DNA of 64,000 nucleotides from assembly GCA_021771815.1 (NCBI GenBank), contig JAETOE010000003.1:1-64000 (forward strand), in the 5' to 3' direction. The notes under the pieces were generated by a model. That model worked only from the letters and a program-made list of their open reading frames with translations. It ran no database searches and was not told the DNA's origin. Position 1 is the stretch's first letter. The number at the start of each line of letters is the position of its first letter. Shown in pieces: positions 1-64,000 of this stretch. This DNA comes from Roseburia hominis (lineage in GTDB: Bacteria; Bacillota; Clostridia; Lachnospirales; Lachnospiraceae). The translations under genes were made by a program, and so were the position numbers.

Positions 1-216
1 AATATTTTATGTAAACTTGGCGCAAAACATCGAAACCCACATAAAATCCAAGCTTGTTATTAAAGTCTTGGAATATCTATGTTTGGGAAAAATGGCTTAA
101 CCAAAAAGTTGTAAAGTGGTGTAATTATAAGAATAAACGGTATGCAAGTCAAGAATGTAAACGATTACATATATTTAGAAAAATTATTTTGATTATTCCA
201 AAATGTCAAGTAATAT

Positions 217-225
217 GCTATAATA
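217..225 (+). promoter_or_regulatory. Extended -10 promoter upstream of ychF
   Basis: A perfect TATAAT (220-225) is preceded by TG plus one base (217-218), an extended -10 element about 90 bp before ychF. The -35 region (TTCCAA near 197) is weak, as expected for this class. The rest of 1-313 is AT-rich and I see no convincing gene in it. An 87-codon open frame across it has no ribosome site and an untypical composition. Confidence 0.5.
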
Positions 226-313
226 TTAGCTTGTATCAAACTCATTTTATTGGAATACAGAGAAAGGCAGAAACCCTTAAAAATAAAGGATTTCTGAACA
301 GGTGTGAACATAT

Positions 314-1414
314 ATGAAATTAGGAATCGTTGGCTTACCGAACGTTGGAAAGAGTACGCTGTTTAATTCATTGACAAAGGCAGGGGCGGAGTCGGCGAAC
401 TATCCGTTCTGCACGATTGACCCGAATGTGGGAATTGTTGCAGTGCCGGATGCGCGCTTAAAGCAGCTTGGAGATATGTATCATTCGAAGAAGGTGACGC
501 CTGCTGTTATCGAGTTCGTGGATATTGCGGGGCTTGTGAAGGGTGCGAGCAAGGGCGAGGGGCTTGGCAATCAGTTTCTTGCAAATATCCGTGAGGTGGA
601 TGCGATCGTTCATGTCGTGCGCTGCTTTGAAGATACAAATGTCGTACATGTGGACGGAAGCGTCGACCCGGCAAGGGATATAGAGACGATCAATCTGGAA
701 CTCATTTTTTCCGATATTGAAATCTTAGAGCGAAGAATTGCAAAGGTCGCAAAGCAGGCGCGTATGGACAAGACGCTCGCGAAGGAGTTAGAGCTTCTTG
801 AGGCGGTGAAGGCGCATCTTGAGGCGGGCAATCTTGCGAAGACATTTTCGGTGCCGGAGGATGAGGATGCACAGGGCTGGTTTGATTCCTATAATCTTCT
901 GACAGCAAAGCCGGTCATTTACGCGGCAAATGTCTGTGAGGACGATCTTGCGGATGACGGAGCGAACAATCCGCATGTGGCGTCGGTGCGGGAGAAGGCA
1001 GCGGAAGAGAACAGTGAGGTATTCGTCATCTGTGCACAGATCGAGCAGGAGATTGCAGAGCTTGACGATGATGAGAAGCAGATGTTTTTGGAGGATCTCG
1101 GCTTAAAGGAATCGGGTCTTGAGAAGCTGATTGCGGCAAGCTACAGCCTGCTTGGTCTGATCAGTTATCTGACAGCCGGCGAGGATGAGACGAGAGCATG
1201 GACGATTAAGAAGGGAACGAAAGCGCCGCAGGCAGCAGGAAAGATCCACTCCGATTTTGAGCGCGGCTTTATCCGGGCGGAGGTGGTAAATTATCAGAAT
1301 CTTCTGGACTGCGGAAGCTTATCGGCGGCGAAGGAGAAGGGCATCGTAGGACTTGAGGGTAAGGAGTATGTCGTAAAGGACGGAGATGTGATTCTGTTCC
1401 GGTTTAATGTATAA
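314..1414 (+). CDS. ychF: Redox-regulated ATPase/GTPase YchF (Obg/OLA1 family)
   Basis: Translation-associated P-loop NTPase of the Obg-HflX superfamily, cytosolic, reported to bind ribosomes and to prefer ATP. The G1 loop GLPNVGKST is at residues 7-15 and the G3 motif DIAGLVKGAS near residue 70. The usual NKxD is replaced by a NVCE-type motif near residue 200, which is the family hallmark linked to ATP use. The C-terminal TGS domain fills about residues 280-366. Length (366 aa) is normal. The start is preceded by a modest AGGTG element. It stands first in the window, ahead of a hairpin that overlaps the next gene's start. Confidence 0.97.
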   Translation: MKLGIVGLPNVGKSTLFNSLTKAGAESANYPFCTIDPNVGIVAVPDARLKQLGDMYHSKKVTPAVIEFVDIAGLVKGASKGEGLGNQFLANIREVDAIVHVVRCFEDTNVVHVDGSVDPARDIETINLELIFSDIEILERRIAKVAKQARMDKTLAKELELLEAVKAHLEAGNLAKTFSVPEDEDAQGWFDSYNLLTAKPVIYAANVCEDDLADDGANNPHVASVREKAAEENSEVFVICAQIEQEIAELDDDEKQMFLEDLGLKESGLEKLIAASYSLLGLISYLTAGEDETRAWTIKKGTKAPQAAGKIHSDFERGFIRAEVVNYQNLLDCGSLSAAKEKGIVGLEGKEYVVKDGDVILFRFNV

Positions 1415-1440
1415 GATTCCGGCATAAGGAAAGGACGGGA

Positions 1441-1486
1441 CGCATATATTTTTCCAAGGAATTTCTGGGAAAATATATGCGTTTTT
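1441..1486 (+). terminator. Hairpin with U-tract after ychF, overlapping the ylmC start codon
   Basis: CGCATATATTTT (1441-1452) pairs perfectly with AAAATATATGCG (1470-1481) and is followed by TTTTTG, the shape of an intrinsic terminator for ychF. The 3' arm contains the ATG (1477) of the next gene and its likely ribosome site, so folding would also hide that start. Confidence 0.65.
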
Positions 1487-1734
1487 GTGAATTGCAGCAA
1501 AAGGAAGTTATCAATGTGAACGACTGTAAATGTCTGGGAAATGTGAGAGATCTGGAATTCGATGAGTGCGACGGCTGCATCAGAACCTTGATCGTGCCGG
1601 GGCCTGCGAAATGGATGGGCTGTGTGGGACGGGAATTCGAACTTTTCATTCCGTGGTGCAAGATCGTAAAGATCGGACCGGATATCGTTCTGGTCGATAT
1701 TGACGAGAAGGAATGCAGACGCAAGATAAAATGA
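1477..1734 (+). CDS. ylmC: YlmC/YmxH family sporulation protein (PRC-barrel fold)
   Basis: Small cytosolic PRC-barrel protein (85 aa) of the YlmC/YmxH family, found in spore-forming Firmicutes; its biochemical function is unknown. Visible signs are the opening MRFCELQQKEVINV, the DCKCLGNVRDLEFD segment typical of the barrel, and a length equal to the family norm. The start codon lies inside the 3' arm of the ychF hairpin, so translation would need a transcript that lacks the 5' arm or a melted hairpin. The last codons overlap the first unit of a 27-bp tandem repeat. Confidence 0.88.
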   Translation: MRFCELQQKEVINVNDCKCLGNVRDLEFDECDGCIRTLIVPGPAKWMGCVGREFELFIPWCKIVKIGPDIVLVDIDEKECRRKIK

Positions 1735-1801
1735 CAACTTGCGTCGCGCAAGATAAAGAGATGACTTGTGTCGTGCAAGATCAAATGGCGACTCGTGCCG
1801 T
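1721..1801. repeat. Three tandem 27-bp degenerate repeats
   Basis: The unit begins GCAAGATAAA at 1721 and 1748 and GCAAGATCAA at 1775, so the period is exactly 27 bp. The units share ACTTGCGT / ACTTGTGT / ACTCGTGC-type ends, and a weak fourth start may lie near 1802. The array begins inside the ylmC 3' end and runs into the intergenic space. No function is apparent. Confidence 0.8.
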
Positions 1802-1882
1802 ACAAAAAATGTCAGAAAAAGATAAATTTTACAATTTCATGAAATTATATAAATTTTAGTAGACATAATAGCATAAAATTTG

Positions 1883-1924
1883 TTGACAATTACGATATGG
1901 ACAGATATACTACAATATATAGGT
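1883..1924 (+). promoter_or_regulatory. nrdR promoter with candidate NrdR box
   Basis: TTGACA (1883-1888), a 17-bp spacer and TATACT (1906-1911) form a strong sigma-A promoter. Just after the -10 lies ACAATATATAGGT, which resembles the AT-rich core of NrdR boxes and suggests autoregulation. Only one box is obvious, whereas NrdR usually uses two. Confidence 0.7.
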
Positions 1925-1948
1925 ATAAGTGTCGCATGGAGGTAGTAT

Positions 1949-2401
1949 ATGAAGTGTCCGTTTTGCAGCAGTGAGAATACAAGAGTGATTGATTCTAGAC
2001 CGGCAGATGACAATAATTCCATCCGCCGCCGCAGACTGTGTGATGATTGCGGAAAGCGCTTTACCACATATGAGAAAGTGGAGACGATCCCCCTGATTGT
2101 AATCAAAAAGGACAATACCAGAGAGCAGTATGACCGTTCGAAGATTGAGGGCGGCGTGCTCCGTGCGTGCCATAAGCGTCCGATTTCCGTGAATCAGATC
2201 AACCAGTTGGTCGATGAGGTGGAGACGGAGATTTTTAACCGTGAGGAGAAGGAGATACCGAGTTCGATGATCGGCGAGATCGTCATGGATAAGCTCAAGG
2301 ATCTGGAAGCGGTTGCGTATGTCAGGTTTGCTTCCGTGTACCGGGAGTTCAAAGATGTCAATACCTTTATGAGCGAGCTTAAGAAGATGCTGGATAAATA
2401 A
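1949..2401 (+). CDS. nrdR: Transcriptional repressor NrdR
   Basis: Repressor of ribonucleotide reductase genes that senses ATP/dATP. The N-terminal zinc ribbon has two CxxC pairs (CPFC at residues 3-6 and CDDC near 31-34). An ATP-cone domain follows (about residues 49-139), beginning with the IVIKKDNTREQYDRSKI stretch. The length of 150 aa is standard. The ribosome site GGAGG sits 7-8 bp before the ATG. A small uncharacterised gene follows 45 bp downstream, probably on the same transcript. Confidence 0.97.
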   Translation: MKCPFCSSENTRVIDSRPADDNNSIRRRRLCDDCGKRFTTYEKVETIPLIVIKKDNTREQYDRSKIEGGVLRACHKRPISVNQINQLVDEVETEIFNREEKEIPSSMIGEIVMDKLKDLEAVAYVRFASVYREFKDVNTFMSELKKMLDK

Positions 2402-2446
2402 TTTCGAGAAGATACTAAAGTATACGGACAGCAGTGGAGTGGTTGG

Positions 2447-2836
2447 ATGAATATATCAGGAATTCGTATCAGTGCAGGGTTTTATGATTACAATTCCATA
2501 GAGGAACGGCAGACGAAGCAGGCGGTGCAGCCTTTGCCAGAAGAAGAGAAAGGGGCGGTTCAGGCGGCGCAGCCCATGGAGGAACAGGAAGAGCAGACGC
2601 CTGCGGCGTCAGTGAGGACGAAGTCGGATTCGGGTGCGGTCGACTATGCAAAGCGTTACCGGCCGGATATGGCTTATGAGATTAAGGGCGTGGACAGTAA
2701 TATTGCTGCACTGGACGTGGAGTTGGCGCTTTCGGATCTGCGTAAGGATCAGATCTTAGAGCAGTATCAGTCTTTTGTCGGTGAGCAGGACATCGGGATT
2801 TCTTCCGGCAGAGAGAACGAGAATTTTTATTTGTAA
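2447..2836 (+). CDS. Uncharacterised acidic protein downstream of nrdR
   Basis: I do not recognise a function. The 129-aa product has a short N-terminal segment (MNISGIRISAGFYDYN), a low-complexity Gln/Glu/Ala/Pro-rich linker (about residues 20-60), and a more ordered helical C-terminal half with alternating Leu/Asp (SNIAALDVELALSDLRKD). It has no signal peptide, membrane segment or cysteine. The organisation recalls small flagellar or cell-cycle adaptor proteins, but nothing specific supports that. It follows nrdR by 45 bp, and a terminator lies 33 bp after its stop. Confidence 0.7.
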   Translation: MNISGIRISAGFYDYNSIEERQTKQAVQPLPEEEKGAVQAAQPMEEQEEQTPAASVRTKSDSGAVDYAKRYRPDMAYEIKGVDSNIAALDVELALSDLRKDQILEQYQSFVGEQDIGISSGRENENFYL

Positions 2837-2868
2837 ATGGAGATGAGCGTAGCGCGGACGGCGATATG

Positions 2869-2909
2869 TACCCTCTTTATCGGGCAGACCGGTAGGGAGG
2901 GTATTTTTA
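2869..2909 (+). terminator. Intrinsic terminator of the nrdR transcript
   Basis: TACCCTC (2869-2875) pairs with GAGGGTA (2897-2903) and is followed by TTTTTAT. The 21-nt loop contains a further CCGG-type pairing. Confidence 0.65.
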
Positions 2910-3034
2910 TATAATAAGAAATTGTTCAGGTTATGGGTAGATATTTCCGAAAAAATGTAGTAACCTATGTGGTGAGATAAAACAGGATGGCAAAATGTCG
3001 GCGTCATGTGTTGGCGCGGAAGAAATGGGAGATT

Positions 3035-3559
3035 ATGTTAGAGAGATTTTATCCGGGGGAATATCTGGATTCCACTTATGAGATTGATTTTGACAGACTC
3101 TATGAGGAGGGATACCGCGGTATTATTTTTGATATTGACAATACGCTGGTGCCGCACGGCGCGCCGGCGGACAAGCGGGCGTGTGCGTTTTTTGCACATT
3201 TAAAGGAGCTGGGGTATCAGTGCATGCTGCTTTCCAACAACAAGGAACCGCGTGTTAAGATGTTTGCCGATGCCGCCGGGGTTTCCTATATTCACAAGGC
3301 AGGGAAGCCGAAGCCTGCGAACTACAGACGCGCCATGCAGCAGATGGGAACGGACGGGCAAAATACGCTCTTCGTGGGCGATCAGATTTTTACGGACGTC
3401 TACGGTGCGAATCTCGCGGGCATCCGCACGATTCTTGTGAAGCCGATTCATCCCAAGGAAGAGATACAGATTGTGTTAAAACGGTATCTTGAGAAAATCG
3501 TGCTTTATTTTTATCGTCGCAAATGCAGGAAGCGCTTTGAAAGACGCAGCGGTAAGTAA
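3035..3559 (+). CDS. yqeG: YqeG family HAD IIIA-type phosphatase
   Basis: Small HAD-superfamily phosphatase of the YqeG family, cytosolic, substrate unsettled. HAD motif I is DIDNTL, followed by LLSNN (motif II), the lysine of GKPKP, and GDQIFTDV (motif IV). The start chosen (3035) gives 174 aa beginning MLERFYPGEY, matching family length and N-terminus, with GGGAG only 3 bp upstream. An in-frame ATG at 2987 would add 16 basic residues (MAKCRRH...) and has GGTGAG about 10 bp upstream, so the start is not certain. rpiB follows 58 bp later. Confidence 0.88.
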   Translation: MLERFYPGEYLDSTYEIDFDRLYEEGYRGIIFDIDNTLVPHGAPADKRACAFFAHLKELGYQCMLLSNNKEPRVKMFADAAGVSYIHKAGKPKPANYRRAMQQMGTDGQNTLFVGDQIFTDVYGANLAGIRTILVKPIHPKEEIQIVLKRYLEKIVLYFYRRKCRKRFERRSGK

Positions 3560-3617
3560 TCTGGCGGGTGTGTTTGAATCCTGCGCAGAAGAAATCAAAA
3601 GGGTGAGGAGAAACAAA

Positions 3618-4064
3618 ATGAAAATAGCAATCGCAAACGATCATGCGGCAACGGAGTTAAAGTTTGTTATCATGGACTATCTGAAGGAGCTTGGACACGA
3701 GGTCGTCAATTTCGGAACAGATGACAATGAAAGCTGCCATTACCCGGAGTACGGCGAGAAAGTCGGACGGGCTGTTGTGGCAGGGGAAGCGGACTGCGGC
3801 GTACTCATCTGCGGAACGGGCGTCGGCATCTCCATTGCGGCGAATAAGGTGGCGGGCGTGCGCGCGGCGGTGTGCTCGGACACTGCGACAGCAAGGCTTG
3901 TGAAGGAGCACAACAATGCGAATATTATTGCATTTGGTGCAAGAATTGTCGGAACGGAGCTTGCGAAGGACATCGTAAAGGCTTATCTTGACGCCCGGTT
4001 CTTAGGGGGGCGGCATCAGATGAGAATCGATATGCTCCATGAAATTGAGAAGCGGAATGTGTAG
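3618..4064 (+). CDS. rpiB: Ribose-5-phosphate isomerase B
   Basis: Interconverts ribose 5-phosphate and ribulose 5-phosphate in the pentose phosphate pathway. The 148-aa RpiB/LacA/LacB-fold protein shows the substrate-binding AIANDHAA opening (residues 3-10) and the active-site cysteine loop CGTGVGISIAANK near residue 66. The reading frame stays open far upstream, but the ATG at 3618 has GAGGAG 7 bp before it and begins at the conserved N-terminus. It probably shares a transcript with yqeG. Confidence 0.96.
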   Translation: MKIAIANDHAATELKFVIMDYLKELGHEVVNFGTDDNESCHYPEYGEKVGRAVVAGEADCGVLICGTGVGISIAANKVAGVRAAVCSDTATARLVKEHNNANIIAFGARIVGTELAKDIVKAYLDARFLGGRHQMRIDMLHEIEKRNV

Positions 4065-4118
4065 AGGGTATTTGAGGACAGGCTTTTTTTTGCGATTTTG
4101 GGCAGGAATAAAAAAAGC

Positions 4119-4147
4119 TTGAAATGTAGTGCTATTTATTATAAAAT
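4119..4147 (+). promoter_or_regulatory. efp promoter
   Basis: TTGAAA (4119-4124), a 17-bp spacer and TAAAAT (4142-4147). Transcription would start about 45 bp before the efp ATG, which is preceded by an AAGGAGG ribosome site. Confidence 0.75.
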
Positions 4148-4198
4148 AGAGAAATCAGAGAGTCAAAACTCGAGCGTATTTTTAAGGAGGAAGTTTAC

Positions 4199-4756
4199 AT
4201 GATTTCAGCAGGCGATTTCAGAAATGGTATTACCATTGAGTTAGAGGGTAATATCTATCAGATTATCGAATTCCAGCACGTTAAACCAGGTAAAGGCGCA
4301 GCGTTTGTAAGAACAAAGTTAAAGAATATCAAGAGCGGCGGTGTCGTAGAGAAGACATTCCGTCCGACAGAGAAATGTCCGCAGGCACGTATCGACAGAA
4401 AGGATTACACATATCTCTATGCAGACGGAGATTTATATAATTTCATGGATGCAGAGACTTATGAGCAGATCGCATTATCCAAGGATGATATCGGCGATGC
4501 GCTTAAGTTTGTAAAAGAGAACGAGATGGTGAAGATGTGCTCCCACAACGGAAGCGTATTCGCAGTTGAGCCGCCTCTGTTCGTTGAACTCCAGATCACA
4601 GAGACAGAGCCGGGCTTTAAGGGCGATACCGCTACAGGCGCGACGAAGCCGGCTGTTGTCGAGACAGGCGCGACCGTATATGTACCGCTGTTTGTTGAGC
4701 AGGGCGATGTGATTAAGATTGATACGCGTACAGGCGAGTACTTGTCCAGAGTATAA
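4199..4756 (+). CDS. efp: Translation elongation factor P
   Basis: Relieves ribosome stalling at polyproline stretches. It has three beta domains: a KOW-like N-domain (residues 1-65), a central OB-fold, and a C-terminal OB-fold ending in the [19 protein letters not shown] region and the [16 protein letters not shown] signature. The P-site loop reads KPGKGAAF with Lys32 at the tip. The window holds no epmA/epmB or ymfI-type modification gene, so the state of this lysine is unknown. Length of 185 aa is standard. It is monocistronic, bounded by its own promoter and by a repeat element plus terminator. Confidence 0.98.
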
Positions 4757-4783
4757 GTCCTGGCGGTGTGCGTTTTTGCACAT

Positions 4784-4871
4784 GATATAATGAGCGCAAG
4801 CGAGTCAACATGTTTACATGATTGACGAGCGGCGAATGTTGATCATGTGCTGTTTTTGCACATGATATAGT
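4784..4871 (+). repeat. 88-bp intergenic repeat, copy 1
   Basis: Begins GATATAATGAGCGCAAGCGA and ends GCACATGATATAGT. A second copy lies at 30166-30253, identical at 79 of 88 positions by eye. Predicted stems are GTCAACATG with CATG-A-TTGAC, and ATCATGTGC with GCACATGAT. In this copy the end motif TTTTTGCACATGATATA also occurs just before the element (4774-4790), making an 80-bp direct repeat. No open frame is conserved between copies. Confidence 0.85.
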
Positions 4872-4882
4872 ATGAGGGATGC

Positions 4883-4913
4883 CCCCGGAAGTAATATGCT
4901 TCCGGGGTTTTTT
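4883..4913 (+). terminator. Intrinsic terminator of efp
   Basis: CCCCGGAAG (4883-4891) pairs perfectly with CTTCCGGGG (4899-4907), followed by TTTTTT. Confidence 0.93.
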
Positions 4914-4925
4914 GCGTACATGAAA

Positions 4926-6266
4926 TCATCTTTTCAGAAGGCGCACGTTTGTCTTTGAAAATAGGATCACGATGGCAAGCAGCGCGAGTACTGCCTGACT
5001 GAGCAGAAGTCCGACCAGATAGCTGCGGATTCCGTACACCGGAATAGCGAAGAGAACGAAGAGAATACGGATGCCGCAGGCAATCAGATTGAGTACAAAA
5101 GTAGTGCCGGGGTAGCCAAGTCCGTGCAGTATGCTTGTCAAAGTGGAACCGAGATAGAGGAACGGACAGATAAAGCCCAATGTTGTAATGAAGGTTCCGG
5201 CGAGTGCGTTTCCAAAGAGCATATTTCCGAGAAAATCCCCCGTCACAAGGAATCCTGCCGTGCAGAAAAAGCCCCAGAGCAGGCACGTTTTTATTGTTTT
5301 GGCGATCGCACGGCGTATCAGCCGTTCGTCTCCGTCAGCTTTTGCCTCTGAGATCGCGGGCAGGAGCAGGACAGAGACAGAATTGGTGATGACGGACGGA
5401 AACATGATGATGGACATTGCCATTCCGGTCAGAATGCCGTACACGCCGAGCGCTTCCGAGTTGGTGTAGCCGAACAGCTTCAGGCGGTTTGGGATCATGA
5501 TATTTTCAAAGCTCGAGAAAAGATTCAACACGATGCGGTTTGCCGTAAGGGGAGTCGCCATCTGAATCAGGTTTCTTGTGCACGCGCCGATGGGAAGCGA
5601 ATGAGTGGGCGAAGCGGAGGGAAGCTTTGCGATACTGACGGAGAATAAAGTGCTTACAACTTCTCCGATGACAATTCCCCACATCGTGATGGAGAGGGGC
5701 GCAGTCAGCCCTTTGCTCAGGTAAATCTGGTAGAGCACATAGACGCTGCCGACGCGCGCGATCTGTTCGATGAGCTGGGTGAGCGCCGGAACGCCCGTCT
5801 TTTTTAAGCCGTAGTAATAGCCGTTGATGCAGGCATGAACACAGCTTGGGATAAAGGAGAGTGAGAGTACGGTAAGCAGCGGCGCGCACCGCGCGTCACC
5901 GAGCCATGCCGAGGCAATAAAATCCGCATATTTCCAGATGAACAAACCGGTGGCGGCGGAAAGGAACAGGGAGAGTATAAGTCCGATCGTGACATAAAGG
6001 CGGACTCCGGTAGAATTTTTTTTTGCGGCTTCCATCGAGACAAAGCGCGAAATCGAGGTCTGGATGCCTGCGGCCGTGAGCGCGAAGCCGAGCGCCGTAA
6101 CAGGGGAGACGAGCTGGTAAATTCCCAGACCTTCTGCACCAATCAGACGCGACAGGAATATTCTATAGAAGAAACCAATGATTCGTGTGAGGACGCCGGC
6201 GGCGGTAAGAAGCAGTGTACCGGTGATCAGAGTTTTTTTGACAGAGGAATGCTGTGATTTTGGCAA
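4926..6266 (-). CDS. SpoVB/MurJ-like lipid flippase (MOP superfamily)
   Basis: Polytopic membrane protein of the polysaccharide-transporter/SpoVB group in the MOP superfamily, likely flipping lipid-linked wall or spore-cortex precursors. It opens with the family signature TLITGTLLLTAAGVLTRIIGFFYRIFLSRLIG and shows about 12 hydrophobic helices. It is shorter (446 aa) than Bacillus SpoVB. The best start is TTG at 6266, with GGAGGT (6271-6276) 4 bp upstream. Starting at the first ATG (6404) would add 46 residues running into the divergent gene. The window offers no cortex partners that would fix its substrate. Confidence 0.85.
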   Translation of the reverse strand: MPKSQHSSVKKTLITGTLLLTAAGVLTRIIGFFYRIFLSRLIGAEGLGIYQLVSPVTALGFALTAAGIQTSISRFVSMEAAKKNSTGVRLYVTIGLILSLFLSAATGLFIWKYADFIASAWLGDARCAPLLTVLSLSFIPSCVHACINGYYYGLKKTGVPALTQLIEQIARVGSVYVLYQIYLSKGLTAPLSITMWGIVIGEVVSTLFSVSIAKLPSASPTHSLPIGACTRNLIQMATPLTANRIVLNLFSSFENIMIPNRLKLFGYTNSEALGVYGILTGMAMSIIMFPSVITNSVSVLLLPAISEAKADGDERLIRRAIAKTIKTCLLWGFFCTAGFLVTGDFLGNMLFGNALAGTFITTLGFICPFLYLGSTLTSILHGLGYPGTTFVLNLIACGIRILFVLFAIPVYGIRSYLVGLLLSQAVLALLAIVILFSKTNVRLLKR

Positions 6267-6319
6267 GGAAACCTCCAATGGATCGAATCTTTTTAATATA
6301 TGTGGGGTGTGAGGGAAAA

Positions 6320-7480
6320 ATGAGTAATCAGGTCTATAAAGAGGACGTAGTTTATCTGGATAACGCGGCGACGACGCGGGTGGCGGAAGAAGTCGAGGAA
6401 GCAATGAAGCCTTATCTCGGGGAAAAATTTGGAAATGCTTCTACGGCATATGGGTATGGGGAGGAGGCGAGAGAGGCGATCTGGCACGCCAGATGCAGGA
6501 TTGCGGAATCGTTGGAGGCAAAGCCCTCGGAAATCTATTTTACATCGGGCGGCTCGGAGTCGGATAACTGGGCCATCAAGGGAATTGCGGGAGCGTGCAA
6601 GGAAAAGGGAAATCATATTATTACGAGCAGGATCGAGCATCACGCAGTCTTAAATTCCTGCGAGTACTTAGAGCGTCTGGGCTATGAGGTGACATATCTG
6701 GATGTGGATGAGAACGGAACCGTTTCGCCCGAGGAGCTTGCCTGCGCGATCCGTCCCGAGACAACGCTTATTTCCGTGATGTTCGGCAACAATGAGATCG
6801 GTACGATCGAGCCGATCATGCAGATCGGACGGATTGCGAGAGAGCGGCAGATTTTGTTTCATACGGATGCGGTGCAGGCGTATGCACAGGTGCCGATTTC
6901 CGTCCGCAGATATCCGGTGGATCTGCTCAGTGCGAGCGCGCACAAATTCCATGGACCGAAGGGCGTTGGATTTCTCTATGTCAGAGACGGCATTAAGATG
7001 CCGTCATTTATTCACGGGGGCAGCCAGGAGCAGGGAAAACGTGCGGGAACGGAGAATGTACCGGGGATTGTAGGTATGGGAAAAGCCGTGGAACTCGCAT
7101 TTGCCGACATGCGTGCGCGTATGCGCAGGGAGAGTATGCTGCGCAATTATCTGATGGAAAAAGCGGTGCATGAGCTTCCCGACGTCAGAATAAACGGACA
7201 CAGAGTGAACCGTCTGCCGGGCAATGTGAGCATGAGTTTTCGGGGTGTGGACGGCGCGTCGCTTCTGATTCTGCTTGAGGAGGACGGCATCTGTGCATCG
7301 GGAGGTTCTGCCTGCAATACCGGAGAAAGCCGCATTTCGTATGTGATCGATGCAATCGGCGTTCCGGCGGACTATGCGGCGGGCACGGTGCGCATGACGC
7401 TTTCGGGTGATACTACAAGAGAAGATATCGACCGGGCAGTGGCATCGTTGAAAAGTAATTTGAGGCGGTTACGAGACTAA
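6320..7480 (+). CDS. Cysteine desulfurase (NifS/IscS class V aminotransferase)
   Basis: PLP enzyme that takes sulfur from cysteine as an enzyme persulfide for Fe-S clusters or thio-modification. It shows the LDNAATTRV start, HH near residue 101 (EHHAVLN), the PLP lysine in SASAHKFHGPKG near residue 205, and the sulfur-carrying cysteine in GGSACNTGE near residue 330. ATG 6320 is preceded by GAGGGA; the frame is open further upstream but lacks a ribosome site there. Divergent from the flippase with only 53 bp between the starts. No iscU/nifU-like scaffold or thiI is adjacent, so its acceptor is unknown. Confidence 0.93.
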   Translation: MSNQVYKEDVVYLDNAATTRVAEEVEEAMKPYLGEKFGNASTAYGYGEEAREAIWHARCRIAESLEAKPSEIYFTSGGSESDNWAIKGIAGACKEKGNHIITSRIEHHAVLNSCEYLERLGYEVTYLDVDENGTVSPEELACAIRPETTLISVMFGNNEIGTIEPIMQIGRIARERQILFHTDAVQAYAQVPISVRRYPVDLLSASAHKFHGPKGVGFLYVRDGIKMPSFIHGGSQEQGKRAGTENVPGIVGMGKAVELAFADMRARMRRESMLRNYLMEKAVHELPDVRINGHRVNRLPGNVSMSFRGVDGASLLILLEEDGICASGGSACNTGESRISYVIDAIGVPADYAAGTVRMTLSGDTTREDIDRAVASLKSNLRRLRD

Positions 7481-7722
7481 AATGAGCCTTTTATTGACAT
7501 TTTTTTAATGTGACAGGGAGATGAAATCCTCGTAAATACTATGAAAAAACACCAAAATAGAAAATAAAAGCAGCAAGAATGAATGAAAAATGCACAAGAA
7601 TATTTATGCAATTTTCAGAAAAAGGAAAAAACAGTAATTTTGGTTGGAAAATATCACAAAAAATCTTGGCAAGTATTGGCAGATTGACCGTGAAATGTAC
7701 TGTTTGTGGAGTTGACGTAAAT

Positions 7723-7751
7723 TTGACAGACGAAAAAAAGTATGCAATAAT
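7723..7751 (+). promoter_or_regulatory. Promoter of the HPr-like gene
   Basis: A consensus TTGACA (7723-7728), a 17-bp spacer and AATAAT (7746-7751). The stretch 7481-7722 before it is AT-rich and I see no gene in it. An 86-codon frame starting at 7579 runs through this promoter and lacks a ribosome site. Confidence 0.7.
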
Positions 7752-7810
7752 TGCGCAGAAAAGAGAAGACAACATTTTTTATCTTTGTATTTTAGAAAGG
7801 GATGAGTTGT

Positions 7811-8038
7811 ATGATGGAGAGAAAAATCAGATTGTCTGACACAGAAGAGGTAAAGGATTTTGTAAAGGCTGCCGGAAAATGTGATTTTGATATCGATGTC
7901 TGTTATAACAGAGCTGTGATTGATGCAAAGTCGCTGCTTGGCATGCTGTATCTTGGCTTGAAGAAGGACTTGACTGTGACATATGGCGGAGAGGATATGG
8001 GTTTCGAGAAAACCGTCCAGAAATACGCTGTTTGCTAG
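7811..8038 (+). CDS. HPr-family protein lacking the phosphorylated histidine
   Basis: 75-aa protein with the HPr fold pattern: EVKDFVKAAGKCDFDIDV, then the VIDAKSLLGMLYLGL helix that matches the region around Ser46 of HPr. The N-terminal segment that should carry the PTS phospho-acceptor histidine has none, so it cannot be a normal phosphocarrier. A regulatory or scaffold role is possible but unproved. ATG 7811 is 9 bp after AAAGGG and is preferred over the one at 7802, which abuts it. It stands alone between its own promoter and terminator. Confidence 0.8.
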   Translation: MMERKIRLSDTEEVKDFVKAAGKCDFDIDVCYNRAVIDAKSLLGMLYLGLKKDLTVTYGGEDMGFEKTVQKYAVC

Positions 8039-8090
8039 AGAATGTAAAAAAAAGACACCCGCGGGAGCGTTAGCAGCCTGTGGGCACCAG

Positions 8091-8117
8091 GAATCCGGCT
8101 TTGCCGGATTCTTTTTT
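8091..8117 (+). terminator. Intrinsic terminator of the HPr-like gene
   Basis: GAATCCGGC (8091-8099) pairs perfectly with GCCGGATTC (8103-8111) around a TTT loop, followed by TTTTTTG. Confidence 0.93.
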
Positions 8118-8144
8118 GTTCTGGGGCGTAAGATTTTGTATGAG

Positions 8145-8178
8145 GTCTCTTCTCTAAAAGAGGAGAGACTGTTATAAT
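8145..8178 (+). promoter_or_regulatory. Helicase promoter with inverted repeat in the -35 region
   Basis: An extended -10 (TGT then TATAAT, 8173-8178) lies directly after an inverted repeat: GTCTCTTCTCT (8145-8155) and AGAGGAGAGAC (8159-8169), one mismatch in 11. Its position over the -35 suggests an operator. The sequence does not match a Gram-positive LexA box. Confidence 0.5.
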
Positions 8179-8206
8179 AAAAAAAAGAAAAATCGGAGAA
8201 GACAGT

Positions 8207-10768
8207 ATGGGCAGGATCGTGAAGAATGAAAAGGGCATTATAAAAATATCTGTGCGTAATCTGGTCGAATTCATTCTGCGCGAGGGCGATATCGACAACC
8301 GGCACGGCAGGGCGGCGTCCCCGGAGGCAATGTGGGAGGGCAGCCGCATTCACAAAAGGATTCAAAAGAGCATGGGTGCGAATTACCATCCCGAGGTTCC
8401 GCTTCGCATTGATATTGAGGAGGAGGAATATACGCTTGTCATCGAGGGGAGAGCGGACGGTATTCAGATCGACTATGACGACGGGAGAGAACTGACGCAG
8501 GCGGAGAATTATAACCACTTAGAGCTTGACGGGCATGCGCAGGTGACGATCGATGAGATCAAGGGCGTGTATCTGAATCTGGAACATCTTGACGCGCCGA
8601 TCGGCGTGCACCGGGCGCAGGCAATGTGTTATGCGTATATCTATGCCAGCAGACATTCTCTTGCAGAAATTTCCGTGCAGATGACGTACTGCAATCTCGA
8701 TACTGAGGGGATGGCAAAGTCGGTCTTTCTCTCTAATCTAAAGCGTTTTCGGGAGAAGTTCCGTTATGAGGAATTGGAAGTCTGGTTTTTGCAGTTGGTC
8801 GGTGAGTACAAAAAGTGGGCGGATTTTCAGTTTGCATGGAGAAATTTAAGGCAGGAGTCTATTCAGAGGCTTACTTTTCCATATGAATACCGGAGGGGAC
8901 AGAAGGAATTGGCGGCAGGCGTGTACCGCACGATCGCGCGAGGGAAGACTCTGTTCATTCAGGCGCCGACCGGAGTCGGCAAGACGATTTCCACGGTTTT
9001 TCCAGCGGTAAAAGCCGTCGGGGAGGAATTGGGGGAGAAGATTTTTTACCTGACGGCAAAGACGATTACGGGAACGGTCGCGAGGGAGGCGTTCGAGCTT
9101 CTGCGCGCACAGGGCTATCAGGCGAAGCTGATACAGATTACGGCGAAGGAGAAGCTCTGCAAGTGCGAGGAGATGGACTGCAACCCGGTGCATTGCCCGT
9201 ACGCGAAGGGCCATTATGACCGGGTGAATGATGCGGTGTATAATTTGCTGCAGAAGGAGGACGTGTTCACGCGGGAGGTTCTTTTGGAGCAGGCGGAGGA
9301 ATACATGGTCTGCCCGTTCGAACTTTGTCTCGATACGGCGACGTGGACGGATGACATCATTTGCGACTACAATTATGTGTTTGATCCAAATGTTTACTTA
9401 AAGCGTTTTTTCGCGGAAGGCACAAGAGGCGACTATATTTTTCTTGTGGACGAGGCGCACAATCTTGTCGAGCGCAGCAGGGAGATGTACAGCGCTGCTA
9501 TATATAAGGAAGATTTTCTTGCGGCAAAAAAGCTTTTAAAGCAGTATAAGGGGCAGCGGGAGGCAGAGCGGCTTGCAGAGCGGACGATTTCGCATCTGGA
9601 AAAATGCAATAAGCTTCTGCTTGGCTATAAGCGGGAGTGTGAGAAGTATGTGATCTATGATGAAATCGGAACGCTCATGATGGCTTTGATGCGCGCGGCG
9701 TCCGATTACGATGAATTTCTGCAGAAAGCGGGGGAGTTCGAAGGACGGAAGGAAGCCGGCGAATTTTATTTTAATCTGCGGAATTTTATGAATATTCACG
9801 AACTGGTGGACGAGCGGTATGTCATTTACTCCGAGCACGAGGAGGACGGACGTTTCAAGCTAAAGCTGTTCTGCGTCGACCCGTCGGCGAATCTGCAGGA
9901 GCGCATCGACAAGGGAAATGCGACGATTTTCTTCTCGGCGACGCTGCTTCCGATTCAGTATTACAAGAGTCTGCTCTCCACGAAGCAGGATAACTATGCG
10001 GTCTACGCGGAGACGGCGTTCTCGGAAAAACAGCGGCTGCTTTTGCTTGCAAGCGATGTGAGCAGTAAATATACGAGGCGGAACGCTGTGGAATTTGAGC
10101 GGATCGCGGCGTACATACGGGCAACGGCGCAGGCGAAGAAGGGGAATTATATGGTGTTCTTTCCTTCCTATAAAATGATGCGGCAGGTGTATGAGGTATT
10201 TCTGGCGTGCGGCGGGGAGGAACTTACATGTTCCGAAGACGGCAGGAAGCCGGAGCAGGAGAGCCTGTCGGAAGAGGAGAGAGGAGGTATCGCATGCATC
10301 ATCCAGCGTTCCGGGATGCGGGAGGCGGAGCGTGAAGCATTTCTTGAGGTTTTTTCCGGGGAAGCGTCGGCAGAGAGAGAGGCGTCTCTTGTGGCGTTCT
10401 GCGTGCTCGGCGGAATCTTTGGGGAGGGAATCGACCTTAAGAACGAGCAGTTGATCGGCGCGATCATTGTGGGAACGGGATTGCCGCAGGTTGGAAATGA
10501 GCGGGAGATTCTGATGAACTATTACGATGCGCGCTCGGGCAGCGGATTTGACTATGCTTATCGTTACCCCGGCATGAACAAGGTTCTTCAGGCGGCGGGG
10601 CGCGTAATCCGCACCGCATCCGACGTGGGGGTCATTGAATTGCTGGACGAGCGGTTTTTGCAGAGCGATTACCGCGGGGTGTTTCCGCGGGAGTGGGAGC
10701 AGCGGACGGTGTGCAATATAGGAACGGTGGAGGAATGCCTGCGGCAGTTCTGGGAGAGAAAAGGATAG
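8207..10768 (+). CDS. Rad3/DinG-type DNA helicase with N-terminal PD-(D/E)XK-like domain
   Basis: 853-aa superfamily 2 helicase, XPD/DinG-like. Residues 1-200 resemble a Cas4/AddB-type PD-(D/E)XK nuclease module (EGRADGI near 85, DEIKGV near 117). Walker A APTGVGKT is near residue 250. A cysteine cluster (KLCKCEEMDCNPVHC, about 317-331, with further Cys near 370) fits the XPD iron-sulfur domain. DEAH follows near 413 and the motif VI region GRVIRTASD near 798. It likely acts in DNA repair or on structured DNA. Its gene ends 3 bp from the convergent LysR gene. Confidence 0.92.
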   Translation: MGRIVKNEKGIIKISVRNLVEFILREGDIDNRHGRAASPEAMWEGSRIHKRIQKSMGANYHPEVPLRIDIEEEEYTLVIEGRADGIQIDYDDGRELTQAENYNHLELDGHAQVTIDEIKGVYLNLEHLDAPIGVHRAQAMCYAYIYASRHSLAEISVQMTYCNLDTEGMAKSVFLSNLKRFREKFRYEELEVWFLQLVGEYKKWADFQFAWRNLRQESIQRLTFPYEYRRGQKELAAGVYRTIARGKTLFIQAPTGVGKTISTVFPAVKAVGEELGEKIFYLTAKTITGTVAREAFELLRAQGYQAKLIQITAKEKLCKCEEMDCNPVHCPYAKGHYDRVNDAVYNLLQKEDVFTREVLLEQAEEYMVCPFELCLDTATWTDDIICDYNYVFDPNVYLKRFFAEGTRGDYIFLVDEAHNLVERSREMYSAAIYKEDFLAAKKLLKQYKGQREAERLAERTISHLEKCNKLLLGYKRECEKYVIYDEIGTLMMALMRAASDYDEFLQKAGEFEGRKEAGEFYFNLRNFMNIHELVDERYVIYSEHEEDGRFKLKLFCVDPSANLQERIDKGNATIFFSATLLPIQYYKSLLSTKQDNYAVYAETAFSEKQRLLLLASDVSSKYTRRNAVEFERIAAYIRATAQAKKGNYMVFFPSYKMMRQVYEVFLACGGEELTCSEDGRKPEQESLSEEERGGIACIIQRSGMREAEREAFLEVFSGEASAEREASLVAFCVLGGIFGEGIDLKNEQLIGAIIVGTGLPQVGNEREILMNYYDARSGSGFDYAYRYPGMNKVLQAAGRVIRTASDVGVIELLDERFLQSDYRGVFPREWEQRTVCNIGTVEECLRQFWERKG

Positions 10769-10771
10769 CAT

Positions 10772-11656
10772 CTACACTGTCGGCAGTAATTTCAAAAATT
10801 CCTCCGTGGACTGCGCCGCAGGCAGCGTCGGGTTGATGGCGGCTACTATCTGGCGGGACGGCAGTTTTTCCTTCGTGCGCACGATGAAAAGCTCCTTTGA
10901 CTCCCGGCTGAGGCAGTAATCCGGAACAATGGCGATGCCAAGCCCGATGCGTGCGAGGTCGATTAAGAGGTCGTTGCTGCTCAGTTCGATCTGCGGAATC
11001 AGTTCCAACTGGTGCTGCAAAAAGAGGTTGTGCAGAAATTCGCTGGTCGTGCTCTTGCGGTCGAGCATGAGGATCGGGTACTGCCTTAACTCATCAAGCG
11101 GAATTTCCTGCTGTTTCAGATTGAAGTAGGCAGGGTTCGCGATGAAGACGTCCGTGAAGCTGCAGACCGTTTTCTGGATGTAGGAGTGGTTCAGGTTCGA
11201 ATTCGGAAAATTAGCCACGACCAGATCGACTTTGCCCTGCTCTAACAGATCGACACAGCTTAAGGAAGTCGCGTTCGTGACCTTGATCGGCACATTCGGG
11301 AACTTCTTGTGAAACTGCTTTAAATAAGGTACGAGAAAATAACGGCAGATCGTGTCGCTCGCGCCGATGTGGAGCTGTCCTAAGCCCAGACTCCCGGAGT
11401 CTAAGAGTTGGTTTTCCCCGCGCCGGATCAGGTTCATGGCAGGTTCGATGTGCTTTAAGAGAATCTTGCCTGCGGGCGTGAGCTGCACCTTTTTTGTGCT
11501 TCGGATGAAAAGCGGCTGCTCTAACTTCTTTTCCAGAGTTTTGATGGACTGGCTGACCGCAGACTGCGAGATATAGAGCTGCTTGCTTGCCTCCGAGAAG
11601 CTCAGGGAGGTCGCGACATAAAAAAATACTTTATATAATTCGTAATTGATATCCAT
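10772..11656 (-). CDS. LysR-family transcriptional regulator
   Basis: 294-aa LTTR. The N-terminal winged helix (residues 1-60: FSEASKQLYISQSAVSQSIKTLEKKL) is followed by a substrate-binding domain with the LHIGASDTICRYFLVPYL start near residue 95. It is divergent from purL across 256 bp that contain a perfect inverted repeat. Whether it controls purL, itself or a distant target cannot be read from sequence. It ends 3 bp from the helicase gene, so the two are convergent. Confidence 0.93.
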   Translation of the reverse strand: MDINYELYKVFFYVATSLSFSEASKQLYISQSAVSQSIKTLEKKLEQPLFIRSTKKVQLTPAGKILLKHIEPAMNLIRRGENQLLDSGSLGLGQLHIGASDTICRYFLVPYLKQFHKKFPNVPIKVTNATSLSCVDLLEQGKVDLVVANFPNSNLNHSYIQKTVCSFTDVFIANPAYFNLKQQEIPLDELRQYPILMLDRKSTTSEFLHNLFLQHQLELIPQIELSSNDLLIDLARIGLGIAIVPDYCLSRESKELFIVRTKEKLPSRQIVAAINPTLPAAQSTEEFLKLLPTV

Positions 11657-11767
11657 AATTCCTCATTTCTGCGGGAAAACCGCGGTGTCTGACAGGGGAA
11701 AGGCAGCAGCAAAAGACCGCATGAAAGCTTTGGCGGAAAGCGCTTGCCGGGTGAAATAATCACATTC

Positions 11768-11823
11768 CAATTATAAGGGGTGCTTATAATTGTGTCAAAT
11801 AAATTATGAATTAGCTATGCTAA
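11768..11823. promoter_or_regulatory. Candidate LysR operator region
   Basis: Perfect inverted repeat CAATTATAAG (11768-11777), GGGTG, CTTATAATTG (11783-11792); 10-bp arms with a 5-bp centre fit LTTR boxes. A second smaller dyad, TTAGC-TAT-GCTAA, lies at 11811-11823. Both sit between the divergent lysR and purL genes. Confidence 0.55.
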
Positions 11824-11866
11824 TAAAAGAGATTAAATATATTAATTATGCTTATCTAATATCCTA

Positions 11867-11875
11867 TGTTATACT
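11867..11875 (+). promoter_or_regulatory. purL promoter (-10)
   Basis: TGT followed by TATACT (11870-11875), an extended -10 about 37 bp before the purL ATG. The matching -35 is poor, which would suit activator or anti-repressor control. Confidence 0.5.
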
Positions 11876-11912
11876 GCATATAAATAAAAGAGGATAAAAT
11901 GGAGGAGAGAGC

Positions 11913-14900
11913 ATGAGCAACGTAAGACGTGTCTATGTGGAGAAGAAACCGGCATTTGCGGTGCGGGCCAAGGAACTGCACGCAGAGATCAGGAGTTATC
12001 TGGGAATTGGCGGCGTAACGAAGGTTCGCGTTCTGATTCGTTATGATATTGAGAATATTTCGGAGGATACCTATCAGAAGGCGTTGGGGACGGTCTTTTC
12101 CGAGCCGCCTGTGGATGATATTTATGAGGAAACATTTGATTTAAACGGGGCGACGGTCTTTTCGGTGGAGTTTCTTCCGGGACAGTTCGACCAGAGAGCC
12201 GATTCCGCAGAACAGTGCGTGAAGCTGTTAAATGAGAACGAAGATCCGCTCATCCGCACCGCCGTGACCTATGTGATCGAGGGGACGGCAAGCGATGAGG
12301 AGCTTGCGGCGATCAAGAAGCACTGCATCAATCCGGTGGATTCCAGAGAGACCGGCATGGAAAAGCCGGCGACGCTTGTGCAGACGTTCCCGGAGCCGGA
12401 GGACGTGCTCATTTTTGAAAATATGACGGAGCGGGAAGATTTCATTGATATGCCGCAGGCAGAATTGAAGGAGCTTTACGATTCTTTAAATCTTGCCATG
12501 ACCTTCAAGGATTTCCTGCATATCCAGAATTATTTTAAGGGTGAGGAGAAGCGCAATCCGTCCATGACGGAAATCCGTGTGCTCGATACCTATTGGTCAG
12601 ATCACTGCCGTCATACGACCTTCTCCACAGAACTTAAGGACGTTGCGTTTGACGACGGCTATTACCGCGCGCCGATGGAGGAGACGTATCAGGATTATCT
12701 GAACACGCATAAGAACCTGTATGCGGGACGCTCGGACAAGTTCGTCTGCCTGATGGACATTGCGCTGATGGCGATGAAGCGTCTGAAAAAGGAAGGCAAG
12801 CTTGCAGATCAGGAGGAGTCCGATGAGATCAACGCATGCTCGATCGTCGTGCCGATCGAGGTGGACGGCGTGACCGAGGAGTGGCTTGTGAATTTCAAGA
12901 ACGAGACGCACAACCACCCGACCGAGATCGAGCCGTTCGGCGGGGCGGCGACCTGTCTTGGCGGTGCGATCCGCGATCCGTTGTCGGGACGTACTTATGT
13001 GTATCAGGCAATGCGCGTGACCGGAGCGGCGGACCCGACCGTTTCCGTAAAGGATACGATCCCGGGCAAGCTTCCGCAGAAGAAGCTGGTGCGCGAGGCG
13101 GCGCACGGTTACAGCTCCTACGGAAATCAGATCGGACTGGCAACGGGCTATGTCAAGGAAGTGTATCATCCGAATTACGTGGCGAAGCGTATGGAGATCG
13201 GTGCGGTCTTAGGCGCAGCGCCGAGACGTGCGGTACAGAGGCTGACCTCCGATCCGGGCGATATCATTATTCTGCTTGGCGGGCGCACAGGACGCGACGG
13301 TATCGGCGGTGCGACAGGTTCTTCTAAGGCGCACAATACGGAGTCTACGGCTGTCTGCGGCGCGGAGGTACAGAAGGGTAATCCGCCGACGGAGCGCAAG
13401 ATTCAAAGGTTGTTCCGCCGCGAGGAGGTTGCGCATGTCATTAAGAAGTGCAACGATTTCGGCGCGGGCGGCGTGTCGGTAGCCATCGGCGAGCTTGCAG
13501 ACGGACTTCGCGTAAATCTCGATAAAGTTCCGAAGAAATACGCGGGACTTGACGGAACGGAGCTTGCAATTTCCGAATCTCAGGAGCGTATGGCAGTTGT
13601 CGTAGCGCCGGAAGATGTAGAGAAGTTCCTCGGCTTTGCGAAGGAGGAGAATCTTGAGGCGGTCGAGGTTGCGGTTGTGACCGAAGAGCCGAGGCTCGTG
13701 TTGACATGGAGAGGCAAAGAGGTCGTCAATCTTTCCCGTGCGTTCCTCGATACGAACGGCGCGCATCAGGAGACAAATGTTGCGGTCGATATGCCGGACC
13801 CAAAGAAGAATTATCTGAAAAAGATCAGTCTGCCGAAGGTCGCGGAGGCGGTTGCGGCAGGCGATATGAAGAAGGCGTGGCTCACGGAGCTTGCCGACTT
13901 GAATGTGTGCTCCCAGAAGGGGCTTGTCGAGATGTTCGACGGTTCCATCGGAGCGGGCAGCGTCTACATGCCGTTCGGCGGAAAATATCAGTTGACTGAG
14001 ACACAGTCTATGGTCGCTAAGATTCCGGTCGCAAACGGCAAATCGGATGCGGTGACGATGATGGCATACGGTTTCGATCCGTACCTGTCGTCCTGGAGCC
14101 CGTATCACGGAGCGGTCTACGCGGTGCTCGAATCGTTATCGAGAATCGTTGCGGCAGGCGGCGATTACAGCAAGGTTCGTTTCACGTTCCAGGAATATTT
14201 CCGCAGAATGAGCGAGGAGCCGAAGCGCTGGAGCCAGCCGTTCGTTGCGCTGCTCGGTGCGTACAATGCGCAGATCGGGTTCGGTCTGCCGTCCATCGGC
14301 GGTAAGGACTCCATGTCGGGAAGCTTCAACGAGATCGATGTTCCGCCGACGCTGGTTTCTTTTGCAGTCGATGTTGCAAAGGAAAAGGATATTATCACGC
14401 CGGAGCTCAAGGCAGCCGGGAATCAGCTCGTACTTTTCTCCGTGGAGAAAGATGCTTACGATCTTCCGGTCTATGCGCAGATCATGAAGCTGTATACCGT
14501 ACTGCATGAACTGATCCAGAAGGGTGTGATCGTGTCTGCTTACGCGCTGGATGGCAAGGGTCTTGCGGCGGCGTTAAGCAAGATGGCATTCGGAAATAAG
14601 CTTGGCGTGACGGTCGAGAGCGAAGTGACAGCAGACACCTTGTTTGGACCGGGCTTTGGTAACATTGTGGCGGAGGTTCCGGCAGAGAAGGCGGCAACCG
14701 TAAAGGATGTTCTTGGTGCGGCAGGGCTTACAGACTGCGAGACGATTGTCGGTTGTGTCAACGGCGAGCAGAGCATTTGTTATGGCGATATGAAGCTTCC
14801 GGTTGACGAGGCGGTCGAGGCGTGGTGCGGTACCCTTGAGAAGGTATTCCCGACACGTGCGACCGAGAACCGCGAGGAGCTTTCCACCGGAATCTATGAG

Positions 14901-15734
14901 ACGGATAGCATTTATGTATGCAAGAATAAGGTGGCAAAGCCGACCGTATTCATTCCGGTATTTCCGGGTACGAACTGCGAGTATGACAGCGCACGCGCAT
15001 TTGAACGCGCAGGCGCAGACACCATTGTAAAGGTATTTAAGAATCTGAATGCAGAGGACATCCGCGATTCTGTCGATGAATTTGTAAAGGCAATCGACCA
15101 GGCGCAGATCATCATGTTCCCGGGCGGATTCTCCGCGGGCGACGAACCGGAAGGCTCTGCGAAGTTCTTTGCGACAGCGTTCCGCAATGAGAAGATGACG
15201 GAAGCAGTCATGAAGCTTCTAAACGAGCGCGACGGACTGGCGCTCGGTATCTGCAACGGTTTCCAGGCGCTGATTAAGCTCGGTCTTGTTCCGTATGGCG
15301 AGATTCGTCCGCAGACAGCAGATTCACCGACGCTGACCTATAACACGATCGGCCGTCATATCAGCAAGATGGTATACACGAAGGTCGTAACCAACAAGTC
15401 TCCGTGGCTTGCACAGGCGAAAACCGGAGAGGTATACTGCAACCCAGCATCCCACGGCGAAGGACGTTTCGTTGCGCCGAAGGAGTGGCTGGATAAGCTC
15501 TTTGCGAATGGCCAGGTAGCGACGCAGTACGTCAATGAGGCGGGTGTGCCGACGATGGACGAGGAGTGGAACATCAACGGTTCCTATATGGCGATCGAGG
15601 GTATCACAAGCCCGGACGGAAGAGTGCTCGGCAAGATGGCGCACTCCGAGAGACGCGACAGAAGCGTTGCGATGAATATCTACGGAGAGCAGGACTTAAA
15701 GCTGTTTGAGTCGGGTGTGGCGTACTTCAAATAG
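11913..15734 (+). CDS. purL: Phosphoribosylformylglycinamidine synthase, single-chain (PurL+PurQ)
   Basis: Fourth step of purine synthesis: FGAR + Gln + ATP to FGAM. This is the large 1273-aa form with everything in one chain: an N-terminal PurS-like part, the central two-lobed AIRS-type synthase (TYWSDHCRHTTF near residue 228, NDFGAGGVSVAIGEL near 512), and a C-terminal class I glutaminase (FPGTNCEYDSA, nucleophile Cys in LGICNGFQ near 1112, His in NPASHGEGRF near 1180). GGAGGAGAG precedes the ATG. It stands apart from the purC-purF-purB cluster 18 kb downstream and may answer to the divergent LysR gene. Confidence 0.97.
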   Translation: MSNVRRVYVEKKPAFAVRAKELHAEIRSYLGIGGVTKVRVLIRYDIENISEDTYQKALGTVFSEPPVDDIYEETFDLNGATVFSVEFLPGQFDQRADSAEQCVKLLNENEDPLIRTAVTYVIEGTASDEELAAIKKHCINPVDSRETGMEKPATLVQTFPEPEDVLIFENMTEREDFIDMPQAELKELYDSLNLAMTFKDFLHIQNYFKGEEKRNPSMTEIRVLDTYWSDHCRHTTFSTELKDVAFDDGYYRAPMEETYQDYLNTHKNLYAGRSDKFVCLMDIALMAMKRLKKEGKLADQEESDEINACSIVVPIEVDGVTEEWLVNFKNETHNHPTEIEPFGGAATCLGGAIRDPLSGRTYVYQAMRVTGAADPTVSVKDTIPGKLPQKKLVREAAHGYSSYGNQIGLATGYVKEVYHPNYVAKRMEIGAVLGAAPRRAVQRLTSDPGDIIILLGGRTGRDGIGGATGSSKAHNTESTAVCGAEVQKGNPPTERKIQRLFRREEVAHVIKKCNDFGAGGVSVAIGELADGLRVNLDKVPKKYAGLDGTELAISESQERMAVVVAPEDVEKFLGFAKEENLEAVEVAVVTEEPRLVLTWRGKEVVNLSRAFLDTNGAHQETNVAVDMPDPKKNYLKKISLPKVAEAVAAGDMKKAWLTELADLNVCSQKGLVEMFDGSIGAGSVYMPFGGKYQLTETQSMVAKIPVANGKSDAVTMMAYGFDPYLSSWSPYHGAVYAVLESLSRIVAAGGDYSKVRFTFQEYFRRMSEEPKRWSQPFVALLGAYNAQIGFGLPSIGGKDSMSGSFNEIDVPPTLVSFAVDVAKEKDIITPELKAAGNQLVLFSVEKDAYDLPVYAQIMKLYTVLHELIQKGVIVSAYALDGKGLAAALSKMAFGNKLGVTVESEVTADTLFGPGFGNIVAEVPAEKAATVKDVLGAAGLTDCETIVGCVNGEQSICYGDMKLPVDEAVEAWCGTLEKVFPTRATENREELSTGIYETDSIYVCKNKVAKPTVFIPVFPGTNCEYDSARAFERAGADTIVKVFKNLNAEDIRDSVDEFVKAIDQAQIIMFPGGFSAGDEPEGSAKFFATAFRNEKMTEAVMKLLNERDGLALGICNGFQALIKLGLVPYGEIRPQTADSPTLTYNTIGRHISKMVYTKVVTNKSPWLAQAKTGEVYCNPASHGEGRFVAPKEWLDKLFANGQVATQYVNEAGVPTMDEEWNINGSYMAIEGITSPDGRVLGKMAHSERRDRSVAMNIYGEQDLKLFESGVAYFK

Positions 15735-15755
15735 AATTGCACAAATAGCATCGGG

Positions 15756-15796
15756 CAGACCGGAAAGGATCACTTTGTATCGTTTCCGGTCTGTAT
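15756..15796 (+). terminator. Terminator-like hairpin after purL
   Basis: CAGACCGGAAA (15756-15766) pairs perfectly with TTTCCGGTCTG (15783-15793). The tail TATTATG is a poor U-tract, so termination may be partial and the MATE gene 70 bp on could be read through. Confidence 0.6.
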
Positions 15797-15866
15797 TATG
15801 TATAGAAGAGAGGCGGATACGCAAGCCTGGCGACCTGCGGAAAGAGAGAATGAAGGAGAGGAAGAG

Positions 15867-17252
15867 ATGTTTTTACAGAAAAAAGAAAACTCCCTTGGCA
15901 TCGACTGGGGTGCATTTTATAAAGGTGTGTTTGCACTTGTCATCCCAATGGCGCTGCAGAATCTGATCAATGTCGGAGTGACGGCGGCGGATGTCATTAT
16001 GCTGGGGAGGGTCGGGGAGAAGGTGCTCTCCGGTGCATCCCTTGCAGGTCAGGTGCAGTATATCATGACCTTGTTCCTCTTCGGGCTGACGTCCGGTGCG
16101 ACCGTGCTGACGGCGCAGTACTGGGGGAAGGGCGATAAGAATACGATTGAGAAGATTTTAGGGCTTGGACTTCGCGCAGCGATCCTTGTGACTGCAATTT
16201 TTACGGTGGCGGCGCTTGCCATACCGGGGCAGTTGATGCGGATTTTTACGAGTGATCCAGAGGTTATTGCGGAGGGAATCAAATACTTGCGGATTGTGGC
16301 GTTTTCCTATGTGGCAATGGGAATCACGCAGACGTATCTTTATATTATGCGGAGCGTGGAGCGGGTCGTTGTCGCGACCGTTGTCTATCTGTTATCACTG
16401 ATTTGTAACGTAATATTAAATGCAGTTTTTATTTTTGGACTATTGGGCTTTCCTGCAATGGGAATCATGGGAGCGGCGCTTGCAACACTGATCGCCCGTT
16501 TCCTCGAAGTGGCGCTGGTATTCGGTTACGCGCGTCTGTTCAACCGGGATATCAAGTTCCGTATGGGCTATCTGCTTTGCACGGAAAAGCTGCTGGCACA
16601 GGATTTCTTTCGCTATGCGATTCCGGTCATTGTAAATGAGGTGATGTGGGGGCTTGGAACGGCGGCGAACACGGCGATACTCGGGCATATGGGAAGCGCT
16701 GCGGTGGCGGCGAACTCGGTCGCGCAGGTTGCAAGGCAGCTCGCGACGGTCGTTGCATTCGGGCTTTCCAGTGCGACGGCGATTTACCTTGGAAAGACCA
16801 TCGGGGAGCGAAAGCTGGAGGAGGCGAAGGCGTATGCGAAGCGTTTTCTGGTTCTTTCGATTGTGATGGGAGCCATCGGCGGCGCAATTATTCTCGCGGC
16901 GATACCGATGGCAACGGCGGCATTGACCTTAACGTCTGCGGCGAAGGAATATCTTGCGGTGATGTTTGGCGTGATGTCCTATTTTGTAATCGGGCAGTCG
17001 TACAATTCGACAATGGTGGTCGGCGTGTTCCGCTCCGGGGGCGATACGAGATTCGGACTGCTTCTCGACGTATCGACGATGTGGTGTTGTTCGATCCTGA
17101 TCGGATTTCTCGCGGCGTTCGTATTTCATTGCAGTGTGCCCGTCGTTTATGTGTGTTTGATGAGCGATGAGATCATCAAGCTTCCGATTACGACATGGCG
17201 GTACACGCGCTACAAATGGCTGAAAAATGTGACAAGAGAGAACTTGGGATAG
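15867..17252 (+). CDS. MATE family efflux transporter
   Basis: Na+- or H+-coupled multidrug/toxin exporter of the MATE (MOP) superfamily in the cytoplasmic membrane. It has 461 aa and about 12 helices, with a two-fold repeat opening at LVIPMALQNLINVGVTAADVIMLGRVG and again around IPVIVNEVMWGLGTAANTAILGHMG. ATG 15867 follows AAGGAG by 8 bp; an in-frame upstream ATG at 15798 lacks one. A strong terminator follows. Substrate cannot be inferred. Confidence 0.93.
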   Translation: MFLQKKENSLGIDWGAFYKGVFALVIPMALQNLINVGVTAADVIMLGRVGEKVLSGASLAGQVQYIMTLFLFGLTSGATVLTAQYWGKGDKNTIEKILGLGLRAAILVTAIFTVAALAIPGQLMRIFTSDPEVIAEGIKYLRIVAFSYVAMGITQTYLYIMRSVERVVVATVVYLLSLICNVILNAVFIFGLLGFPAMGIMGAALATLIARFLEVALVFGYARLFNRDIKFRMGYLLCTEKLLAQDFFRYAIPVIVNEVMWGLGTAANTAILGHMGSAAVAANSVAQVARQLATVVAFGLSSATAIYLGKTIGERKLEEAKAYAKRFLVLSIVMGAIGGAIILAAIPMATAALTLTSAAKEYLAVMFGVMSYFVIGQSYNSTMVVGVFRSGGDTRFGLLLDVSTMWCCSILIGFLAAFVFHCSVPVVYVCLMSDEIIKLPITTWRYTRYKWLKNVTRENLG

Positions 17253-17270
17253 GGAGAGTGAAAATAGTTC

Positions 17271-17314
17271 AAGACCTTATAGAGAGAAATGATTCTTATC
17301 TATAAGGTCTTTTG
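17271..17314 (+). terminator. Intrinsic terminator of the MATE gene
   Basis: AAGACCTTATAGA (17271-17283) pairs perfectly over 13 bp with TCTATAAGGTCTT (17299-17311), followed by TTTG. Sequence beyond it (17315-17492) turns strongly AT-rich and holds no recognised gene. Confidence 0.85.
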
Positions 17315-17492
17315 CTTGTGAAGAAATGGGGGAGGAAAAGAAGATGGCAAATATAAATGGTAGAAAATAGGAAGAAAGTATAGTATATTAAAAACATAAT
17401 ATGAATGAAGCGTTGGTAATAATGGGGAAAACTTATTGTATGTGTTTTGAAATGAGTATGTGACAATAACAATATGCGGGAGAGATTGGGAT

Positions 17493-17690
17493 ATGGAAGA
17501 ATTGAATGAATTGGATTCAACATGTGGTGTTTCTGACGATGAGTTAACAAGACGTTTTCAAGAAGCAGTAAGAATTGAAAATGAAATTAAAAAGATTAAG
17601 GGGTTGCCAATTTCGAAATATGATTTTGAAAGAAAAACTCCATATATTGAATACCCGGATGGGAGAAGAGAATATGCAGAAAAAACCTGA
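17493..17690 (+). CDS. Putative antitoxin of a zeta-type toxin pair
   Basis: 65-aa acidic, helical protein with no recognised domain (MEELNELDSTCGVSDDELTRRF...). Its stop lies 17 bp inside the following zeta-like kinase gene, and its small size and position are those of an antitoxin. Start taken at ATG 17493, 10 bp after GGGAG; a GTG at 17460 in the same frame would add 11 residues. Base composition is clearly more AT-rich than the neighbours, as is the toxin gene. The antitoxin role is inferred from context only. Confidence 0.65.
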   Translation: MEELNELDSTCGVSDDELTRRFQEAVRIENEIKKIKGLPISKYDFERKTPYIEYPDGRREYAEKT

Positions 17691-18249
17691 GATAATTGTA
17701 TTTGCAGGTCCAAATGGGAGTGGAAAAAGTACTATTACACGATTGGCAAATATTATCGAACCATATGTTAATGCGGATGACATAAAAAGGGCAAATCACT
17801 GTTCGGATATAGAAGCAGCGGAAAGGGCAGATAATATGAGAAATAGTCTGCTTGACAAAGGGGAGAGTTTCACGTTTGAGACGGTGCTTTCAACGAGTCG
17901 AAATTTGGAATTGCTTAAGAAAGCAAAAGAAAAAGGGTATTTTATTCGATGCATTTACGTTTTGACAGCTGATGCAAGTATCAATGTGGATAGAGTAAAA
18001 GTAAGAGCCGCATCTGGAGGACATAATGTTCCCAAAGAAAAAATTGTTAGTAGATATGAGAAAGCTTTGAAGTTAATTCCGCAACTATTGGATATATGTG
18101 ATGTTTGTCATATATATGATAACTCAAACCAACCATTTCGAATCTTTAAGAAAAGAAAAAACGAATTGTTTTGGTGGGAAAATGAATTTTGGAATGAAGA
18201 ACAGATAAAGAATTTAACAAATATGGAGAAAAAAGATAAGACTTGTTGA
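17674..18249 (+). CDS. Zeta-toxin family kinase
   Basis: 191-aa P-loop kinase of the zeta-toxin/UDP-GlcNAc-kinase type. The Walker A motif GPNGSGKST is at about residues 12-20, followed by NADDIKR, the FTFETVLSTSRNLELL segment typical of zeta enzymes, and the LID-like RVKVRAASGGHNVPKEKI with conserved arginines. Known members phosphorylate UDP-GlcNAc and block wall synthesis. The ATG at 17674 follows GGGAG by 8 bp. AT-rich composition (A/G-rich codons, TTT/AAA) against the surrounding gene set points to horizontal gain. Confidence 0.85.
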   Translation: MQKKPEIIVFAGPNGSGKSTITRLANIIEPYVNADDIKRANHCSDIEAAERADNMRNSLLDKGESFTFETVLSTSRNLELLKKAKEKGYFIRCIYVLTADASINVDRVKVRAASGGHNVPKEKIVSRYEKALKLIPQLLDICDVCHIYDNSNQPFRIFKKRKNELFWWENEFWNEEQIKNLTNMEKKDKTC

Positions 18250-18348
18250 GAGTATGCGTAAAGATATTCCATAGGAAGTCCATTGCTTGAATTTGCGCAT
18301 ATCTGAGATTAATAAGTTGATTATTATGAAGTTTTTCTGGAGACTTGA

Positions 18349-18572
18349 GTGAAAATAAAAGAGTTCATAAAAAAGGATATAGGAATTGTATTTTGTATCG
18401 TTTTTTTTCGATATTTATGGTTATTTCATATATATTATGAAACGGAACTGCCCGAAGTCGTTTGGTTTATGTGCTCATTTCATTTGTGATTTTGGGGATA
18501 GTTCATGCGATAGAATGTGATACATTATCGGTTGCTGTCTACAGATTTATAACAACAGGAATATGGGGATAA
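18349..18572 (+). pseudogene. Frameshifted small membrane protein gene
   Basis: A GTG start at 18349 with GGAG 6 bp upstream opens a frame reading VKIKEFIKKDIGIVFCIVFF, which stops near 18490. The protein continues in the +2 frame from about 18465 as VYVLISFVILGIVHAIECD and ends at 18572. Joined, the two give a roughly 74-aa protein with two hydrophobic segments. A single frameshift near 18465 explains this. The rest of 18250-18704 is AT-rich debris without a recognisable gene. Confidence 0.45.
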
Positions 18573-18704
18573 TCCTCGTGGCTGCTATTTACTTTTTGCA
18601 GAAAGAACCTAAAGAAACCGGATTTGGTTCCGCTAACAGGGAAATTTTGAATATTACAGAAAGCGATAATTGATGAACTTATCAACAGGAGGATGAAAAG
18701 CAGG

Positions 18705-19586
18705 ATGAATGTTTTAGTGATTGGAGGAACTCGTTTTTTCGGAAAACATCTGGTGTGGGAATTATTGGGCAGAGGGCATGAGGTGACGATTGCGACGCGC
18801 GGAAAGACACCCGATCCGTTTGGCGGCAGGGTAAAGCGGCTGACCGTCGACCGGACGGACGTGGAGGAGATGAAGCGGGTGTTCGCCTACAAATATTATG
18901 ACGTGGTGTATGACGATATCGCCTACTGTGCCGGGGACGTGCGGAATGCGATGGAGGCGATCGGGCATCGGCGTTACGTCATGGTATCTACGATCTCCGT
19001 GTATAATGAACTGCATTTTCAGACGGTGGAATCCGACTTTGTGCCGGAGCGGAAGCAGCTCATCTGGTACGAAAAAAGGGATGAAGCCGGCTATGACGCG
19101 TTAAAGCGGAGCGCAGAGTGCACGCTCGCGCAGAAATACGCGGCACGAAATACGGTGGTTGCACGTTTTCCATTTGTGATTGGGGAGGATGATTATACAG
19201 AGCGCTTATATTTTTATGTGGAACATGCGGTAAGGAAAATACCGATGTGGGTAGATAATCTTGATGCGCAGATGAGTTTTATTTCGGCGGACGACGCCGG
19301 AAAGCTGCTGGCATATCTCGGGGAGGATGAGGTGCGCGGAGCGGTAAACGGCGCGAGCCGCGGAACAGTCAGCATACGTGAGGTGCTTTCCTACGTGGAG
19401 AAAAAGACAGGATGCGCCGCCGTTATTTCCCCGGATGCGGAGTGCGCGCCTTACAACGGAGCGCCGAATTACAGCATCAATACAGGACGGGCTGAGCGGA
19501 TCGGATTTCATTTTTCGAGTCTCAAGGACTGGATTTACGAACTGATCGATACATATATTGCGCGGGCGCAGGGTGCTTTGGAGTAG
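18705..19586 (+). CDS. NAD(P)-dependent epimerase/reductase (extended SDR)
   Basis: 293-aa Rossmann-fold protein of the extended SDR/NAD-dependent epimerase group. It begins MNVLVIGGTRFFGKHL, a GxxGxxG-type cofactor loop. The catalytic Tyr and Lys are probably in GYDALK near residue 132. It resembles the CSP41/isoflavone-reductase-like SDRs common in Firmicutes; the substrate is unknown. ATG 18705 is 12 bp after AGGAGG, whereas ATG 18693 abuts that site directly. It marks the return to the genome's normal composition after the AT-rich islet. Confidence 0.85.
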   Translation: MNVLVIGGTRFFGKHLVWELLGRGHEVTIATRGKTPDPFGGRVKRLTVDRTDVEEMKRVFAYKYYDVVYDDIAYCAGDVRNAMEAIGHRRYVMVSTISVYNELHFQTVESDFVPERKQLIWYEKRDEAGYDALKRSAECTLAQKYAARNTVVARFPFVIGEDDYTERLYFYVEHAVRKIPMWVDNLDAQMSFISADDAGKLLAYLGEDEVRGAVNGASRGTVSIREVLSYVEKKTGCAAVISPDAECAPYNGAPNYSINTGRAERIGFHFSSLKDWIYELIDTYIARAQGALE

Positions 19587-19624
19587 AGAGGAAAGCAAAG
19601 CGTGGCGGGAAAAGTGAAAAAGGG

Positions 19625-19658
19625 TTGCTGCATCACATCAGGTGCGGCAATTTTTTTT
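19625..19658 (+). terminator. Intrinsic terminator after the SDR gene
   Basis: TTGCTGCATC (19625-19634) pairs with GGTGCGGCAA (19641-19650), two of the pairs being G-U, followed by eight T. Confidence 0.85.
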
Positions 19659-19668
19659 GTGAAAATAT

Positions 19669-19695
19669 AACCTTTTTAGGAGCGGGTGCGTCTAA
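19669..19695 (+). promoter_or_regulatory. ECF-type promoter, probably autoregulatory
   Basis: AACCTTTTT (from 19669) and CGTCTAA (19689-19695), with 17 bp between AAC and CGTC. This is the layout of ECF sigma promoters (AAC...CGTC) and lies just before an ECF sigma gene. Confidence 0.7.
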
Positions 19696-19757
19696 TCTAT
19701 GAAAGCGAAATTACCGCGGAATTTCGCTATATGAAAAAAACGATTGGAGGAGTGACA

Positions 19758-20315
19758 GTGGATGAAATTAAACTGGTGAAGCGGGCAATACACGGAAATG
19801 TGCATGCCTACGGCGAACTGATGGAGCAGTATAAGGAGTTTCTATATCGAACCGCATTCGCACATGTGAAACAGGAGGCACTCGCCCTTGATCTGGTATC
19901 AGAAACGATTGTGCGGGGATATGAGCATGTGGGAAAACTCAGGGAACCGAAATATTTTAAAAGCTGGCTGATACGGATTCTGCTGAATGTGATCAATGAT
20001 TATTATCGGAGAAATAAGCGGGTCGTGAGCATGGAGACGGCGGATGTGGAGCTGGCGGCAGAAACCGCCGCATGGCAGGATGGCGCGCGGCAGGATCACG
20101 GAGCCGCAGTGGAGGAGAAGTTAGATCTCCTCGCCGCAGTGGAGAGACTTCCCGAGAAGGAGAAATCCATTATTGTCCTAAAATACTATGACGATTTAAA
20201 AATCAGCGAAATTGCCGATGCGCTTGAGATACCGGAGGGAACGGTCAAGGCATATCTGCACAAAGCAAAGGAGAAGTTGAAAAATTTATTAAAGGAGGAT
20301 TATATTTATGGATAA
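19758..20315 (+). CDS. ECF RNA polymerase sigma factor
   Basis: 185-aa ECF sigma-70 factor. Region 2 covers about residues 10-85 (AYGELMEQYKEFLYRTAFAH ... YFKSWLIRILLNVINDYYRR), and region 4 about 118-175 (LPEKEKSIIVLKYYDDLKISEIADALEIPEGTVKAYLHKAKEKL). The best start is GTG 19758, 7 bp after GGAGG. An ATG at 19686 in the same frame lies within the ECF promoter and would precede the transcript start. The stop overlaps the DUF4179 gene by 8 bp, so the two are translationally coupled. Confidence 0.9.
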   Translation: MDEIKLVKRAIHGNVHAYGELMEQYKEFLYRTAFAHVKQEALALDLVSETIVRGYEHVGKLREPKYFKSWLIRILLNVINDYYRRNKRVVSMETADVELAAETAAWQDGARQDHGAAVEEKLDLLAAVERLPEKEKSIIVLKYYDDLKISEIADALEIPEGTVKAYLHKAKEKLKNLLKEDYIYG

Positions 20316-21699
20316 TTTCAAAAAAGATATACCAATCCCGGCAGAACTTGACAGGGTGGTCGCAGATGGGATGAAACAGGTGAAACGGATACATGAGAGA
20401 CGTGTGGTGCGCAAATCACTGGGGATGGCGGCGGGGATGCTGCTGTTTTGCGGAGGCTTCGTCGTATGGGGCTGCCACAATCCGGTACTCGCTTCACAGA
20501 TACCGATTATCGGAAATATTTTCAAACAGAACGAGGACAAGATGACATATTCTGGCGATTACAGCGAAAAGGCGCAGGTACTTGACAAGGCGGGAGCGCT
20601 GGAGGATGGCTATGTATATACTGCGTCCGATCAGGATTATACTTTTACGGCAGAGGAGATATACTGTGACGGCGAGGCGGTGTATCTCGGGCTTACCTTA
20701 AAAAATGAGAATGGACTGGGGAAAATGCAGGCGTATCCGGTCAATATCAGCGGCAGTGAAGCGGAGGTCAAAGCGGCGTATGAGGCAGCGGAGCGAGGAG
20801 AAGGCGAAAGGATGCAGGAGGTCACAGTGTGGGGGCTTACCGCGCAGATCGGGGATACTTCGGTCGTGATACCGGACGCGGAGATAGAGGGAACACAGAC
20901 GGCGGAGGACACGTTCGAGGGAGTGGTGCGCATCAGTCTGGCGGATGCCGGAATCGGTGCGGCGGATGCCGGGATCGGTGCGGCAGATGGTGTGAGTGAC
21001 GCAGATGGCAGTCATACATCAGATCGTTTTGATGTGCGGATAACGATCACAAGCCTGTCCTATGCGGATGAGGATCTGCTTGAGAGGGCAAGGGAGAATT
21101 ACGAGGAACATGTGCTGCGGGATGAGGACGGAAATGAACTTTATAATGAAGACGGAAGCGTGCAGATGGATGATTCCTACGAGTATATTTCCGATAAACG
21201 GAGCGCGGAGGGAAAATGGGAGCTTTTTCTTCCGGTCAGCGTGGACGCGGGGGAGCATCATACTTATGAAATCAATGATTCAGCGGGTGGTTACGGTATT
21301 GCGTCTGTGGCTGTCACGGCTACGGAAATCCGCGTGGAGAGTATTTTGCCGCCGCTGTATGCAGACAGAGAGGAGCTTCTTGCCGCGAAGCGCGCATTTC
21401 TCGAGGAAGTCGGAGAGAACGATGCAGAACTGACAGATGCGTGGGTCGATGAGTATGTCTCGCTTGCCATGTTCGGTGATTATGGCATTGCGGTATTTGA
21501 CCAGAACGGAGAGAGAATCGAGCAAAAGCAGTCGGTGGAAACGGCGCAGGGACTTTCCACCAGCCTTCCGGTCGCAGGAAGAGAAATTACGGAACTTCAT
21601 ATTTATGTGGGAGAAGATGCGATCGGATGTGCAAAAGAGACAGACGAGCAGGACATGGCAGAGCGCGCGCTCTACCATGTGGATGTGCCGCTGCCCTGA
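20308..21699 (+). CDS. DUF4179 membrane protein, putative anti-sigma factor
   Basis: 463-aa single-pass protein. A short cytosolic N-terminus (residues 1-44, DNFKKDIPIPAELDRVVADGMKQ) precedes one transmembrane helix (about 45-60, MAAGMLLFCGGFVVWG) and a large extracellular part with the DUF4179 region. DUF4179 proteins usually sit beside ECF sigma factors and are thought to restrain them; the 8-bp overlap here supports that. A tandem ADAGIGA repeat (21-bp unit, 20941-20982) lies in the outer domain. A long acidic linker rich in Asp/Glu follows it. The signal it senses is unknown. Confidence 0.85.
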   Translation: MDNFKKDIPIPAELDRVVADGMKQVKRIHERRVVRKSLGMAAGMLLFCGGFVVWGCHNPVLASQIPIIGNIFKQNEDKMTYSGDYSEKAQVLDKAGALEDGYVYTASDQDYTFTAEEIYCDGEAVYLGLTLKNENGLGKMQAYPVNISGSEAEVKAAYEAAERGEGERMQEVTVWGLTAQIGDTSVVIPDAEIEGTQTAEDTFEGVVRISLADAGIGAADAGIGAADGVSDADGSHTSDRFDVRITITSLSYADEDLLERARENYEEHVLRDEDGNELYNEDGSVQMDDSYEYISDKRSAEGKWELFLPVSVDAGEHHTYEINDSAGGYGIASVAVTATEIRVESILPPLYADREELLAAKRAFLEEVGENDAELTDAWVDEYVSLAMFGDYGIAVFDQNGERIEQKQSVETAQGLSTSLPVAGREITELHIYVGEDAIGCAKETDEQDMAERALYHVDVPLP

Positions 21700-21703
21700 G
21701 GCG

Positions 21704-22504
21704 TCAGAGCGGATAAAACTCGGGCTTTCGCTCCTTAAATACGGTAAAATAGCGAAAGCCCGCCGCCTTTAGGATGTCTGGAACTTTTTCAAAGTCAAAG
21801 GCGATGTGCTCCGGTTTGTGGGCGTCCGCGCCGACGGTGATGATCTCGCCGCCGAGCTCGCGGTAGCGTGCGATGATTTCTTCGGTCGGATTCGGATGAC
21901 CGAGTCCGTATTTAAAGCCTCCGGTGTTGATTTCGATTCCCTTGCCTTTTGCAATCAGAAGCGTCAGGATGGCGTCGATGACGTCCTTATATTTTTCATA
22001 GGTATAGTTCTTATTTTTTGTAGGACCGTAGCGCACGACATAGTCGATGTGCCCGTAGACGTCAAATCCGTCGAAAGCACGGATATTTTCCAAAGCCGAT
22101 TCAAAATATTCCAGATAGCATTCCTCCTCGGCACGCCCCTCGTAAAACTTCGGGTAGTAAGGGTCGAAGCCGTGTACGACATGGGAGGAGCCGATGACGA
22201 AATCGAACGGGTACTGCGAGAGGATGTCCTCATGCAGCGCCGCAAGATGAGGCTGCAGACCCAGTTCAATGCCAAGGCGTACTGATAGCCTGTCCCTATA
22301 TTTTTCCTGCAGCGCATATACTGAGGAAGTGTAGTTCGGCAGATCGAGGAGAAACGCCTCCGGAGCGCCGGGATAATCAATGTCGAGATGGTCGGTAAAG
22401 CAGACGCCGCCAAGCTCCTTTGTAATCGCTGTCTGTATCATATCCTCCTGCGGCGTATCACTGTCGCCGGAGTACTGGCTGTGCATATGTGTGTCCCATA
22501 ACAT
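21704..22504 (-). CDS. PHP-domain histidinol-phosphatase family protein (HisJ-like)
   Basis: 266-aa PHP metal hydrolase related to HisJ histidinol phosphatase. Metal-binding motifs appear in order: DTHMHSQYSGDS (residues 3-14), CFTDHLD, GSSHVVHG, YGHIDYVVRYG and GADAHKPEHI. ATG 22504 follows AAAGGA and begins at the conserved N-terminus; the frame is open 25 residues further. No his operon is nearby apart from a distant hisA, so the substrate may be histidinol phosphate or another phosphoester. It is convergent with the DUF4179 gene, 4 bp apart. Confidence 0.85.
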   Translation of the reverse strand: MLWDTHMHSQYSGDSDTPQEDMIQTAITKELGGVCFTDHLDIDYPGAPEAFLLDLPNYTSSVYALQEKYRDRLSVRLGIELGLQPHLAALHEDILSQYPFDFVIGSSHVVHGFDPYYPKFYEGRAEEECYLEYFESALENIRAFDGFDVYGHIDYVVRYGPTKNKNYTYEKYKDVIDAILTLLIAKGKGIEINTGGFKYGLGHPNPTEEIIARYRELGGEIITVGADAHKPEHIAFDFEKVPDILKAAGFRYFTVFKERKPEFYPL

Positions 22505-22579
22505 AGTAGAAATTCCTTTCCGCTCGTAAAAGCCCAAATGTATTGCTGATAAGCAGAGATCCGGTGAAGCATTGCGCAT

Positions 22580-23527
22580 TTATACGCCCAGACGGTAGAA
22601 TATCGATTCTTTTTTCTGGTTTTTCATCGTGTTTACGACCGTAGGAATGGCGCCGATGAGAACGAAGACGTATACCATGACGAGGTTCGCCCAGTATGAA
22701 GCGGCGTCGATGATTTCTTCCTCTATCAAAAGCGGCACGGAGCGGAACGCGGTAGCGATATCGACCTCAAATCCCTGCGCAACGGAGATTGCCCAGTCGA
22801 GCCGGTTGCCCGTGTATGTCATGACGAGCATGATGACGGCGCAGATGATCACGCCTATCGTGGAAAGCTTTCCTCCAAGCAGATCGTAGCCCTTCATCGT
22901 GCAGACTGCCATGATGACGCCGGAAAGGGCTGCCACATAGCCAAGCTGTCCGAGAAGAACGATGCAGGCAGCGCCGAGAAGGGAACCGATCAGTGCGCCG
23001 ACGATTCCGCCGACAATATTTTCTTTTTTCTTTTGCTTCTCACTGCTGTTGACCGCCTGATTCTGCTGTAGGTTCACAAAACAGTTGTAGCAGAGCTGCA
23101 TGCAGCTGCCTCCTGCTACGCAGGCTTCGGTCGGATTCGTGCTGCCGCAGGTCTCGCAGCAGTTTTGAAAACCGTTTGCGTGCAGAAAAGAGGTAAAAGC
23201 ATTTAAGCTTTCCGTCAGGTTTGCCGCAAGCTTTTCCTGGTTGGCCATCTGTCCCAGCGTAATTTTAACCCGGTAACCATCCTGCCGCATAGAATTTATG
23301 GGCTTATGTTCCTTGGAAAAGGCTTTGCCCTCTGCTTTGGAAAGCGGGCTGCCCGGACGGTTTGCCGAGACCGATGCGGTAAGAATATAGGGATAATTTT
23401 CATTTTCGGGATAGACAAGCACTTTATAGCCGTTGTACAGACCGAAAATTGCTCCGCTTTGTGCCTCGAACCGCAGACCGGTACGTGACGCAAGCTGCGC
23501 GTAGTTTTGCAATACCTTTTTATTCAT
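22580..23527 (-). CDS. Uncharacterised membrane protein with cysteine-rich segment
   Basis: 315 aa, function not recognised. The cytosolic N-terminal half (residues 1-170) contains a cysteine-rich stretch (NCCETCGSTNPTEACVAGG ... CYNCF, about 122-155) that may bind zinc. Four to five membrane helices follow, starting with a glycine-rich segment (IVGGIVGALIGSLLGAACIVLLG near 175). Start at 23527 follows GGAG by 7 bp. It is the last gene before the gap operon and is transcribed away from it, with 383 bp between the starts. It may form an operon with the PHP gene, 75 bp downstream. Confidence 0.8.
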   Translation of the reverse strand: MNKKVLQNYAQLASRTGLRFEAQSGAIFGLYNGYKVLVYPENENYPYILTASVSANRPGSPLSKAEGKAFSKEHKPINSMRQDGYRVKITLGQMANQEKLAANLTESLNAFTSFLHANGFQNCCETCGSTNPTEACVAGGSCMQLCYNCFVNLQQNQAVNSSEKQKKKENIVGGIVGALIGSLLGAACIVLLGQLGYVAALSGVIMAVCTMKGYDLLGGKLSTIGVIICAVIMLVMTYTGNRLDWAISVAQGFEVDIATAFRSVPLLIEEEIIDAASYWANLVMVYVFVLIGAIPTVVNTMKNQKKESIFYRLGV

Positions 23528-23791
23528 TTCGTAGTTCTCCTTGTCTTTTCTTTTTGTAAAGCCAGACCGCACTGCCCGTATTGCGCCGGTCGGCTGCGGC
23601 GGTCTAAAATGCGACAGGATGATTTTACCATAAGGAAGGTGTTGCTGACAATGAAAAGCGGCTCCCTGACCGCAAAAAGCCATCCGCGTCTTGGATAATT
23701 GGTGATTTTGTACAATTTTCCAGAAATAAGAAGAAAAAAGATTCATATAGTGAAAAATTTAACAAAGTGGGAATAAAGTGGTGAAAAAGGG

Positions 23792-23820
23792 TTGAACTTT
23801 CAATGGAAATTAGTTAAAAT
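23792..23820 (+). promoter_or_regulatory. gap promoter and folded leader
   Basis: TTGAAC (23792-23797), a 17-bp spacer and TAAAAT (23815-23820), a strong sigma-A promoter. The leader to 23910 contains GGGCATTGTGCCC (a small hairpin) and ends with an AGGAGG ribosome site. I recognise no riboswitch. The rest of the 383-bp gap (23528-23791) holds nothing clear. Confidence 0.8.
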
Positions 23821-23910
23821 ATAGGAAGCATGAAACCTAGGTGCGGAGACGCCGGTTTCCGGGCATTGTGCCCAGCGAATTACATTTACAAATTCTAGGA
23901 GGAATTAAAA

Positions 23911-24927
23911 ATGGCAGTAAGAGTAGCAATCAATGGTTTTGGCCGTATCGGTCGTCTTGCTTTCAGACAGATGTTTGGAGCAGAAGGATATGAGGTTGTA
24001 GCAATCAACGATTTGACAAGCCCGAAGATGTTGGCACATCTGTTAAAGTATGACTCATCTCAGGGTAGATACGAGCATGCTGACGAGGTATCTGCAACAG
24101 AGGATTCCATCATCGTATGCGGCAAGGAGATCAAAATCTATGCATTCCCGGATGCAAACAACTGCCCATGGGGTGACCTGAAGGTAGACGTTGTATTAGA
24201 GTGCTCCGGCTTCTATACATCTAAGGACAAGGCTCAGGCTCATATCAACGCAGGCGCTAGAAAAGTTGTTATCTCTGCTCCGGCTGGTAATGACCTTCCT
24301 ACTATCGTATACAACACCAACCACAATACATTAAAGGCTTCTGATACCATCATCTCCGCAGCTTCCTGTACAACAAACTGCCTGGCACCGATGGCGGACG
24401 CTCTGAACAAGTACGCACCGATCCAGTCCGGTATCATGGTAACCATCCATGCTTACACAGGCGATCAGATGACTCTTGACGGCCCGCAGAGAAAGGGTGA
24501 CTTAAGAAGATCCCGTGCGGCTGCAGTGAACATTGTTCCGAACAGCACAGGCGCTGCAAAGGCAATCGGTCTGGTTATTCCGGAACTGAACGGCAAGCTG
24601 ATCGGTTCTGCACAGCGTGTACCGACCCCGACAGGTTCTACCACGATCTTAACAGCAGTTGTTAATAAGGCAGACGTTACCGTTGAGGGTATCAACGCAG
24701 CTATGAAGGCAGCAGCGAACGAGTCCTTCGGTTATAACGAGGACGAGATCGTATCTTCCGATATCGTAGGAATGAGATTCGGTTCTCTGTTCGACGCTAC
24801 GCAGACTATGGTAAGCAAGATCTCTGACGATCAGTATGAGGTTCAGGTTGTTTCATGGTATGACAACGAGAACTCCTACACATCTCAGATGGTACGCACA
24901 ATTAAGTACTTCAGCGAGCTTGCTTAA
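23911..24927 (+). CDS. gap: Glyceraldehyde-3-phosphate dehydrogenase, type I
   Basis: Oxidises and phosphorylates GAP to 1,3-bisphosphoglycerate with NAD+. It has the NAD loop INGFGRIGR (residues 7-15), the active-site cysteine in SCTTNCLAP near residue 152, and the phosphate-binding RVPTPTGS near 232. The 338-aa length is standard. Codon use is much more biased (fewer rare codons, many TCC/AAG) than in neighbours, as for a highly expressed gene. It starts the gap-pgk-tpiA series, but a terminator-like hairpin lies between gap and pgk. Confidence 0.98.
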
Positions 24928-24970
24928 TTGGGTGCAGATTGACGTGGTGTGAATGCAAGCTCGCTCGAGT

Positions 24971-25000
24971 TTAGCATAATTCGCTTGAACTTTGTATAAT
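24971..25000 (+). promoter_or_regulatory. Candidate pgk promoter
   Basis: A perfect TATAAT (24995-25000) with a fair TTAGCA (24971-24976) 18 bp upstream. It would give pgk a roughly 120-nt leader that contains the hairpin at 25061-25099. Confidence 0.5.
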
Positions 25001-25060
25001 GACTGCACGGATGACTACTTTTTTAAGCGACAGGCATCCAGAGTGCAGATAAGACTCAGA

Positions 25061-25099
25061 AAGGGGTCCGGTCTTTTGAGGACCGGACCTTCTTTCGTT
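25061..25099 (+). terminator. Terminator or attenuator between gap and pgk
   Basis: GGTCCGGTC pairs perfectly with GACCGGACC around TTTTGAG and is followed by TTCTTTCGTTT. It ends about 27 bp before the pgk ATG, so it either ends gap transcripts with some read-through or acts as a pgk leader attenuator. Confidence 0.7.
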
Positions 25100-25125
25100 T
25101 AAAAATAAAAAGGGGGACATAACGA

Positions 25126-26349
25126 ATGTCATTAAACAAGAAATCCGTTGATGATATCAACACAAAGGGAAAAAGAGTACTCGTAAGATGCGATTTTAAC
25201 GTACCGCTTAAGGACGGCGTGATTACAGACGAGACACGTATCGTAGCGGCGCTTCCGACGATCCAGAAGTTAATGAAGGACGGCGGCAAGGTAATCCTCT
25301 GCTCCCATCTCGGCAAGGTAAAGAACGGACCGAACGAGGGAGAGTCTTTAGCTCCGGTTGCAAAGAGACTTTCCGAGAAGCTTGGCAAGGAAGTTGTATT
25401 CGTATCTGATTACAACGTAACAGGCGAGGCCGCAACAAAGGCTGTTGAGGCAATGAACGAGGGTGATGTTGTTCTTCTTCAGAATACACGTTTCCGCGGT
25501 GCGGAGGAGACAAAGAACGGCGAGGAGTTCAGCAAAGAGCTTGCTGATCTTGCAGATATCTATGTATGCGACGCTTTTGGTTCTTCCCACAGAGCGCATG
25601 CTTCCGTAGCAGGCGTTACCAAGTTTATCAGCGCTAAGGGCGGCGAGAATGTAGTCGGTTACTTAATGCAGAAGGAAATCGATTTCCTTGGCAATGCCGT
25701 TGAGAATCCGGTAAGACCGTTCGTTGCGATCCTTGGCGGTGCGAAGGTTGCAGACAAGTTAAACGTTATCTCTAATTTACTTGAGAAATGCGATACATTA
25801 ATTATCGGCGGCGGTATGGCTTACACCTTCTTAAAGGCACAGGGCTTTGAGATCGGTAAGTCCTTAGTAGACGACACCAAGCTTGATTACTGCAAGGAGA
25901 TGATGGCAAAGGCAGAGAAGCTCGGAAAGAAGCTGTTACTTCCGGTAGACTCTGTTACCATCGCTGATTTCCCGAACCCGATCGACGCTCCGGTGGAGGT
26001 TGAGGTATATGATGTAAGCGATATGCCGGCTGACAGAGAGGGCTGTGATATCGGACCTAAGACAGCAGAGATGTATGCTGATGCAGTGAAGTCTGCAAAG
26101 ACCGTTGTATGGAACGGACCGATGGGTGTATTCGAGAACCCGACACTTGCAGCAGGTACGATCGCAGTTGCAAAGGCACTGGCTGAGACAGATGCTACCA
26201 CGATCATCGGCGGCGGTGATTCCGCAGCAGCAGTAAACCAGCTTGGATTTGGTGATAAGATGAGCCACATTTCCACAGGCGGCGGAGCTTCCTTAGAGTT
26301 CTTAGAGGGGAAGGAACTGCCGGGCGTTGTTGCCGCAGACGATAAGTAA
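25126..26349 (+). CDS. pgk: Phosphoglycerate kinase
   Basis: Makes ATP from 1,3-bisphosphoglycerate. It shows the signature [14 protein letters not shown] near residue 17, substrate motifs SHLGK, the nucleotide-binding GGAKVADK and the C-terminal GGGDSAAAV near residue 365. The 407-aa length is normal for clostridia. Strongly biased codons, as in gap and tpiA. The last codons form one arm of an inverted repeat with sequence 35-50 bp downstream. Confidence 0.98.
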
Positions 26350-26407
26350 AAGCAGTCGAGGCATAGGGCGCGGCAACAACGCCTTGGTTGCTTGCCGCAG
26401 ACGATAA
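26323..26407 (+). repeat. Inverted plus direct repeat spanning the pgk 3' end
   Basis: GGCGTTGTTGCCGC (26323-26336, in pgk) is perfectly complementary to GCGGCAACAACGCC (26370-26383). In addition TGCCGCAGACGATAA, the pgk end (26331-26345), recurs at 26393-26407. Both 3' copies lie between pgk and tpiA. It has no U-tract. It may be a processing or stability hairpin, or the scar of a local duplication. Confidence 0.85.
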
Positions 26408-26436
26408 ATAAGAATATAAGGGAAGGAATTATAATC

Positions 26437-27186
26437 ATGTCAAGAAAGAAAATCGTAGCCGGCAACTGGAAGATGAACATGACTCCGAGTCAGGCAGTAA
26501 AGTTAGTAGAAGAGTTAAAGCCGCTTGTAGCAAGCGATGAGGTAGAGGTTGTCTACTGTGTTCCCGCAATCGACATTGTTCCGGTTGTAGAGGCAGTAAA
26601 GGGAACCAATGTAGTAGTTGGTGCAGAGAATATGTACTACGAGGAGAAGGGTGCATACACCGGAGAGATTTCTCCTGAGATGCTCGTAGACGCAGGCGTT
26701 AAGTACGTTATCATCGGTCATTCCGAGAGACGTGATTACTTCAAAGAGTGCGACTGCATGCTCAACAAGAAGGTAAAGAAGGCATTCGAGCACAATCTCG
26801 TTCCGATTCTTTGCTGCGGCGAGTCCTTAGAGCAGAGAGAGATGGGTGTAACGCTTGACTGGATCCGTTTCCAGATCAAGTCCGACTTAAAGGATATCAC
26901 GGCAGAGCAGGTTGCTTCCATGGTAATCGCTTACGAGCCGATCTGGGCAATTGGAACAGGCAAGACCGCTACCACAGAGCAGGCACAGGAAGTCTGCAAG
27001 GCAATCCGCGAGTGCATCGCTGAGGTATATGGCACAGATACCGCCGAGAAGGTTCGTATCCAGTACGGCGGCTCTGTAAACGCAGGCAATGCGGCAGAGT
27101 TATTTGCACAGCCCGATATCGACGGCGGACTTGTCGGCGGAGCTTCTTTAAAGGCGGACTTCGGCAAGATCGTAAACTATAAGTAA
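26437..27186 (+). CDS. tpiA: Triose-phosphate isomerase
   Basis: Interconverts DHAP and GAP. Active-site elements are GNWKMN (residues 9-14, Lys), IIGHSERR near residue 95 (His) and [11 protein letters not shown] near 165 (Glu). The 249-aa length is standard. The ATG at 26437 has GGAAGGAATT upstream; an open frame starting at 26392 runs through the repeat and is discarded. It ends with a strong terminator, so gpmI 4.7 kb on is a separate unit. Confidence 0.98.
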
Positions 27187-27236
27187 GAATTCAGAATTGT
27201 CTATCATTAACAGATAAAATGATCTGAAACATTATA

Positions 27237-27285
27237 AAAGACTATTCGACCGGTAAAATTACCGGATGGAATAGTCTTTTATTTG
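27237..27285 (+). terminator. Terminator of the pgk-tpiA unit
   Basis: Two stacked perfect stems: AAAGACTATTC (27237-27247) with GAATAGTCTTT (27269-27279), and CCGGTAA (27250-27256) with TTACCGG (27259-27265), then TTATTT. Confidence 0.9.
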
Positions 27286-27328
27286 GTTTGACATCTACGA
27301 TTGATATTTTGAGGTAAGGGGAAAAAGG

Positions 27329-28135
27329 ATGTTCTGGAATGCGAAAAACGGACGTGTCAGCATCGGAGATACCGATATGGATTATATCTCTTTTGGAAAG
27401 GGGGAGGATATCCTCATTATGATTCCCGGGTTGGGAGACGGCTTGACCACGGTGAAGGGAATGGCAGTGCCGATGGCTTTGACCTATCGGATGTATGCCG
27501 GGAATTATAAGGTATATATGTTCAGCAGAAAAAATCATCTGGATGCGGGCTATTCCACAAGGGATATGGCGGCAGATCAAGCCAGAGCTATGAGAATACT
27601 TGGTATTTCCAAGGCTAAGGTCTTAGGAATTTCACAGGGAGGAATGATTGCGCAGTACCTTGCCATAGATTACCCTGAGTTAGTAGAAAAACTGGTGTTG
27701 GCAGTTACGTCGCCGCGGCAGAACGGGACGATACGCGCAGCCGCCGGAAACTGGATGAAACTGGCAGAGCAGGGAGATTATAAGGGATTGATGATTGATA
27801 CGGCGGAAAAGTCTTATTCCATGAATTACCTGAAAAAATATCGCAGGCTTTACCCTTTACTTGGGAAAATAGGCAAGCCGAAGGATTTCAAACGCTTTCT
27901 CATACAGGCGGCTTCCTGTATGGAACATGATGCATATGCCGAATTGGAGCGTATCACATGTCCTACACTGATAATCGGCGGTGGCGCTGATGAAATCGTC
28001 GGTCAGACTTCCTCTCATGAATTGGCGGATAAAATCAAAAACAGCGAATTGTTTGTATATGAAGGTCTTGGACATGCGTTGTATGAAGAGGCAGGAGATT
28101 TTAACGACAGGGTTTGCGCTTTTTTAGCAAAATAA
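27329..28135 (+). CDS. Alpha/beta hydrolase
   Basis: 268-aa alpha/beta-hydrolase fold enzyme. Oxyanion region IMIPGLGDG near residue 31, nucleophile elbow GISQGG near residue 97 (Ser), acidic residue in GGGADEI near 216 and His in GLGHALYEE near 248 make a complete catalytic triad. No signal peptide. The substrate is unknown. AGGTAAGGGG precedes the ATG. It lies first in the accessory block that separates tpiA from gpmI. Confidence 0.88.
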   Translation: MFWNAKNGRVSIGDTDMDYISFGKGEDILIMIPGLGDGLTTVKGMAVPMALTYRMYAGNYKVYMFSRKNHLDAGYSTRDMAADQARAMRILGISKAKVLGISQGGMIAQYLAIDYPELVEKLVLAVTSPRQNGTIRAAAGNWMKLAEQGDYKGLMIDTAEKSYSMNYLKKYRRLYPLLGKIGKPKDFKRFLIQAASCMEHDAYAELERITCPTLIIGGGADEIVGQTSSHELADKIKNSELFVYEGLGHALYEEAGDFNDRVCAFLAK

Positions 28136-28171
28136 AGGGCAATTTTTATTAAGACGGGTCAACATGCGGTA

Positions 28172-28180
28172 TGGTATAAT
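28172..28180 (+). promoter_or_regulatory. Extended -10 promoter of the AraC-ClpP operon
   Basis: TGG followed by a perfect TATAAT (28175-28180), 30 bp before the AraC-type start. There is no good -35, consistent with an activated promoter. Confidence 0.6.
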
Positions 28181-28209
28181 CAATCAAAATTGTAAAGGAG
28201 CGGTCTGAT

Positions 28210-28626
28210 ATGGGCGGTACAGCAGTTACGAAAAAAGTTTTATCATATATAGAGAAGCATTTGGGGGAAGACCTGTCGCTTGAAAAAATTGCGGAAGCGT
28301 TAAATTATTCAAAGTTTTATATAGCTAGGACTTTCAAGGAAAATACAGGATATACTCTATACAAATATGTCAGGAACAGAAGACTTGAGGAAGCGGCAAA
28401 GAAGCTCGCCGAAACAACGCAGCCCATTGTTGAGATAGCGTTTGAGGCGGGATACGGTTCACAGCAGGCGTTTACGGCGGCGTTTCGGTATGTGTATCTA
28501 TGTACACCGCAGGAGTATCGCAGAATCGGAAGAATTATACCGAAACAAAATGCAATTCGCAGGAATATGAGCAAAATGGTTACATCTGTTTCCTGCGTAT
28601 GTAAAGGAGGTCGGATGGCGGCATGA
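28210..28626 (+). CDS. Short AraC-family regulator (DNA-binding domain only)
   Basis: 138 aa, almost entirely the two helix-turn-helix units of an AraC/XylS domain ([18 protein letters not shown] near residue 30 and [21 protein letters not shown] near 76). The effector-binding domain typical of larger relatives, such as the GyrI-like module, is missing. A basic tail of about 25 residues follows. AAAGGAG precedes the ATG. Its TGA overlaps the ATG of clpP (ATGA), so the two proteins are translationally coupled and probably functionally linked. Confidence 0.88.
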
Positions 28627-29216
28627 GTTTCATACCTTATGTGATTGAGCAGAACAGCAGGGGAGAAAGAAGCTATGATATTTATTCCAGGCTTCTCTCG
28701 GATCGGATTATATTTCTAGGAGAAGAAGTCACGGATCAGTCTGCGAGCGTGACGGTTGCACAAATGCTCTTTCTGGAGGCGCAGGACCCCAAGAAGGATA
28801 TCTGTCTTTATATCAATAGTCCGGGAGGCTCCATATCGGCAGGCTTTGCGATTTATGATACCATGTCGTACATCAAGTGCGATGTTTCTACGATATGCAT
28901 AGGAATGGCTGCCAGTTTTGGTGCGTTCCTGCTGGCAGGCGGGACGAAAGGAAAGCGCATGGCTCTTCCGAATGCAGAAATCATGATACATCAGCCGGCA
29001 ATCCACGGAAACGGCATCCAGGGACAGGCGACCGACATCTGTCTTGTGTCTGAACATATTCAGAAAAGCAAAGAGAGATTAAATCGGATATTAGCTGAAA
29101 ACACAGGCAAAACGATTGAAGAAATTGAGGAGGCGACGGAAAGAGATCACTATCTGTCTGCGCAGGAGGCGCTTGATTTCGGACTGATTGATAGAATTAT
29201 TTCCAAAAACGGATAA
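28623..29216 (+). CDS. clpP: ClpP-family serine protease
   Basis: 197-aa ClpP protease subunit. The catalytic triad is visible: Ser in [11 protein letters not shown] near residue 97, His in EIMIHQPAI near 122, Asp in [11 protein letters not shown] near 172. The [16 protein letters not shown] and [19 protein letters not shown] helices are intact. It is not next to tig, clpX or lon, as the housekeeping clpP usually is, but is fused in expression to an AraC-type regulator. It is probably a second ClpP paralogue with a conditional role. Confidence 0.92.
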
Positions 29217-29244
29217 AAAACGGTTGAATTTCGGATATTCTCGA

Positions 29245-29273
29245 TTGACGTTTTCCTTTTCTAAGACTATACT
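29245..29273 (+). promoter_or_regulatory. Promoter of the XRE-Uma2 gene
   Basis: TTGACG (29245-29250), a 17-bp spacer and TATACT (29268-29273). Confidence 0.75.
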
Positions 29274-29316
29274 GTAATCAGAAACAGGGTGTATGTCATG
29301 ATTGGGAGGGGTTTTT

Positions 29317-30090
29317 ATGACGATTGAGGAGATGAGGCGCAGGAAGCAGGAGCGTGGATATACCTATGCACAGATGGCTGAGTTATCAGGCGTACCGCTT
29401 GGAACGATCCAGAAGATTTTTTCCGGGGAGACGGTAAGTCCGCGCTATGACACGCTGCAGGCGTTAGAGCGGCTGTTTACAGATGTATCTATGGTGTATG
29501 AGGGGAGTGCATATCGTGTAGATACCGGGCATTATCAGGGCGGCTATACGATCGAGGACTACCGGGCGCTGCCGGAGGACCAGCGTGTGGAGCTGATTGA
29601 CGGGTTCTTCTATGACATGGCGTCTCCGACGTTTCTGCATCAGAGGATCAGCGGTGAGATTCACCGGCAGATCGCGAATTTTATTATGGACAGAGGCGGC
29701 GACTGTCAGCCGCTTATTGCGTCGATTGATATTCAGCTTGATTGTGATGAGAGGACGATGGTTCAGCCGGATGTGGCGGTCTTGTGCGGGAAGGATAAGG
29801 CGAAGCGCTGGGGCGTCTACGGCGCGCCTGATTTTGTGCTGGAAGTGATTTCTCCGTCTACAAGGCGCAAGGATTGTACGAAGAAGCTGATGAAGTATAT
29901 GGATGCGGGCGTCAGGGAGTACTGGATTTTAGACCCGTATCAGCAGAAGCTGATTGTGTACTTTTTTGAGAGCGAGGTCTGTCCTGCGATTTACGGGCTG
30001 GATAAGCCGGTTCCGGTCGGGATTTATGACGGAGAGCTTATGATTTCATTTTCACACATTGCGGAGTGGATCGCAGACGAGGAGGACTAA
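29317..30090 (+). CDS. XRE helix-turn-helix fused to Uma2-family nuclease-like domain
   Basis: 257 aa. Residues 1-62 form an XRE/Cro-type helix-turn-helix (YTYAQMAELSGVPLGTIQKIFSGETVSPRYDTLQALERLF). From about residue 75 on is a Uma2/DUF820 PD-(D/E)XK domain (YRALPEDQRVELIDGFFYDMASPT, MVQPDVAVLCGK, PDFVLEVISPSTRRKD with the catalytic-type D and E). Uma2 proteins are abundant in cyanobacteria and of uncertain function. A DNA-targeting domain in front suggests site-specific action. GGGAGGGG precedes ATG 29317. It has its own promoter. Confidence 0.9.
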   Translation: MTIEEMRRRKQERGYTYAQMAELSGVPLGTIQKIFSGETVSPRYDTLQALERLFTDVSMVYEGSAYRVDTGHYQGGYTIEDYRALPEDQRVELIDGFFYDMASPTFLHQRISGEIHRQIANFIMDRGGDCQPLIASIDIQLDCDERTMVQPDVAVLCGKDKAKRWGVYGAPDFVLEVISPSTRRKDCTKKLMKYMDAGVREYWILDPYQQKLIVYFFESEVCPAIYGLDKPVPVGIYDGELMISFSHIAEWIADEED

Positions 30091-30165
30091 GAGAGACATG
30101 TTAACGGCGGTGCGGCTGTGTGATCCTTGAGAAAGAAGAGTCAGTTGACCGGGTACAAAAAATGG

Positions 30166-30253
30166 GATATAATGAGCGCAAGCGAGTCAACGTGTTTACA
30201 CGATTGAGGAGCGGCGAATGCTGATCGTGTGCCGCTTTTGCACACGATATAAT
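30166..30253 (+). repeat. 88-bp intergenic repeat, copy 2
   Basis: Matches 4784-4871 at 79 of 88 positions. Here the predicted stems read TCAACGTG / CACG-A-TTGA and ATCGTGTGC / GCACACGAT; in each stem an A-T pair of copy 1 is replaced by G-C on both strands. It ends in GATATAAT, a perfect -10-like hexamer, 49 bp before capA, so it may also supply promoter sequence. Confidence 0.85.
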
Positions 30254-30301
30254 GCTATCGGTAGAAACGCAATTTCTTAGAGTTTACGGCGGAGAAGATT
30301 T

Positions 30302-31933
30302 ATGTCCAAAAGGTGCAGGAGGATAAAATACGCACTTGTAGTAATGGCATATACTGTTCTTTTGTGCGGTGCGGGCTATGATGAATGTTTCTCGGCGCCC
30401 CGCGCGGACGCCGGGGAGCGACGGGCAGCTATGCAGGTGACGGCGGACAGTGTGCAGATTGCAGTGCAGACAGCCGCACAGATGGCGGCGGACAGTATGC
30501 AGATTGCAGTGCAGACAGCCGCACAGATGGCGGCGGACGGTATGCAGATTGCAGCGCAGACATCGGGAATGACGGACTTGACAGACGCGTTTTCTGTGAT
30601 ATTACAAGGTGCGACAAAGGAGTTTATCGCGGGCTATGCGGTAGACGAGTCGTTTTTGATGTGGCTCGACACCCGGTTTGGGGATGAGGTCGTCATGGCG
30701 CTTGCAGATGATGTGAGCGAGGGCAGGCTGGACCCGCAGATCTGGTATGAGAAGACCGGCAGCTCGATTCATGTGCTCTGGCTTATGTATTGCAGGGACA
30801 GCGGGTTTCAGGAATACCGGCTTGCAAATGTATACTGGAAGGAAGCGGCAGACCCCTCGCAGATTGTTCTGGGCTTTACCGGGGATTTCAATTTTGCGGA
30901 TGACTGGTGTACGATGGAGTATCTCAAGCGGCAGTCCGGCGGAATCTATGACTGCTTTTCGGAGGATTTGCTGGAAGAAATGCGTGGTGTGGATGTTATG
31001 CTCCTGAACAATGAGTTCACCTATGCGAAGGAGGGCACGGTCGAACCGCTGTCCGGGAAAGCCTATACTTTCCGCGCAGACCCGATGACGGTTCCGCTTC
31101 TTGAAGCATTTGGAACGGACGCGGTGACATTGGCGAACAACCATGTCTACGATTACGGGAAAGAAGGGCTGCTCGATACCATGCGCTATCTGAGGGAGGC
31201 GGATGTGCCTTATCTCGGAGCGGGCGAGGACATCGAGGAGGCGTCGAAGATCCTTTACTATGTGGTGAACGGCAGGAAGATTGCGATTGTCTCGGCGACG
31301 CAGATCGAGCGCGTCACGAAGTATACAAAGGAAGCGACGGAGACGGAGCCGGGTGTTTTAAAGACGCTGGATCCGAAATATTTTCTACAGTTGATCCGCA
31401 AGGCGGATGTGAACAGCGATTATGTGATCGCCGTGGTGCACTGGGGCACGGAGGGTAGCCTGACGCCGGAGCATTCGCAGCGCGTTCTGGCGCAGAAATA
31501 TGCGGATGCGGGCGCAGACGCAGTGATCGGCGGTCACCCGCACAGGCTTCAGGGCGCGGCGTTTGTGGACGGCGTTCCGGTCGCGTACAGTCTGGGAAAT
31601 TTCTGGTTCTCGGACGGGACATTGTATACGACGCTGGCGAAGGTCGTCATAGACAGTGACGGAAGCCTGACGCTTCGTTACATGCCCTGCGAACAGAGAA
31701 ACCTAGTTACGGGTATTCTTACAGAGCAGGAAGATGTAGATGGATTTTATCATTACCTTGCAGCAATATCTACAGATGTCGGAATGGATGCGCAGGGAAA
31801 TGTTTATGATAAAATGGCGGCGGATTACCCCGCAGAGCAGATTGTGTACGATTCTGACACAAGCACGACTGAGGTTCGGGGCGCAGTCGATAACGAAGGA
31901 AATGCCATCGATATCGTTGGCAACCGAAAATAA
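30302..31933 (+). CDS. CapA-family secreted metallophosphatase-like protein
   Basis: 543-aa protein with an N-terminal signal peptide (basic SKRCRRIK, then a hydrophobic helix to about residue 25) and a CapA/poly-gamma-glutamate-type calcineurin-like phosphatase domain from about residue 195 (LGFTGDFNFAD, LLNNEFTY, ANNHVYDYGKEGLLDT, VVHWGTEGSLTP, GGHPHRLQGA). Between them lies a Gln/Ala/Met-rich region with three 15-residue repeats (45-bp units beginning at 30454, 30499 and 30544). It probably acts on the cell envelope; CapA proteins are tied to polyglutamate export, but no capB/capC gene is nearby. Confidence 0.88.
   Translation: MSKRCRRIKYALVVMAYTVLLCGAGYDECFSAPRADAGERRAAMQVTADSVQIAVQTAAQMAADSMQIAVQTAAQMAADGMQIAAQTSGMTDLTDAFSVILQGATKEFIAGYAVDESFLMWLDTRFGDEVVMALADDVSEGRLDPQIWYEKTGSSIHVLWLMYCRDSGFQEYRLANVYWKEAADPSQIVLGFTGDFNFADDWCTMEYLKRQSGGIYDCFSEDLLEEMRGVDVMLLNNEFTYAKEGTVEPLSGKAYTFRADPMTVPLLEAFGTDAVTLANNHVYDYGKEGLLDTMRYLREADVPYLGAGEDIEEASKILYYVVNGRKIAIVSATQIERVTKYTKEATETEPGVLKTLDPKYFLQLIRKADVNSDYVIAVVHWGTEGSLTPEHSQRVLAQKYADAGADAVIGGHPHRLQGAAFVDGVPVAYSLGNFWFSDGTLYTTLAKVVIDSDGSLTLRYMPCEQRNLVTGILTEQEDVDGFYHYLAAISTDVGMDAQGNVYDKMAADYPAEQIVYDSDTSTTEVRGAVDNEGNAIDIVGNRK
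30454..30588 (+). repeat. 45-bp tandem repeats inside capA
   Basis: GCAGATTGCAG recurs at 30454, 30499 and 30544 (as GCAGATTGCAG each time) with near-identical 45-bp units. The encoded unit is QIAVQTAAQMAADSM. The first two copies are almost identical and the third diverges into the normal protein, so copy number could vary by slippage. Confidence 0.85.
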
Positions 31934-31951
31934 AGAAGAGAGGGAAGAAAA

Positions 31952-33493
31952 ATGAGTAAAAAACCTACAGTATTAATGATTTTAGATGGATTCGGACTGA
32001 ATGATAAGACAGAGGGCAATGCGGTCGCGAAGGCGAATACGCCGAATATTGACGCGCTGATGAAGGATTGTCCGTATGTGAAAGGATATGCGAGCGGACT
32101 TGCCGTGGGACTTCCGGACGGACAGATGGGCAATTCCGAAGTCGGGCACCTCAATATGGGTGCGGGAAGAATCGTGTACCAGGAGCTTACCAGAATCACA
32201 AAGGAGATCGAGGACGGCGATTTCTTCGCAAACGAAGCGCTTCTTTCGGGTATTGAGAATGTAAAGAAGAACAATTCCAGCCTGCATCTTTACGGTCTGC
32301 TTTCGGACGGCGGCGTGCACAGCCACATTACGCATCTTTATGGTCTGCTTGAGCTTGCCAAGAGACAGGGGATCGAGAAGGTATATGTACACTGTTTCTT
32401 AGACGGACGTGACACGGCTCCGACCTCCGGCAAGGGCTTTGTTGAGGCACTTGAGGCGAAGATGGCAGAGATCGGCGTAGGAAAGATCGCGTCGATTTCG
32501 GGGCGCTACTATGCGATGGACCGTGATAACCGTTGGGATCGCGTACAGAAGGCATACGATGTGCTGACAAAGGGCGAGGGAGAGCATGCCAGAAGTGCAG
32601 TGGAAGCGATGGAAGCTTCCTACGCAAAGGATGTCACGGACGAGTTCTTCGTACCGACGGCGATTACAGAGAACGGCGCGCCGATTGCGACGATTCAGGA
32701 TAATGATACCGTGATTTTCTTCAACTTCCGTCCGGACCGTGCCAGAGAGATTACCAGAACGTTCTGCGCGGATGAGTTCGACGGATTTGACAGGGGCGCA
32801 AGAAAGAATGTGACTTATATCTGCTTTACCGAGTACGACGTGACGATCCCGAACAAGGAAGTTGCGTTCAAGAAGGTAGAGCTTAAGAATACGTTCGGGG
32901 AGTACCTTGCGGCACACGGCAAGACGCAGGCGAGAATCGCGGAGACGGAGAAATATGCGCATGTAACGTTTTTCTTCAACGGCGGAGTGGAAGAGCCGAA
33001 CGTAGGCGAGGATCGTATTCTTGTGAAGTCCCCGAAGGTTGCGACCTATGATTTGCAGCCAGAGATGAGCGCGCCGGAGGTATGCGATAAGCTTTGTGAT
33101 GCAATCCGTTCACAGAAGTACGACGTCATCATTATCAACTTCGCGAACCCGGATATGGTCGGACATACCGGAATCCTCGAGGCGGCGGTGAAGGCAGTGG
33201 AGACTGTGGATACCTGTGTAGGAAAAGCAGTCGCGGCGCTCAAGGAGGTGGACGGACAGATGTTCCTCTGCGCAGATCACGGTAATGCAGAGCAGCTTGT
33301 GGATTATGAGACGGGCGCGCCGTTCACAGCGCATACCACGAATCCGGTGCCGTTCATTCTGATCAACGCAGATCCGGCATATACGCTGCGTGAGAACGGA
33401 TGCCTTGCAGACATTATCCCGACGATGATCGAGCTGATGGGTATGGAGCAGCCGGCAGAGATGACAGGAAAATCACTTTTGATTAAGAAATAA
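31952..33493 (+). CDS. gpmI: 2,3-bisphosphoglycerate-independent phosphoglycerate mutase
   Basis: Interconverts 3- and 2-phosphoglycerate using two Mn2+. Alkaline-phosphatase superfamily signs: LMILDGFG (metal Asp), NSEVGHLNMGAG with the phosphorylated serine near residue 62, DGRDTAP, NFRPDRAREITR and, C-terminally, CADHGNAEQ near residue 440. The length of 513 aa is standard. It starts 18 bp after capA with a GAGAGGGAAG site, so it may be co-transcribed with it. It completes the glycolytic set begun at 23.9 kb. Confidence 0.97.
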   Translation: MSKKPTVLMILDGFGLNDKTEGNAVAKANTPNIDALMKDCPYVKGYASGLAVGLPDGQMGNSEVGHLNMGAGRIVYQELTRITKEIEDGDFFANEALLSGIENVKKNNSSLHLYGLLSDGGVHSHITHLYGLLELAKRQGIEKVYVHCFLDGRDTAPTSGKGFVEALEAKMAEIGVGKIASISGRYYAMDRDNRWDRVQKAYDVLTKGEGEHARSAVEAMEASYAKDVTDEFFVPTAITENGAPIATIQDNDTVIFFNFRPDRAREITRTFCADEFDGFDRGARKNVTYICFTEYDVTIPNKEVAFKKVELKNTFGEYLAAHGKTQARIAETEKYAHVTFFFNGGVEEPNVGEDRILVKSPKVATYDLQPEMSAPEVCDKLCDAIRSQKYDVIIINFANPDMVGHTGILEAAVKAVETVDTCVGKAVAALKEVDGQMFLCADHGNAEQLVDYETGAPFTAHTTNPVPFILINADPAYTLRENGCLADIIPTMIELMGMEQPAEMTGKSLLIKK

Positions 33494-33502
33494 AGAAAAA
33501 AC

Positions 33503-33534
33503 GAGAAGCCGTTCCGGGGGAGGAACGGCTTCTC
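33503..33534 (+). terminator. Strong hairpin after gpmI
   Basis: GAGAAGCCGTTCC (33503-33515) is perfectly complementary to GGAACGGCTTCTC (33522-33534). It lacks a U-tract (TCATGTTA follows), so it may protect the 3' end rather than terminate by itself. Confidence 0.7.
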
Positions 33535-33547
33535 TCATGTTAGGACT

Positions 33548-33617
33548 CAGAAAACGGGGGAAACCGTTTTCTGGGAAATCTGCCCGTCGGCAGATAAAGA
33601 GGAGTTATATGAAATAA
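33548..33617 (+). other. Structured intergenic element with a two-codon open frame
   Basis: CAGAAAACGG (33548-33557) pairs with CCGTTTTCTG (33564-33573) and ATCTGCC (33578-33584) with GGCAGAT (33589-33595). Directly after lies GAGGAG (33599-33604) and ATG AAA TAA (33609-33617), a good ribosome site for a Met-Lys-stop frame. The remaining 33618-33846 is AT-rich with no feature I can name. Confidence 0.5.
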
Positions 33618-33846
33618 GATAATTGCAAAAATAGTGCTTTTGTCCTATCTCCGTGATTTATTATACATCTAGTACTAAAGTACGTCAAGAGATAATTTTT
33701 TTGTATTAAGAAAATTTTGAAATCGAATTAGAGAGTGTAAATAGATTTATAAGATATACTCATAAATCGATGAAAGTGTACAAAAATTCTAATAAAAAGA
33801 CTTTTTTTTTCTATAGGGCGAAAAGGCGCAGGAAGCGGTAAAATCA

Positions 33847-33876
33847 TTGACTTTCCGAAAGCCGCTGTATTATAAT
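33847..33876 (+). promoter_or_regulatory. purC-purF promoter
   Basis: TTGACT (33847-33852), an 18-bp spacer and a perfect TATAAT (33871-33876). The leader is about 118 nt. It carries no recognisable purine riboswitch. Confidence 0.8.
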
Positions 33877-34000
33877 TTTGAGGTACAGTGCAGAATTGTC
33901 TGCGGAAGTCAATGAAGCTGTAAATCAGACTGTTGTTCGCGTAACGAGCGGCAGGAAAATTAAGAAAGGTGCGCCGTGTGCCGCCGGAAAAGAGGATAAA

Positions 34001-34876
34001 ATGCAGGAATATAAGCCAGTCAAAGAAGGAAAAGTTCGTGAGGTCTATGATAACGGAGACAGTCTTATCATCGTTGCGACAGACAGAATTTCAGCTTTTG
34101 ATCACATCTTAAAGAACAAGATTACGAAAAAGGGTGCGATTCTTACCCAGATGTCAAAGTTCTGGTTTGATTTTACCAAAGATATCGTACCAAATCATAT
34201 GATTTCCGTGGACGTTAAGGATATGCCGGAATTTTTCCGGAACGAGAGATTTGACGGAAACAGCATGATGTGCAGGAAGCTCGAAATGCTTCCGATCGAG
34301 TGTATCGTGCGCGGTTATATTACAGGAAGCGGTTGGGCGAGCTATCAGGAGAACGGCACGGTCTGCGGCATAAAGCTGCCGGAGGGTCTGGTCGAGTCCG
34401 ACAAGCTGCCGGAGCCGATCTACACACCGAGTACCAAGGCGGAGATCGGTCTGCATGACGAGAATATTTCCTATGAGGAGAGCGTTAAGGTGCTTGAGAA
34501 GATTTACCCGGGCAAGGGTGCGGACTATGCGGCGCAGATTCGTGACAAGACGATCGCGCTTTACAGGAAATGTGCGGACTATGCGCTTGGCAAGGGAATT
34601 ATCATTGCGGACACGAAGTTCGAGTTCGGTCTTGACGAGGACGGAAATGTCGTACTCGGGGATGAGATGCTTACGCCGGACAGCTCGAGATTCTGGCCGT
34701 TGGAGGGCTATGAGGCAGGCAAGTCGCAGCCGTCCTTCGACAAACAGTTCGTCAGAGACTGGTTGAAGGCAAACCCGGACAACGATCTTTTACTCCCGGA
34801 CGAGGTGGTAGAGAAGACGGTCGACAAGTATAAGGAAGCATTCGAGTTACTCACCGGAAAGGCATTTGAGGCTTAA
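34001..34876 (+). CDS. purC: Phosphoribosylaminoimidazole-succinocarboxamide synthase (SAICAR synthetase)
   Basis: Joins aspartate to CAIR with ATP in purine synthesis. The 291-aa protein has the KVREVYDNGDSLIIVATDRISAFD start (residues 8-31), the ECIVRGYITGSGWASY motif near residue 96 and IIIADTKFEFG near residue 200. This is the longer form found in many anaerobes. ATG 34001 follows AGAGGAT. The frame is open back to 33878, but that would begin at the promoter -10. purF follows after 38 bp in the same operon. Confidence 0.96.
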   Translation: MQEYKPVKEGKVREVYDNGDSLIIVATDRISAFDHILKNKITKKGAILTQMSKFWFDFTKDIVPNHMISVDVKDMPEFFRNERFDGNSMMCRKLEMLPIECIVRGYITGSGWASYQENGTVCGIKLPEGLVESDKLPEPIYTPSTKAEIGLHDENISYEESVKVLEKIYPGKGADYAAQIRDKTIALYRKCADYALGKGIIIADTKFEFGLDEDGNVVLGDEMLTPDSSRFWPLEGYEAGKSQPSFDKQFVRDWLKANPDNDLLLPDEVVEKTVDKYKEAFELLTGKAFEA

Positions 34877-34914
34877 ACCGAATAACAAGCAGATTTGCAT
34901 AGATGAGGAAATCA

Positions 34915-36363
34915 ATGAACGAAGAAAATATCACAAGAATGGAAGCGGCGGATGAACTTCACGAGGAGTGCGGCGTCTTTGGAATGTATGATTTTGACGG
35001 CGGGGATGTAGCTTCCACGATTTATTATGGATTGTTCGCTCTCCAGCACAGAGGGCAGGAGAGCTGCGGTATCGCTGTCAGCGAGACGAACGGACCGAAG
35101 GGAAAGGTTACTTCCTACAAGGGGATGGGACTGGTCAACGAGGTTTTCGCGCAGGAGAATCTGGAAACGCTGCGCGGCGATATCGGTGTGGGACATGTAC
35201 GCTATTCGACGGCGGGCGCGTCCACCAGAGAGAATGCGCAGCCGCTTGTACTGAATTATGTAAAAGGTACGCTGGCGCTGGCGCACAACGGGAATCTGAT
35301 CAATGCGACCGAGCTTCGCAAGGATTTGGAGTACACCGGAGCCATTTTCCAGACGACTATTGACTCGGAAGTTATCGCGTATCATATCGCGCGTGAGCGT
35401 TTGAAATCAAAGACGGTAGAGGAAGCGGTGGGACGTGCCTGCCGCAAGATCAAGGGTGCGTACTCACTTGTAGTTATGAGTCCCCGCAAATTGATTGGGG
35501 CGCGCGACCCCTACGGTTTTAAGCCGTTGTGCATCGGAAAGCGCGACAATGCGTATATCCTTGCATCGGAGACTTGCGCCCTGGACACGATCGGCGCGGA
35601 GTATGTGCGGGATGTACTGCCGGGAGAGACGGTCACGATCACGCCTGAGAACGGTATCGTATCCGATTTGTCGCGTGCGCTGCCGAAAGAGCAGGAAGCG
35701 CGGTGCATTTTTGAGTACATTTATTTTGCAAGACCGGACAGCCATATGGACGGAGTGAGTGTCTATGCATCCAGAATCAAGGCGGGACGCTTCCTCGCAA
35801 TGGATTCGCCGGTGGACGCCGATCTCGTCGTGGGCGTGCCGGAGTCGGGAAATGCAGCGGCGCTCGGCTATTCGCTGCAGTCCGGGATCCCGTACGGAAC
35901 GGCTTTTGTCAAGAACAGCTATGTCGGACGCACGTTTATCAAGCCGAAGCAGAGCAGCCGCGAGTCCAGCGTCCGGGTGAAGCTAAATGTTTTAAAGGAA
36001 GCCGTGGACGGCAAACGCATCATCATGATCGATGATTCGATTGTCCGCGGGACGACCTCGGATCGTATTGTGAAGATGCTGCGCGACGCAGGCGCGACGG
36101 AGGTGCATGTGCGCATCAGTTCTCCGCCTTTTCTGTGGCCGTGCTATTTCGGAACGGATATCCCGGAGCGGGAGCAGTTGATCGCCTACAACCGTACGAT
36201 AGAGGATATCCGTGATATCATCGGGGCGGATTCGCTCGGATATCTTGGTATTGAACGTCTCGGAGAGATGGTCGACGGGCTTCCAATCTGTAAGGGCTGT
36301 TTTAATGGGGAATATCCGATGAAACCGCCGACAGAGGATATCAGGGGAGATTATGAACGCTAA
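34915..36363 (+). CDS. purF: Amidophosphoribosyltransferase
   Basis: First committed step of purine synthesis: PRPP + Gln to phosphoribosylamine. The 482-aa precursor carries an N-terminal propeptide of about 16 residues before the catalytic Cys of CGVFGMYD, so it should mature by cleavage. The PRPP loop IIMIDDSIVRGTTS is near residue 370. Four cysteines (CIFEY, PCYFG and the CKGC pair) fit the 4Fe-4S site of the Bacillus-type enzyme. ATG 34915 follows GAGGAA by 4 bp; ATG 34903 is an alternative. A long folded leader separates it from purB. Confidence 0.96.
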   Translation: MNEENITRMEAADELHEECGVFGMYDFDGGDVASTIYYGLFALQHRGQESCGIAVSETNGPKGKVTSYKGMGLVNEVFAQENLETLRGDIGVGHVRYSTAGASTRENAQPLVLNYVKGTLALAHNGNLINATELRKDLEYTGAIFQTTIDSEVIAYHIARERLKSKTVEEAVGRACRKIKGAYSLVVMSPRKLIGARDPYGFKPLCIGKRDNAYILASETCALDTIGAEYVRDVLPGETVTITPENGIVSDLSRALPKEQEARCIFEYIYFARPDSHMDGVSVYASRIKAGRFLAMDSPVDADLVVGVPESGNAAALGYSLQSGIPYGTAFVKNSYVGRTFIKPKQSSRESSVRVKLNVLKEAVDGKRIIMIDDSIVRGTTSDRIVKMLRDAGATEVHVRISSPPFLWPCYFGTDIPEREQLIAYNRTIEDIRDIIGADSLGYLGIERLGEMVDGLPICKGCFNGEYPMKPPTEDIRGDYER

Positions 36364-36366
36364 CAC

Positions 36367-36597
36367 GGCAAGGAGTAGTACTAAGGCATGAAAGTACCAT
36401 GCCAAGTACTACTGGACCTTGCCAGGAAGAACGCAAAGGCGGCGTTCTTCCGCGAATGGGCGAAGCATAAGCGCGTTCATGCTGCATGAGAAAGCACTTA
36501 TGTGAGGAAATTTAAGGGTGCAACGAACAGCGAGCAGATGGAATCTGCGAGCCCGTGAGGGGCACGCGGTCTGCGGAGCAGATATATTTTTAGGAGG
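36367..36597 (+). ncRNA. Highly structured leader between purF and purB
   Basis: A 57-nt hairpin has three nested stems: GGCAAGG/CCTTGCC, AGTAGTACT/AGTACTACT and GGCATG/CATGCC (36367-36423). GGAAGAACGC/GCGTTCTTCC follows (36425-36451), then TCATGC-T-GCATGA (36477-36489). ATCTGC (36543-36548) can pair with GCAGAT either upstream (36534-36539) or downstream (36578-36583). The downstream pairing is followed by ATATTTTT and the purB ribosome site GGAGG, so the two folds are mutually exclusive. I recognise no named riboswitch class. Confidence 0.6.
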
Positions 36598-36602
36598 AAA
36601 AG

Positions 36603-38054
36603 ATGGGTACAGACAGATATACAAGTCCGTTATCGGAGCGTTACGCGAGCAAGGAGATGCAGTACATTTTTTCACAGGATATGAAGTTCTCGACGTGGAG
36701 AAAGCTGTGGATCGCGCTTGCGGAGACGGAGATGGAGTTAGGGCTTTCCGAGAACGGGAAGCCTGTCATTACGCAGGAACAGATCGACGAGATGAAGGAG
36801 CATATCACCGATATCAATTACGATGTGGCAAAGGAGCGCGAGAAGCTGGTGCGTCACGACGTTATGAGCCATGTCTACGCATACGGACAGCAGTGTCCGA
36901 AGGCAGCGGGCATTATCCACCTCGGCGCGACCTCCTGCTATGTCGGCGATAACACGGATATCATCATTATGAATGAGGCGCTGAAGCTGGTACATAAGAA
37001 GCTTGTAAATGTGATTGCAGAACTTGCGAAGTTTGCAGATACCTACAAGAATCTGCCGACGCTGGCGTTTACGCATTTCCAGCCGGCGCAGCCGACAACT
37101 GTCGGAAAACGTGCGACACTCTGGACACAGGAATTTCTGATGGATTTAGAGGATCTCGAGTATGTGATGAGCACTTTAAAGCTGCTCGGCTCGAAGGGAA
37201 CGACGGGAACGCAGGCAAGCTTTCTGGAGTTATTCAACGGAGATCAGGAAACGATCGACAAGATCGACCCGATGATTGCGGCAAAGATGGGCTTTAAGGA
37301 GTGTTATGCGGTATCCGGTCAGACCTATTCGAGAAAGGTCGATACCAGAGTGGCGAATATCCTTGCAGGCATTGCGGCAAGCGCGCACAAGATGTCAAAT
37401 GATATCCGTCTGCTGCAGCATTTAAAGGAAGTGGAGGAGCCGTTCGAGAAGAATCAGATCGGGTCGTCCGCGATGGCGTACAAACGTAACCCGATGCGCT
37501 CCGAGCGTATAGCGTCTCTTTCCCGCTATGTGATGATCGACGCCTTAAACCCGGCGATCACCTCGGCGACACAGTGGTTTGAGCGCACACTTGACGATTC
37601 CGCGAATAAGCGTATCTCGATTGCCGAGGGATTCCTTGCAATCGACGGAATCCTCGATCTGTGCTTAAATGTCGTGGACGGACTGGTAGTATACGACAAG
37701 GTCATCACAAAGCATCTGATGGCAGAGCTTCCGTTCATGGCAACGGAGAATATCATGATGGATGCGGTAAAGAACGGTGGAAACCGTCAGGAGCTGCACG
37801 AGAAGATCCGTACGCTGTCCATGCAGGCAGGAAAGACGGTCAAGGAGGAGGGCAGGGACAACAACCTGCTGGAACTGATCGCGCAGGATGCAGAATTTAA
37901 CCTGACATTAGAGGAGCTTGAGGCGACGATGGAGCCGTCGAAGTATGTAGGGCGTGCGCCGATTCAGGTTGAGAAGTTCCTCGCTGATGTGGTAAATCCG
38001 GTATTGGAGAAGAATAAAGCGGAGCTTGGCGTGAAAGCGGAGATCAACGTATAA
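36603..38054 (+). CDS. purB: Adenylosuccinate lyase
   Basis: Cleaves SAICAR and adenylosuccinate, so it works both in the trunk pathway and in AMP synthesis. It is a 483-aa fumarase/aspartase-superfamily enzyme with the signature loop SSAMAYKRNPMRSER near residue 290 and the TSCYVGDN and HFQPAQPTTVGKR motifs. The length matches the eukaryote-like longer class. TAGGAGG precedes the ATG. A terminator follows at once. It shares the pathway with purC-purF upstream, but its own structured leader suggests separate control. Confidence 0.97.
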   Translation: MGTDRYTSPLSERYASKEMQYIFSQDMKFSTWRKLWIALAETEMELGLSENGKPVITQEQIDEMKEHITDINYDVAKEREKLVRHDVMSHVYAYGQQCPKAAGIIHLGATSCYVGDNTDIIIMNEALKLVHKKLVNVIAELAKFADTYKNLPTLAFTHFQPAQPTTVGKRATLWTQEFLMDLEDLEYVMSTLKLLGSKGTTGTQASFLELFNGDQETIDKIDPMIAAKMGFKECYAVSGQTYSRKVDTRVANILAGIAASAHKMSNDIRLLQHLKEVEEPFEKNQIGSSAMAYKRNPMRSERIASLSRYVMIDALNPAITSATQWFERTLDDSANKRISIAEGFLAIDGILDLCLNVVDGLVVYDKVITKHLMAELPFMATENIMMDAVKNGGNRQELHEKIRTLSMQAGKTVKEEGRDNNLLELIAQDAEFNLTLEELEATMEPSKYVGRAPIQVEKFLADVVNPVLEKNKAELGVKAEINV

Positions 38055-38063
38055 AGTAAACGG

Positions 38064-38106
38064 AAAAAGCCATGTGCTGACATGTTTGTCGGCACATGGC
38101 TTTTTT
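38064..38106. terminator. Bidirectional terminator between purB and yhfC
   Basis: AAAAAGCCATGTGC (38064-38077) pairs with GCACATGGCTTTTTT (38092-38106), with an inner GACA/TGTC stem. A/T runs on both sides suit termination of the convergent purB and yhfC genes. Confidence 0.88.
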
Positions 38107-38112
38107 GCGGAA

Positions 38113-38922
38113 TTATTCAGATAAAACGCAGGTATAAACGCGCCGTGCAAGCAAGACAGTCCCCACAGAAAACACTGCAATAGCAAGCTCTGTGACAGCC
38201 AGCGGCAGAGAACCGAACTGATAGAATGCTGCAAAGAGATCTATCGCTGTGTGCAACAGTATTGCAAGAGAGAATAAATAAAATTTACCCTTAACTTTTA
38301 CAGATGCAAATACGAGCACTGACATGGAAATATGGAAAATCAGGGTAAAAAAGCGTTCCCAGATGCTCCAGAGAAACATGCCGGGACCTGCGGTCGTAAG
38401 CGTGACGACGACGGATTCATAGACCGCAGCCTGGTCTGCCGGAAGCCCGTTTGTGAGCAAATCGATCGTTCCGTTGTTGATGGCAAAGGCAAGCATCAGG
38501 TTTGAAAGCATTCCAAAGCCAATCAAAAGCACGCATTCGATGCCGCCGTGTCCGATGCCGTAGGAAATGGCATCTTTCCGTGCCGAATGCTTCTTCAAGA
38601 AAAAGCGCATGGTAACGTACCTGCCGCATTCCTCGAAAACGCCCGCTAAGAGCGCGCCCATGAGACTATATGCCCAGCTATGGGATAAAATGTAGCCGGA
38701 GACGGCATTCTTATCGGCGAAGAGAAAGTATTTTGGAATACTTTCCAGTACCAGCGCCGCGATAATAAAGGTCAGCGCGCCCGCCAGCGCCGGAAGCAGA
38801 CTGCATTTCTTTTTGACTTTCCATATGATCAGCAGAATGACCGGTCCAAACAGGGTGACGATCATGGAAAGGATCATTCCTGCGATGGCGGAAGCGGATA
38901 CAAATTCAGTCGTTGTGTTCAT
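38113..38922 (-). CDS. yhfC: YhfC-family intramembrane metalloprotease
   Basis: 269-aa polytopic membrane protein of the YhfC/CAAX-protease-like group. Likely zinc ligands are FEECGRYVTMR near residue 90 (EExxR) and GHGGIE near residue 123 (HxxxE), each at the start of a helix. About eight helices. Its target is unknown. It is the last gene of a MerR-YbjQ-YhfC operon, starting 28 bp after ybjQ, with AAAGGAG before the ATG. Confidence 0.87.
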   Translation of the reverse strand: MNTTTEFVSASAIAGMILSMIVTLFGPVILLIIWKVKKKCSLLPALAGALTFIIAALVLESIPKYFLFADKNAVSGYILSHSWAYSLMGALLAGVFEECGRYVTMRFFLKKHSARKDAISYGIGHGGIECVLLIGFGMLSNLMLAFAINNGTIDLLTNGLPADQAAVYESVVVTLTTAGPGMFLWSIWERFFTLIFHISMSVLVFASVKVKGKFYLFSLAILLHTAIDLFAAFYQFGSLPLAVTELAIAVFSVGTVLLARRVYTCVLSE

Positions 38923-38950
38923 ACGAAACTCCTTTTTATAAATATTAATT

Positions 38951-39265
38951 CTAGTTTAAAATTTTGACGGCAGTCCCGTAAGCGACTACTTCCGCGGCGC
39001 TCTGCATCATAGAGGACGACGCGAAACGGATGTTTAAGACAGCGTCCGCGCCAAGGGATTCGGCCTCGTCAACCATGCGCTTTATGGCAATCTGTCTTGC
39101 TTCATTTAACATTTCGGTGTAATCTTTGATTTCACCGCCGACGAGCGTTTTCATGCCCGCCATAAAATCTTTTCCGAAATTCTTGGACTGCACGACCGTG
39201 CCTTTTACGATACCGAGAGCCTCGATTTCTTTTCCGGGAATGTAATCAATATTTAGTAGCTTCAT
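38951..39265 (-). CDS. YbjQ-family putative heavy-metal-binding protein
   Basis: 104-aa YbjQ/UPF0145 protein of pentameric fold, cytosolic, function unproved. It shows YIPGKEIEALGIVKGTVVQSKNFGKDF and the SLGADAVLNIRFASSSMMQSAAEVVAYGTAVKI ending. Its start lies 20 bp inside the MerR gene, with the GGAGGAG ribosome site also inside it, so the two are translationally coupled. Metal binding is predicted only from older family naming. Confidence 0.9.
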   Translation of the reverse strand: MKLLNIDYIPGKEIEALGIVKGTVVQSKNFGKDFMAGMKTLVGGEIKDYTEMLNEARQIAIKRMVDEAESLGADAVLNIRFASSSMMQSAAEVVAYGTAVKILN

Positions 39266-39887
39266 TTTCTTCTCCTCCTTCTATTTCGTGGAAGCGTTCC
39301 CGCAATGCAGCGAGTACGCCGATGATAATGGCAGCCGGAATCAGCATGATGATAAGCCAGAGGGCGAGCGGAAGCGGATCGGTAAGCTCTGCCCATATGA
39401 GCAGCCACATCAATGCGAGCATGAACAGAATCATGACGACTGCGGCGATGAGCGGTCCGTATTTCTTTTTCCGTCTATCTGTTTTTCCGATATCCATAAA
39501 GCGTATTCCTCCTTCCTCGAGCATCTGCATTTTTGACAGATAATCCGGAGCGTCCAGCGTATGGAGGCTCTCTTCCGTCCTCGATAACTCATCGCACATT
39601 TCTTGAATCAGGTTTAAACTTTTTATCTCATGATTCAGATAAATCTTGTGGCGATCCATACAGTCGCGCAGTGACAGACAATTCGTCTGAAGCTTTCGGA
39701 TTTCTTCGATGGGAACGGAAAGCTTTCTTAAAAGCTTGATCTTAAAAAGAATCGCTACATCCTCCTCGGAATATTCCCGATACCCGTTGTCGCGGTTACG
39801 GGAGGGAGAGAGAAGTCCCTGTTCCTCGTAGAAACGGATATTCTTTTTGCTGATGCCGACCGTCTGCTCAACCTGATTGATTCGCAT
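39246..39887 (-). CDS. Membrane-anchored MerR-family regulator
   Basis: 213 aa. A MerR winged helix (residues 1-70, RINQVEQTVGISKKNIRFYEEQGLLSPSRNRDNGYREYSEEDVAILFKI) and a dimerisation coiled coil (about 75-125) are followed by two hydrophobic helices (about 147-165 and 172-195: LIAAVVMILFMLALMWLLIWAEL and LALWLIIMLIPAAIIIGVLAAL). No metal-binding cysteine pattern is present, so it may sense a membrane signal. It is preceded by a promoter with a 19-bp spacer, the typical MerR target, so it should autoregulate the operon with ybjQ and yhfC. Confidence 0.88.
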   Translation of the reverse strand: MRINQVEQTVGISKKNIRFYEEQGLLSPSRNRDNGYREYSEEDVAILFKIKLLRKLSVPIEEIRKLQTNCLSLRDCMDRHKIYLNHEIKSLNLIQEMCDELSRTEESLHTLDAPDYLSKMQMLEEGGIRFMDIGKTDRRKKKYGPLIAAVVMILFMLALMWLLIWAELTDPLPLALWLIIMLIPAAIIIGVLAALRERFHEIEGGEENEATKY

Positions 39888-39957
39888 GGTGTCATCCTTT
39901 CCGGCGAAAGAGCCATTACCTGTAAGCCGTCCGTTGTACCGGATGCTCTATAATTGG

Positions 39958-39988
39958 AATTTACACCTTCCACCAGATGGAAGGTCAA
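39958..39988 (-). promoter_or_regulatory. MerR-type promoter and operator
   Basis: On the minus strand TTGACC (39988-39983), a 19-bp spacer and TAAATT (39963-39958). The spacer contains the dyad ACCTTCCA-CCAGA-TGGAAGGT (39965-39985). A 19-bp spacer filled by a dyad is the hallmark of MerR-activated promoters. Confidence 0.85.
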
Positions 39989-40008
39989 GAGAAATTGCAA
40001 AAAAAGTG

Positions 40009-40041
40009 AAAAAAGGATGGGGAATATGAAGATCCCCATCC
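40009..40041 (-). terminator. Terminator of degV
   Basis: On the minus strand GGATGGGGA (40041-40033) pairs perfectly with TCCCCATCC (40023-40015), followed by TTTTTT. Confidence 0.9.
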
Positions 40042-40054
40042 GATGAAACGAAAA

Positions 40055-40927
40055 TCAGCGGTAATCGCCCATGTAGAAGAGCGCGACGACACCGGGACCG
40101 GTATGCGCGCCGATGGTTGGCCCGACATAGTTGATTAAGAAACTGTCATAGCCGAACTGCTCCTTAATCCGGTTGGCTACGAACTGTGCATCTTCAATAC
40201 AATCGCCGTGACTGATGAATACGACGTCATTTTGATCGCGCCAGCTTCCGAGCTGCTTTTCCATGGCGTCGACGAGTGCGATCAGGGATTTCTTGCGTCC
40301 GCGTACCTTGGAAAGCGGAATCAGATGTCCTTCGTTGTCTACGTGAAGAATCGGCTTTAAACTGATCATCGTTCCGACGAAGGCTGCGGTCTTAGAGACG
40401 CGTCCGCCGCGGTAGAGATGGAACAGGTCGTTCACCGTAAAATTATGCACGAGATGCAGCTTGTTCTCCTCCAGCCAGTCCGCGGTTTCAGTCAGGGTAT
40501 GCCCCTGTTCCTGCATGGTGACCGCCTTGTGTACAAGAAGCCCCTCGCCGAGGGAGGCGCACAGAGAATCAATGACGATGATACGGCGGTCGGGGTACTT
40601 CTCCTGAAGTTCTGACGCAGCTATTCTCGCGCTGTTGTAGCTTCCGCTGAGTCCTGAGGAAAATGCAATGTGCAGGATGTCCGCATTCTGTTCGGTCAAA
40701 AGTTTCTCGAACAGGGCGGCAGCTTCCGAAGGATTTGCCTGTGAGGTAGTGGGAAGGGAGCCCTCCCGCATGCAGTCGTAGAAATCCTTTACAGGGAGCG
40801 GATTTTCCCAGGTGTACGTCGAGTCGTTGATCGTGTATGAAAGAGAGAGCATGCCGATATGATGCTCGTTTACATAGTCTGCCGGTAAATCGGAAGTGGT
40901 ATCCGTTGTAATAATAAAATTGTTCAT
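40055..40927 (-). CDS. degV: DegV-family fatty-acid-binding protein
   Basis: 290-aa DegV/FakB fold. It binds fatty acids and presents them to a FakA-type kinase for phospholipid synthesis. It begins FIITTDTTSDLPADYVNEHHIGM and shows TTSQANPSEAAALFEKLL (fatty-acid pocket), the FSSGLSGSYNSA loop near residue 92 and the C-terminal GPTIGAHTGPGVVALFYMG. Start 40927 follows AGGAGG. No fakA is in the window. It is transcribed divergently from the Tad-like operon. Confidence 0.95.
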   Translation of the reverse strand: MNNFIITTDTTSDLPADYVNEHHIGMLSLSYTINDSTYTWENPLPVKDFYDCMREGSLPTTSQANPSEAAALFEKLLTEQNADILHIAFSSGLSGSYNSARIAASELQEKYPDRRIIVIDSLCASLGEGLLVHKAVTMQEQGHTLTETADWLEENKLHLVHNFTVNDLFHLYRGGRVSKTAAFVGTMISLKPILHVDNEGHLIPLSKVRGRKKSLIALVDAMEKQLGSWRDQNDVVFISHGDCIEDAQFVANRIKEQFGYDSFLINYVGPTIGAHTGPGVVALFYMGDYR

Positions 40928-41035
40928 AAGACCTCCTGTTAAAACACATTCATAAAGTCATTATAATAGAACGGCGGCAAAAAGAAAAGTTAAAGCGTCT
41001 ATTTTGTAAAAAAAGCATAAAATATAAAAAGGGTA

Positions 41036-41064
41036 TTTACAACCGTAAAAAACGGTAGTATGAT
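41036..41064 (+). promoter_or_regulatory. Promoter of the Tad-like operon with dyad in the spacer
   Basis: TTTACA (41036-41041), a 17-bp spacer and TATGAT (41059-41064). The spacer holds ACCGT-AAAAA-ACGGT (41042-41056), a dyad placed for a repressor or activator. A second dyad, TGGATT-ATC-AATCCA, lies near 41088-41102. The leader to the first gene is about 145 nt. Confidence 0.65.
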
Positions 41065-41203
41065 ATGAGCATCTTTTATCAAATACGTTGGATTATCAAT
41101 CCACATTTCTAGGAATCATAGTTTTAATCATTATGCTTTATGGAGGCAGAATCATCCATATTTCCTATTTTTCAGAAGCTAAAGAAGAGCTAAGGAGTTA
41201 CAG

Positions 41204-41221
41204 GTGAAAGGGTACGAATGA
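41204..41221 (+). promoter_or_regulatory. Five-codon upstream open frame coupled to the first Tad-like gene
   Basis: AAGGAG (41192-41197) is 6 bp before GTG (41204), which reads five codons to TGA at 41219-41221. That stop overlaps the ATG at 41218. The ATG itself has no good ribosome site at normal distance (the AAGGAG is 20 bp away), so start-stop coupling may deliver ribosomes to it. Confidence 0.4.
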
Positions 41222-41850
41222 ATATTGTGTTTTGGGGAGAAGCGCGTCAGTGCGGTACGACAGCCAATCTGATTGCAACTGTAGGAGTGCTGTCTGCAAT
41301 TTGCCCGCACAGAACGTCCGGCATCGGCAGAGGGGCAGAGACGGCTATGGACAAGTATGAATTTCATTTCTATGACGGCGGTTCTGCTCTTACGGAACGC
41401 AAGCGGCGGATGCTTAGGCGGGCGGATCTTGTCGTAGTGAACTTAAGGGAGGAGACGTCGTGTCTGGAACGTTATGTCTGCATGGACTGGCATCTGGCAA
41501 GGCGGACGCTGATTCTGCTCGGCAGTTATTGTGGGGATGTGAAAGTGAGCAAGGCTTATCTTGAGAGAGTATACCGCATTCCAAAGGAGCAGGTAATTGT
41601 AATCCCTTATAACAATGAATTTCATCATGCAATGTTGAAAAATCGCGGCAGAACTTTTGTGGAACACGAGGCTGTTGCTCCGGCGAATCAGAAGAATGAG
41701 CGGTTCGTAGAAGCATTCAAAGAAACGGTGCATTTCATCTTAAGAACAGAGCGGCAGATTGCCGCAGAGAAGGAGAGGAAGGCGTATCTGGTAAAAGAGG
41801 TACAGACAACTGTAAGGAGACAAAGGAGGAAGGAACTATGGAACAGGTAA
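41218..41850 (+). CDS. TadZ/CpaE-like protein with degenerate P-loop
   Basis: 210-aa protein resembling the MinD/ParA-like TadZ/CpaE positioning factors of Tad pilus systems. The N-terminal GEARQCGTTANLIATVGVL stands where the Walker A loop would be but lacks its signature lysine. RRADLVVVNLREE near residue 67 resembles the second motif. The C-terminal tail is strongly basic. In Tad systems such proteins place the machine at the membrane. It overlaps the next gene by 13 bp. It is the first gene of the operon; identification rests partly on context. Confidence 0.7.
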   Translation: MNIVFWGEARQCGTTANLIATVGVLSAICPHRTSGIGRGAETAMDKYEFHFYDGGSALTERKRRMLRRADLVVVNLREETSCLERYVCMDWHLARRTLILLGSYCGDVKVSKAYLERVYRIPKEQVIVIPYNNEFHHAMLKNRGRTFVEHEAVAPANQKNERFVEAFKETVHFILRTERQIAAEKERKAYLVKEVQTTVRRQRRKELWNR

Positions 41851-42005
41851 TGAAACACTACGGAAACGCAATCTTGGCGATTGTAGTATTATTGGCCCTG
41901 GGGGCGATCGTGATTGCTGCACTCTCGGCGGACGGGTATGTGGCGACTGCGTTTAAGGATGCGCTGACGGGCTTTTTTAGCAGCATGAATGCCTTGGCGT
42001 CGTAG
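41838..42005 (+). CDS. Flp-like small pilin candidate (55 aa)
   Basis: 55 aa: MEQVMKHYGNAIL, then a 20-residue hydrophobic helix (about residues 11-31) and a short polar tail (TAFKDALTGFFSSMNALAS). Size, helix and tail fit Flp/Tad pilins, but there is no long basic leader or GF/E-type prepilin cleavage motif. Its opening resembles that of the 48-aa and 159-aa proteins later in the operon. GGAGGAAGG ends 6 bp before the ATG. It overlaps the gene before it by 13 bp. Confidence 0.75.
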   Translation: MEQVMKHYGNAILAIVVLLALGAIVIAALSADGYVATAFKDALTGFFSSMNALAS

Positions 42006-42018
42006 GTAGGAGGAGCAC

Positions 42019-43083
42019 ATGGGGGAAATGCTTAACTATGAGCCGACCGAGGCGCAGTTTGGGGTGTTCTGGAAATATCTTATGCAGCCCGGCGTGACGG
42101 ATGTGGATTACAACGGAAAGGAATTGTGGATCACAGATTTAAAGAGAGGGCGCTATCGTGCGAAAGAACGGCTGTCCGAGCAGTTCATCAGCGCATTTAC
42201 ACACAATATCTCAAATTGCGTCAACAAGCAGTTCAACAATGCAAATAAAATATTGGAGGCGGATACAAGAGAATTGAGAATCAGCATTATACATGATTCG
42301 GTCGCGGCTTCGGGAATCAGTATCTGTATCCGCAAATCCCCCTGTATCGTCAGGTGCAGCATAAGGCGGCTGCTTGCGGAGGGGTACTGCCCGGAATGTG
42401 TGCTGCATCTGTTGATGAATTGCGTTCGGGCGGGCATGAATTTTGTGTTCGGCGGGGAACCGGGGGCGGGCAAGACGGAGAGTGCAAAGTTTTTTATGCA
42501 GTTCATCCCCAGGGAGGAACGTGTCATCACGATCGAGGATTCGCTTGAAATCCACTATGCAGACATTAATCCGGGGGCAGATGCGGTAGAACTTCGTGTA
42601 GGAGCAGGCTTTACCTATACGGATGCGATCAAGGCGAGCCTCAGACAGAACCCCAAATGGCTTGTTCTCTCGGAGGCGCGTTCCGTTGAGGTGACGTCGC
42701 TTTTGGAACAGTGGAGTACGGGGGTGAGCGGATTTACGACCATTCATCTGGATGATGTGAGAAAATTGCCGGACCGCATTCAGAATATGATGAGCGACAC
42801 GCGTGATGCCGAGCGGATGGAGAACCGTATCTACCGCTATGTGAATGTCGGTATTCTGATCCGGTGCCTAAAGCTTGCGGACGGAAGATTGAAGCGTTAT
42901 ATCGACCAGCTCTGCTTTTATAGCAGAGAGGGCAGGCAGAACCGCATTCACATGGTGATAGAAGATGGGGAACTGGCGTCAAAGGAACTGCCGCCTGAAA
43001 TTGCCAAGCGGCTTGCACAGGCGGGGATTGCAGATCCATTTTGCTGTGTGGATTGGGAGAAATATATAAGAGAGGGGAAATAG
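42019..43083 (+). CDS. TadA/CpaF-type secretion ATPase
   Basis: 354-aa type II/IV secretion (VirB11/CpaF) ATPase that should power pilin assembly at the inner membrane. Walker A GEPGAGKTE is near residue 149, the Asp box ITIEDSLEI near 173, the atypical Walker B WLVLSEARS near 215 and the His box FTTIHLDD near 239. It is shorter than classical CpaF because the N-terminal extension is reduced. AGGAGG precedes the ATG. Its stop abuts the start of the fused TadBC gene. Confidence 0.9.
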   Translation: MGEMLNYEPTEAQFGVFWKYLMQPGVTDVDYNGKELWITDLKRGRYRAKERLSEQFISAFTHNISNCVNKQFNNANKILEADTRELRISIIHDSVAASGISICIRKSPCIVRCSIRRLLAEGYCPECVLHLLMNCVRAGMNFVFGGEPGAGKTESAKFFMQFIPREERVITIEDSLEIHYADINPGADAVELRVGAGFTYTDAIKASLRQNPKWLVLSEARSVEVTSLLEQWSTGVSGFTTIHLDDVRKLPDRIQNMMSDTRDAERMENRIYRYVNVGILIRCLKLADGRLKRYIDQLCFYSREGRQNRIHMVIEDGELASKELPPEIAKRLAQAGIADPFCCVDWEKYIREGK

Positions 43084-44622
43084 ATGGCAGAGAAGAAGAG
43101 ACTTTTGGGGAATTTCAAATTGCTGCATCCAAAGAATCTGGAGAAGGAAGTGCATGTGTACGGTTACCATTTTTCGTGGAAATCGAATATGGTGTGGATG
43201 ATCGGAGCAATGCTTGGTATCAGTGCGGTCGGGATTTTGTTTCAGCTTCGATGGCTGTACTTTATGATCGTGGCTGCAGCGGTGGTGCTTGTGGTTCCGG
43301 TTCTGGTGTTGGACATGTATCGGAGAATGTATGAACAGAAGCGTTTTTCAGATGTCTGCGCTTATATGGAGCAGATGCTCTATGCATTTCAGAAGACGGG
43401 AAAAGTGGTAAGCGCGCTAAAGGAGACGCGGGAAGTTTTTGGGGAAGGACAGATGCGCCGCTGCATCGAGGAAGCAATTCTACATACAGAATTTGGCAGA
43501 GCGAAAAGCGAAGGAGGAATCTTAAGGGAAAGTCTGCAGATTATAGAAAACTGTTATATGTGCGGAAAACTGGGGCTGGTACATAAGCTGCTGCTTGACA
43601 CGGAGGAGTACGGAGGGGAGGCGGAAGAGTCCATAGTGCTTGTGCTCGAGGATATTGAGCGTTTTCGGAAAAGAGGGTATTCTCTGCAGGCAAAGAAGAA
43701 AAGATGCCATACGGACAATATGATTTCTATCGTGGTGGCAACATTTTTGTGTGCGGTGGCGCTATATGTGCTGGATGCGATGAAAGATATGTTTGCGGCG
43801 GGGAGTGCCGTGGATATCTTTAAGCTTCCGGTCATTCAGGTATCTTCCACGGTATTTATCCTGCTATTGCTTCAGATCTATGTGAAAAGCGCAAGGCGTC
43901 TGACGGAGGACTGGCTTGCAGAAAAGGAGCTGCATGACCCTGCATATATCCTGCGAAGCTATGATATGATCGTATGTTACGATGCGGGGAAGGAGAAGAA
44001 GAGGGGAATGATTTTTGCGGGGATCTGGATGATTTCGGCGGCGGCGTTTCTCGTTATAGGAAAAAGAATTCCCGGAATGGCGTGCCTGCTTGCGTCAGCG
44101 TTCTTTCTGCTGCAGCCCGGAGCGTCGTATCGTTTAGCGAACCGTGATGTCACGGCGGAACTGTATCAGGCGCTGCCGCAGTGGTTATTCGAGATGCTTT
44201 TGTTGCTGCAGAACAACAATGTACAGGTCGCGCTTGCAAAGTCCGCAGAGGGGGCGCATGCTGTGCTGACGAGAGAACTTGTCATGCTTCAGGAGCGGAT
44301 TGCGGAAAGACCGGACAGCCTGAAATCTTACGTTGATTTCTGCGGCAAATTTGATTTGCCGGAGATGACAAGCTGTATGAAGATGCTGCACGCGTTTTCG
44401 GAAAGCGGTACAGGAAATATCCGTGTGCAGATGAATCATTTGCTGGAACGCGTCGTGGAGATGCAGGAGAGCGCGGATGAAATGCAAAATGACAGCATTG
44501 CGTTTCGGATGAAGCTGATATTTTCTTATCCGGTCGCGGCGGCAACGGTAAAGCTGTTGATCGATCTTTCCGTGGGAATGATCGTTATGATGCAGATATT
44601 AGGAAATATGGGAGGAATGTAG
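43084..44622 (+). CDS. Fused TadB-TadC-like inner-membrane platform protein
   Basis: 512-aa polytopic protein with two similar halves. Each half has two helices, a cytosolic helical domain and one or two more helices. Half 1 (residues 1-275) has helices near 36, 55, 220 and 255. Half 2 (276-512) has helices near 302 and 322, a cytosolic part with LYQALPQWLFEMLLLLQNNN, and a final helix near 480. This matches the GspF-like TadB and TadC, which are normally separate roughly 300-aa proteins. It starts directly after the ATPase stop and ends 1 bp before the next GTG. Confidence 0.8.
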   Translation: MAEKKRLLGNFKLLHPKNLEKEVHVYGYHFSWKSNMVWMIGAMLGISAVGILFQLRWLYFMIVAAAVVLVVPVLVLDMYRRMYEQKRFSDVCAYMEQMLYAFQKTGKVVSALKETREVFGEGQMRRCIEEAILHTEFGRAKSEGGILRESLQIIENCYMCGKLGLVHKLLLDTEEYGGEAEESIVLVLEDIERFRKRGYSLQAKKKRCHTDNMISIVVATFLCAVALYVLDAMKDMFAAGSAVDIFKLPVIQVSSTVFILLLLQIYVKSARRLTEDWLAEKELHDPAYILRSYDMIVCYDAGKEKKRGMIFAGIWMISAAAFLVIGKRIPGMACLLASAFFLLQPGASYRLANRDVTAELYQALPQWLFEMLLLLQNNNVQVALAKSAEGAHAVLTRELVMLQERIAERPDSLKSYVDFCGKFDLPEMTSCMKMLHAFSESGTGNIRVQMNHLLERVVEMQESADEMQNDSIAFRMKLIFSYPVAAATVKLLIDLSVGMIVMMQILGNMGGM

Positions 44623-44958
44623 GTGAAGTATATTGTCGAGGCATTTGGGGTCATGGTGGTATTGGTGTGCAGTCTCTTTTTGTGCGTTGGAGTGATCGGG
44701 GTAAGCGCGGACGTCGCCGCGGCAAGGGAATATAAGGCGGATGTAATTGCGGAGATCGAGAACAGCAACTTTAATCCGAATGTGATTGCAGCATGCAGGC
44801 AGCAGGCGGCGCAGGCGGGGTATGAGCTGAATGTTTCATCCTATTATTATGATGTGCAAAGCGACAGGCGGATTGCGGAGGTGGAACTGACGTATGCCTA
44901 TGAGATACCGCTGCTTAAGATCTCACAGCAGAAGGTAACGCGCGGGATCGCGAGATAG
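44623..44958 (+). CDS. Small pseudopilin/TadE-like membrane protein
   Basis: 111 aa, GTG start immediately after the previous stop, with GGAGGA upstream. One N-terminal hydrophobic helix (about residues 6-30, FGVMVVLVCSLFLCVGVIGVSADVAA), then an extracellular domain with IENSNFNPNVIAACRQQAAQAGYELNV and a Tyr-rich strand. The layout fits a minor pilin of the TadE/TadF type, but no TadE motif is clear. Part of the operon by spacing. Confidence 0.75.
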   Translation: MKYIVEAFGVMVVLVCSLFLCVGVIGVSADVAAAREYKADVIAEIENSNFNPNVIAACRQQAAQAGYELNVSSYYYDVQSDRRIAEVELTYAYEIPLLKISQQKVTRGIAR

Positions 44959-45055
44959 TAAGAGGAAAGAGAAAAGCAGTGCGCTTGGTGTGCAGGACCT
45001 GGTGCAAAGGAGGAGAAAAGCGGCAAATTTAAAGAGCGGGAAAGGAGGAGATGCG

Positions 45056-45172
45056 GTGAGCCTTGAGTTTGTGATCGGGGAATTGGGAAGTACGCTGTTT
45101 GTCCTGCTTGCAGGGGCGGCGGGAATCGGTATGGCGTATGAGGTGTTAGAGTATGTGTCTGTGCTGTTGTAG
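45056..45172 (+). CDS. 38-aa single-helix membrane protein
   Basis: GTG start at 45056, 7 bp after AAGGAGG (45042-45048), stop at 45172. The product, opening MSLEFVIGELGSTLF, is almost wholly one hydrophobic helix. Its pattern E-F-V-I-x-x-L-G-x-x-L-F aligns with the N-termini of three other products of this operon. The frame could begin further up at a GTG at 44990, but that start has no good ribosome site. It is probably a structural subunit or substrate of the Tad-like machine. Confidence 0.6.
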   Translation: MSLEFVIGELGSTLFVLLAGAAGIGMAYEVLEYVSVLL

Positions 45173-45217
45173 AGATGAAAAGGAAAATCTGTAATTGAGG
45201 AAAGGAGGAGAACGGAA

Positions 45218-45364
45218 TTGGAGGATATCATTGAAGTCTATGGAGGAAGCCTGCTGCAGGTATTGGGAGGCATATGTGCCATGTCGTTGTTTGCCGCCCT
45301 GTATGCGGATGGAGGCATGATTTTTTATATTGTGCAGCAGTATATGACCGGAATTTGTGGATAG
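45218..45364 (+). CDS. 48-aa single-helix membrane protein (TTG start)
   Basis: TTG at 45218, 9 bp after AAGGAGG (45202-45208), stop at 45364. The product opens MEDIIEVYGGSLLQVLGG, then has a hydrophobic helix (LQVLGGICAMSLFAALYADG) and a short tail. It shares the ME-x-aliphatic-aliphatic-x-x-Tyr-Gly opening with the 55-aa Flp-like protein and the 159-aa protein, and sits between them and the 38-aa gene with operon spacing. No ATG gives a comparable frame. Confidence 0.6.
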   Translation: MEDIIEVYGGSLLQVLGGICAMSLFAALYADGGMIFYIVQQYMTGICG

Positions 45365-45379
45365 GGGGAAACCGGGAAA

Positions 45380-45859
45380 ATGGAACAGATTATCAGACAA
45401 TATGGAAAGTTTTTGTTTGAAGCAGCGGTTCTTGCGGCACTGACATGGCTCTTATTTACAGGACTTTTGGACGCGCAGGGGAACAGGGGTGTTTTGGCGA
45501 TTGCGGGAGCGGGGCTTGCAGAGGAAGAGACGGTTTTGCAGCGCGAAGATATAAGGTGCTATGAGAGAGAATGTGAGAAGAGTGCGCCGACCATTTCTTA
45601 TGTGGCAGACGGTATATTGTATACAGGCGATTATGCAGTAGAGGAAATTTTGTATGCTTCGGACAACATGGGAAGTCCGGTGGCTGTTCGCATAGAATCC
45701 GTAAGCAGTCCACGGGGAAGCGTGCAGACGTATACTGTCAGTATAGAGAATATTACGTTCGGCGAGCGCGGCGTTTATACATTATGCGCTTCCGCCGTGG
45801 ACGCATCAAACAGGAAAGCGGTCTACAGGTTTACAATACCCGTAAACGGATGGAGGTGA
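45380..45859 (+). CDS. Secreted or anchored 159-aa protein of the Tad-like operon
   Basis: Opens MEQIIRQYGKFLF, then one hydrophobic helix (about residues 12-30), then an outer domain of about 125 aa. That domain is predicted beta-rich (YTGDYAVEEILYASDNMGSPVAVRIESV ... VSIENITFGERGVYTLCASAVDASNRKAVYRFTIPV), like an Ig-type fold. The opening matches the two small proteins, so the three probably enter the same assembly. The beta domain may be a tip adhesin. No function has been established from sequence. Confidence 0.7.
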   Translation: MEQIIRQYGKFLFEAAVLAALTWLLFTGLLDAQGNRGVLAIAGAGLAEEETVLQREDIRCYERECEKSAPTISYVADGILYTGDYAVEEILYASDNMGSPVAVRIESVSSPRGSVQTYTVSIENITFGERGVYTLCASAVDASNRKAVYRFTIPVNGWR

Positions 45860-45863
45860 CGGG

Positions 45864-46469
45864 GTGAAGCATGCAATGATGATATTTGTCGGTGGAATGC
45901 TTGGGATTCTTACGTTGGCGGTGATACTGACAATCGGGAGCGCTATGAACAGGAGAAATGAGCTGCAGAGCAGCCTTTCCAATGCAATGGAAGAAACGGT
46001 AGGATGGATCGCAGCGGATACGGAGCACGAGGATAAAGATATGATGGCAGTGGCAGCATGTGCGGAGGCTTTGGCATTTGCGGCGGACACAGACTCTGGC
46101 ATTACGGTGAAGGTGTATCAGGCGGATATGCAAAAGGGGGTATTGACAATGAAAGTGCTTGAGAATTTCTGTCATCCGAACGGGAAAAGAGGTACGGCGG
46201 AGTGGGAGAGGACTGTGATTTATAATCGAAGGAAGGCAGATGAGCCGGAAACGTATGAGGTACGTTTTTATCAGAACAGGGAGATGATGGTCAGAGAAGA
46301 AAACTGTTATAAGACGTGTGAGGTGCTTGGTGGAGAGCATATTATACCGCCCGCAGAGCCAAAGGCGGAGGGGCGGGTATTCGGCGGTTGGATAGATACC
46401 AATGGGTATATGGCAGATTTTTCACAGCCGGTCGAGCAGAATCTTATTTACTATGCTTCATGGGAATAG
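45864..46469 (+). CDS. Surface protein with C-terminal InlB-type repeat (Tad-like operon)
   Basis: 201 aa, GTG start 4 bp after the previous stop with GGAGG before it. A hydrophobic N-terminal helix (about residues 6-27) is followed by an outer region and a final segment FGGWIDTNGYMADFSQPVEQNLIYYASWE that fits the InlB B-repeat / Listeria-Bacteroides repeat pattern (F-x-GW ... YA-W). Such repeats are found on surface proteins. As last gene of the operon it may be an anchored or tip component. Confidence 0.75.
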   Translation: MKHAMMIFVGGMLGILTLAVILTIGSAMNRRNELQSSLSNAMEETVGWIAADTEHEDKDMMAVAACAEALAFAADTDSGITVKVYQADMQKGVLTMKVLENFCHPNGKRGTAEWERTVIYNRRKADEPETYEVRFYQNREMMVREENCYKTCEVLGGEHIIPPAEPKAEGRVFGGWIDTNGYMADFSQPVEQNLIYYASWE

Positions 46470-46477
46470 TGCGCGGA

Positions 46478-46509
46478 GTCGGAAGCAGCTATTCATCTGC
46501 ATCCGACTC
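46478..46509. terminator. Hairpin at the convergent ends of the Tad-like operon and corC
   Basis: GAGTCGGAAGCAG and CTGCATCCGACTC form an imperfect stem with one mismatch around a short loop, overlapping the corC stop. It has no U-tract. Confidence 0.45.
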
Positions 46510-47775
46510 ATCACGAACAGAAGTTTCCGGCTTTTTGATATAAATTTTCTCAATACGATTCTTGTCCATCTGTTCGACGCGAAGCAGGACATCGTCATCC
46601 GTAATGATAATCTCATTTCTTTCGGGAAGGTGATCCAATAAACCGATCAGATAACCGCCGATCGTATCGTAATCCTCGGAGGTGAAGCTTAAACCGATTT
46701 CTTCACACAGATCTTCCAGGTTTGTAGAGCCGAGTACAATGTATTCGCGCTCGTTTAGCTGGATAATCGGATCTTCCTCATCCGTATCGTATTCGTCGCG
46801 AATTTCACCGACAATTTCTTCAAGCAGATCTTCCAACGTAATCAGCCCCGCAGTAGCGCCGTATTCATCCAGTACGACTGCAAGAGAGATGGAGGACTTG
46901 CGCATTTCCATAAAAAGTTCCGCGGTATTTTTGTGCTCGTAAGTAAAATACGGTTCGCGCATTACGGAGCGGACGGAAAAATGTTCCTTGTCTTTGTACA
47001 GCAGCAGATCCTTCATATTCAGAATACCGATGACGTTGTCGGTCGTGTCTTCGTAGACGGGAAGCCTTGTGAACTTGTCCTCCTGAAAAATCTGAATCAA
47101 TTCGTCATAGGAACTGTCAATATGGGCAAATGTCATATCGATGCGCGGCACCATGACTTCTTTTGCCTGTGCGTCGCCGAAATCAAAAAGATTGTTGATC
47201 ATCGTGTGCTCTTCGGATTCGATGACGCCGGATTCTTTGCTGACGTCCACGATCGTGCGGAGCTCCTCCTCTGTCATCTGCTGTGCGCCGGCGTTCGGGT
47301 CGACGCGAAGCAGCATCAGAAAGCCCAGGGAGAGTTTATTAATAATGAAGATGACCGGAGTCAGAACCTTCATTAAAAATGAGATGATGCCGGAATAAGC
47401 GAGCGATATCTTCTCAGAATGAATGGTGGCAAGCGTTTTCGGTGAGATCTCACCGAAAATCAGAATCAGAATTGTCAATATACCTGTAGCAATACCAGCA
47501 CCTACACTGCCCCAGAGCTTGATGGCAAGGGAGGTAGCAATGGAAGATGCAGACAGATTAACAATATTATTCCCGATCAGAATAGCGGAAAGCATCTTGC
47601 CGGAATCGTCTGTGATCCGAAGTACGGCAGCGGCACGCTTGTCACCGTCTTCCGCCAGAGTACGCATGCGGATGCGGTTGGCTGTGGTCAAAGCAGTCTC
47701 TGCCGAAGAGAAGAATGCAGATAATAAGAGTAAGATTACTAAAAATACAATTTGAAATATGGCGCCTGAGTCCAA
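46489..47775 (-). CDS. CorC/HlyC family membrane protein (CNNM-type, CBS pair)
   Basis: 428-aa protein with an N-terminal DUF21/CNNM membrane domain (about residues 1-195, four helices), a tandem CBS pair (about 210-335; MVPRIDMTFAHI, VIGILNMKDLL) and a C-terminal CorC_HlyC domain (about 345-425; REYIVLGSTNLEDLCEEIG). Relatives transport or sense Mg2+/Co2+. The older name hemolysin is not informative. It is convergent with the Tad-like operon, 20 bp apart. Confidence 0.92.
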   Translation of the reverse strand: MDSGAIFQIVFLVILLLLSAFFSSAETALTTANRIRMRTLAEDGDKRAAAVLRITDDSGKMLSAILIGNNIVNLSASSIATSLAIKLWGSVGAGIATGILTILILIFGEISPKTLATIHSEKISLAYSGIISFLMKVLTPVIFIINKLSLGFLMLLRVDPNAGAQQMTEEELRTIVDVSKESGVIESEEHTMINNLFDFGDAQAKEVMVPRIDMTFAHIDSSYDELIQIFQEDKFTRLPVYEDTTDNVIGILNMKDLLLYKDKEHFSVRSVMREPYFTYEHKNTAELFMEMRKSSISLAVVLDEYGATAGLITLEDLLEEIVGEIRDEYDTDEEDPIIQLNEREYIVLGSTNLEDLCEEIGLSFTSEDYDTIGGYLIGLLDHLPERNEIIITDDDVLLRVEQMDKNRIEKIYIKKPETSVRDESDADE

Positions 47776-47805
47776 AAAAATTCACCTCAACTAATAATTA
47801 ATAGT

Positions 47806-47833
47806 ATTCCGGCACATAATGCAGTGCCGGAAT
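47806..47833 (-). terminator. Hairpin after guaB
   Basis: ATTCCGGCAC (47806-47815) pairs perfectly with GTGCCGGAAT (47824-47833). The minus-strand tail is only moderately U-rich, so the role as guaB terminator is probable rather than certain. Confidence 0.6.
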
Positions 47834-47874
47834 GAAAAATGTGTAATATGAGATTCATTATATAAAGAAAACGC

Positions 47875-49350
<1,476 letters not shown>

Positions 49351-49386
49351 TTATTAAATTGTATAAAAAAAGATATTAGTTTTTGT

Positions 49387-49415
49387 ATAATAGCAAAAAA
49401 AAAAGGCTGTGTCAA
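49387..49415 (-). promoter_or_regulatory. guaB promoter
   Basis: On the minus strand TTGACA (49415-49410), a 17-bp spacer and TATTAT (49392-49387). The leader before the ATG is about 55 nt. Confidence 0.75.
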
Positions 49416-49500
49416 TGTCGTATAAGTGACGATTTATAAAAAATAAAATCTTATTAGAATAACTAATAAAACAAACAGAAAAACCTTATAGAAATGGTTA

Positions 49501-49529
49501 TTCACAAACGCGGGGATGTGTGTTATGAT
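49501..49529 (+). promoter_or_regulatory. hisA promoter
   Basis: TTCACA (49501-49506), a 17-bp spacer and TATGAT (49524-49529), with TG at -15/-14 (extended -10). It places the transcript start at about 49536, inside the 5' arm of the hairpin at 49535-49572. Confidence 0.7.
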
Positions 49530-49534
49530 GACAG

Positions 49535-49578
49535 TAGGCGACGGGGCCACTGTAGAGGGGGAACGTCGCCTATTTTTA
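49535..49578 (+). terminator. Terminator-like hairpin at the very 5' end of the hisA transcript
   Basis: TAGGCGACG (49535-49543) pairs perfectly with CGTCGCCTA (49564-49572), loop of 20 nt, then TTTTTATAT. It stands between the predicted promoter and the GGGAGG ribosome site, so it can act as attenuator or as a 5' stabilising hairpin. Confidence 0.65.
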
Positions 49579-49594
49579 TATCTGGGAGGCGGCA

Positions 49595-50377
49595 ATGGAA
49601 TTTCGTCCATGCATTGATATCCATAATGGAAAAGTAAAGCAGATTGTAGGTGGGAGCCTTAAGGACGCCGGAAATCAGGCGGTGGAGAACTATGTGGCAG
49701 AGCAGGACGCAGCGTATTTTGCGCGGATGTATAAGGATGCCGGAATTTCCGGCGGGCATATTATATTGCTGAATGCGAAGGACAGCGAGTATTACGGGGC
49801 GACAAAGGAACAGGCGAAGCTGGCGCTTTTGGAATATCCCGGAGGGCTTCAGGTAGGAGGCGGGATCACGGCGGAGAACGCGGCGGAATTTCTGGATGCC
49901 GGAGCAAGCCATGTGATTGTGACCTCCTATGTGTTTCGGGAGGGCAGGATCGATTATAAACGTCTGGGCGAATTGCGCCATGCGGTGGGAAAAGAACGTC
50001 TTGTGCTCGACTTAAGCTGCAGGAGACGAAACGATGCTTATTACATTGTGACAGACCGCTGGCAGATGTTCACGGATGAACAGGTAACAGAAGAACTTTT
50101 GAAAGAACTGGCGGGCTTTTGCGATGAATTTCTCATCCATGCGGTCGATGTGGAGGGAAAGGCGGGCGGAATCGAACGGGATCTGGCGGCGATGCTGGGC
50201 GCATGGGGAGAGATTCCCATTACCTACGCGGGAGGCGTCGGGAACTTTGAAGATTTAAGGCTGCTTGGCGAGCTTGGAGGGGGGCGGCTCAATGTGACGA
50301 TTGGGAGCGCGTTGGATTTATTCGGGGGAAGTATGGCGTTTGATGAGGTATTAGAATATTGCGGCAAAGTGTTGTAG
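49595..50377 (+). CDS. hisA: ProFAR isomerase, eukaryote-type HisA
   Basis: Phosphoribosylformimino-5-aminoimidazole carboxamide ribotide isomerase of histidine synthesis. This is the variant otherwise known from fungi and plants (HIS6-like) and found in some Lachnospiraceae. The 260-aa TIM barrel has [18 protein letters not shown] (catalytic Asp near residue 8), [12 protein letters not shown] near 88 and the second catalytic Asp in [10 protein letters not shown] near 137. No other his gene is adjacent. Promoter and leader hairpin suggest separate control. Confidence 0.93.
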
Positions 50378-50468
50378 AGGGCAGTCGCCGGGAGACAGTG
50401 CGGACGGAAATGCCGTTTGCGGTATGAAAATTTTTCCGACGACGGGAAGAACAGATGGAGGTTATGAC

Positions 50469-51800
50469 ATGAGTAAATACACAAAGCAGGATATTATCAG
50501 AATCGTGGAGGAGGAGGATGTCGAGTTCATCCGGCTGCAGTTTACGGATATGTTCGGCACATTGAAGAATGTGGCGATCACATCGAGCCAGCTTGAAAAG
50601 GCGCTGAACAACGAATGCATGTTCGACGGCTCTTCCATAGAAGGGTTTGTGCGGATCGAGGAGTCGGATATGTATCTGTACCCGGATCTGGATACCTTTG
50701 TGATCTTTCCGTGGCGTCCGCAGCAGGGAAAGGTGGCAAGAATCATCTGTGATATCTATACATCGGAGAGAAAGCCGTTTGAGGGCGATCCGCGCTACAT
50801 ATTAAAGAAAGCGGTTGCGGATGCGGAGTCGTTAGGCTATCGTTTTGACGTAGGACCGGAGTGCGAGTTCTTCCTGTTTAATCAGGATGAGGATGGACAG
50901 CCGACGACGATCAGCACGGAGCGCGCAGGCTATTTCGATCTGGGTCCGGTGGATCTCGGCGAGAATGCGAGAAGAGACATGGTGCTGACGTTAGAAGATA
51001 TGGGCTATGAGATCGAGGCGTCGCATCATGAGGTCGCGCCTGCGCAGCATGAGATTGATTTTCGGTATGACGAGGCGCTTAAGACGGCAGACAATATCAT
51101 GACCTTTAAGCTTGCGGTCAAGACGATCGCGAAGCGGCATGGTTTGTTTGCGAGCTTCATGCCGAAGCCGAAACACGGGGTCAATGGTTCGGGAATGCAT
51201 GTCAATATGTCGCTTTCCAAGGACGGAAGGAATATTTTCGACGATCCGGACGGCGAGCAGGGCTTAAGCAAGGAGGCATACTGGTTCATCGGAGGAATCA
51301 TCCGGCATATGAAGGCGATGACGGTTATCACGAATCCGCTTGTGAATTCTTATAAGCGCCTGGTGCCGGGGTACGAAGCCCCGATTTATATTGCATGGTC
51401 GATGACGAACCGCAGTCCGCTGATCCGTATTCCGGTGTCGAGGGGAAGCAGGACGAGAGTGGAACTGCGCTGCCCGGATTCGGCGGCAAATCCATATCTG
51501 ACGCTTGCGGTGTGCCTGGAGGCAGGGCTTGACGGTATTCGCGGCAGGATCGCCCCCCCGGCGGCAGTGGTGGAGAATGTGTTCGAGATGCGCCGCGCGC
51601 AGAAGCATGAACTGGGAATCGAATCGCTTCCGGCGGATTTGGGAGAGGCGTTGGAGGAGTTCGAAAAGGACGAATATATCAGGGAAGTCCTGGGCAGACA
51701 CATCAGTGAGAAGTATTGCGAGGCAAAGCATGCGGAATGGGTGGATTATCGTGCACAGGTAACGGAGTGGGAGATCGATAATTACCTATATAAAATCTGA
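50469..51800 (+). CDS. glnA: Glutamine synthetase type I
   Basis: ATP-dependent ligation of ammonia to glutamate. The 443-aa GSI-alpha enzyme has a beta-grasp N-domain (residues 1-105; the Asp loop [20 protein letters not shown]), metal ligands in GPECEFFLF near residue 132, and [22 protein letters not shown] and RSPLIRIPV. The adenylylation tyrosine region is absent, as in Gram-positives. ATG 50469 follows GGAGG; the open frame from 50424 lacks a site. An ANTAR gene follows after 29 bp, a common pairing in clostridia. Confidence 0.96.
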
Positions 51801-51829
51801 GCCGGACAGGTAAAAGAGGAAACGATTTG

Positions 51830-52372
51830 ATGAATATCATTGTTGCATTTCCCAAACAGGACAATGCCCGAAATATTAAGAAGATATTAGTGCAGAACGG
51901 TTATCATGTGGCTTCGGTCTGCGCCACGGGCGCGCAGGTGCTGCAGAGCGCGGGCGAACTGGGGGGCGGCATTGTCGTGTGTGGTTACCGTTTCGTGGAT
52001 ATGATGTACACGGAACTGTACGAATATCTGCCTGACCAATTTGAGATGCTGCTTGTGGCATCTCCCGTAAATTGCGTGAGCCGTGATGTGGAAAATCTGG
52101 TCTGTCTGTCAACGCCGCTTAAGGTAAATGAACTGCTTCAGACTGTGGAAATGATGGAGTACACCATCACCAGGCGCAGAAAAAAGACAAGAAATGTACA
52201 AAAGGAGCGGACGGAGGAGGAAAATAACCTGATTCAGGAGGCGAAGGCGCTTTTGATGGAGCGGAACAATCTTTCGGAGGAGGAAGCGCACCGCTATATG
52301 CAGAAGCGGAGCATGGATAACGGAACCTGCCTGACCGAGACGGCACAGATGATTTTGAGTTTGATGTCATGA
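51830..52372 (+). CDS. ANTAR-domain response regulator with a degenerate receiver
   Basis: 180 aa. Residues 2-120 look like a CheY-type receiver (NIIVAFPKQDNARNIKKILVQNGYHVASVC), but the phospho-Asp position at the end of strand 3 reads IVVCGYRF, without an Asp. A coiled linker and a C-terminal ANTAR domain follow (about 125-178; IQEAKALLMERNNLSEEEAHRYMQKRSMDNG), an RNA-binding antitermination module. It is coupled to glnA, so it probably tunes nitrogen genes by binding leader RNA hairpins. The start is ATG 51830 after GAGGAAACG. Confidence 0.9.
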   Translation: MNIIVAFPKQDNARNIKKILVQNGYHVASVCATGAQVLQSAGELGGGIVVCGYRFVDMMYTELYEYLPDQFEMLLVASPVNCVSRDVENLVCLSTPLKVNELLQTVEMMEYTITRRRKKTRNVQKERTEEENNLIQEAKALLMERNNLSEEEAHRYMQKRSMDNGTCLTETAQMILSLMS

Positions 52373-52473
52373 AACGGAAATAATTTTGATTCCTGGTAAA
52401 CAAAAAGTGCTTGCGGTGCAGGAGAAGGAATGCTATACTGTAGCCATCATCAGCGAAAAGAAGGAGAGTACAT

Positions 52474-53688
52474 ATGTATAAAATTAATGACAATTACCAG
52501 AAGCTGCCGGGAAGCTATCTTTTCAGCACGATCGGCAAGAAGGTAAACGCTTACTCTGCGGCAAATCCGGATAAGAAGATTATCCGTCTCGGTATCGGCG
52601 ACGTGACGCAGCCGCTTGCTCCGGCGATCATAGAGGCGATGCATAAGGCGGTCGATGAGATGGGCTGCGCGGAGACCTTTCACGGTTACGCGCCGGATCT
52701 TGGATATGATTTTCTCAGAAATGCGATCGTGAAGAATGATTATCAGGCAAGAGGCTGCGATATCACAGCGGATGAGATTTTCGTGTCGGATGGTGCGAAG
52801 AGCGACTCCGGTAATATTCAGGAGATTTTCGCCGAGAATAACCGCATTGCAGTCTGCGACCCGGTCTATCCGGTTTATGTGGATTCGAATGTCATGGCGG
52901 GAAGAACCGGCACTTACGATCCGAAGACGGAGATGTGGAGCGATGTGATCTATATGCCGTGCACGATGGAGAATAACTTCGTGCCGGAGTTCCCGAAGGA
53001 GACGCCGGATATGATTTATCTGTGCCTGCCGAATAATCCGACCGGAACCACAATCACCAGGGCGCAGCTTCAGAGCTGGGTGGATTATGCAAATAAGGTC
53101 GGAGCGGTCATCATCTATGACGCAGCGTATGAAGCATATATTTCCGAGGAGAATGTCGCGCATTCCATCTATGAGTGCGAGGGAGCCAGGACCTGTGCGA
53201 TCGAGCTTAAGAGCTTTTCCAAGAATGCCGGATTTACGGGCGTCCGCTTAGGCTACACGGTCGTTCCGAAAGAACTTAAGTGCGGCGGCGTTTCCCTGAA
53301 TGCGATGTGGGCGAGACGCCACGGCACGAAGTTCAACGGTGCGCCGTATATTGTGCAGCGCGCGGGCGAGGCAGTGTACTCCGACGCGGGAAAAGCGCAG
53401 CTTAAGGAGCAGGTTGCTTACTATATGAAGAATGCAGCGACGATCAAGGACGGGCTGGCGAAAGCGGGCTACACGGTATTCGGCGGAGTGAACGCACCGT
53501 ACATCTGGCTGAAGACGCCGGATCAGATGACTTCATGGGAATTTTTCGATTATCTGCTTGAGAACGCAAATATAGTCGGAACACCGGGTTCGGGCTTTGG
53601 ACCGAGCGGCGAAGGGTATTTCAGACTGACGGCATTCGGCAGTTACGAGAATACGCTTGCGGCGCTGGAACGTATTCAGAAGCTGTAG
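52474..53688 (+). CDS. dapL: LL-diaminopimelate aminotransferase
   Basis: Converts tetrahydrodipicolinate directly to LL-diaminopimelate, bypassing the acyl routes of lysine and peptidoglycan synthesis. The 404-aa fold-type I PLP enzyme has the N-terminal [38 protein letters not shown] near residue 187 and the PLP lysine in [17 protein letters not shown] near residue 250. AAGGAGAG precedes the ATG. It works with dapA-dapB at the end of the window, though 9 kb apart. Confidence 0.97.
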
Positions 53689-53694
53689 GCACGA

Positions 53695-53776
53695 GGGCTG
53701 CCGTATGGGAAATCCGTAGGGTTCACATCATAGGAGTATGTGAAAAGGACGGGATTTTCCATGCGGCGGCCTTTTT
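53695..53776 (+). terminator. Long imperfect terminator hairpin after dapL
   Basis: GGCTGCCGTATGGGAAATCC and GGGATTTTCCATGCGGCGGCC form a long imperfect stem followed by TTTTT. Confidence 0.65.
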
Positions 53777-53800
53777 GCATGCAACATATGTTGCGTGCAA
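53775..53800. repeat. Near-perfect 26-bp palindrome
   Basis: TTGCATGCAACAT is followed by ATGTTGCGTGCAA; the arms are complementary except for one T-G pair. It stands directly behind the dapL terminator and about 100 bp before the MBOAT promoter, so it may be an operator or a second stem. Confidence 0.65.
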
Positions 53801-53898
53801 ATATACGGGAAAAATCTGCAATATGACGATTTAGGGATGAAAACTGTTTGAAAATGCGGCGGTTGTGTTTGAAAAGTGTGATTATAGGGTTTCGTGTA

Positions 53899-53928
53899 TT
53901 TACAATCATGATTCCGCTGTGTTAAAAT
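53899..53928 (+). promoter_or_regulatory. Promoter of the MBOAT-SGNH pair
   Basis: TTTACA (53899-53904), an 18-bp spacer and TAAAAT (53923-53928). Confidence 0.6.
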
Positions 53929-53968
53929 AAAGGCGTTTTGACGAAGAAAAAGTGTGAGGAGAGAAACG

Positions 53969-55471
53969 GTGCTTTTTAATTCATTTAGTTTTCTGATATT
54001 TTTCCCGGTTGTTCTGGGCGTTTATTTTATTATTCCAAAGAAGGCAAAGCAGTTCTGGCTTCTGGTTGCAAGCTATTTCTTCTATATGAACTGGAATGCC
54101 GTCTATGCGGTTCTGATTCTGGGAATCACGGTGATCGGTTACGCGGGAGGTATCCTTTTGGAGCGCGCCGATGCAGGGGGAACAGCGGAGCAGGCGGCCG
54201 TGCAGAGAAAGCGGAAGTTCTATATGCTGGTCGCTGCCGTGTTGAGTCTTGGCATTTTGTTTACGTTTAAGTATCTCAATTTTGCGATCGAGAATATCAA
54301 TAGGCTGTTTGCGATGACAGGCAGTTCGTTTGCGGTTACGGCGGTCGATATCGTGCTTCCGGTCGGAATTTCGTTCTATACCTTTCAGGCGCTTGGCTAT
54401 GTGATCGATGTATACCGTAGGGATGTCGCGGCGGAGAAGAACTTTCTGCGCTATGCGCTGTTCGTATCGTTCTTCCCGCAGCTTGTGGCAGGACCGATCG
54501 AGCGAAGCAGAAATCTCTTACAGCAGCTTAAGGAGCCGGCAAAGTTCGACTACGATGCGGCAAAGAATGGTCTGTTACTGATGTTGTGGGGCTATTTTGA
54601 GAAAATGTGGGTGGCGGACAGGCTTGCCATCCTTGTCGATACGGTGTACAACGATTACGGAAATTATTCTGCCGGAATGATCGTTTTGGCGACAATGCTG
54701 TTCTCTGTCCAGATTTATTGTGATTTCGGGGGCTACAGTCATATCGCGATCGGAGCGGCGCAGGTGCTTGGAATACGTTTGATGGATAACTTCAGACAGC
54801 CTTATCTTGCGACGAGTATCAAGGACTTCTGGAATCGCTGGCATATCAGTCTCTCCACGTGGTTCCGTGATTATCTGTATTTTCCGCTTGGCGGAAGCCG
54901 CTGTTCGAAACCCAGGGCATACCGCAACCTAATGATCACATTTCTCGTCAGCGGTCTGTGGCACGGCGCGAGCTGGCATTATGTCGTGTGGGGCGGGTTG
55001 AATGGATTTTATCAGATTGTCGGCAGGATGACGAAGCAGATGAGGGAAAAGCTGCGCGCGAAGCTGCATATCCGCGAGGACGGTATGCCGCTTCGGATCT
55101 TCCAGACGGTCGCGACATTTCTTCTGGCAAGCTTTGCATGGCTGTTTTTCCGGGCGGACGGTCTGGGAAATGCATATGGAATGCTTCAGCGGACGCTGAC
55201 AAACGGCGTCTGGTTTGAGCAGCTTTTCAATGGAACGATTTTTATGATGGGACTTAGCAGGCTCGGCGTATATCAGTTGATTTTTGCAATCATTGTACTT
55301 GTGGCGGTGGATATCTGCCATGAGCGGGGCGTGAGCTTCCGCAAGTGGATTGCAGCGCGCCCGATTGTGGTGCGATGGGGAATTTATATGGTAACGCTTC
55401 TGGCATTTCTGGTGCTTGTCATCCAGAATTACGGACGTCCGGCGGCGGAGTTTATTTATTTCCAGTTTTAG
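53969..55471 (+). CDS. MBOAT-family membrane O-acyltransferase (AlgI/DltB-like)
   Basis: 500-aa polytopic enzyme that transfers acyl groups, probably acetyl, to extracellular polysaccharide. It begins LFNSFSFLIFFPVVLGVYFIIPKKAKQFWLLVASYFFYMNW. The MBOAT core has FFPQLVAGPIER and the catalytic His in SGLWHGASWHYVVWGGLNG near residue 335. The start is GTG 53969, 7 bp after GAGGAG; a GTG at 53954 is possible. An SGNH-type protein follows after 20 bp, the usual partner in AlgI/AlgX- or DltB/DltD-like pairs. Confidence 0.92.
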   Translation: MLFNSFSFLIFFPVVLGVYFIIPKKAKQFWLLVASYFFYMNWNAVYAVLILGITVIGYAGGILLERADAGGTAEQAAVQRKRKFYMLVAAVLSLGILFTFKYLNFAIENINRLFAMTGSSFAVTAVDIVLPVGISFYTFQALGYVIDVYRRDVAAEKNFLRYALFVSFFPQLVAGPIERSRNLLQQLKEPAKFDYDAAKNGLLLMLWGYFEKMWVADRLAILVDTVYNDYGNYSAGMIVLATMLFSVQIYCDFGGYSHIAIGAAQVLGIRLMDNFRQPYLATSIKDFWNRWHISLSTWFRDYLYFPLGGSRCSKPRAYRNLMITFLVSGLWHGASWHYVVWGGLNGFYQIVGRMTKQMREKLRAKLHIREDGMPLRIFQTVATFLLASFAWLFFRADGLGNAYGMLQRTLTNGVWFEQLFNGTIFMMGLSRLGVYQLIFAIIVLVAVDICHERGVSFRKWIAARPIVVRWGIYMVTLLAFLVLVIQNYGRPAAEFIYFQF

Positions 55472-55491
55472 ACAGGGGGCATGGTTATTAT

Positions 55492-56448
55492 ATGAAAAGA
55501 TTTGTTGGAAAATTGGTTGTATTTTTATGTCTTTTCGGCGTGATCGTCCTCGGGCTGGATGTTCTGTCGGCGCAGGAGCCGTTTCGTGAGGGGTTTGCAT
55601 ATGTGACCGAGAGCAGCGATTACTGGGCGGGGGAGAACGATGATATCGCGATTTATATCAGTCAGGTGCGCGAGCAGGGAGAATATACGAAGCTTGTCGT
55701 CGGCGACTCCGTGTGCCACCAGCTCACGAACGGGCTGCGGGATGTGAATGCTGATTATTCCCTGGTCGGAAATAACCGGGCGCTTTCTATTGCGGGGGAA
55801 TACCTGCTCACGCGCGAATTTCTGGAGACACATGAGGGAATTACAGACGTCTATCTGATCGTCGGGCTTGATTCGCTGCAGACGAACATTGACGTGATGT
55901 ATGGATATCAGTATGTGGCAATTCCGTTTCTGCGGGAGGACATGCTGCAGAATCTGGATGAGAAGACGCTTGAGGAAATGAACGATACCTTCGGAACATT
56001 TTTTATGCAAAAGTCCGTGTCGAGGATGGTCGCGTGCTCGTCGGTCAACCGCAAGCTGTATCTGAATTATATCAAAGAGCATAAGGGAGTGCTTGACCCG
56101 AATCCGGGAGGCGGCATTGTGATGTCCGAGGTGGCGGCGGAGTATCTTGTGAAGATTTATGAGCTGTGCGAAGAATACGGGGTGACGATGCATCTGCTGC
56201 CGGACCCGCTGGCGGATAACCAGTACAGAAGGGACCAGGCGGATGGGCTGCGGCAGGATTTTGCGGCGCGCGGGCTCGACGAGCTGTTTCCGAATTATTT
56301 CGATGAAATCATGTACTACCCGGAGGAGCAGTTCGGCGACGGTATACATTTTAGCGAGCCTTACAATACACAGGAGGAGTTCAATCAGAAACTGACGGAG
56401 CTGTATCTGGATAAGGGATATCTGGAAGGATTGGTGCTCGAACCGTAG
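55492..56448 (+). CDS. SGNH/AlgX-like extracytoplasmic acylation partner
   Basis: 318 aa with an N-terminal membrane helix (residues 5-25, VGKLVVFLCLFGVIVLGLDVL) and an outer SGNH-like domain. The nucleophile Ser is in LVVGDSVCHQL near residue 72 and the catalytic Asp/His in DGIHFSEP near residue 287. A block near residue 120 (VYLIVGLDSLQT) resembles the Gly/Asn blocks. It most likely completes acyl transfer from the MBOAT enzyme to a glycan outside the membrane. The polymer modified is not evident. The ribosome site GGGGG is 12 bp from the ATG, rather far. Confidence 0.8.
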   Translation: MKRFVGKLVVFLCLFGVIVLGLDVLSAQEPFREGFAYVTESSDYWAGENDDIAIYISQVREQGEYTKLVVGDSVCHQLTNGLRDVNADYSLVGNNRALSIAGEYLLTREFLETHEGITDVYLIVGLDSLQTNIDVMYGYQYVAIPFLREDMLQNLDEKTLEEMNDTFGTFFMQKSVSRMVACSSVNRKLYLNYIKEHKGVLDPNPGGGIVMSEVAAEYLVKIYELCEEYGVTMHLLPDPLADNQYRRDQADGLRQDFAARGLDELFPNYFDEIMYYPEEQFGDGIHFSEPYNTQEEFNQKLTELYLDKGYLEGLVLEP

Positions 56449-56498
56449 AGGATAGGTGTCCAAGCTGTATCGTTTGGTGCCTGAAACATAGATAAGAC

Positions 56499-56526
56499 TT
56501 GACAAACATCAGAATCCATGTATAAT
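56499..56526 (+). promoter_or_regulatory. Promoter of the metal exporter-Fur operon
   Basis: A perfect TTGACA (56499-56504), a 16-bp spacer and a perfect TATAAT (56521-56526), directly followed by repeated TGCAAATG sequences. Confidence 0.85.
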
Positions 56527-56532
56527 ACAAAA

Positions 56533-56584
56533 TGCAAATGAGTTGCAAATGCAAAAGAAGTGCAAATGCGATTCACTTGCATTT
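56533..56584 (+). promoter_or_regulatory. Repeated TGCAAATG elements, candidate Fur-type operator
   Basis: TGCAAATG occurs at 56533-56540, 56544-56551 and 56561-56568, with related TGCAAAAG at 56550 and the inverted CTTGCATT at 56577-56584. They cover the transcription start, so binding would repress. The next-to-downstream gene encodes a Fur/Zur-family repressor. Confidence 0.65.
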
Positions 56585-56650
56585 TTTGCTGTCATTCAGG
56601 AAATAACAGTGTGTAGAAGCACAAATTTGTTGTATAAAGAAGGTGGAACC

Positions 56651-57505
56651 ATGGCTGATATATTGACGGATACATTACTCGACGGCGCAAAACTGCTTCC
56701 GTTTTTGTTTCTTACTTATTTACTGATGGAGACATTGGAGCATCACACGGCGGGCAGGCTGCAGGAGAAAATACGCACTGCCGGAACATGGGGGCCGGTG
56801 TGGGGCGGACTGCTCGGCGTTATTCCACAGTGCGGCTTTTCGGCGGCGGCTTCAAGCCTTTTTGCCGGAAGGGTCATCACGGTGGGAACGCTGCTTGCAA
56901 TCTATCTGTCGACCTCGGATGAAATGCTTCCGATTCTGATTTCCGAGGCGGTGCCGGCACAGGCGATCGCGAAAATTCTTGCCGTGAAGGTTGTCATTGC
57001 AATGCTGTCGGGACTTTTGGTGGAACTTATCTACACAAAGGTCATGAAGCGGCAGGAGAAGGAAATGGACATTCATGTGGTGTGCGAGGAAGAGCACTGC
57101 CACTGTGAGGATGGGATTTTAATTTCTGCACTGAAGCACACGGTGCGGATTTTCGTATATATCCTTCTGATTTCGCTGGCGCTCAATCTGGTGCTTGGCT
57201 TCGTCGGGGAGGAGGCACTTGCCGGGCTCTTTTGGGGTACGCCGTTTGTCGGGGAACTGATTGCGGCACTTGTAGGATTGATTCCGAACTGTGCGTCGTC
57301 GGTGGTGATCACGCAGCTCTATCTTGACGGGATCATCGGTGCGGGCGCGATGATGTCGGGACTGCTTGTGAACGCGGGCGTCGGCGTGCTGGTGCTTTTT
57401 AGGCTGAACCGTGATTACAGGCAGAACGCGGCGATTGTCGGGAGCCTGTATGCGCTGGGCGTGTTCTGGGGCGTTGTCATTGAACTGTGTGGAATTGTAT
57501 TTTAG
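56651..57505 (+). CDS. ArsP_2-type putative heavy-metal exporter
   Basis: 284-aa polytopic membrane protein of the putative manganese/heavy-metal exporter group (ArsP_2-like). Two homologous halves each open with a Pro-Cys or Asn-Cys membrane motif: GVIPQCGFSAAASSLFAGRVITVGTLLAIYLSTSDEMLP near residue 60 and GLIPNCASSVVITQLYLDGIIGAGAMMSGLLVNAGVG near 217. Between them is a His/Cys/Glu-rich cytosolic loop (VCEEEHCHCEDG, about 145-157), likely a metal sensor or gate. ATG 56651 follows AAGGTGG. The Fur-family regulator starts 17 bp after its stop. Confidence 0.85.
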   Translation: MADILTDTLLDGAKLLPFLFLTYLLMETLEHHTAGRLQEKIRTAGTWGPVWGGLLGVIPQCGFSAAASSLFAGRVITVGTLLAIYLSTSDEMLPILISEAVPAQAIAKILAVKVVIAMLSGLLVELIYTKVMKRQEKEMDIHVVCEEEHCHCEDGILISALKHTVRIFVYILLISLALNLVLGFVGEEALAGLFWGTPFVGELIAALVGLIPNCASSVVITQLYLDGIIGAGAMMSGLLVNAGVGVLVLFRLNRDYRQNAAIVGSLYALGVFWGVVIELCGIVF

Positions 57506-57522
57506 GAACAGGAGAGAATAAG

Positions 57523-57933
57523 ATGGCGGGAAACGGTTATGCAACGACGAGCAGAAAGAAAATACTGGAATTTCTAAAGAGCAACTGTGACAGGACGGTT
57601 ACGGCGTCGGATATTGACACATATCTGCGGCGAAATGGGGATGCGGTCAATATTACCACGATCTACCGTTATCTGGATAAGCTTGCGAACGACGGAACGG
57701 TCATGAAATATGTTGCGGAATGCGGCGGGAAAGCCGTGTACCAGTATATTGAGCTGGGGCAGCACTGTGAGGAGCATTTGCATTTGAAGTGTGTAAAATG
57801 CGGCTGTATTATTCATCTGGACTGTGCGTTCATGGACGAGATTGCGGAGCATATCCGAAGGGACCATGGATTTGCGTTGCAGTGCAGGAATTCGATTCTC
57901 TATGGGTTATGTAAAGATTGCAGACAGGAATAG
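57523..57933 (+). CDS. Fur/Zur-family metalloregulator
   Basis: 136-aa Fur-family repressor. Winged helix (residues 1-75: TTSRKKILEFLKSNCDRTVTASDIDTYL ... VNITTIYRYLDKL) and a dimerisation/metal domain with HCEEHLHLKCVKCGCIIHLDC. The structural zinc pairs CVKC and a C-terminal CKDC are present. Family members respond to Fe, Zn or Mn; the metal cannot be read here. It is co-transcribed with the exporter, and the TGCAAATG repeats in their promoter are the likely operator. GGAGAG lies upstream of the ATG. Confidence 0.9.
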   Translation: MAGNGYATTSRKKILEFLKSNCDRTVTASDIDTYLRRNGDAVNITTIYRYLDKLANDGTVMKYVAECGGKAVYQYIELGQHCEEHLHLKCVKCGCIIHLDCAFMDEIAEHIRRDHGFALQCRNSILYGLCKDCRQE

Positions 57934-57985
57934 TCCGCAGTCTTTTTTTATATAATGAAGAGAATAAACGGATTGCGGCAGGAAT

Positions 57986-59155
57986 ATGGGAATAGATGAC
58001 AGGAAAAAAGACCGGTGCGGCATACTAAGAGCGGCGATTGTGCTGGAAGCGGCGCTGCTTTTGGCAATCGGTGTGATTTTCGCCGGAGAAGGAAGATTTT
58101 CCGGTCAGACGGCGATTGAGACGACAAGCGACGGCTATATCAAATGGGTGGATTTCAATGTGTCTTACGAGGCGCTCTGCCGTGCGTATGACTATGACGT
58201 GACGACGTACGGACAGAAGATCCATCTGGACTGGATCGATCTTCTCGCCTATGTAGGGGCGAAAAATGGAGGCGATTTCGGACCGGGCGCCACGGAGGAC
58301 ATCCGGACGATCGCAGAGAAAATTTTGTCCGGCGAGACGACGATGAAAGCGGCGACTGAGGATATGAAATATTTTTCGTATTACCGGGAAGCGTATGGCG
58401 CCGTGCTCGGCGGGCTGGTCGGGGAATATGAGATTCAGGAGAAGGAGGGCGGTTCCTATGTGAAACAATACGGGTTGAAAGGATTTTCTCCGATCGCGAA
58501 GGGGTTTGAGTACAGTGATTACGATGATTTCGGCGTGTCGAGAAGCTACGGCTACCGCAGACAGCATTTAGGGCACGATATGATGGGACAGGTGGGTACG
58601 CCGATCGTTGCGGTGGAGTCAGGCTATGTGGAAGCGCTTGGCTGGAACCAGTACGGCGGCTGGCGTATCGGCATTCGCAGCTTTGACGGAAAGCGCTACT
58701 ATTACTATGCGCATTTGAGACAGAATTACCCGTATCAGGAAAAGCTTAAGGCGGGCGACGTGGTCACTGCGGGCGAGGTCGTTGGTTACATGGGGCATAC
58801 CGGTTACAGCACGAAGGAGAACGTTAACAATATCGATCAGGTGCATCTGCATTTCGGGCTGCAGTTAATCTTTGACGAATCGCAGAAGGAGGGAAACAAT
58901 GAAATATGGGTGGATTGCTATGATCTGACGCGTTTTCTGTACAAGAACCGCTGTGAGGTACATAAAGTGGAAGGCAAAAAGGAGTGGAAGCGGACGATCG
59001 ACATGAAAGATCCTGCGGCAGCGCAGTATCTTGAAAGAGTAACAGAACCGGAAGAGATGGACGACAAGGGGAAAACGACAGAGAAAGAGGAAGCGACAGA
59101 GATAGAGAAAACAACAGAGAAAGAGGAAACGACAGGAAAGGAGAAAGCGCCGTAA
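57986..59155 (+). CDS. M23-family metallopeptidase, membrane anchored
   Basis: 389 aa: an N-terminal membrane helix (about residues 12-32), an extracellular linker with a conserved region (YDVTTYGQKIHLDWIDLLAYVGAKNGG), an M23/LytM domain (about 172-290; HLGHDMMG supplies His and Asp, HLHFG the HxH), and a charged C-terminal tail made of TTEKEE-type repeats (about 358-388). All zinc ligands are present, so it should be an active endopeptidase on peptidoglycan. It resembles SpoIIQ-like and NlpD-like proteins, though sporulation linkage is unproved. The tail repeats are low-complexity and may vary. Confidence 0.88.
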   Translation: MGIDDRKKDRCGILRAAIVLEAALLLAIGVIFAGEGRFSGQTAIETTSDGYIKWVDFNVSYEALCRAYDYDVTTYGQKIHLDWIDLLAYVGAKNGGDFGPGATEDIRTIAEKILSGETTMKAATEDMKYFSYYREAYGAVLGGLVGEYEIQEKEGGSYVKQYGLKGFSPIAKGFEYSDYDDFGVSRSYGYRRQHLGHDMMGQVGTPIVAVESGYVEALGWNQYGGWRIGIRSFDGKRYYYYAHLRQNYPYQEKLKAGDVVTAGEVVGYMGHTGYSTKENVNNIDQVHLHFGLQLIFDESQKEGNNEIWVDCYDLTRFLYKNRCEVHKVEGKKEWKRTIDMKDPAAAQYLERVTEPEEMDDKGKTTEKEEATEIEKTTEKEETTGKEKAP

Positions 59156-59246
59156 CAAAAAATAAGGCAGCCGACAGACATTTCTCTGGTTTGTCAGGAT
59201 AAAATATCTGTGGACTGCCATTTGGCTGTCGGAATACCGTGAGGAT

Positions 59247-61085
59247 TTATTTCTTCATATTCGCACGTTTTCTTAAGGTAGGGTCGAGAATCCGCTTACG
59301 GATACGCAGGCTCTCCGGCGTTACCTCGAGAAGCTCGTCGACGTCAATGAAATCGAGCGCCTGCTCAAGACTTAAGATTCTCGGCGGAACAAGCGTCAGC
59401 GCTTCGTCAGCGGAGGAAGAACGCGTGTTGGTCAGATGCTTCTTCTTGCATACGTTCAGTTCGATATCCTCTGCTCTCGAAGAAGAACCGATGACCATTC
59501 CCGCGTAGACCTTCTGTCCCGGTCCGATGAAGAGCGTACCGCGGTCCTGAGCGGAGAACAGACCGTAAGTAACGGATTCACCCGTCTCAAAAGCAATCAG
59601 GGAGCCGAGCTTACGGTAAGCGATCTCGCCCTTATACGGCGCATAGCCGTTGAAGATCGTATTGATGATACCGTTTCCCTTGGTATCTGTCATAAATTCG
59701 CCGCGATAGCCGATCAGACCACGGGAAGGAATGTTGAACTCGAGTCTGGTGTAGCCTCCGGTAATCGGCTTCATGTTGAGCAGCTCGCCCTTGCGTTGGC
59801 TTAACTTCTCGATGACCGCTCCGGTAAACTCGTCCGGGACGTCGACATAAGCAAGCTCCATCGGCTCCAATTTCTTGCCGTTTTCATCGGTGTGATAGAG
59901 CACCTCCGCCTTGCTGACTGCGAACTCATATCCCTCGCGGCGCATGTTTTCGATCAGAACGGACAGATGCAGCTCGCCGCGTCCCGATACCTTGTAGGAA
60001 TCAGGGCTGTCAGTCTCTTCGACGCGCAGCGACACATCGGTGTTCAGTTCGCGGAAAAGACGATCCCTGATATGGCGGGAGGTAACGAACTTTCCTTCCT
60101 GTCCGGCGAACGGGCTGTCGTTTACGATGAAATTCATGGAGAGCGTCGGCTCGGAAATCTTCTGGAACGGGATGGCAGCCGGTTCCTCCGGGGAACAGAT
60201 CGTATCGCCGATATGGATATCCGCAATGCCGGAAACCGCTACGATAGAGCCGACTCCTGCCTCTGTGACCTCCACTTTGTTCAAGCCGTCAAACTCATAA
60301 AGCTTACTGATGCGGACCTTTTTCTGCTTGTCCGGCTCATGATGGTTGACTACAACGGCGTCCTGGTTGACACGGAGAAAGCCGTTGTCCACCTTTCCGA
60401 TGCCGATACGTCCGACGTACTCGTTGTAGTCGATCGTGCTGATGAGCATCTGCGTATTGGCGTCAGGATCGCCTTCCGGCGCCGGGATATAGTCGATGAT
60501 CGTCTCGAACAACGGAGTCATATCCTTGCGGTTGTTGATGAGATCGCCGATTTCGCGAACCGCGTAGCCGTCTCTTGCGGAGGCGAAGAGGAACGGGCAG
60601 TCGAGCTGCTCGTCGGAAGCGTCGAGATCCATGAAAAGCTCGAGAACCTCGTCGACAACTTCATTCGGACGCGCTTCCGGGCGGTCGACTTTATTTACGC
60701 ACACAACGACCGGAAGAGCAAGTTCAAGCGCTTTCATGAGAACGAACTTGGTCTGGGGCATAACGCCCTCGAACGCGTCGACGACAAGGATAACGCCGTT
60801 TACCATCTTGAGCACACGCTCGACCTCGCCGCCGAAATCTGCGTGTCCCGGGGTGTCGATGACGTTGATCTTCACGCCCTTGTAGGTGATCGCCGTGTTC
60901 TTGGATAGAATCGTGATGCCGCGCTCCCTCTCGATATCATTCGAGTCCATGACACGTTCCTGAACCTCCTGATTCTCGCGGAACACGCCGCTCTGCTTTA
61001 AAAGCTCGTCCACGAGCGTCGTCTTGCCGTGGTCAACATGGGCGATGATTGCTATGTTACGGACATCTTCACGTTTTATTTTCAT
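59247..61085 (-). CDS. typA: Ribosome-associated GTPase TypA/BipA
   Basis: Translational GTPase that binds the 70S ribosome and helps 50S assembly, especially in the cold and under stress. The 612-aa protein has G1 AHVDHGKTT (about residues 13-21), G3 DTPGHADF (near 75) and G4 NKVDRPEA (near 129), then domain II, EF-G-like domains III and V, and the TypA-specific C-terminal domain ending RKRILDPTLRKR. The start at 61085 gives the standard MKIKREDVRNIAII. An in-frame ATG 33 bp upstream lacks a ribosome site. Confidence 0.98.
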   Translation of the reverse strand: MKIKREDVRNIAIIAHVDHGKTTLVDELLKQSGVFRENQEVQERVMDSNDIERERGITILSKNTAITYKGVKINVIDTPGHADFGGEVERVLKMVNGVILVVDAFEGVMPQTKFVLMKALELALPVVVCVNKVDRPEARPNEVVDEVLELFMDLDASDEQLDCPFLFASARDGYAVREIGDLINNRKDMTPLFETIIDYIPAPEGDPDANTQMLISTIDYNEYVGRIGIGKVDNGFLRVNQDAVVVNHHEPDKQKKVRISKLYEFDGLNKVEVTEAGVGSIVAVSGIADIHIGDTICSPEEPAAIPFQKISEPTLSMNFIVNDSPFAGQEGKFVTSRHIRDRLFRELNTDVSLRVEETDSPDSYKVSGRGELHLSVLIENMRREGYEFAVSKAEVLYHTDENGKKLEPMELAYVDVPDEFTGAVIEKLSQRKGELLNMKPITGGYTRLEFNIPSRGLIGYRGEFMTDTKGNGIINTIFNGYAPYKGEIAYRKLGSLIAFETGESVTYGLFSAQDRGTLFIGPGQKVYAGMVIGSSSRAEDIELNVCKKKHLTNTRSSSADEALTLVPPRILSLEQALDFIDVDELLEVTPESLRIRKRILDPTLRKRANMKK

Positions 61086-61125
61086 ATTTAAAACCAATAC
61101 CTTTCTATAAAAAATCAACTTAATT

Positions 61126-61167
61126 ATTCTAACATATTTGCAGAAATGTGCAAGTATTTGTTATAAT
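61126..61167. promoter_or_regulatory. Divergent typA and ssb promoters
   Basis: Plus strand: TTGCAG (61138-61143), 18 bp, TATAAT (61162-61167) for the SSB gene. Minus strand: TTGCAC (61153-61148), 16 bp, TAGAAT (61131-61126) for typA. The two overlap, so they may compete. The SSB leader (61175-61404, about 230 nt) has no recognised element or gene. Confidence 0.6.
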
Positions 61168-61404
61168 AGAAAGGTTGGTATCTGTAAAGAAGCAAACAGA
61201 TGCGAAAATCGGGGAAAGAGGTCAGGGAAAATCTTTAGTGACAAAATATGTCATTTCATTCTTTTTCTTATCGACATATTTTATGAAAATTCTGTGCCGG
61301 GGCGTGATACAAATATTGTGTCAGGCAGATCATACCGGCAGAACGGAAACAAAGAAAAGGAACAAATCAAATAAGCGTATGATCTTAAGAAGGGAGAAAG
61401 ATTC

Positions 61405-62034
61405 ATGGCAGATAAAATTTTTGAAAACAACCAGGTGTCGATTGTGGGAGAGATTGTATCCGATTTTCGGTTCAGTCACGAAGTGTACGGAGAAGGATTC
61501 TATATGGTGGATGTGGCAGTGAACCGCCTGAGCAATTATCTTGACTACATACCACTCATGATTTCGGAGCGTCTGATCGACGTGACCGCAAATTACATAG
61601 GGCAGAACATTTATGTGACGGGACAGTTCCGCTCCTTTAACCGGCATGAGGAAAAGAAAAACAGACTGGTGTTGTCCGTGTTCGTAAGAGAACTGGAATT
61701 TTTGGAGGAAATGCAGGAGGATATCAAGAGCAACCAGATTTTTCTGGACGGTTACATTTGTAAGGAACCGATTTACCGCAAGACGCCGCTTGGCAGGGAA
61801 ATCGCAGATCTTTTGATCGCGGTTAACCGCTCTTACGGGAAATCCGATTACATACCGTGCATCTGCTGGGGCAGAAACGCGCGTTTTGCATCCGGCTTCG
61901 AGGTCGGCGGGCATGTGCAGGTCTGGGGCAGAATCCAGAGCCGCGAGTATGTCAAGAAGCTCTCCGAGACAGAGACGGAGAAGCGGATCGCTTATGAGGT
62001 ATCAGTCAGCAAAGTAGATTTTTTGGAGGATTAA
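61405..62034 (+). CDS. Single-stranded DNA-binding protein with two OB-folds
   Basis: 209-aa protein of the SSB superfamily. Two OB-fold halves are visible: residues 1-100 (QVSIVGEIVSDFRFSHEVYGEGFYMVDVAVNRLS ... YIGQNIYVTGQFRSFN) and 108-209 (IFLDGYICKEPIYRKTPLGREIADLLIAVNRSYGKSDYIPCICWGRNA). The second half carries the classical PrimosomeB/SSB motif, and the acidic C-terminal tip normal for SSB is absent (it ends DFLED). It probably acts in DNA repair or in a specific replication step, not as the main SSB. Confidence 0.85.
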   Translation: MADKIFENNQVSIVGEIVSDFRFSHEVYGEGFYMVDVAVNRLSNYLDYIPLMISERLIDVTANYIGQNIYVTGQFRSFNRHEEKKNRLVLSVFVRELEFLEEMQEDIKSNQIFLDGYICKEPIYRKTPLGREIADLLIAVNRSYGKSDYIPCICWGRNARFASGFEVGGHVQVWGRIQSREYVKKLSETETEKRIAYEVSVSKVDFLED

Positions 62035-62061
62035 AGCAGAGCTGGGAATAGATTAAAAAAA

Positions 62062-62096
62062 GGGATGTTTCGCCGGACGGCGGGCGTCCCTTTTTT
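62062..62096 (+). terminator. Intrinsic terminator of the SSB gene
   Basis: GGGATG... pairs with GCGTCCC through an inner CGCCG/GGCGG stem, followed by TTTTTT. Confidence 0.85.
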
Positions 62097-62117
62097 CGGC
62101 AGACACATCGTTCCCTG

Positions 62118-62146
62118 TTGACAATGCAGCGCGATAGTGCTATGGT
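62118..62146 (+). promoter_or_regulatory. Promoter of the lysine riboswitch and dapA
   Basis: TTGACA (62118-62123), a 17-bp spacer and TATGGT (62141-62146). The transcript would begin about 20 nt before the riboswitch. Confidence 0.75.
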
Positions 62147-62170
62147 AAATTCAACAATATGATACATATT

Positions 62171-62336
62171 TTGATAGAGGTTGCATGCTTTAAGAGTAGC
62201 TTTGCGGATGTGGCAGGCACAGTGGAAACGAGCGAAAGGAAAGTGTGCCGAAAGGGCAGGAAGCCTTGTATCCTGTTCCTTGGGCATAAGGTTAAGAGCC
62301 TTATGACTGTCATCTTCACAGATGGGGCGCTATCGG
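62171..62336 (+). promoter_or_regulatory. Lysine riboswitch (L box)
   Basis: Known L-box blocks appear in order: GATAGAGG (62173) with AAGAGTA, the GAAAGGAAAG block, GTGCCGAAAGG, GGCATAAGG with GCCTTATGACTGTC, and the closing GGGGCGCTATC, which pairs with the opening GATAG. The terminator at 62379-62402 follows, so lysine binding should stop transcription of dapA-dapB. Confidence 0.92.
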
Positions 62337-62378
62337 TTCTATAGAATGACATGCCAGATGCAGGCAGAAGAATCAGAC

Positions 62379-62402
62379 CGGCTCCAGAGAGCCGTTTTTT
62401 TT
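62379..62402 (+). terminator. Riboswitch-controlled terminator before dapA
   Basis: CGGCTC (62379-62384), CAGA, GAGCCG (62389-62394), then eight T. It lies 92 bp before the dapA ATG. Expression platform of the L box. Confidence 0.92.
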
Positions 62403-62493
62403 ATGCAATAGACACAAGCATCGGGTATGAGATGGATTGTAATAGCACACAAAGATGTACCATACGCATATATTATTTTCAGGAGGATTCGTA

Positions 62494-63384
62494 ATGGCAA
62501 TTTTTAAAGGTGCAGGTGTGGCGATCGTCACGCCGATGAAAGACAATGAAGATGTAAACTATGACAAATTAGAGGAATTGATCGAGTGGCAGATTGAGCA
62601 GGGAACGGACTGCATCATTATCGCCGGGACTACCGGAGAAAGCTCGACGCTCACTACGGAGGAGCATTCCAAGGTCATAAAAGAGGCAGTGCGCATGGTA
62701 AATCACCGCATTCCGGTCGTGGCAGGGACCGGCTCGAACTGCACGAGAGAGGCGGTGCATCTGTCGAAAGAGGCGGAGGAAGCAGGCGTGGACGGACTTC
62801 TCGCCGTGACGCCGTACTACAATAAGGCGACGCAGGGTGGACTGATCCGTTACTACACGGAGATCGCGGAGGCGGTAAAGCTTCCGATTATTATGTACAA
62901 TGTGCCGGGAAGAACCGGCTGTAACATTCTTCCGGAGACAGCAGCGACCCTGTTTCGTGATGTGGAGAATATCGTCGGGATCAAAGAGGCGACCGGGAGC
63001 GTGGCGCAGGCGTCAAAGCTGATGTATTTGACGGACGGCAGGATCGACCTGTATTCGGGGGAGGACGGCATCGTCGTTCCGCTGATGGCGATCGGCGCGG
63101 TCGGCGTGATTTCCGTATGGTCGAATATTGCGCCGAAGGATGTGCATGATATGTGCGCGGCGTTTGCGGCAGGCGACGTTGCGGCGGCGCGGGCGATTCA
63201 GCTTAAGGCACAGCCGCTTGTGGATGCACTGTTTTCCGAGGTCAACCCGATTCCTGTCAAGAAGGCACTAAATCTTATGGGTCGGGAAGTGGGAACACTT
63301 CGTTCCCCGCTCACAGAGATGACGGAGGAAAATGCGGCAAAGCTGGCAGAGGCGATGAAAAATTACGGAATCAGTCTTGCATAA
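62494..63384 (+). CDS. dapA: 4-hydroxy-tetrahydrodipicolinate synthase
   Basis: Condenses pyruvate with aspartate semialdehyde, the first committed step to lysine, diaminopimelate and (in spores) dipicolinate. The 296-aa aldolase-fold enzyme has GTTGESSTLT near residue 44, TPYYNKATQGG near 107, the Schiff-base lysine in GIKEATGS near residue 163 and PIPVKKALNLMG near 257. ATG 62494 follows AGGAGG. It is controlled by the upstream lysine riboswitch and followed after 90 bp by dapB. Confidence 0.98.
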   Translation: MAIFKGAGVAIVTPMKDNEDVNYDKLEELIEWQIEQGTDCIIIAGTTGESSTLTTEEHSKVIKEAVRMVNHRIPVVAGTGSNCTREAVHLSKEAEEAGVDGLLAVTPYYNKATQGGLIRYYTEIAEAVKLPIIMYNVPGRTGCNILPETAATLFRDVENIVGIKEATGSVAQASKLMYLTDGRIDLYSGEDGIVVPLMAIGAVGVISVWSNIAPKDVHDMCAAFAAGDVAAARAIQLKAQPLVDALFSEVNPIPVKKALNLMGREVGTLRSPLTEMTEENAAKLAEAMKNYGISLA

Positions 63385-63393
63385 GGCGGGGAA

Positions 63394-63429
63394 GCCGGGC
63401 GGTGGAGAAAGTCGCTGCCCGGCGTTTTG
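63394..63429 (+). terminator. Terminator-like hairpin between dapA and dapB
   Basis: GCCGGGC (63394-63400) pairs with GCCCGGC (63417-63423), followed by GTTTTGC. The U-tract is short and dapB follows directly, so it is probably partial. Confidence 0.5.
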
Positions 63430-63474
63430 CTACTTTATCAGGTTAAAATGTGAAAGAAGAGAGGATAAAGAAAG

Positions 63475-64000
63475 ATGATCAAGGCAATCATGCATGGATG
63501 CAACGGCAAGATGGGACAGGTTATCACGGGAATCTGCAGGGAGGATTCCCAGATTGAGATCGTGGCGGGAATCGACGTGTACGACGGGGTGACAAATGAT
63601 TACCCGGTATTTCCGAATATCTCGGTCTGCGACGTGAAGGCGGACGTCATCATTGATTTCTCGAATGCGAAAGCGGTGGATGATCTTCTGGTGTACAGTG
63701 TCGACAAGAAAATCCCCGTCGTTTTATGTACGACGGGACTTACGGAGGAACAGCTTGTCCGCGTGCGGGAGGTGTCAGAGCAGGTCGCCGTCTTAAAATC
63801 CGCCAATATGTCGCTGGGAATCAACATGTTGATGGAACTGTTAAAGCAGGCGGCAGTGATCCTGGCTCCGGCGGGGTTTGATATGGAGATCGTGGAGAAG
63901 CATCACAATCAGAAACTGGATGCGCCCAGCGGTACGGCGCTCGCACTCGCGGATTCCATGAATGAAGCGTTGGGAAATGCATATGAATATAAGTATGACA
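63475..64000 (+). CDS. dapB: 4-hydroxy-tetrahydrodipicolinate reductase (3' end cut by window)
   Basis: NAD(P)H-dependent reductase, next step after dapA. The visible 175 residues have the cofactor loop HGCNGKMGQ (residues 7-15), CTTGLTEEQ near 84 and the catalytic KHHNQKLDAPSGTALAL near 142. The start is ATG 63475 after GAGAGGA. The gene runs off the window edge. Confidence 0.96.
   Translation, partial: MIKAIMHGCNGKMGQVITGICREDSQIEIVAGIDVYDGVTNDYPVFPNISVCDVKADVIIDFSNAKAVDDLLVYSVDKKIPVVLCTTGLTEEQLVRVREVSEQVAVLKSANMSLGINMLMELLKQAAVILAPAGFDMEIVEKHHNQKLDAPSGTALALADSMNEALGNAYEYKYD

Follow-up and report, generated by a model that had tools for sequence, protein, structure and literature searches.

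What kind of machine is encoded by nine tightly packed genes of Roseburia hominis that recall a Tad pilus operon with a reduced gene set? We analysed a window of 64,000 nucleotides, the whole stretch of DNA under study, in which this operon occupies positions 41218-46469 on the + strand. We favour, with moderate confidence, the reading that the operon specifies a minimal machine of the type IV filament/Tad kind, which forms a class of its own and displays a giant adhesin.

Operon layout and distribution

All nine ORFs are present where the original prediction had placed them, with one correction: gene 6 most likely starts with the GTG at 45056 (38 aa, AGGAGG upstream) instead of at 44990. Neighbouring genes overlap or are separated by gaps of 0-97 bases, a strong ribosome-binding site precedes most of the nine, and a check of starts and ribosome-binding sites found every reading frame open with a usable start. 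Genes were called with a home-made caller based on ORF length and ribosome-binding site, and the starts of short genes may be wrong. The operon comprises:

41218..41850, +, gene 1: putative degenerate MinD/ParA-fold protein (TadZ/CpaE-like), 210 aa (AF2, Foldseek)
41838..42005, +, gene 2: 55-aa mini-pilin-like peptide, MEQVMKHYG plus membrane helix (alignment A5, logo)
42019..43083, +, gene 3: CpaF/VirB11-superfamily ATPase, Walker A intact (T2SSE match, trees, PDB profile search)
43084..44622, +, gene 4: two-domain membrane platform (fused TadB-TadC type), 512 aa (AF2, Foldseek, hhalign)
44623..44958, +, gene 5: possibly TadE-like (DUF4320-like), 111 aa, N-terminal membrane helix (alignment A9)
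45056..45172, +, gene 6: 38-aa mini peptide, ELG variant of the motif (ribosome-binding site and start check, logo of a 35-aa family)
45218..45364, +, gene 7: 48-aa mini peptide, MEDIIEVYG plus membrane helix, TTG start (ribosome-binding site, logo of a 48-aa family)
45380..45859, +, gene 8: 159 aa, mini-type N-terminus MEQIIRQYG plus a probable Ig-like C-terminal domain (alignment A11)
45864..46469, +, gene 9: 201 aa, N-terminal membrane helix, DUF5411-type body, C-terminal List_Bact (InlB B) repeat

The start of gene 2 overlaps gene 1 by 13 bases. The anatomy of six small membrane or secreted proteins, as first described, holds. In a single-sequence Pfam scan of the operon proteins only the ATPase scored above a cut-off, and a PHROGs scan returned families of unknown function. 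A pattern search of viral contigs gave 36 matches, none of them a relative of the operon, and a degenerate DNA pattern for the N-terminal motif found no match in the window.

We searched 200 genomes from the family of the window, and 27, the source genome among them, match the platform protein. R. hominis An869 also carries the operon (locus L089). We fetched 80 named loci carrying related cassettes; in 73 of the 76 with a called ATPase ORF, a platform-sized ORF directly follows it. Gene order is repeated in named loci of several genera, as the proposed synteny check had asked, and small genes recur around the ATPase-platform pair; the suspicion that the small proteins might lack conservation is thus not borne out.

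The operon had been put forward as an undescribed system, which does not stand: a computed prediction published in 2022 (Nat Commun, PMC9523054) gives an 8-9-gene 'secretion-related' operon in Roseburia, Ruminococcus and Eubacterium with CpaF, a PilC/GspF-like protein, DUF5411 and an internalin-B-like domain, and the accessible part of that paper offers no mechanism. Both operons have 8-9 genes, occur in Roseburia and encode CpaF and a GspF-like protein, DUF5411 (a weak match here) and, on our gene 9 family, List_Bact repeats. From this common signature, as far as the accessible part gives it, we infer that the two operons are gene by gene the same.

The motor ATPase

Gene 3 matches T2SSE with 65.8 bits (cut-off 24.9), and the G-K-T of its Walker A motif is invariant across 18 aligned members. 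Its best NCBIfam matches are VirB11 (3e-26), TadA (1e-20) and then ComGA (7e-13), all under their cut-offs. We compared the ATPases in two trees, both built without archaeal ATPases. Cassette ATPases form a clade of their own in tree 1 (support 100/99), which is without one fetched locus, L253, where our script found no ATPase ORF. Tree 2 does without the six PilB rows of tree 1 and without a single cassette, Tad and PilT-like row each; here the cassette ATPases and those of pLS20-type Bacillus plasmids form one clade (98/98), which with midpoint rooting lies outside a group of Tad and VirB11/TrbB (96/84). A Sulfobacillus plasmid ATPase, considered as a further member, groups elsewhere, though a joint clade survives the AU test (0.19). 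Clustering with known competence or type IV pilus genes, which would have marked a known system, was not seen: PilB (tree 1) and PilT (trees 1 and 2) fall in clades apart from the cassette ATPases, and ComGA, compared by NCBIfam score only, scores below VirB11 and TadA.

A CpaF profile, A2, was biased toward CpaF, since one of its rows was a canonical Tad CpaF and another was PilT-like. With these two rows removed (profile A3), the best PDB match is 2oap, which we take to be an archaeal GspE, followed by two VirB11-like entries and then CpaF. Judged by its sequence, gene 3 is not simply a Tad CpaF, and its clade appears to lie outside Tad and VirB11/TrbB. The proposal of one CpaF ATPase thus stands as regards the T2SSE match and gives way as regards membership in Tad, at least in the midpoint-rooted tree; as also proposed, there is no second ATPase, a whole-genome T2SSE search having placed none in the window.

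The platform and the other non-motor proteins

The window platform reaches no Pfam cut-off; among 66 aligned members T2SSF is matched in 16 at E <= 1 (best 4.6e-5), with DUF2207_C next at 14. Fold assignment of both the platform and gene 1 required models, because PDB profile searches with their sequences gave nothing under E 0.1. The platform model (pLDDT 93.3, pTM 0.86) has PilC (3jc8_Ca) as its first Foldseek PDB match (E 0.011, prob 1.00), and neither the PDB library nor a viral structure library held a match under E 0.001. The N and C halves are homologous to each other (hhalign 79%); the N half matches TadB at 62% and the C half TadC at 9%. Together with the T2SSF matches and the PilC-like model, this agrees with the predicted fused TadB-TadC type. 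Against two platform-like proteins of the pLS20-type plasmids, hhalign gives 94% and 65% in the same order, and by these profiles the platform resembles a fusion of the two.

Gene 1 lies below every Pfam cut-off. Its model (pLDDT 88.3, pTM 0.85) matches FlhG, ParF, MinD and ParA in the PDB (Foldseek, best E 1.1e-5, prob 1.00), and its Walker-A-like stretch is without lysine in an alignment of 10 proteins that includes the window protein and relatives chosen by eye among upstream ORFs. It may reasonably be regarded, on its modelled fold, as the P-loop-degenerate TadZ/CpaE-like protein originally proposed.

In the gene 5 family, DUF4320, which we take to be a mark of TadE-like proteins, is matched weakly in 2 of 34 members (best E 0.036). 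In that of gene 9, Flg_new is matched in 14 of 35 members and DUF5411 in 5 of 35, weakly, at E <= 0.1; the window protein scores 19.8 bits with Flg_new, below the cut-off of 27. These weak profile matches hint at TadE/TadF identities for genes 5 and 9. PKD and Ig-like domains are each weakly matched in 4 of 43 members of the gene 8 family, whose alignment (A11) has rows picked for carrying the N-terminal motif, and the window protein itself matches neither.

Mini peptides and prepilin processing

According to their logos, four small-protein families have in common a short N-terminus, MKxxxEEYG, that runs straight into a membrane helix with no classical prepilin leader. The motif is present in 144 of 205 operon ORFs shorter than 80 aa, in 54 of 64 ORFs of 130-185 aa and in 42 of 825 other ORFs, a background inflated by operon genes that the caller missed. 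In the gene 2 alignment (A5) most rows were picked for the motif, so that conservation there is partly by construction. Of the six possible pairs of mini families five were compared, and all five are homologous (hhalign 89-97%, rows chosen for the motif).

We compared the mini peptides with Flp profiles, again with motif-chosen rows, to see whether EYG might equal E5-Y6-G7 of Flp, an alternative to a cut after Gly9. The matches are weak: 26% for a 57-aa family (1.9% for the reversed control) and 3% or less elsewhere. Searches at E <= 5 found Flp_Fap in 3 of 40 members (best 0.076) and Flp1_like in 1 of 40 (2.9e-5). A leader ending in G|xxxxE(Y) is absent from genes 2, 6, 7 and 8, both in the window sequences and in the family logos, which confirms the predicted lack of a classical Flp leader.

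The window also contains no Peptidase_A24 (PF01478) and hence, as predicted, no TadV; genome-wide, matches occur only on another contig, C43, which encodes two prepilin peptidases available in trans. A Peptidase_A24 gene exists somewhere in 199 of the 200 genomes, including 27 of the 27 with the platform, so that a missing TadV in the operon says little, and we dropped it as an argument.

The operon shares with the Tad/Flp (type IVc) pilus a CpaF-superfamily ATPase, a TadB/TadC-type platform and small helical peptides, together with candidate TadE-like and MinD-like proteins. It could be a divergent but ordinary Tad pilus, in which a C43 peptidase cuts a 9-residue leader after Gly9 and polymerisation proceeds as usual without Glu5. 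The peptidases in trans fit this, MSH loci without a peptidase of their own may borrow one (PMC6668835, as far as its accessible part goes), and EEYG of the 57-aa family aligns to the leader end EEDG of Flp1-like pilins of the family, at 1.9% only. We nevertheless consider this reading unlikely. The ATPase clade falls outside Tad, the near-universal peptidase carries no weight as evidence, few members have Glu at +5 (13% and 11% in two families, with none listed for the remaining two), and a Flp1-like match in one cassette starts no earlier than profile position 10. The operon also differs from Tad in its fused platform and in having neither a classical leader nor TadV.

Giant surface proteins and a common C-terminal module

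Large surface proteins associated with the cassettes differ in their N-terminal parts (subtilase, glycine-rich, beta-helix, List_Bact repeats) and have a C-terminal module in common. The module is found in 19 of the 27 platform-positive genomes, with 8 lacking a match, and in 1 of 173 others (Fisher p 2.4e-19), by a profile seeded with cassette-linked proteins from species some of which are among the 200 genomes. Where at least 7.5 kb of downstream sequence was available, the module is linked to the cassette in 35 of 58 loci and unlinked in 23. At most 19 residues follow the module in 32 of 36 proteins (7 being seeds). An N-terminal hydrophobic segment is present in 26 of the 36, and a simple test showed no membrane segment at the C-terminus of any. 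No giant protein lies beside the window cassette; its genome has strong module matches at three places, each of which also has a full-length lipoprotein gene, and an orphan pair of lipoprotein and module protein on contig C26 is likely the partner of the window cassette.

In a machine that displays a giant adhesin, the ATPase and platform would lift small helical peptides from the membrane into a short pilus or stalk, whose tip would be formed by the Ig-bearing (gene 8), TadE-like (gene 5) and DUF5411 (gene 9) proteins. The giant protein would leave via Sec, dock at the tip through its C-terminal module and stay at the surface, attaching the cell to other cells, mucus or fibre. Filament, processing and docking are all what we infer from the parts. 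The Kil pilus of Myxococcus is comparable in being a single machine with exchangeable large tip proteins (PMC12075869); in the accessible part of that work its tips are processed pilins with leaders, whereas the giant proteins here have the C-terminal module and, in most cases, the N-terminal hydrophobic segment.

Several observations speak against display: the leader hallmark is absent, the Flp and TadE/TadF matches are weak, the PilC match is above E 0.001, the module is missing from part of the platform-positive genomes and unlinked in part of the long loci, and the window cassette has no adjoining giant protein. The giant protein of locus L055, the only cassette-encoded one with a thioester domain, is without the module, and its genome (G098) has zero module matches.

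Alternatively, the small peptides could be the pseudopilus piston of a T2SS-like system, by which the giant proteins would be set free in the medium and not retained at the surface. A subtilase domain on one cargo protein (L137), the absence of an LPxTG-like motif from all 36 module proteins and the label 'secretion-related' in the accessible part of PMC9523054 are in line with release. The N-terminal hydrophobic segments and the adhesin-type repeats on several cargo proteins argue against it. To our knowledge, a protein exported by Sec from a monoderm cell requires no further export step, and we regard release as improbable.

Mobile elements and conjugation

The source genome contains three cassette copies. 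Two lie on contig C37 amid TraG, VirB4-like (AAA_10), ArdC, topoisomerase and integrase genes, as would be expected if the machine mainly served conjugation, as a device of mobile elements for attaching mating pairs, and its chromosomal copies had been captured. The pLS20-type clusters, on Bacillus plasmids and one Virgibacillus plasmid, read large adhesin, ATPase, proteins of about 265, about 246 and 120 aa, and small proteins. They share the ATPase clade and the order of the platform-like proteins with the cassettes, and the large adhesin-like protein upstream carries a thioester domain in L258, as does the L055 protein; pLS20 needs Tie, a thioester adhesin, to conjugate efficiently (PMC8092201, accessible part). 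Unlike the fused cassette platform, the pLS20-type platform proteins are separate, and these clusters are embedded among conjugation genes, whereas the window copy sits amid housekeeping types. Eight flank proteins were scanned here (ORFs 38113-38922 and 38951-39265 lay outside the scan), with no VirB4/VirD4-type T4SS gene among them, and at least one of the window's flank genes is near the operon in 26 of the 80 named loci. Across 96 other loci (flanks up to about 9 kb), TraG-like and ParM-like genes occur in 3 each and a topoisomerase in 1, counts that include the locus of the query itself, and queries with VirB4, ArdC and integrase gave no match. We regard a primary role in conjugation as improbable. 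Two further comparisons with the pLS20-type proteins were negative: their small peptides have no profile match to the mini peptides (hhalign 0.3-1%), and homology of the module to the adhesin C-terminus was rejected (0.1%).

That the operon is a decaying, functionless Tad remnant, as its missing TadV, reduced gene set and degenerate gene 1 Walker A might suggest, is very improbable given nine open frames with usable starts, ATPase motifs invariant in 18 members, a gene order repeated across genera and three copies in one genome.

Returning to a machine that displays a giant adhesin, we see as new the ATPase clade with pLS20-type plasmids, the likeness of the platform to a fusion, the MKxxxEEYG families and the machine-linked C-terminal module. 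A bolder version, which we hold only tentatively and think rather doubtful, would make it a third class of the Tad/VirB11 superfamily, spread over Lachnospiraceae chromosomes, conjugative elements and pLS20-type plasmids: a contact filament of unprocessed, leaderless mini-pilins, loaded with exchangeable giant adhesins by a C-terminal docking module and, on mobile elements, the attachment pilus so long missing from the picture of Gram-positive conjugation. A pilus seems to be lacking in Gram-positive conjugation systems, and their attachment or mating-pair formation is poorly understood (PMC8092201, PMC11730352, accessible parts). If the 'VirB11' beside Tie were the motor of a display machine and not a DNA-transfer ATPase, this gap would become testable in Bacillus subtilis, using a plasmid that laboratories already work with. 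Pilin-like peptides independent of prepilin peptidase, if real, would change a rule of type IV filaments. For gut bacteria, the display machine offers a candidate mechanism for a widespread, unexplained surface operon, and the C-terminal module can point to its cargo elsewhere in a genome. The source genome has, in addition, a separate Tad locus on C43, where a Flp1-like pilin accompanies the two prepilin peptidases.

A conserved Tad-like operon

The nine genes of the operon (41218-46469, plus strand) are all open reading frames that overlap their neighbors or lie 0-97 bases apart, most of them preceded by strong ribosome-binding sites. This agrees with the original prediction of nine tightly packed genes, with the start of gene 6 shifted to a GTG at 45056 (38 aa), which fits better than the earlier one. 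The system had been proposed as undescribed; an operon of the same signature was already predicted in 2022 and left uncharacterized, according to passages of PMC9523054. In the open literature searched, which leaves out most subscription papers and all preprints, we recognized no further description of the operon, and only PMC9523054 has DUF5411 or DUF4320. Passages of PMC6668835 note many new Tad systems in Clostridia. We conclude that the operon is real, conserved and previously predicted, and that it forms a branch of its own within Tad-like machinery.

When named genomes were scanned with a CpaF profile, at least 561 relatives came up, the best 80 of which we took as named loci. Their record titles are mostly Lachnospiraceae or genera usually placed there, including Roseburia hominis, R. 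porci, Lactonifactor longoviformis, Faecalicatena, [Clostridium] fimetarium, Lachnobacterium bovis and Anaerostipes; many are MAGs and two are titled Erysipelotrichaceae. The synteny that was to be looked for is found across these loci: in 73 of 76, the ORF directly after the ATPase is platform-sized, and the common order starts with genes for 55-60 aa, the ATPase, a 420-510 aa platform, 110-125 aa, 35 aa, 48 aa, 150-180 aa and ~200 aa, often followed by one protein of 600-1900 aa. The 110-aa gene sits later in some loci, and in many a contig end falls within the operon. In the 200 genomes of the window's family, taken from the named relatives to be Lachnospiraceae, a platform search found relatives in 27, own genome counted; the weakest match (G013, 95 residues at E 5e-4) may be spurious. 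Candidatus Fimousia (L117) and Anaerostipes (L120) have a variant of the operon, in which two genes look TadE-like and a 53-aa mini-peptide gene lies near the end. Two GenBank records titled 'Bacteriophage sp.' from human feces (MT837507.1, MT835474.1) encode ATPases of this type, with 51% and 42.5% identity; the DNA may come from a host or a mobile element and have been deposited as phage.

Eight flank proteins were scanned on both sides of the window operon, and all are of housekeeping types. Upstream are a glutamine amidotransferase-type protein, adenylosuccinate lyase, MerR and DegV; downstream are CorC, IMP dehydrogenase, a HisA-type protein and glutamine synthetase. Because at least one of five flank-gene queries recurs near the operon in 26 of the 80 named loci (both sides in 7), the window copy probably occupies an old chromosomal site.

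ATPase, platform and associated components

As anticipated, the window ATPase (gene 3) passes the Pfam T2SSE cut-off. Its best NCBIfam scores, all below cut-off, are for VirB11 (3e-26), TadA (1e-20) and then ComGA (7e-13). For the profile of the ATPase family, the best PDB match is the archaeal 2oap. Clustering with type IV pilus ATPases had been considered; in a 45-row tree, PilB and PilT are set apart from the 18 ATPases of cassettes (operon copies of this kind), which form one side of a branch (100/99) adjoining 17 Tad rows (98/98). A 44-row tree with pLS20-type, VirB11 and TrbB rows added has long branches and covers bacterial ATPases only. In it, 17 cassette rows and three from Bacillus/Virgibacillus plasmids make up one clade (98/98), which with midpoint rooting lies outside Tad plus VirB11/TrbB (96/84). 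The conjugative Sulfobacillus plasmid pL15 (L264), of another lineage, carries a T2SSE-type ATPase gene, and the gene after it is annotated as type II secretion F; this ATPase falls outside that clade in the tree, though a topology test does not reject a joint clade (AU 0.19).

Gene 4, the platform, is over no Pfam cut-off in the window; at E <= 1, T2SSF is hit by more platform members than any other family (16/66, best 4.6e-5), followed by DUF2207_C (14/66). An AlphaFold2 model from 64 sequences (pLDDT 93.3, pTM 0.86) has PilC of the type IVa machine as its first Foldseek PDB match (prob 1.00, E 0.011, TM-scores 0.23 and 0.34); no match falls under E 0.001, and those after PilC look like chance. 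The two halves are homologous to each other (hhalign, 79%). The proposed TadB-TadC fusion is borne out for the N half, which matches family TadB at 62%, but weakly for the C half, which matches TadC at just 9%. The halves also resemble separate pLS20-type proteins: the N half a 267-aa protein adjoining the ATPase (94%, 242 columns), the C half a 245-aa protein (65%, 90 columns).

The model of gene 1 folds like FlhG, ParF, MinD and ParA and its alignment contains no Walker-A lysine, consistent with the predicted P-loop-degenerate TadZ/CpaE-like protein. Gene 5 may be TadE-like; its family weakly matches DUF4320 in 2/34 (best 0.036). The gene 9 family weakly matches DUF5411 in 5/35 (best 0.0049) and has a C-terminal List_Bact repeat in 14/35.

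Putative cargo proteins and mobile copies

The best-supported role for the operon is that a giant adhesin would be displayed on the cell surface through a short pilus-like stalk. A C-terminal module is common to 36 of 69 candidate large downstream ORFs, 29 of the 36 outside the seed loci. The N-terminal parts vary: subtilase (L137), an ALK/LTK glycine-rich domain (L061), a beta helix (L085), List_Bact or InlB-type repeats. The giant protein of the L055 cassette carries a thioester domain, and its genome (G098) has no module match.

The module occurs in 20 of the 200 family genomes, 19 of the 27 platform-positive and 1 of the 173 others (Fisher p 2.4e-19), the exception being 74% complete. The proteins behind the profile are cassette-linked, and some belong to species of the 200-genome sample, so the 173 platform-negative genomes and the unlinked cases weigh most. 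Module and cassette lie on different contigs in G038, G083, G122, G143 and the own genome (C26); in G110 the cassette is on a contig too short to show linkage either way.

The own genome contains three cassettes and three strong module matches (C26, and C37 twice), with a fourth, 40-residue match on C53. Three full-length lipoprotein genes lie at the same three places, while C51 and C64 have weaker, partial matches. The first C37 cassette is flanked by a TraG-type coupling protein, topoisomerase, ArdC and a Tn916-type integrase, and the second by a VirB4-type AAA_10 protein, a lysozyme/NlpC protein and an integrase match that is weak and below cut-off; element membership is read from neighboring genes. 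Each of the two C37 conjugative-gene sets (L151, L040, L152; L041, L153) carries a cassette together with genes for a lipoprotein and for a giant protein that bears the module. In 96 other loci, we found TraG-like genes in 3, topoisomerase in 1 and ParM-like in 3, the query's own locus counted; there were no matches to the VirB4, ArdC or integrase queries.

Comparison with pLS20-type plasmids

A tblastn search with the ATPase returned 3444 plasmid records, the best 25 of which are 23 Bacillus, one Virgibacillus and one Campylobacter (27-31% identity). L258 has an annotated pLS20_p028-family gene; we infer that the other Bacillus plasmids are also pLS20-type. Their operons have, in this order, the gene of a large adhesin-like protein, two or three short ones, that of the ATPase, a pair of platform-like genes, one for 120 aa (DUF4320 in the Virgibacillus plasmid) and small genes; L258 and L259 also have VirD4. 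The pLS20 thioester adhesin Tie is needed for efficient conjugation (PMC8092201) and is found in the cell-wall fraction and surface foci (PMC11730352); the passages on pLS20 in these papers draw no connection between the ATPase and a pilus.

In their C-terminal halves, the adhesins of L258 and of the Virgibacillus plasmid are 37% identical over 434 residues, and their N-terminal parts give no BLAST match to each other. These adhesins have the same design as the module proteins, variable N-ends and a common C-end, but their C terminus is unrelated to the module. Two that were tested have no LPxTG-like motif in their last 90 residues. Adhesins L258:5381-7717, L259:4035-6599 and L265:2254-4557 end in conserved GWSQSD(I/V)(N/D)WLKK.

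Small proteins and their N-terminal motif

The motif M-x(4-8)-[YHF]-G is present in 144/205 operon ORFs below 80 aa, 54/64 of 130-185 aa and 42/825 other ORFs, some of the 42 being operon genes missed in calling. In the window genes it reads KHYG, GELG, EVYG and RQYG. Logos from motif-bearing rows only (54/72, 41/60, 46/59 and 54/66 for the ~57-, 35-, 48- and 155-aa families), in which the aromatic residue and G are present by selection, have M at -8 in 92-98%, then usually K, D, E or Q; -5 is usually I or F and -2 E or Q, and the motif runs straight into a hydrophobic helix. Five pairs of the small families were compared and matched at 89-97%, a value raised by picking rows for the motif. Gene 8 joins this N terminus to a probable Ig-like domain, with weak Ig-like matches in 4/43.

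Two readings of the motif remain. E-Y-G may correspond to E5-Y6-G7 of Flp with the leader gone, at 26% against Flp_Fap (reversed control 1.9%), or EEYG may be the leader end, cut after G, as favored at 1.9% by alignment with Flp1-like pilins. In cassette A of the own genome, L040:12237-12455 matches the Flp1-like profile above cut-off, starting at position 10 only. It shares its core with the Flp1-like pilin of the C43 Tad locus, has neither leader nor Glu5, and may have a membrane helix before the core. Identical tandem small-peptide genes occur in a family genome (L050:5461-5631 and 5687-5857) and on a pLS20-type plasmid (L258:12128-12271 and 12298-12441).
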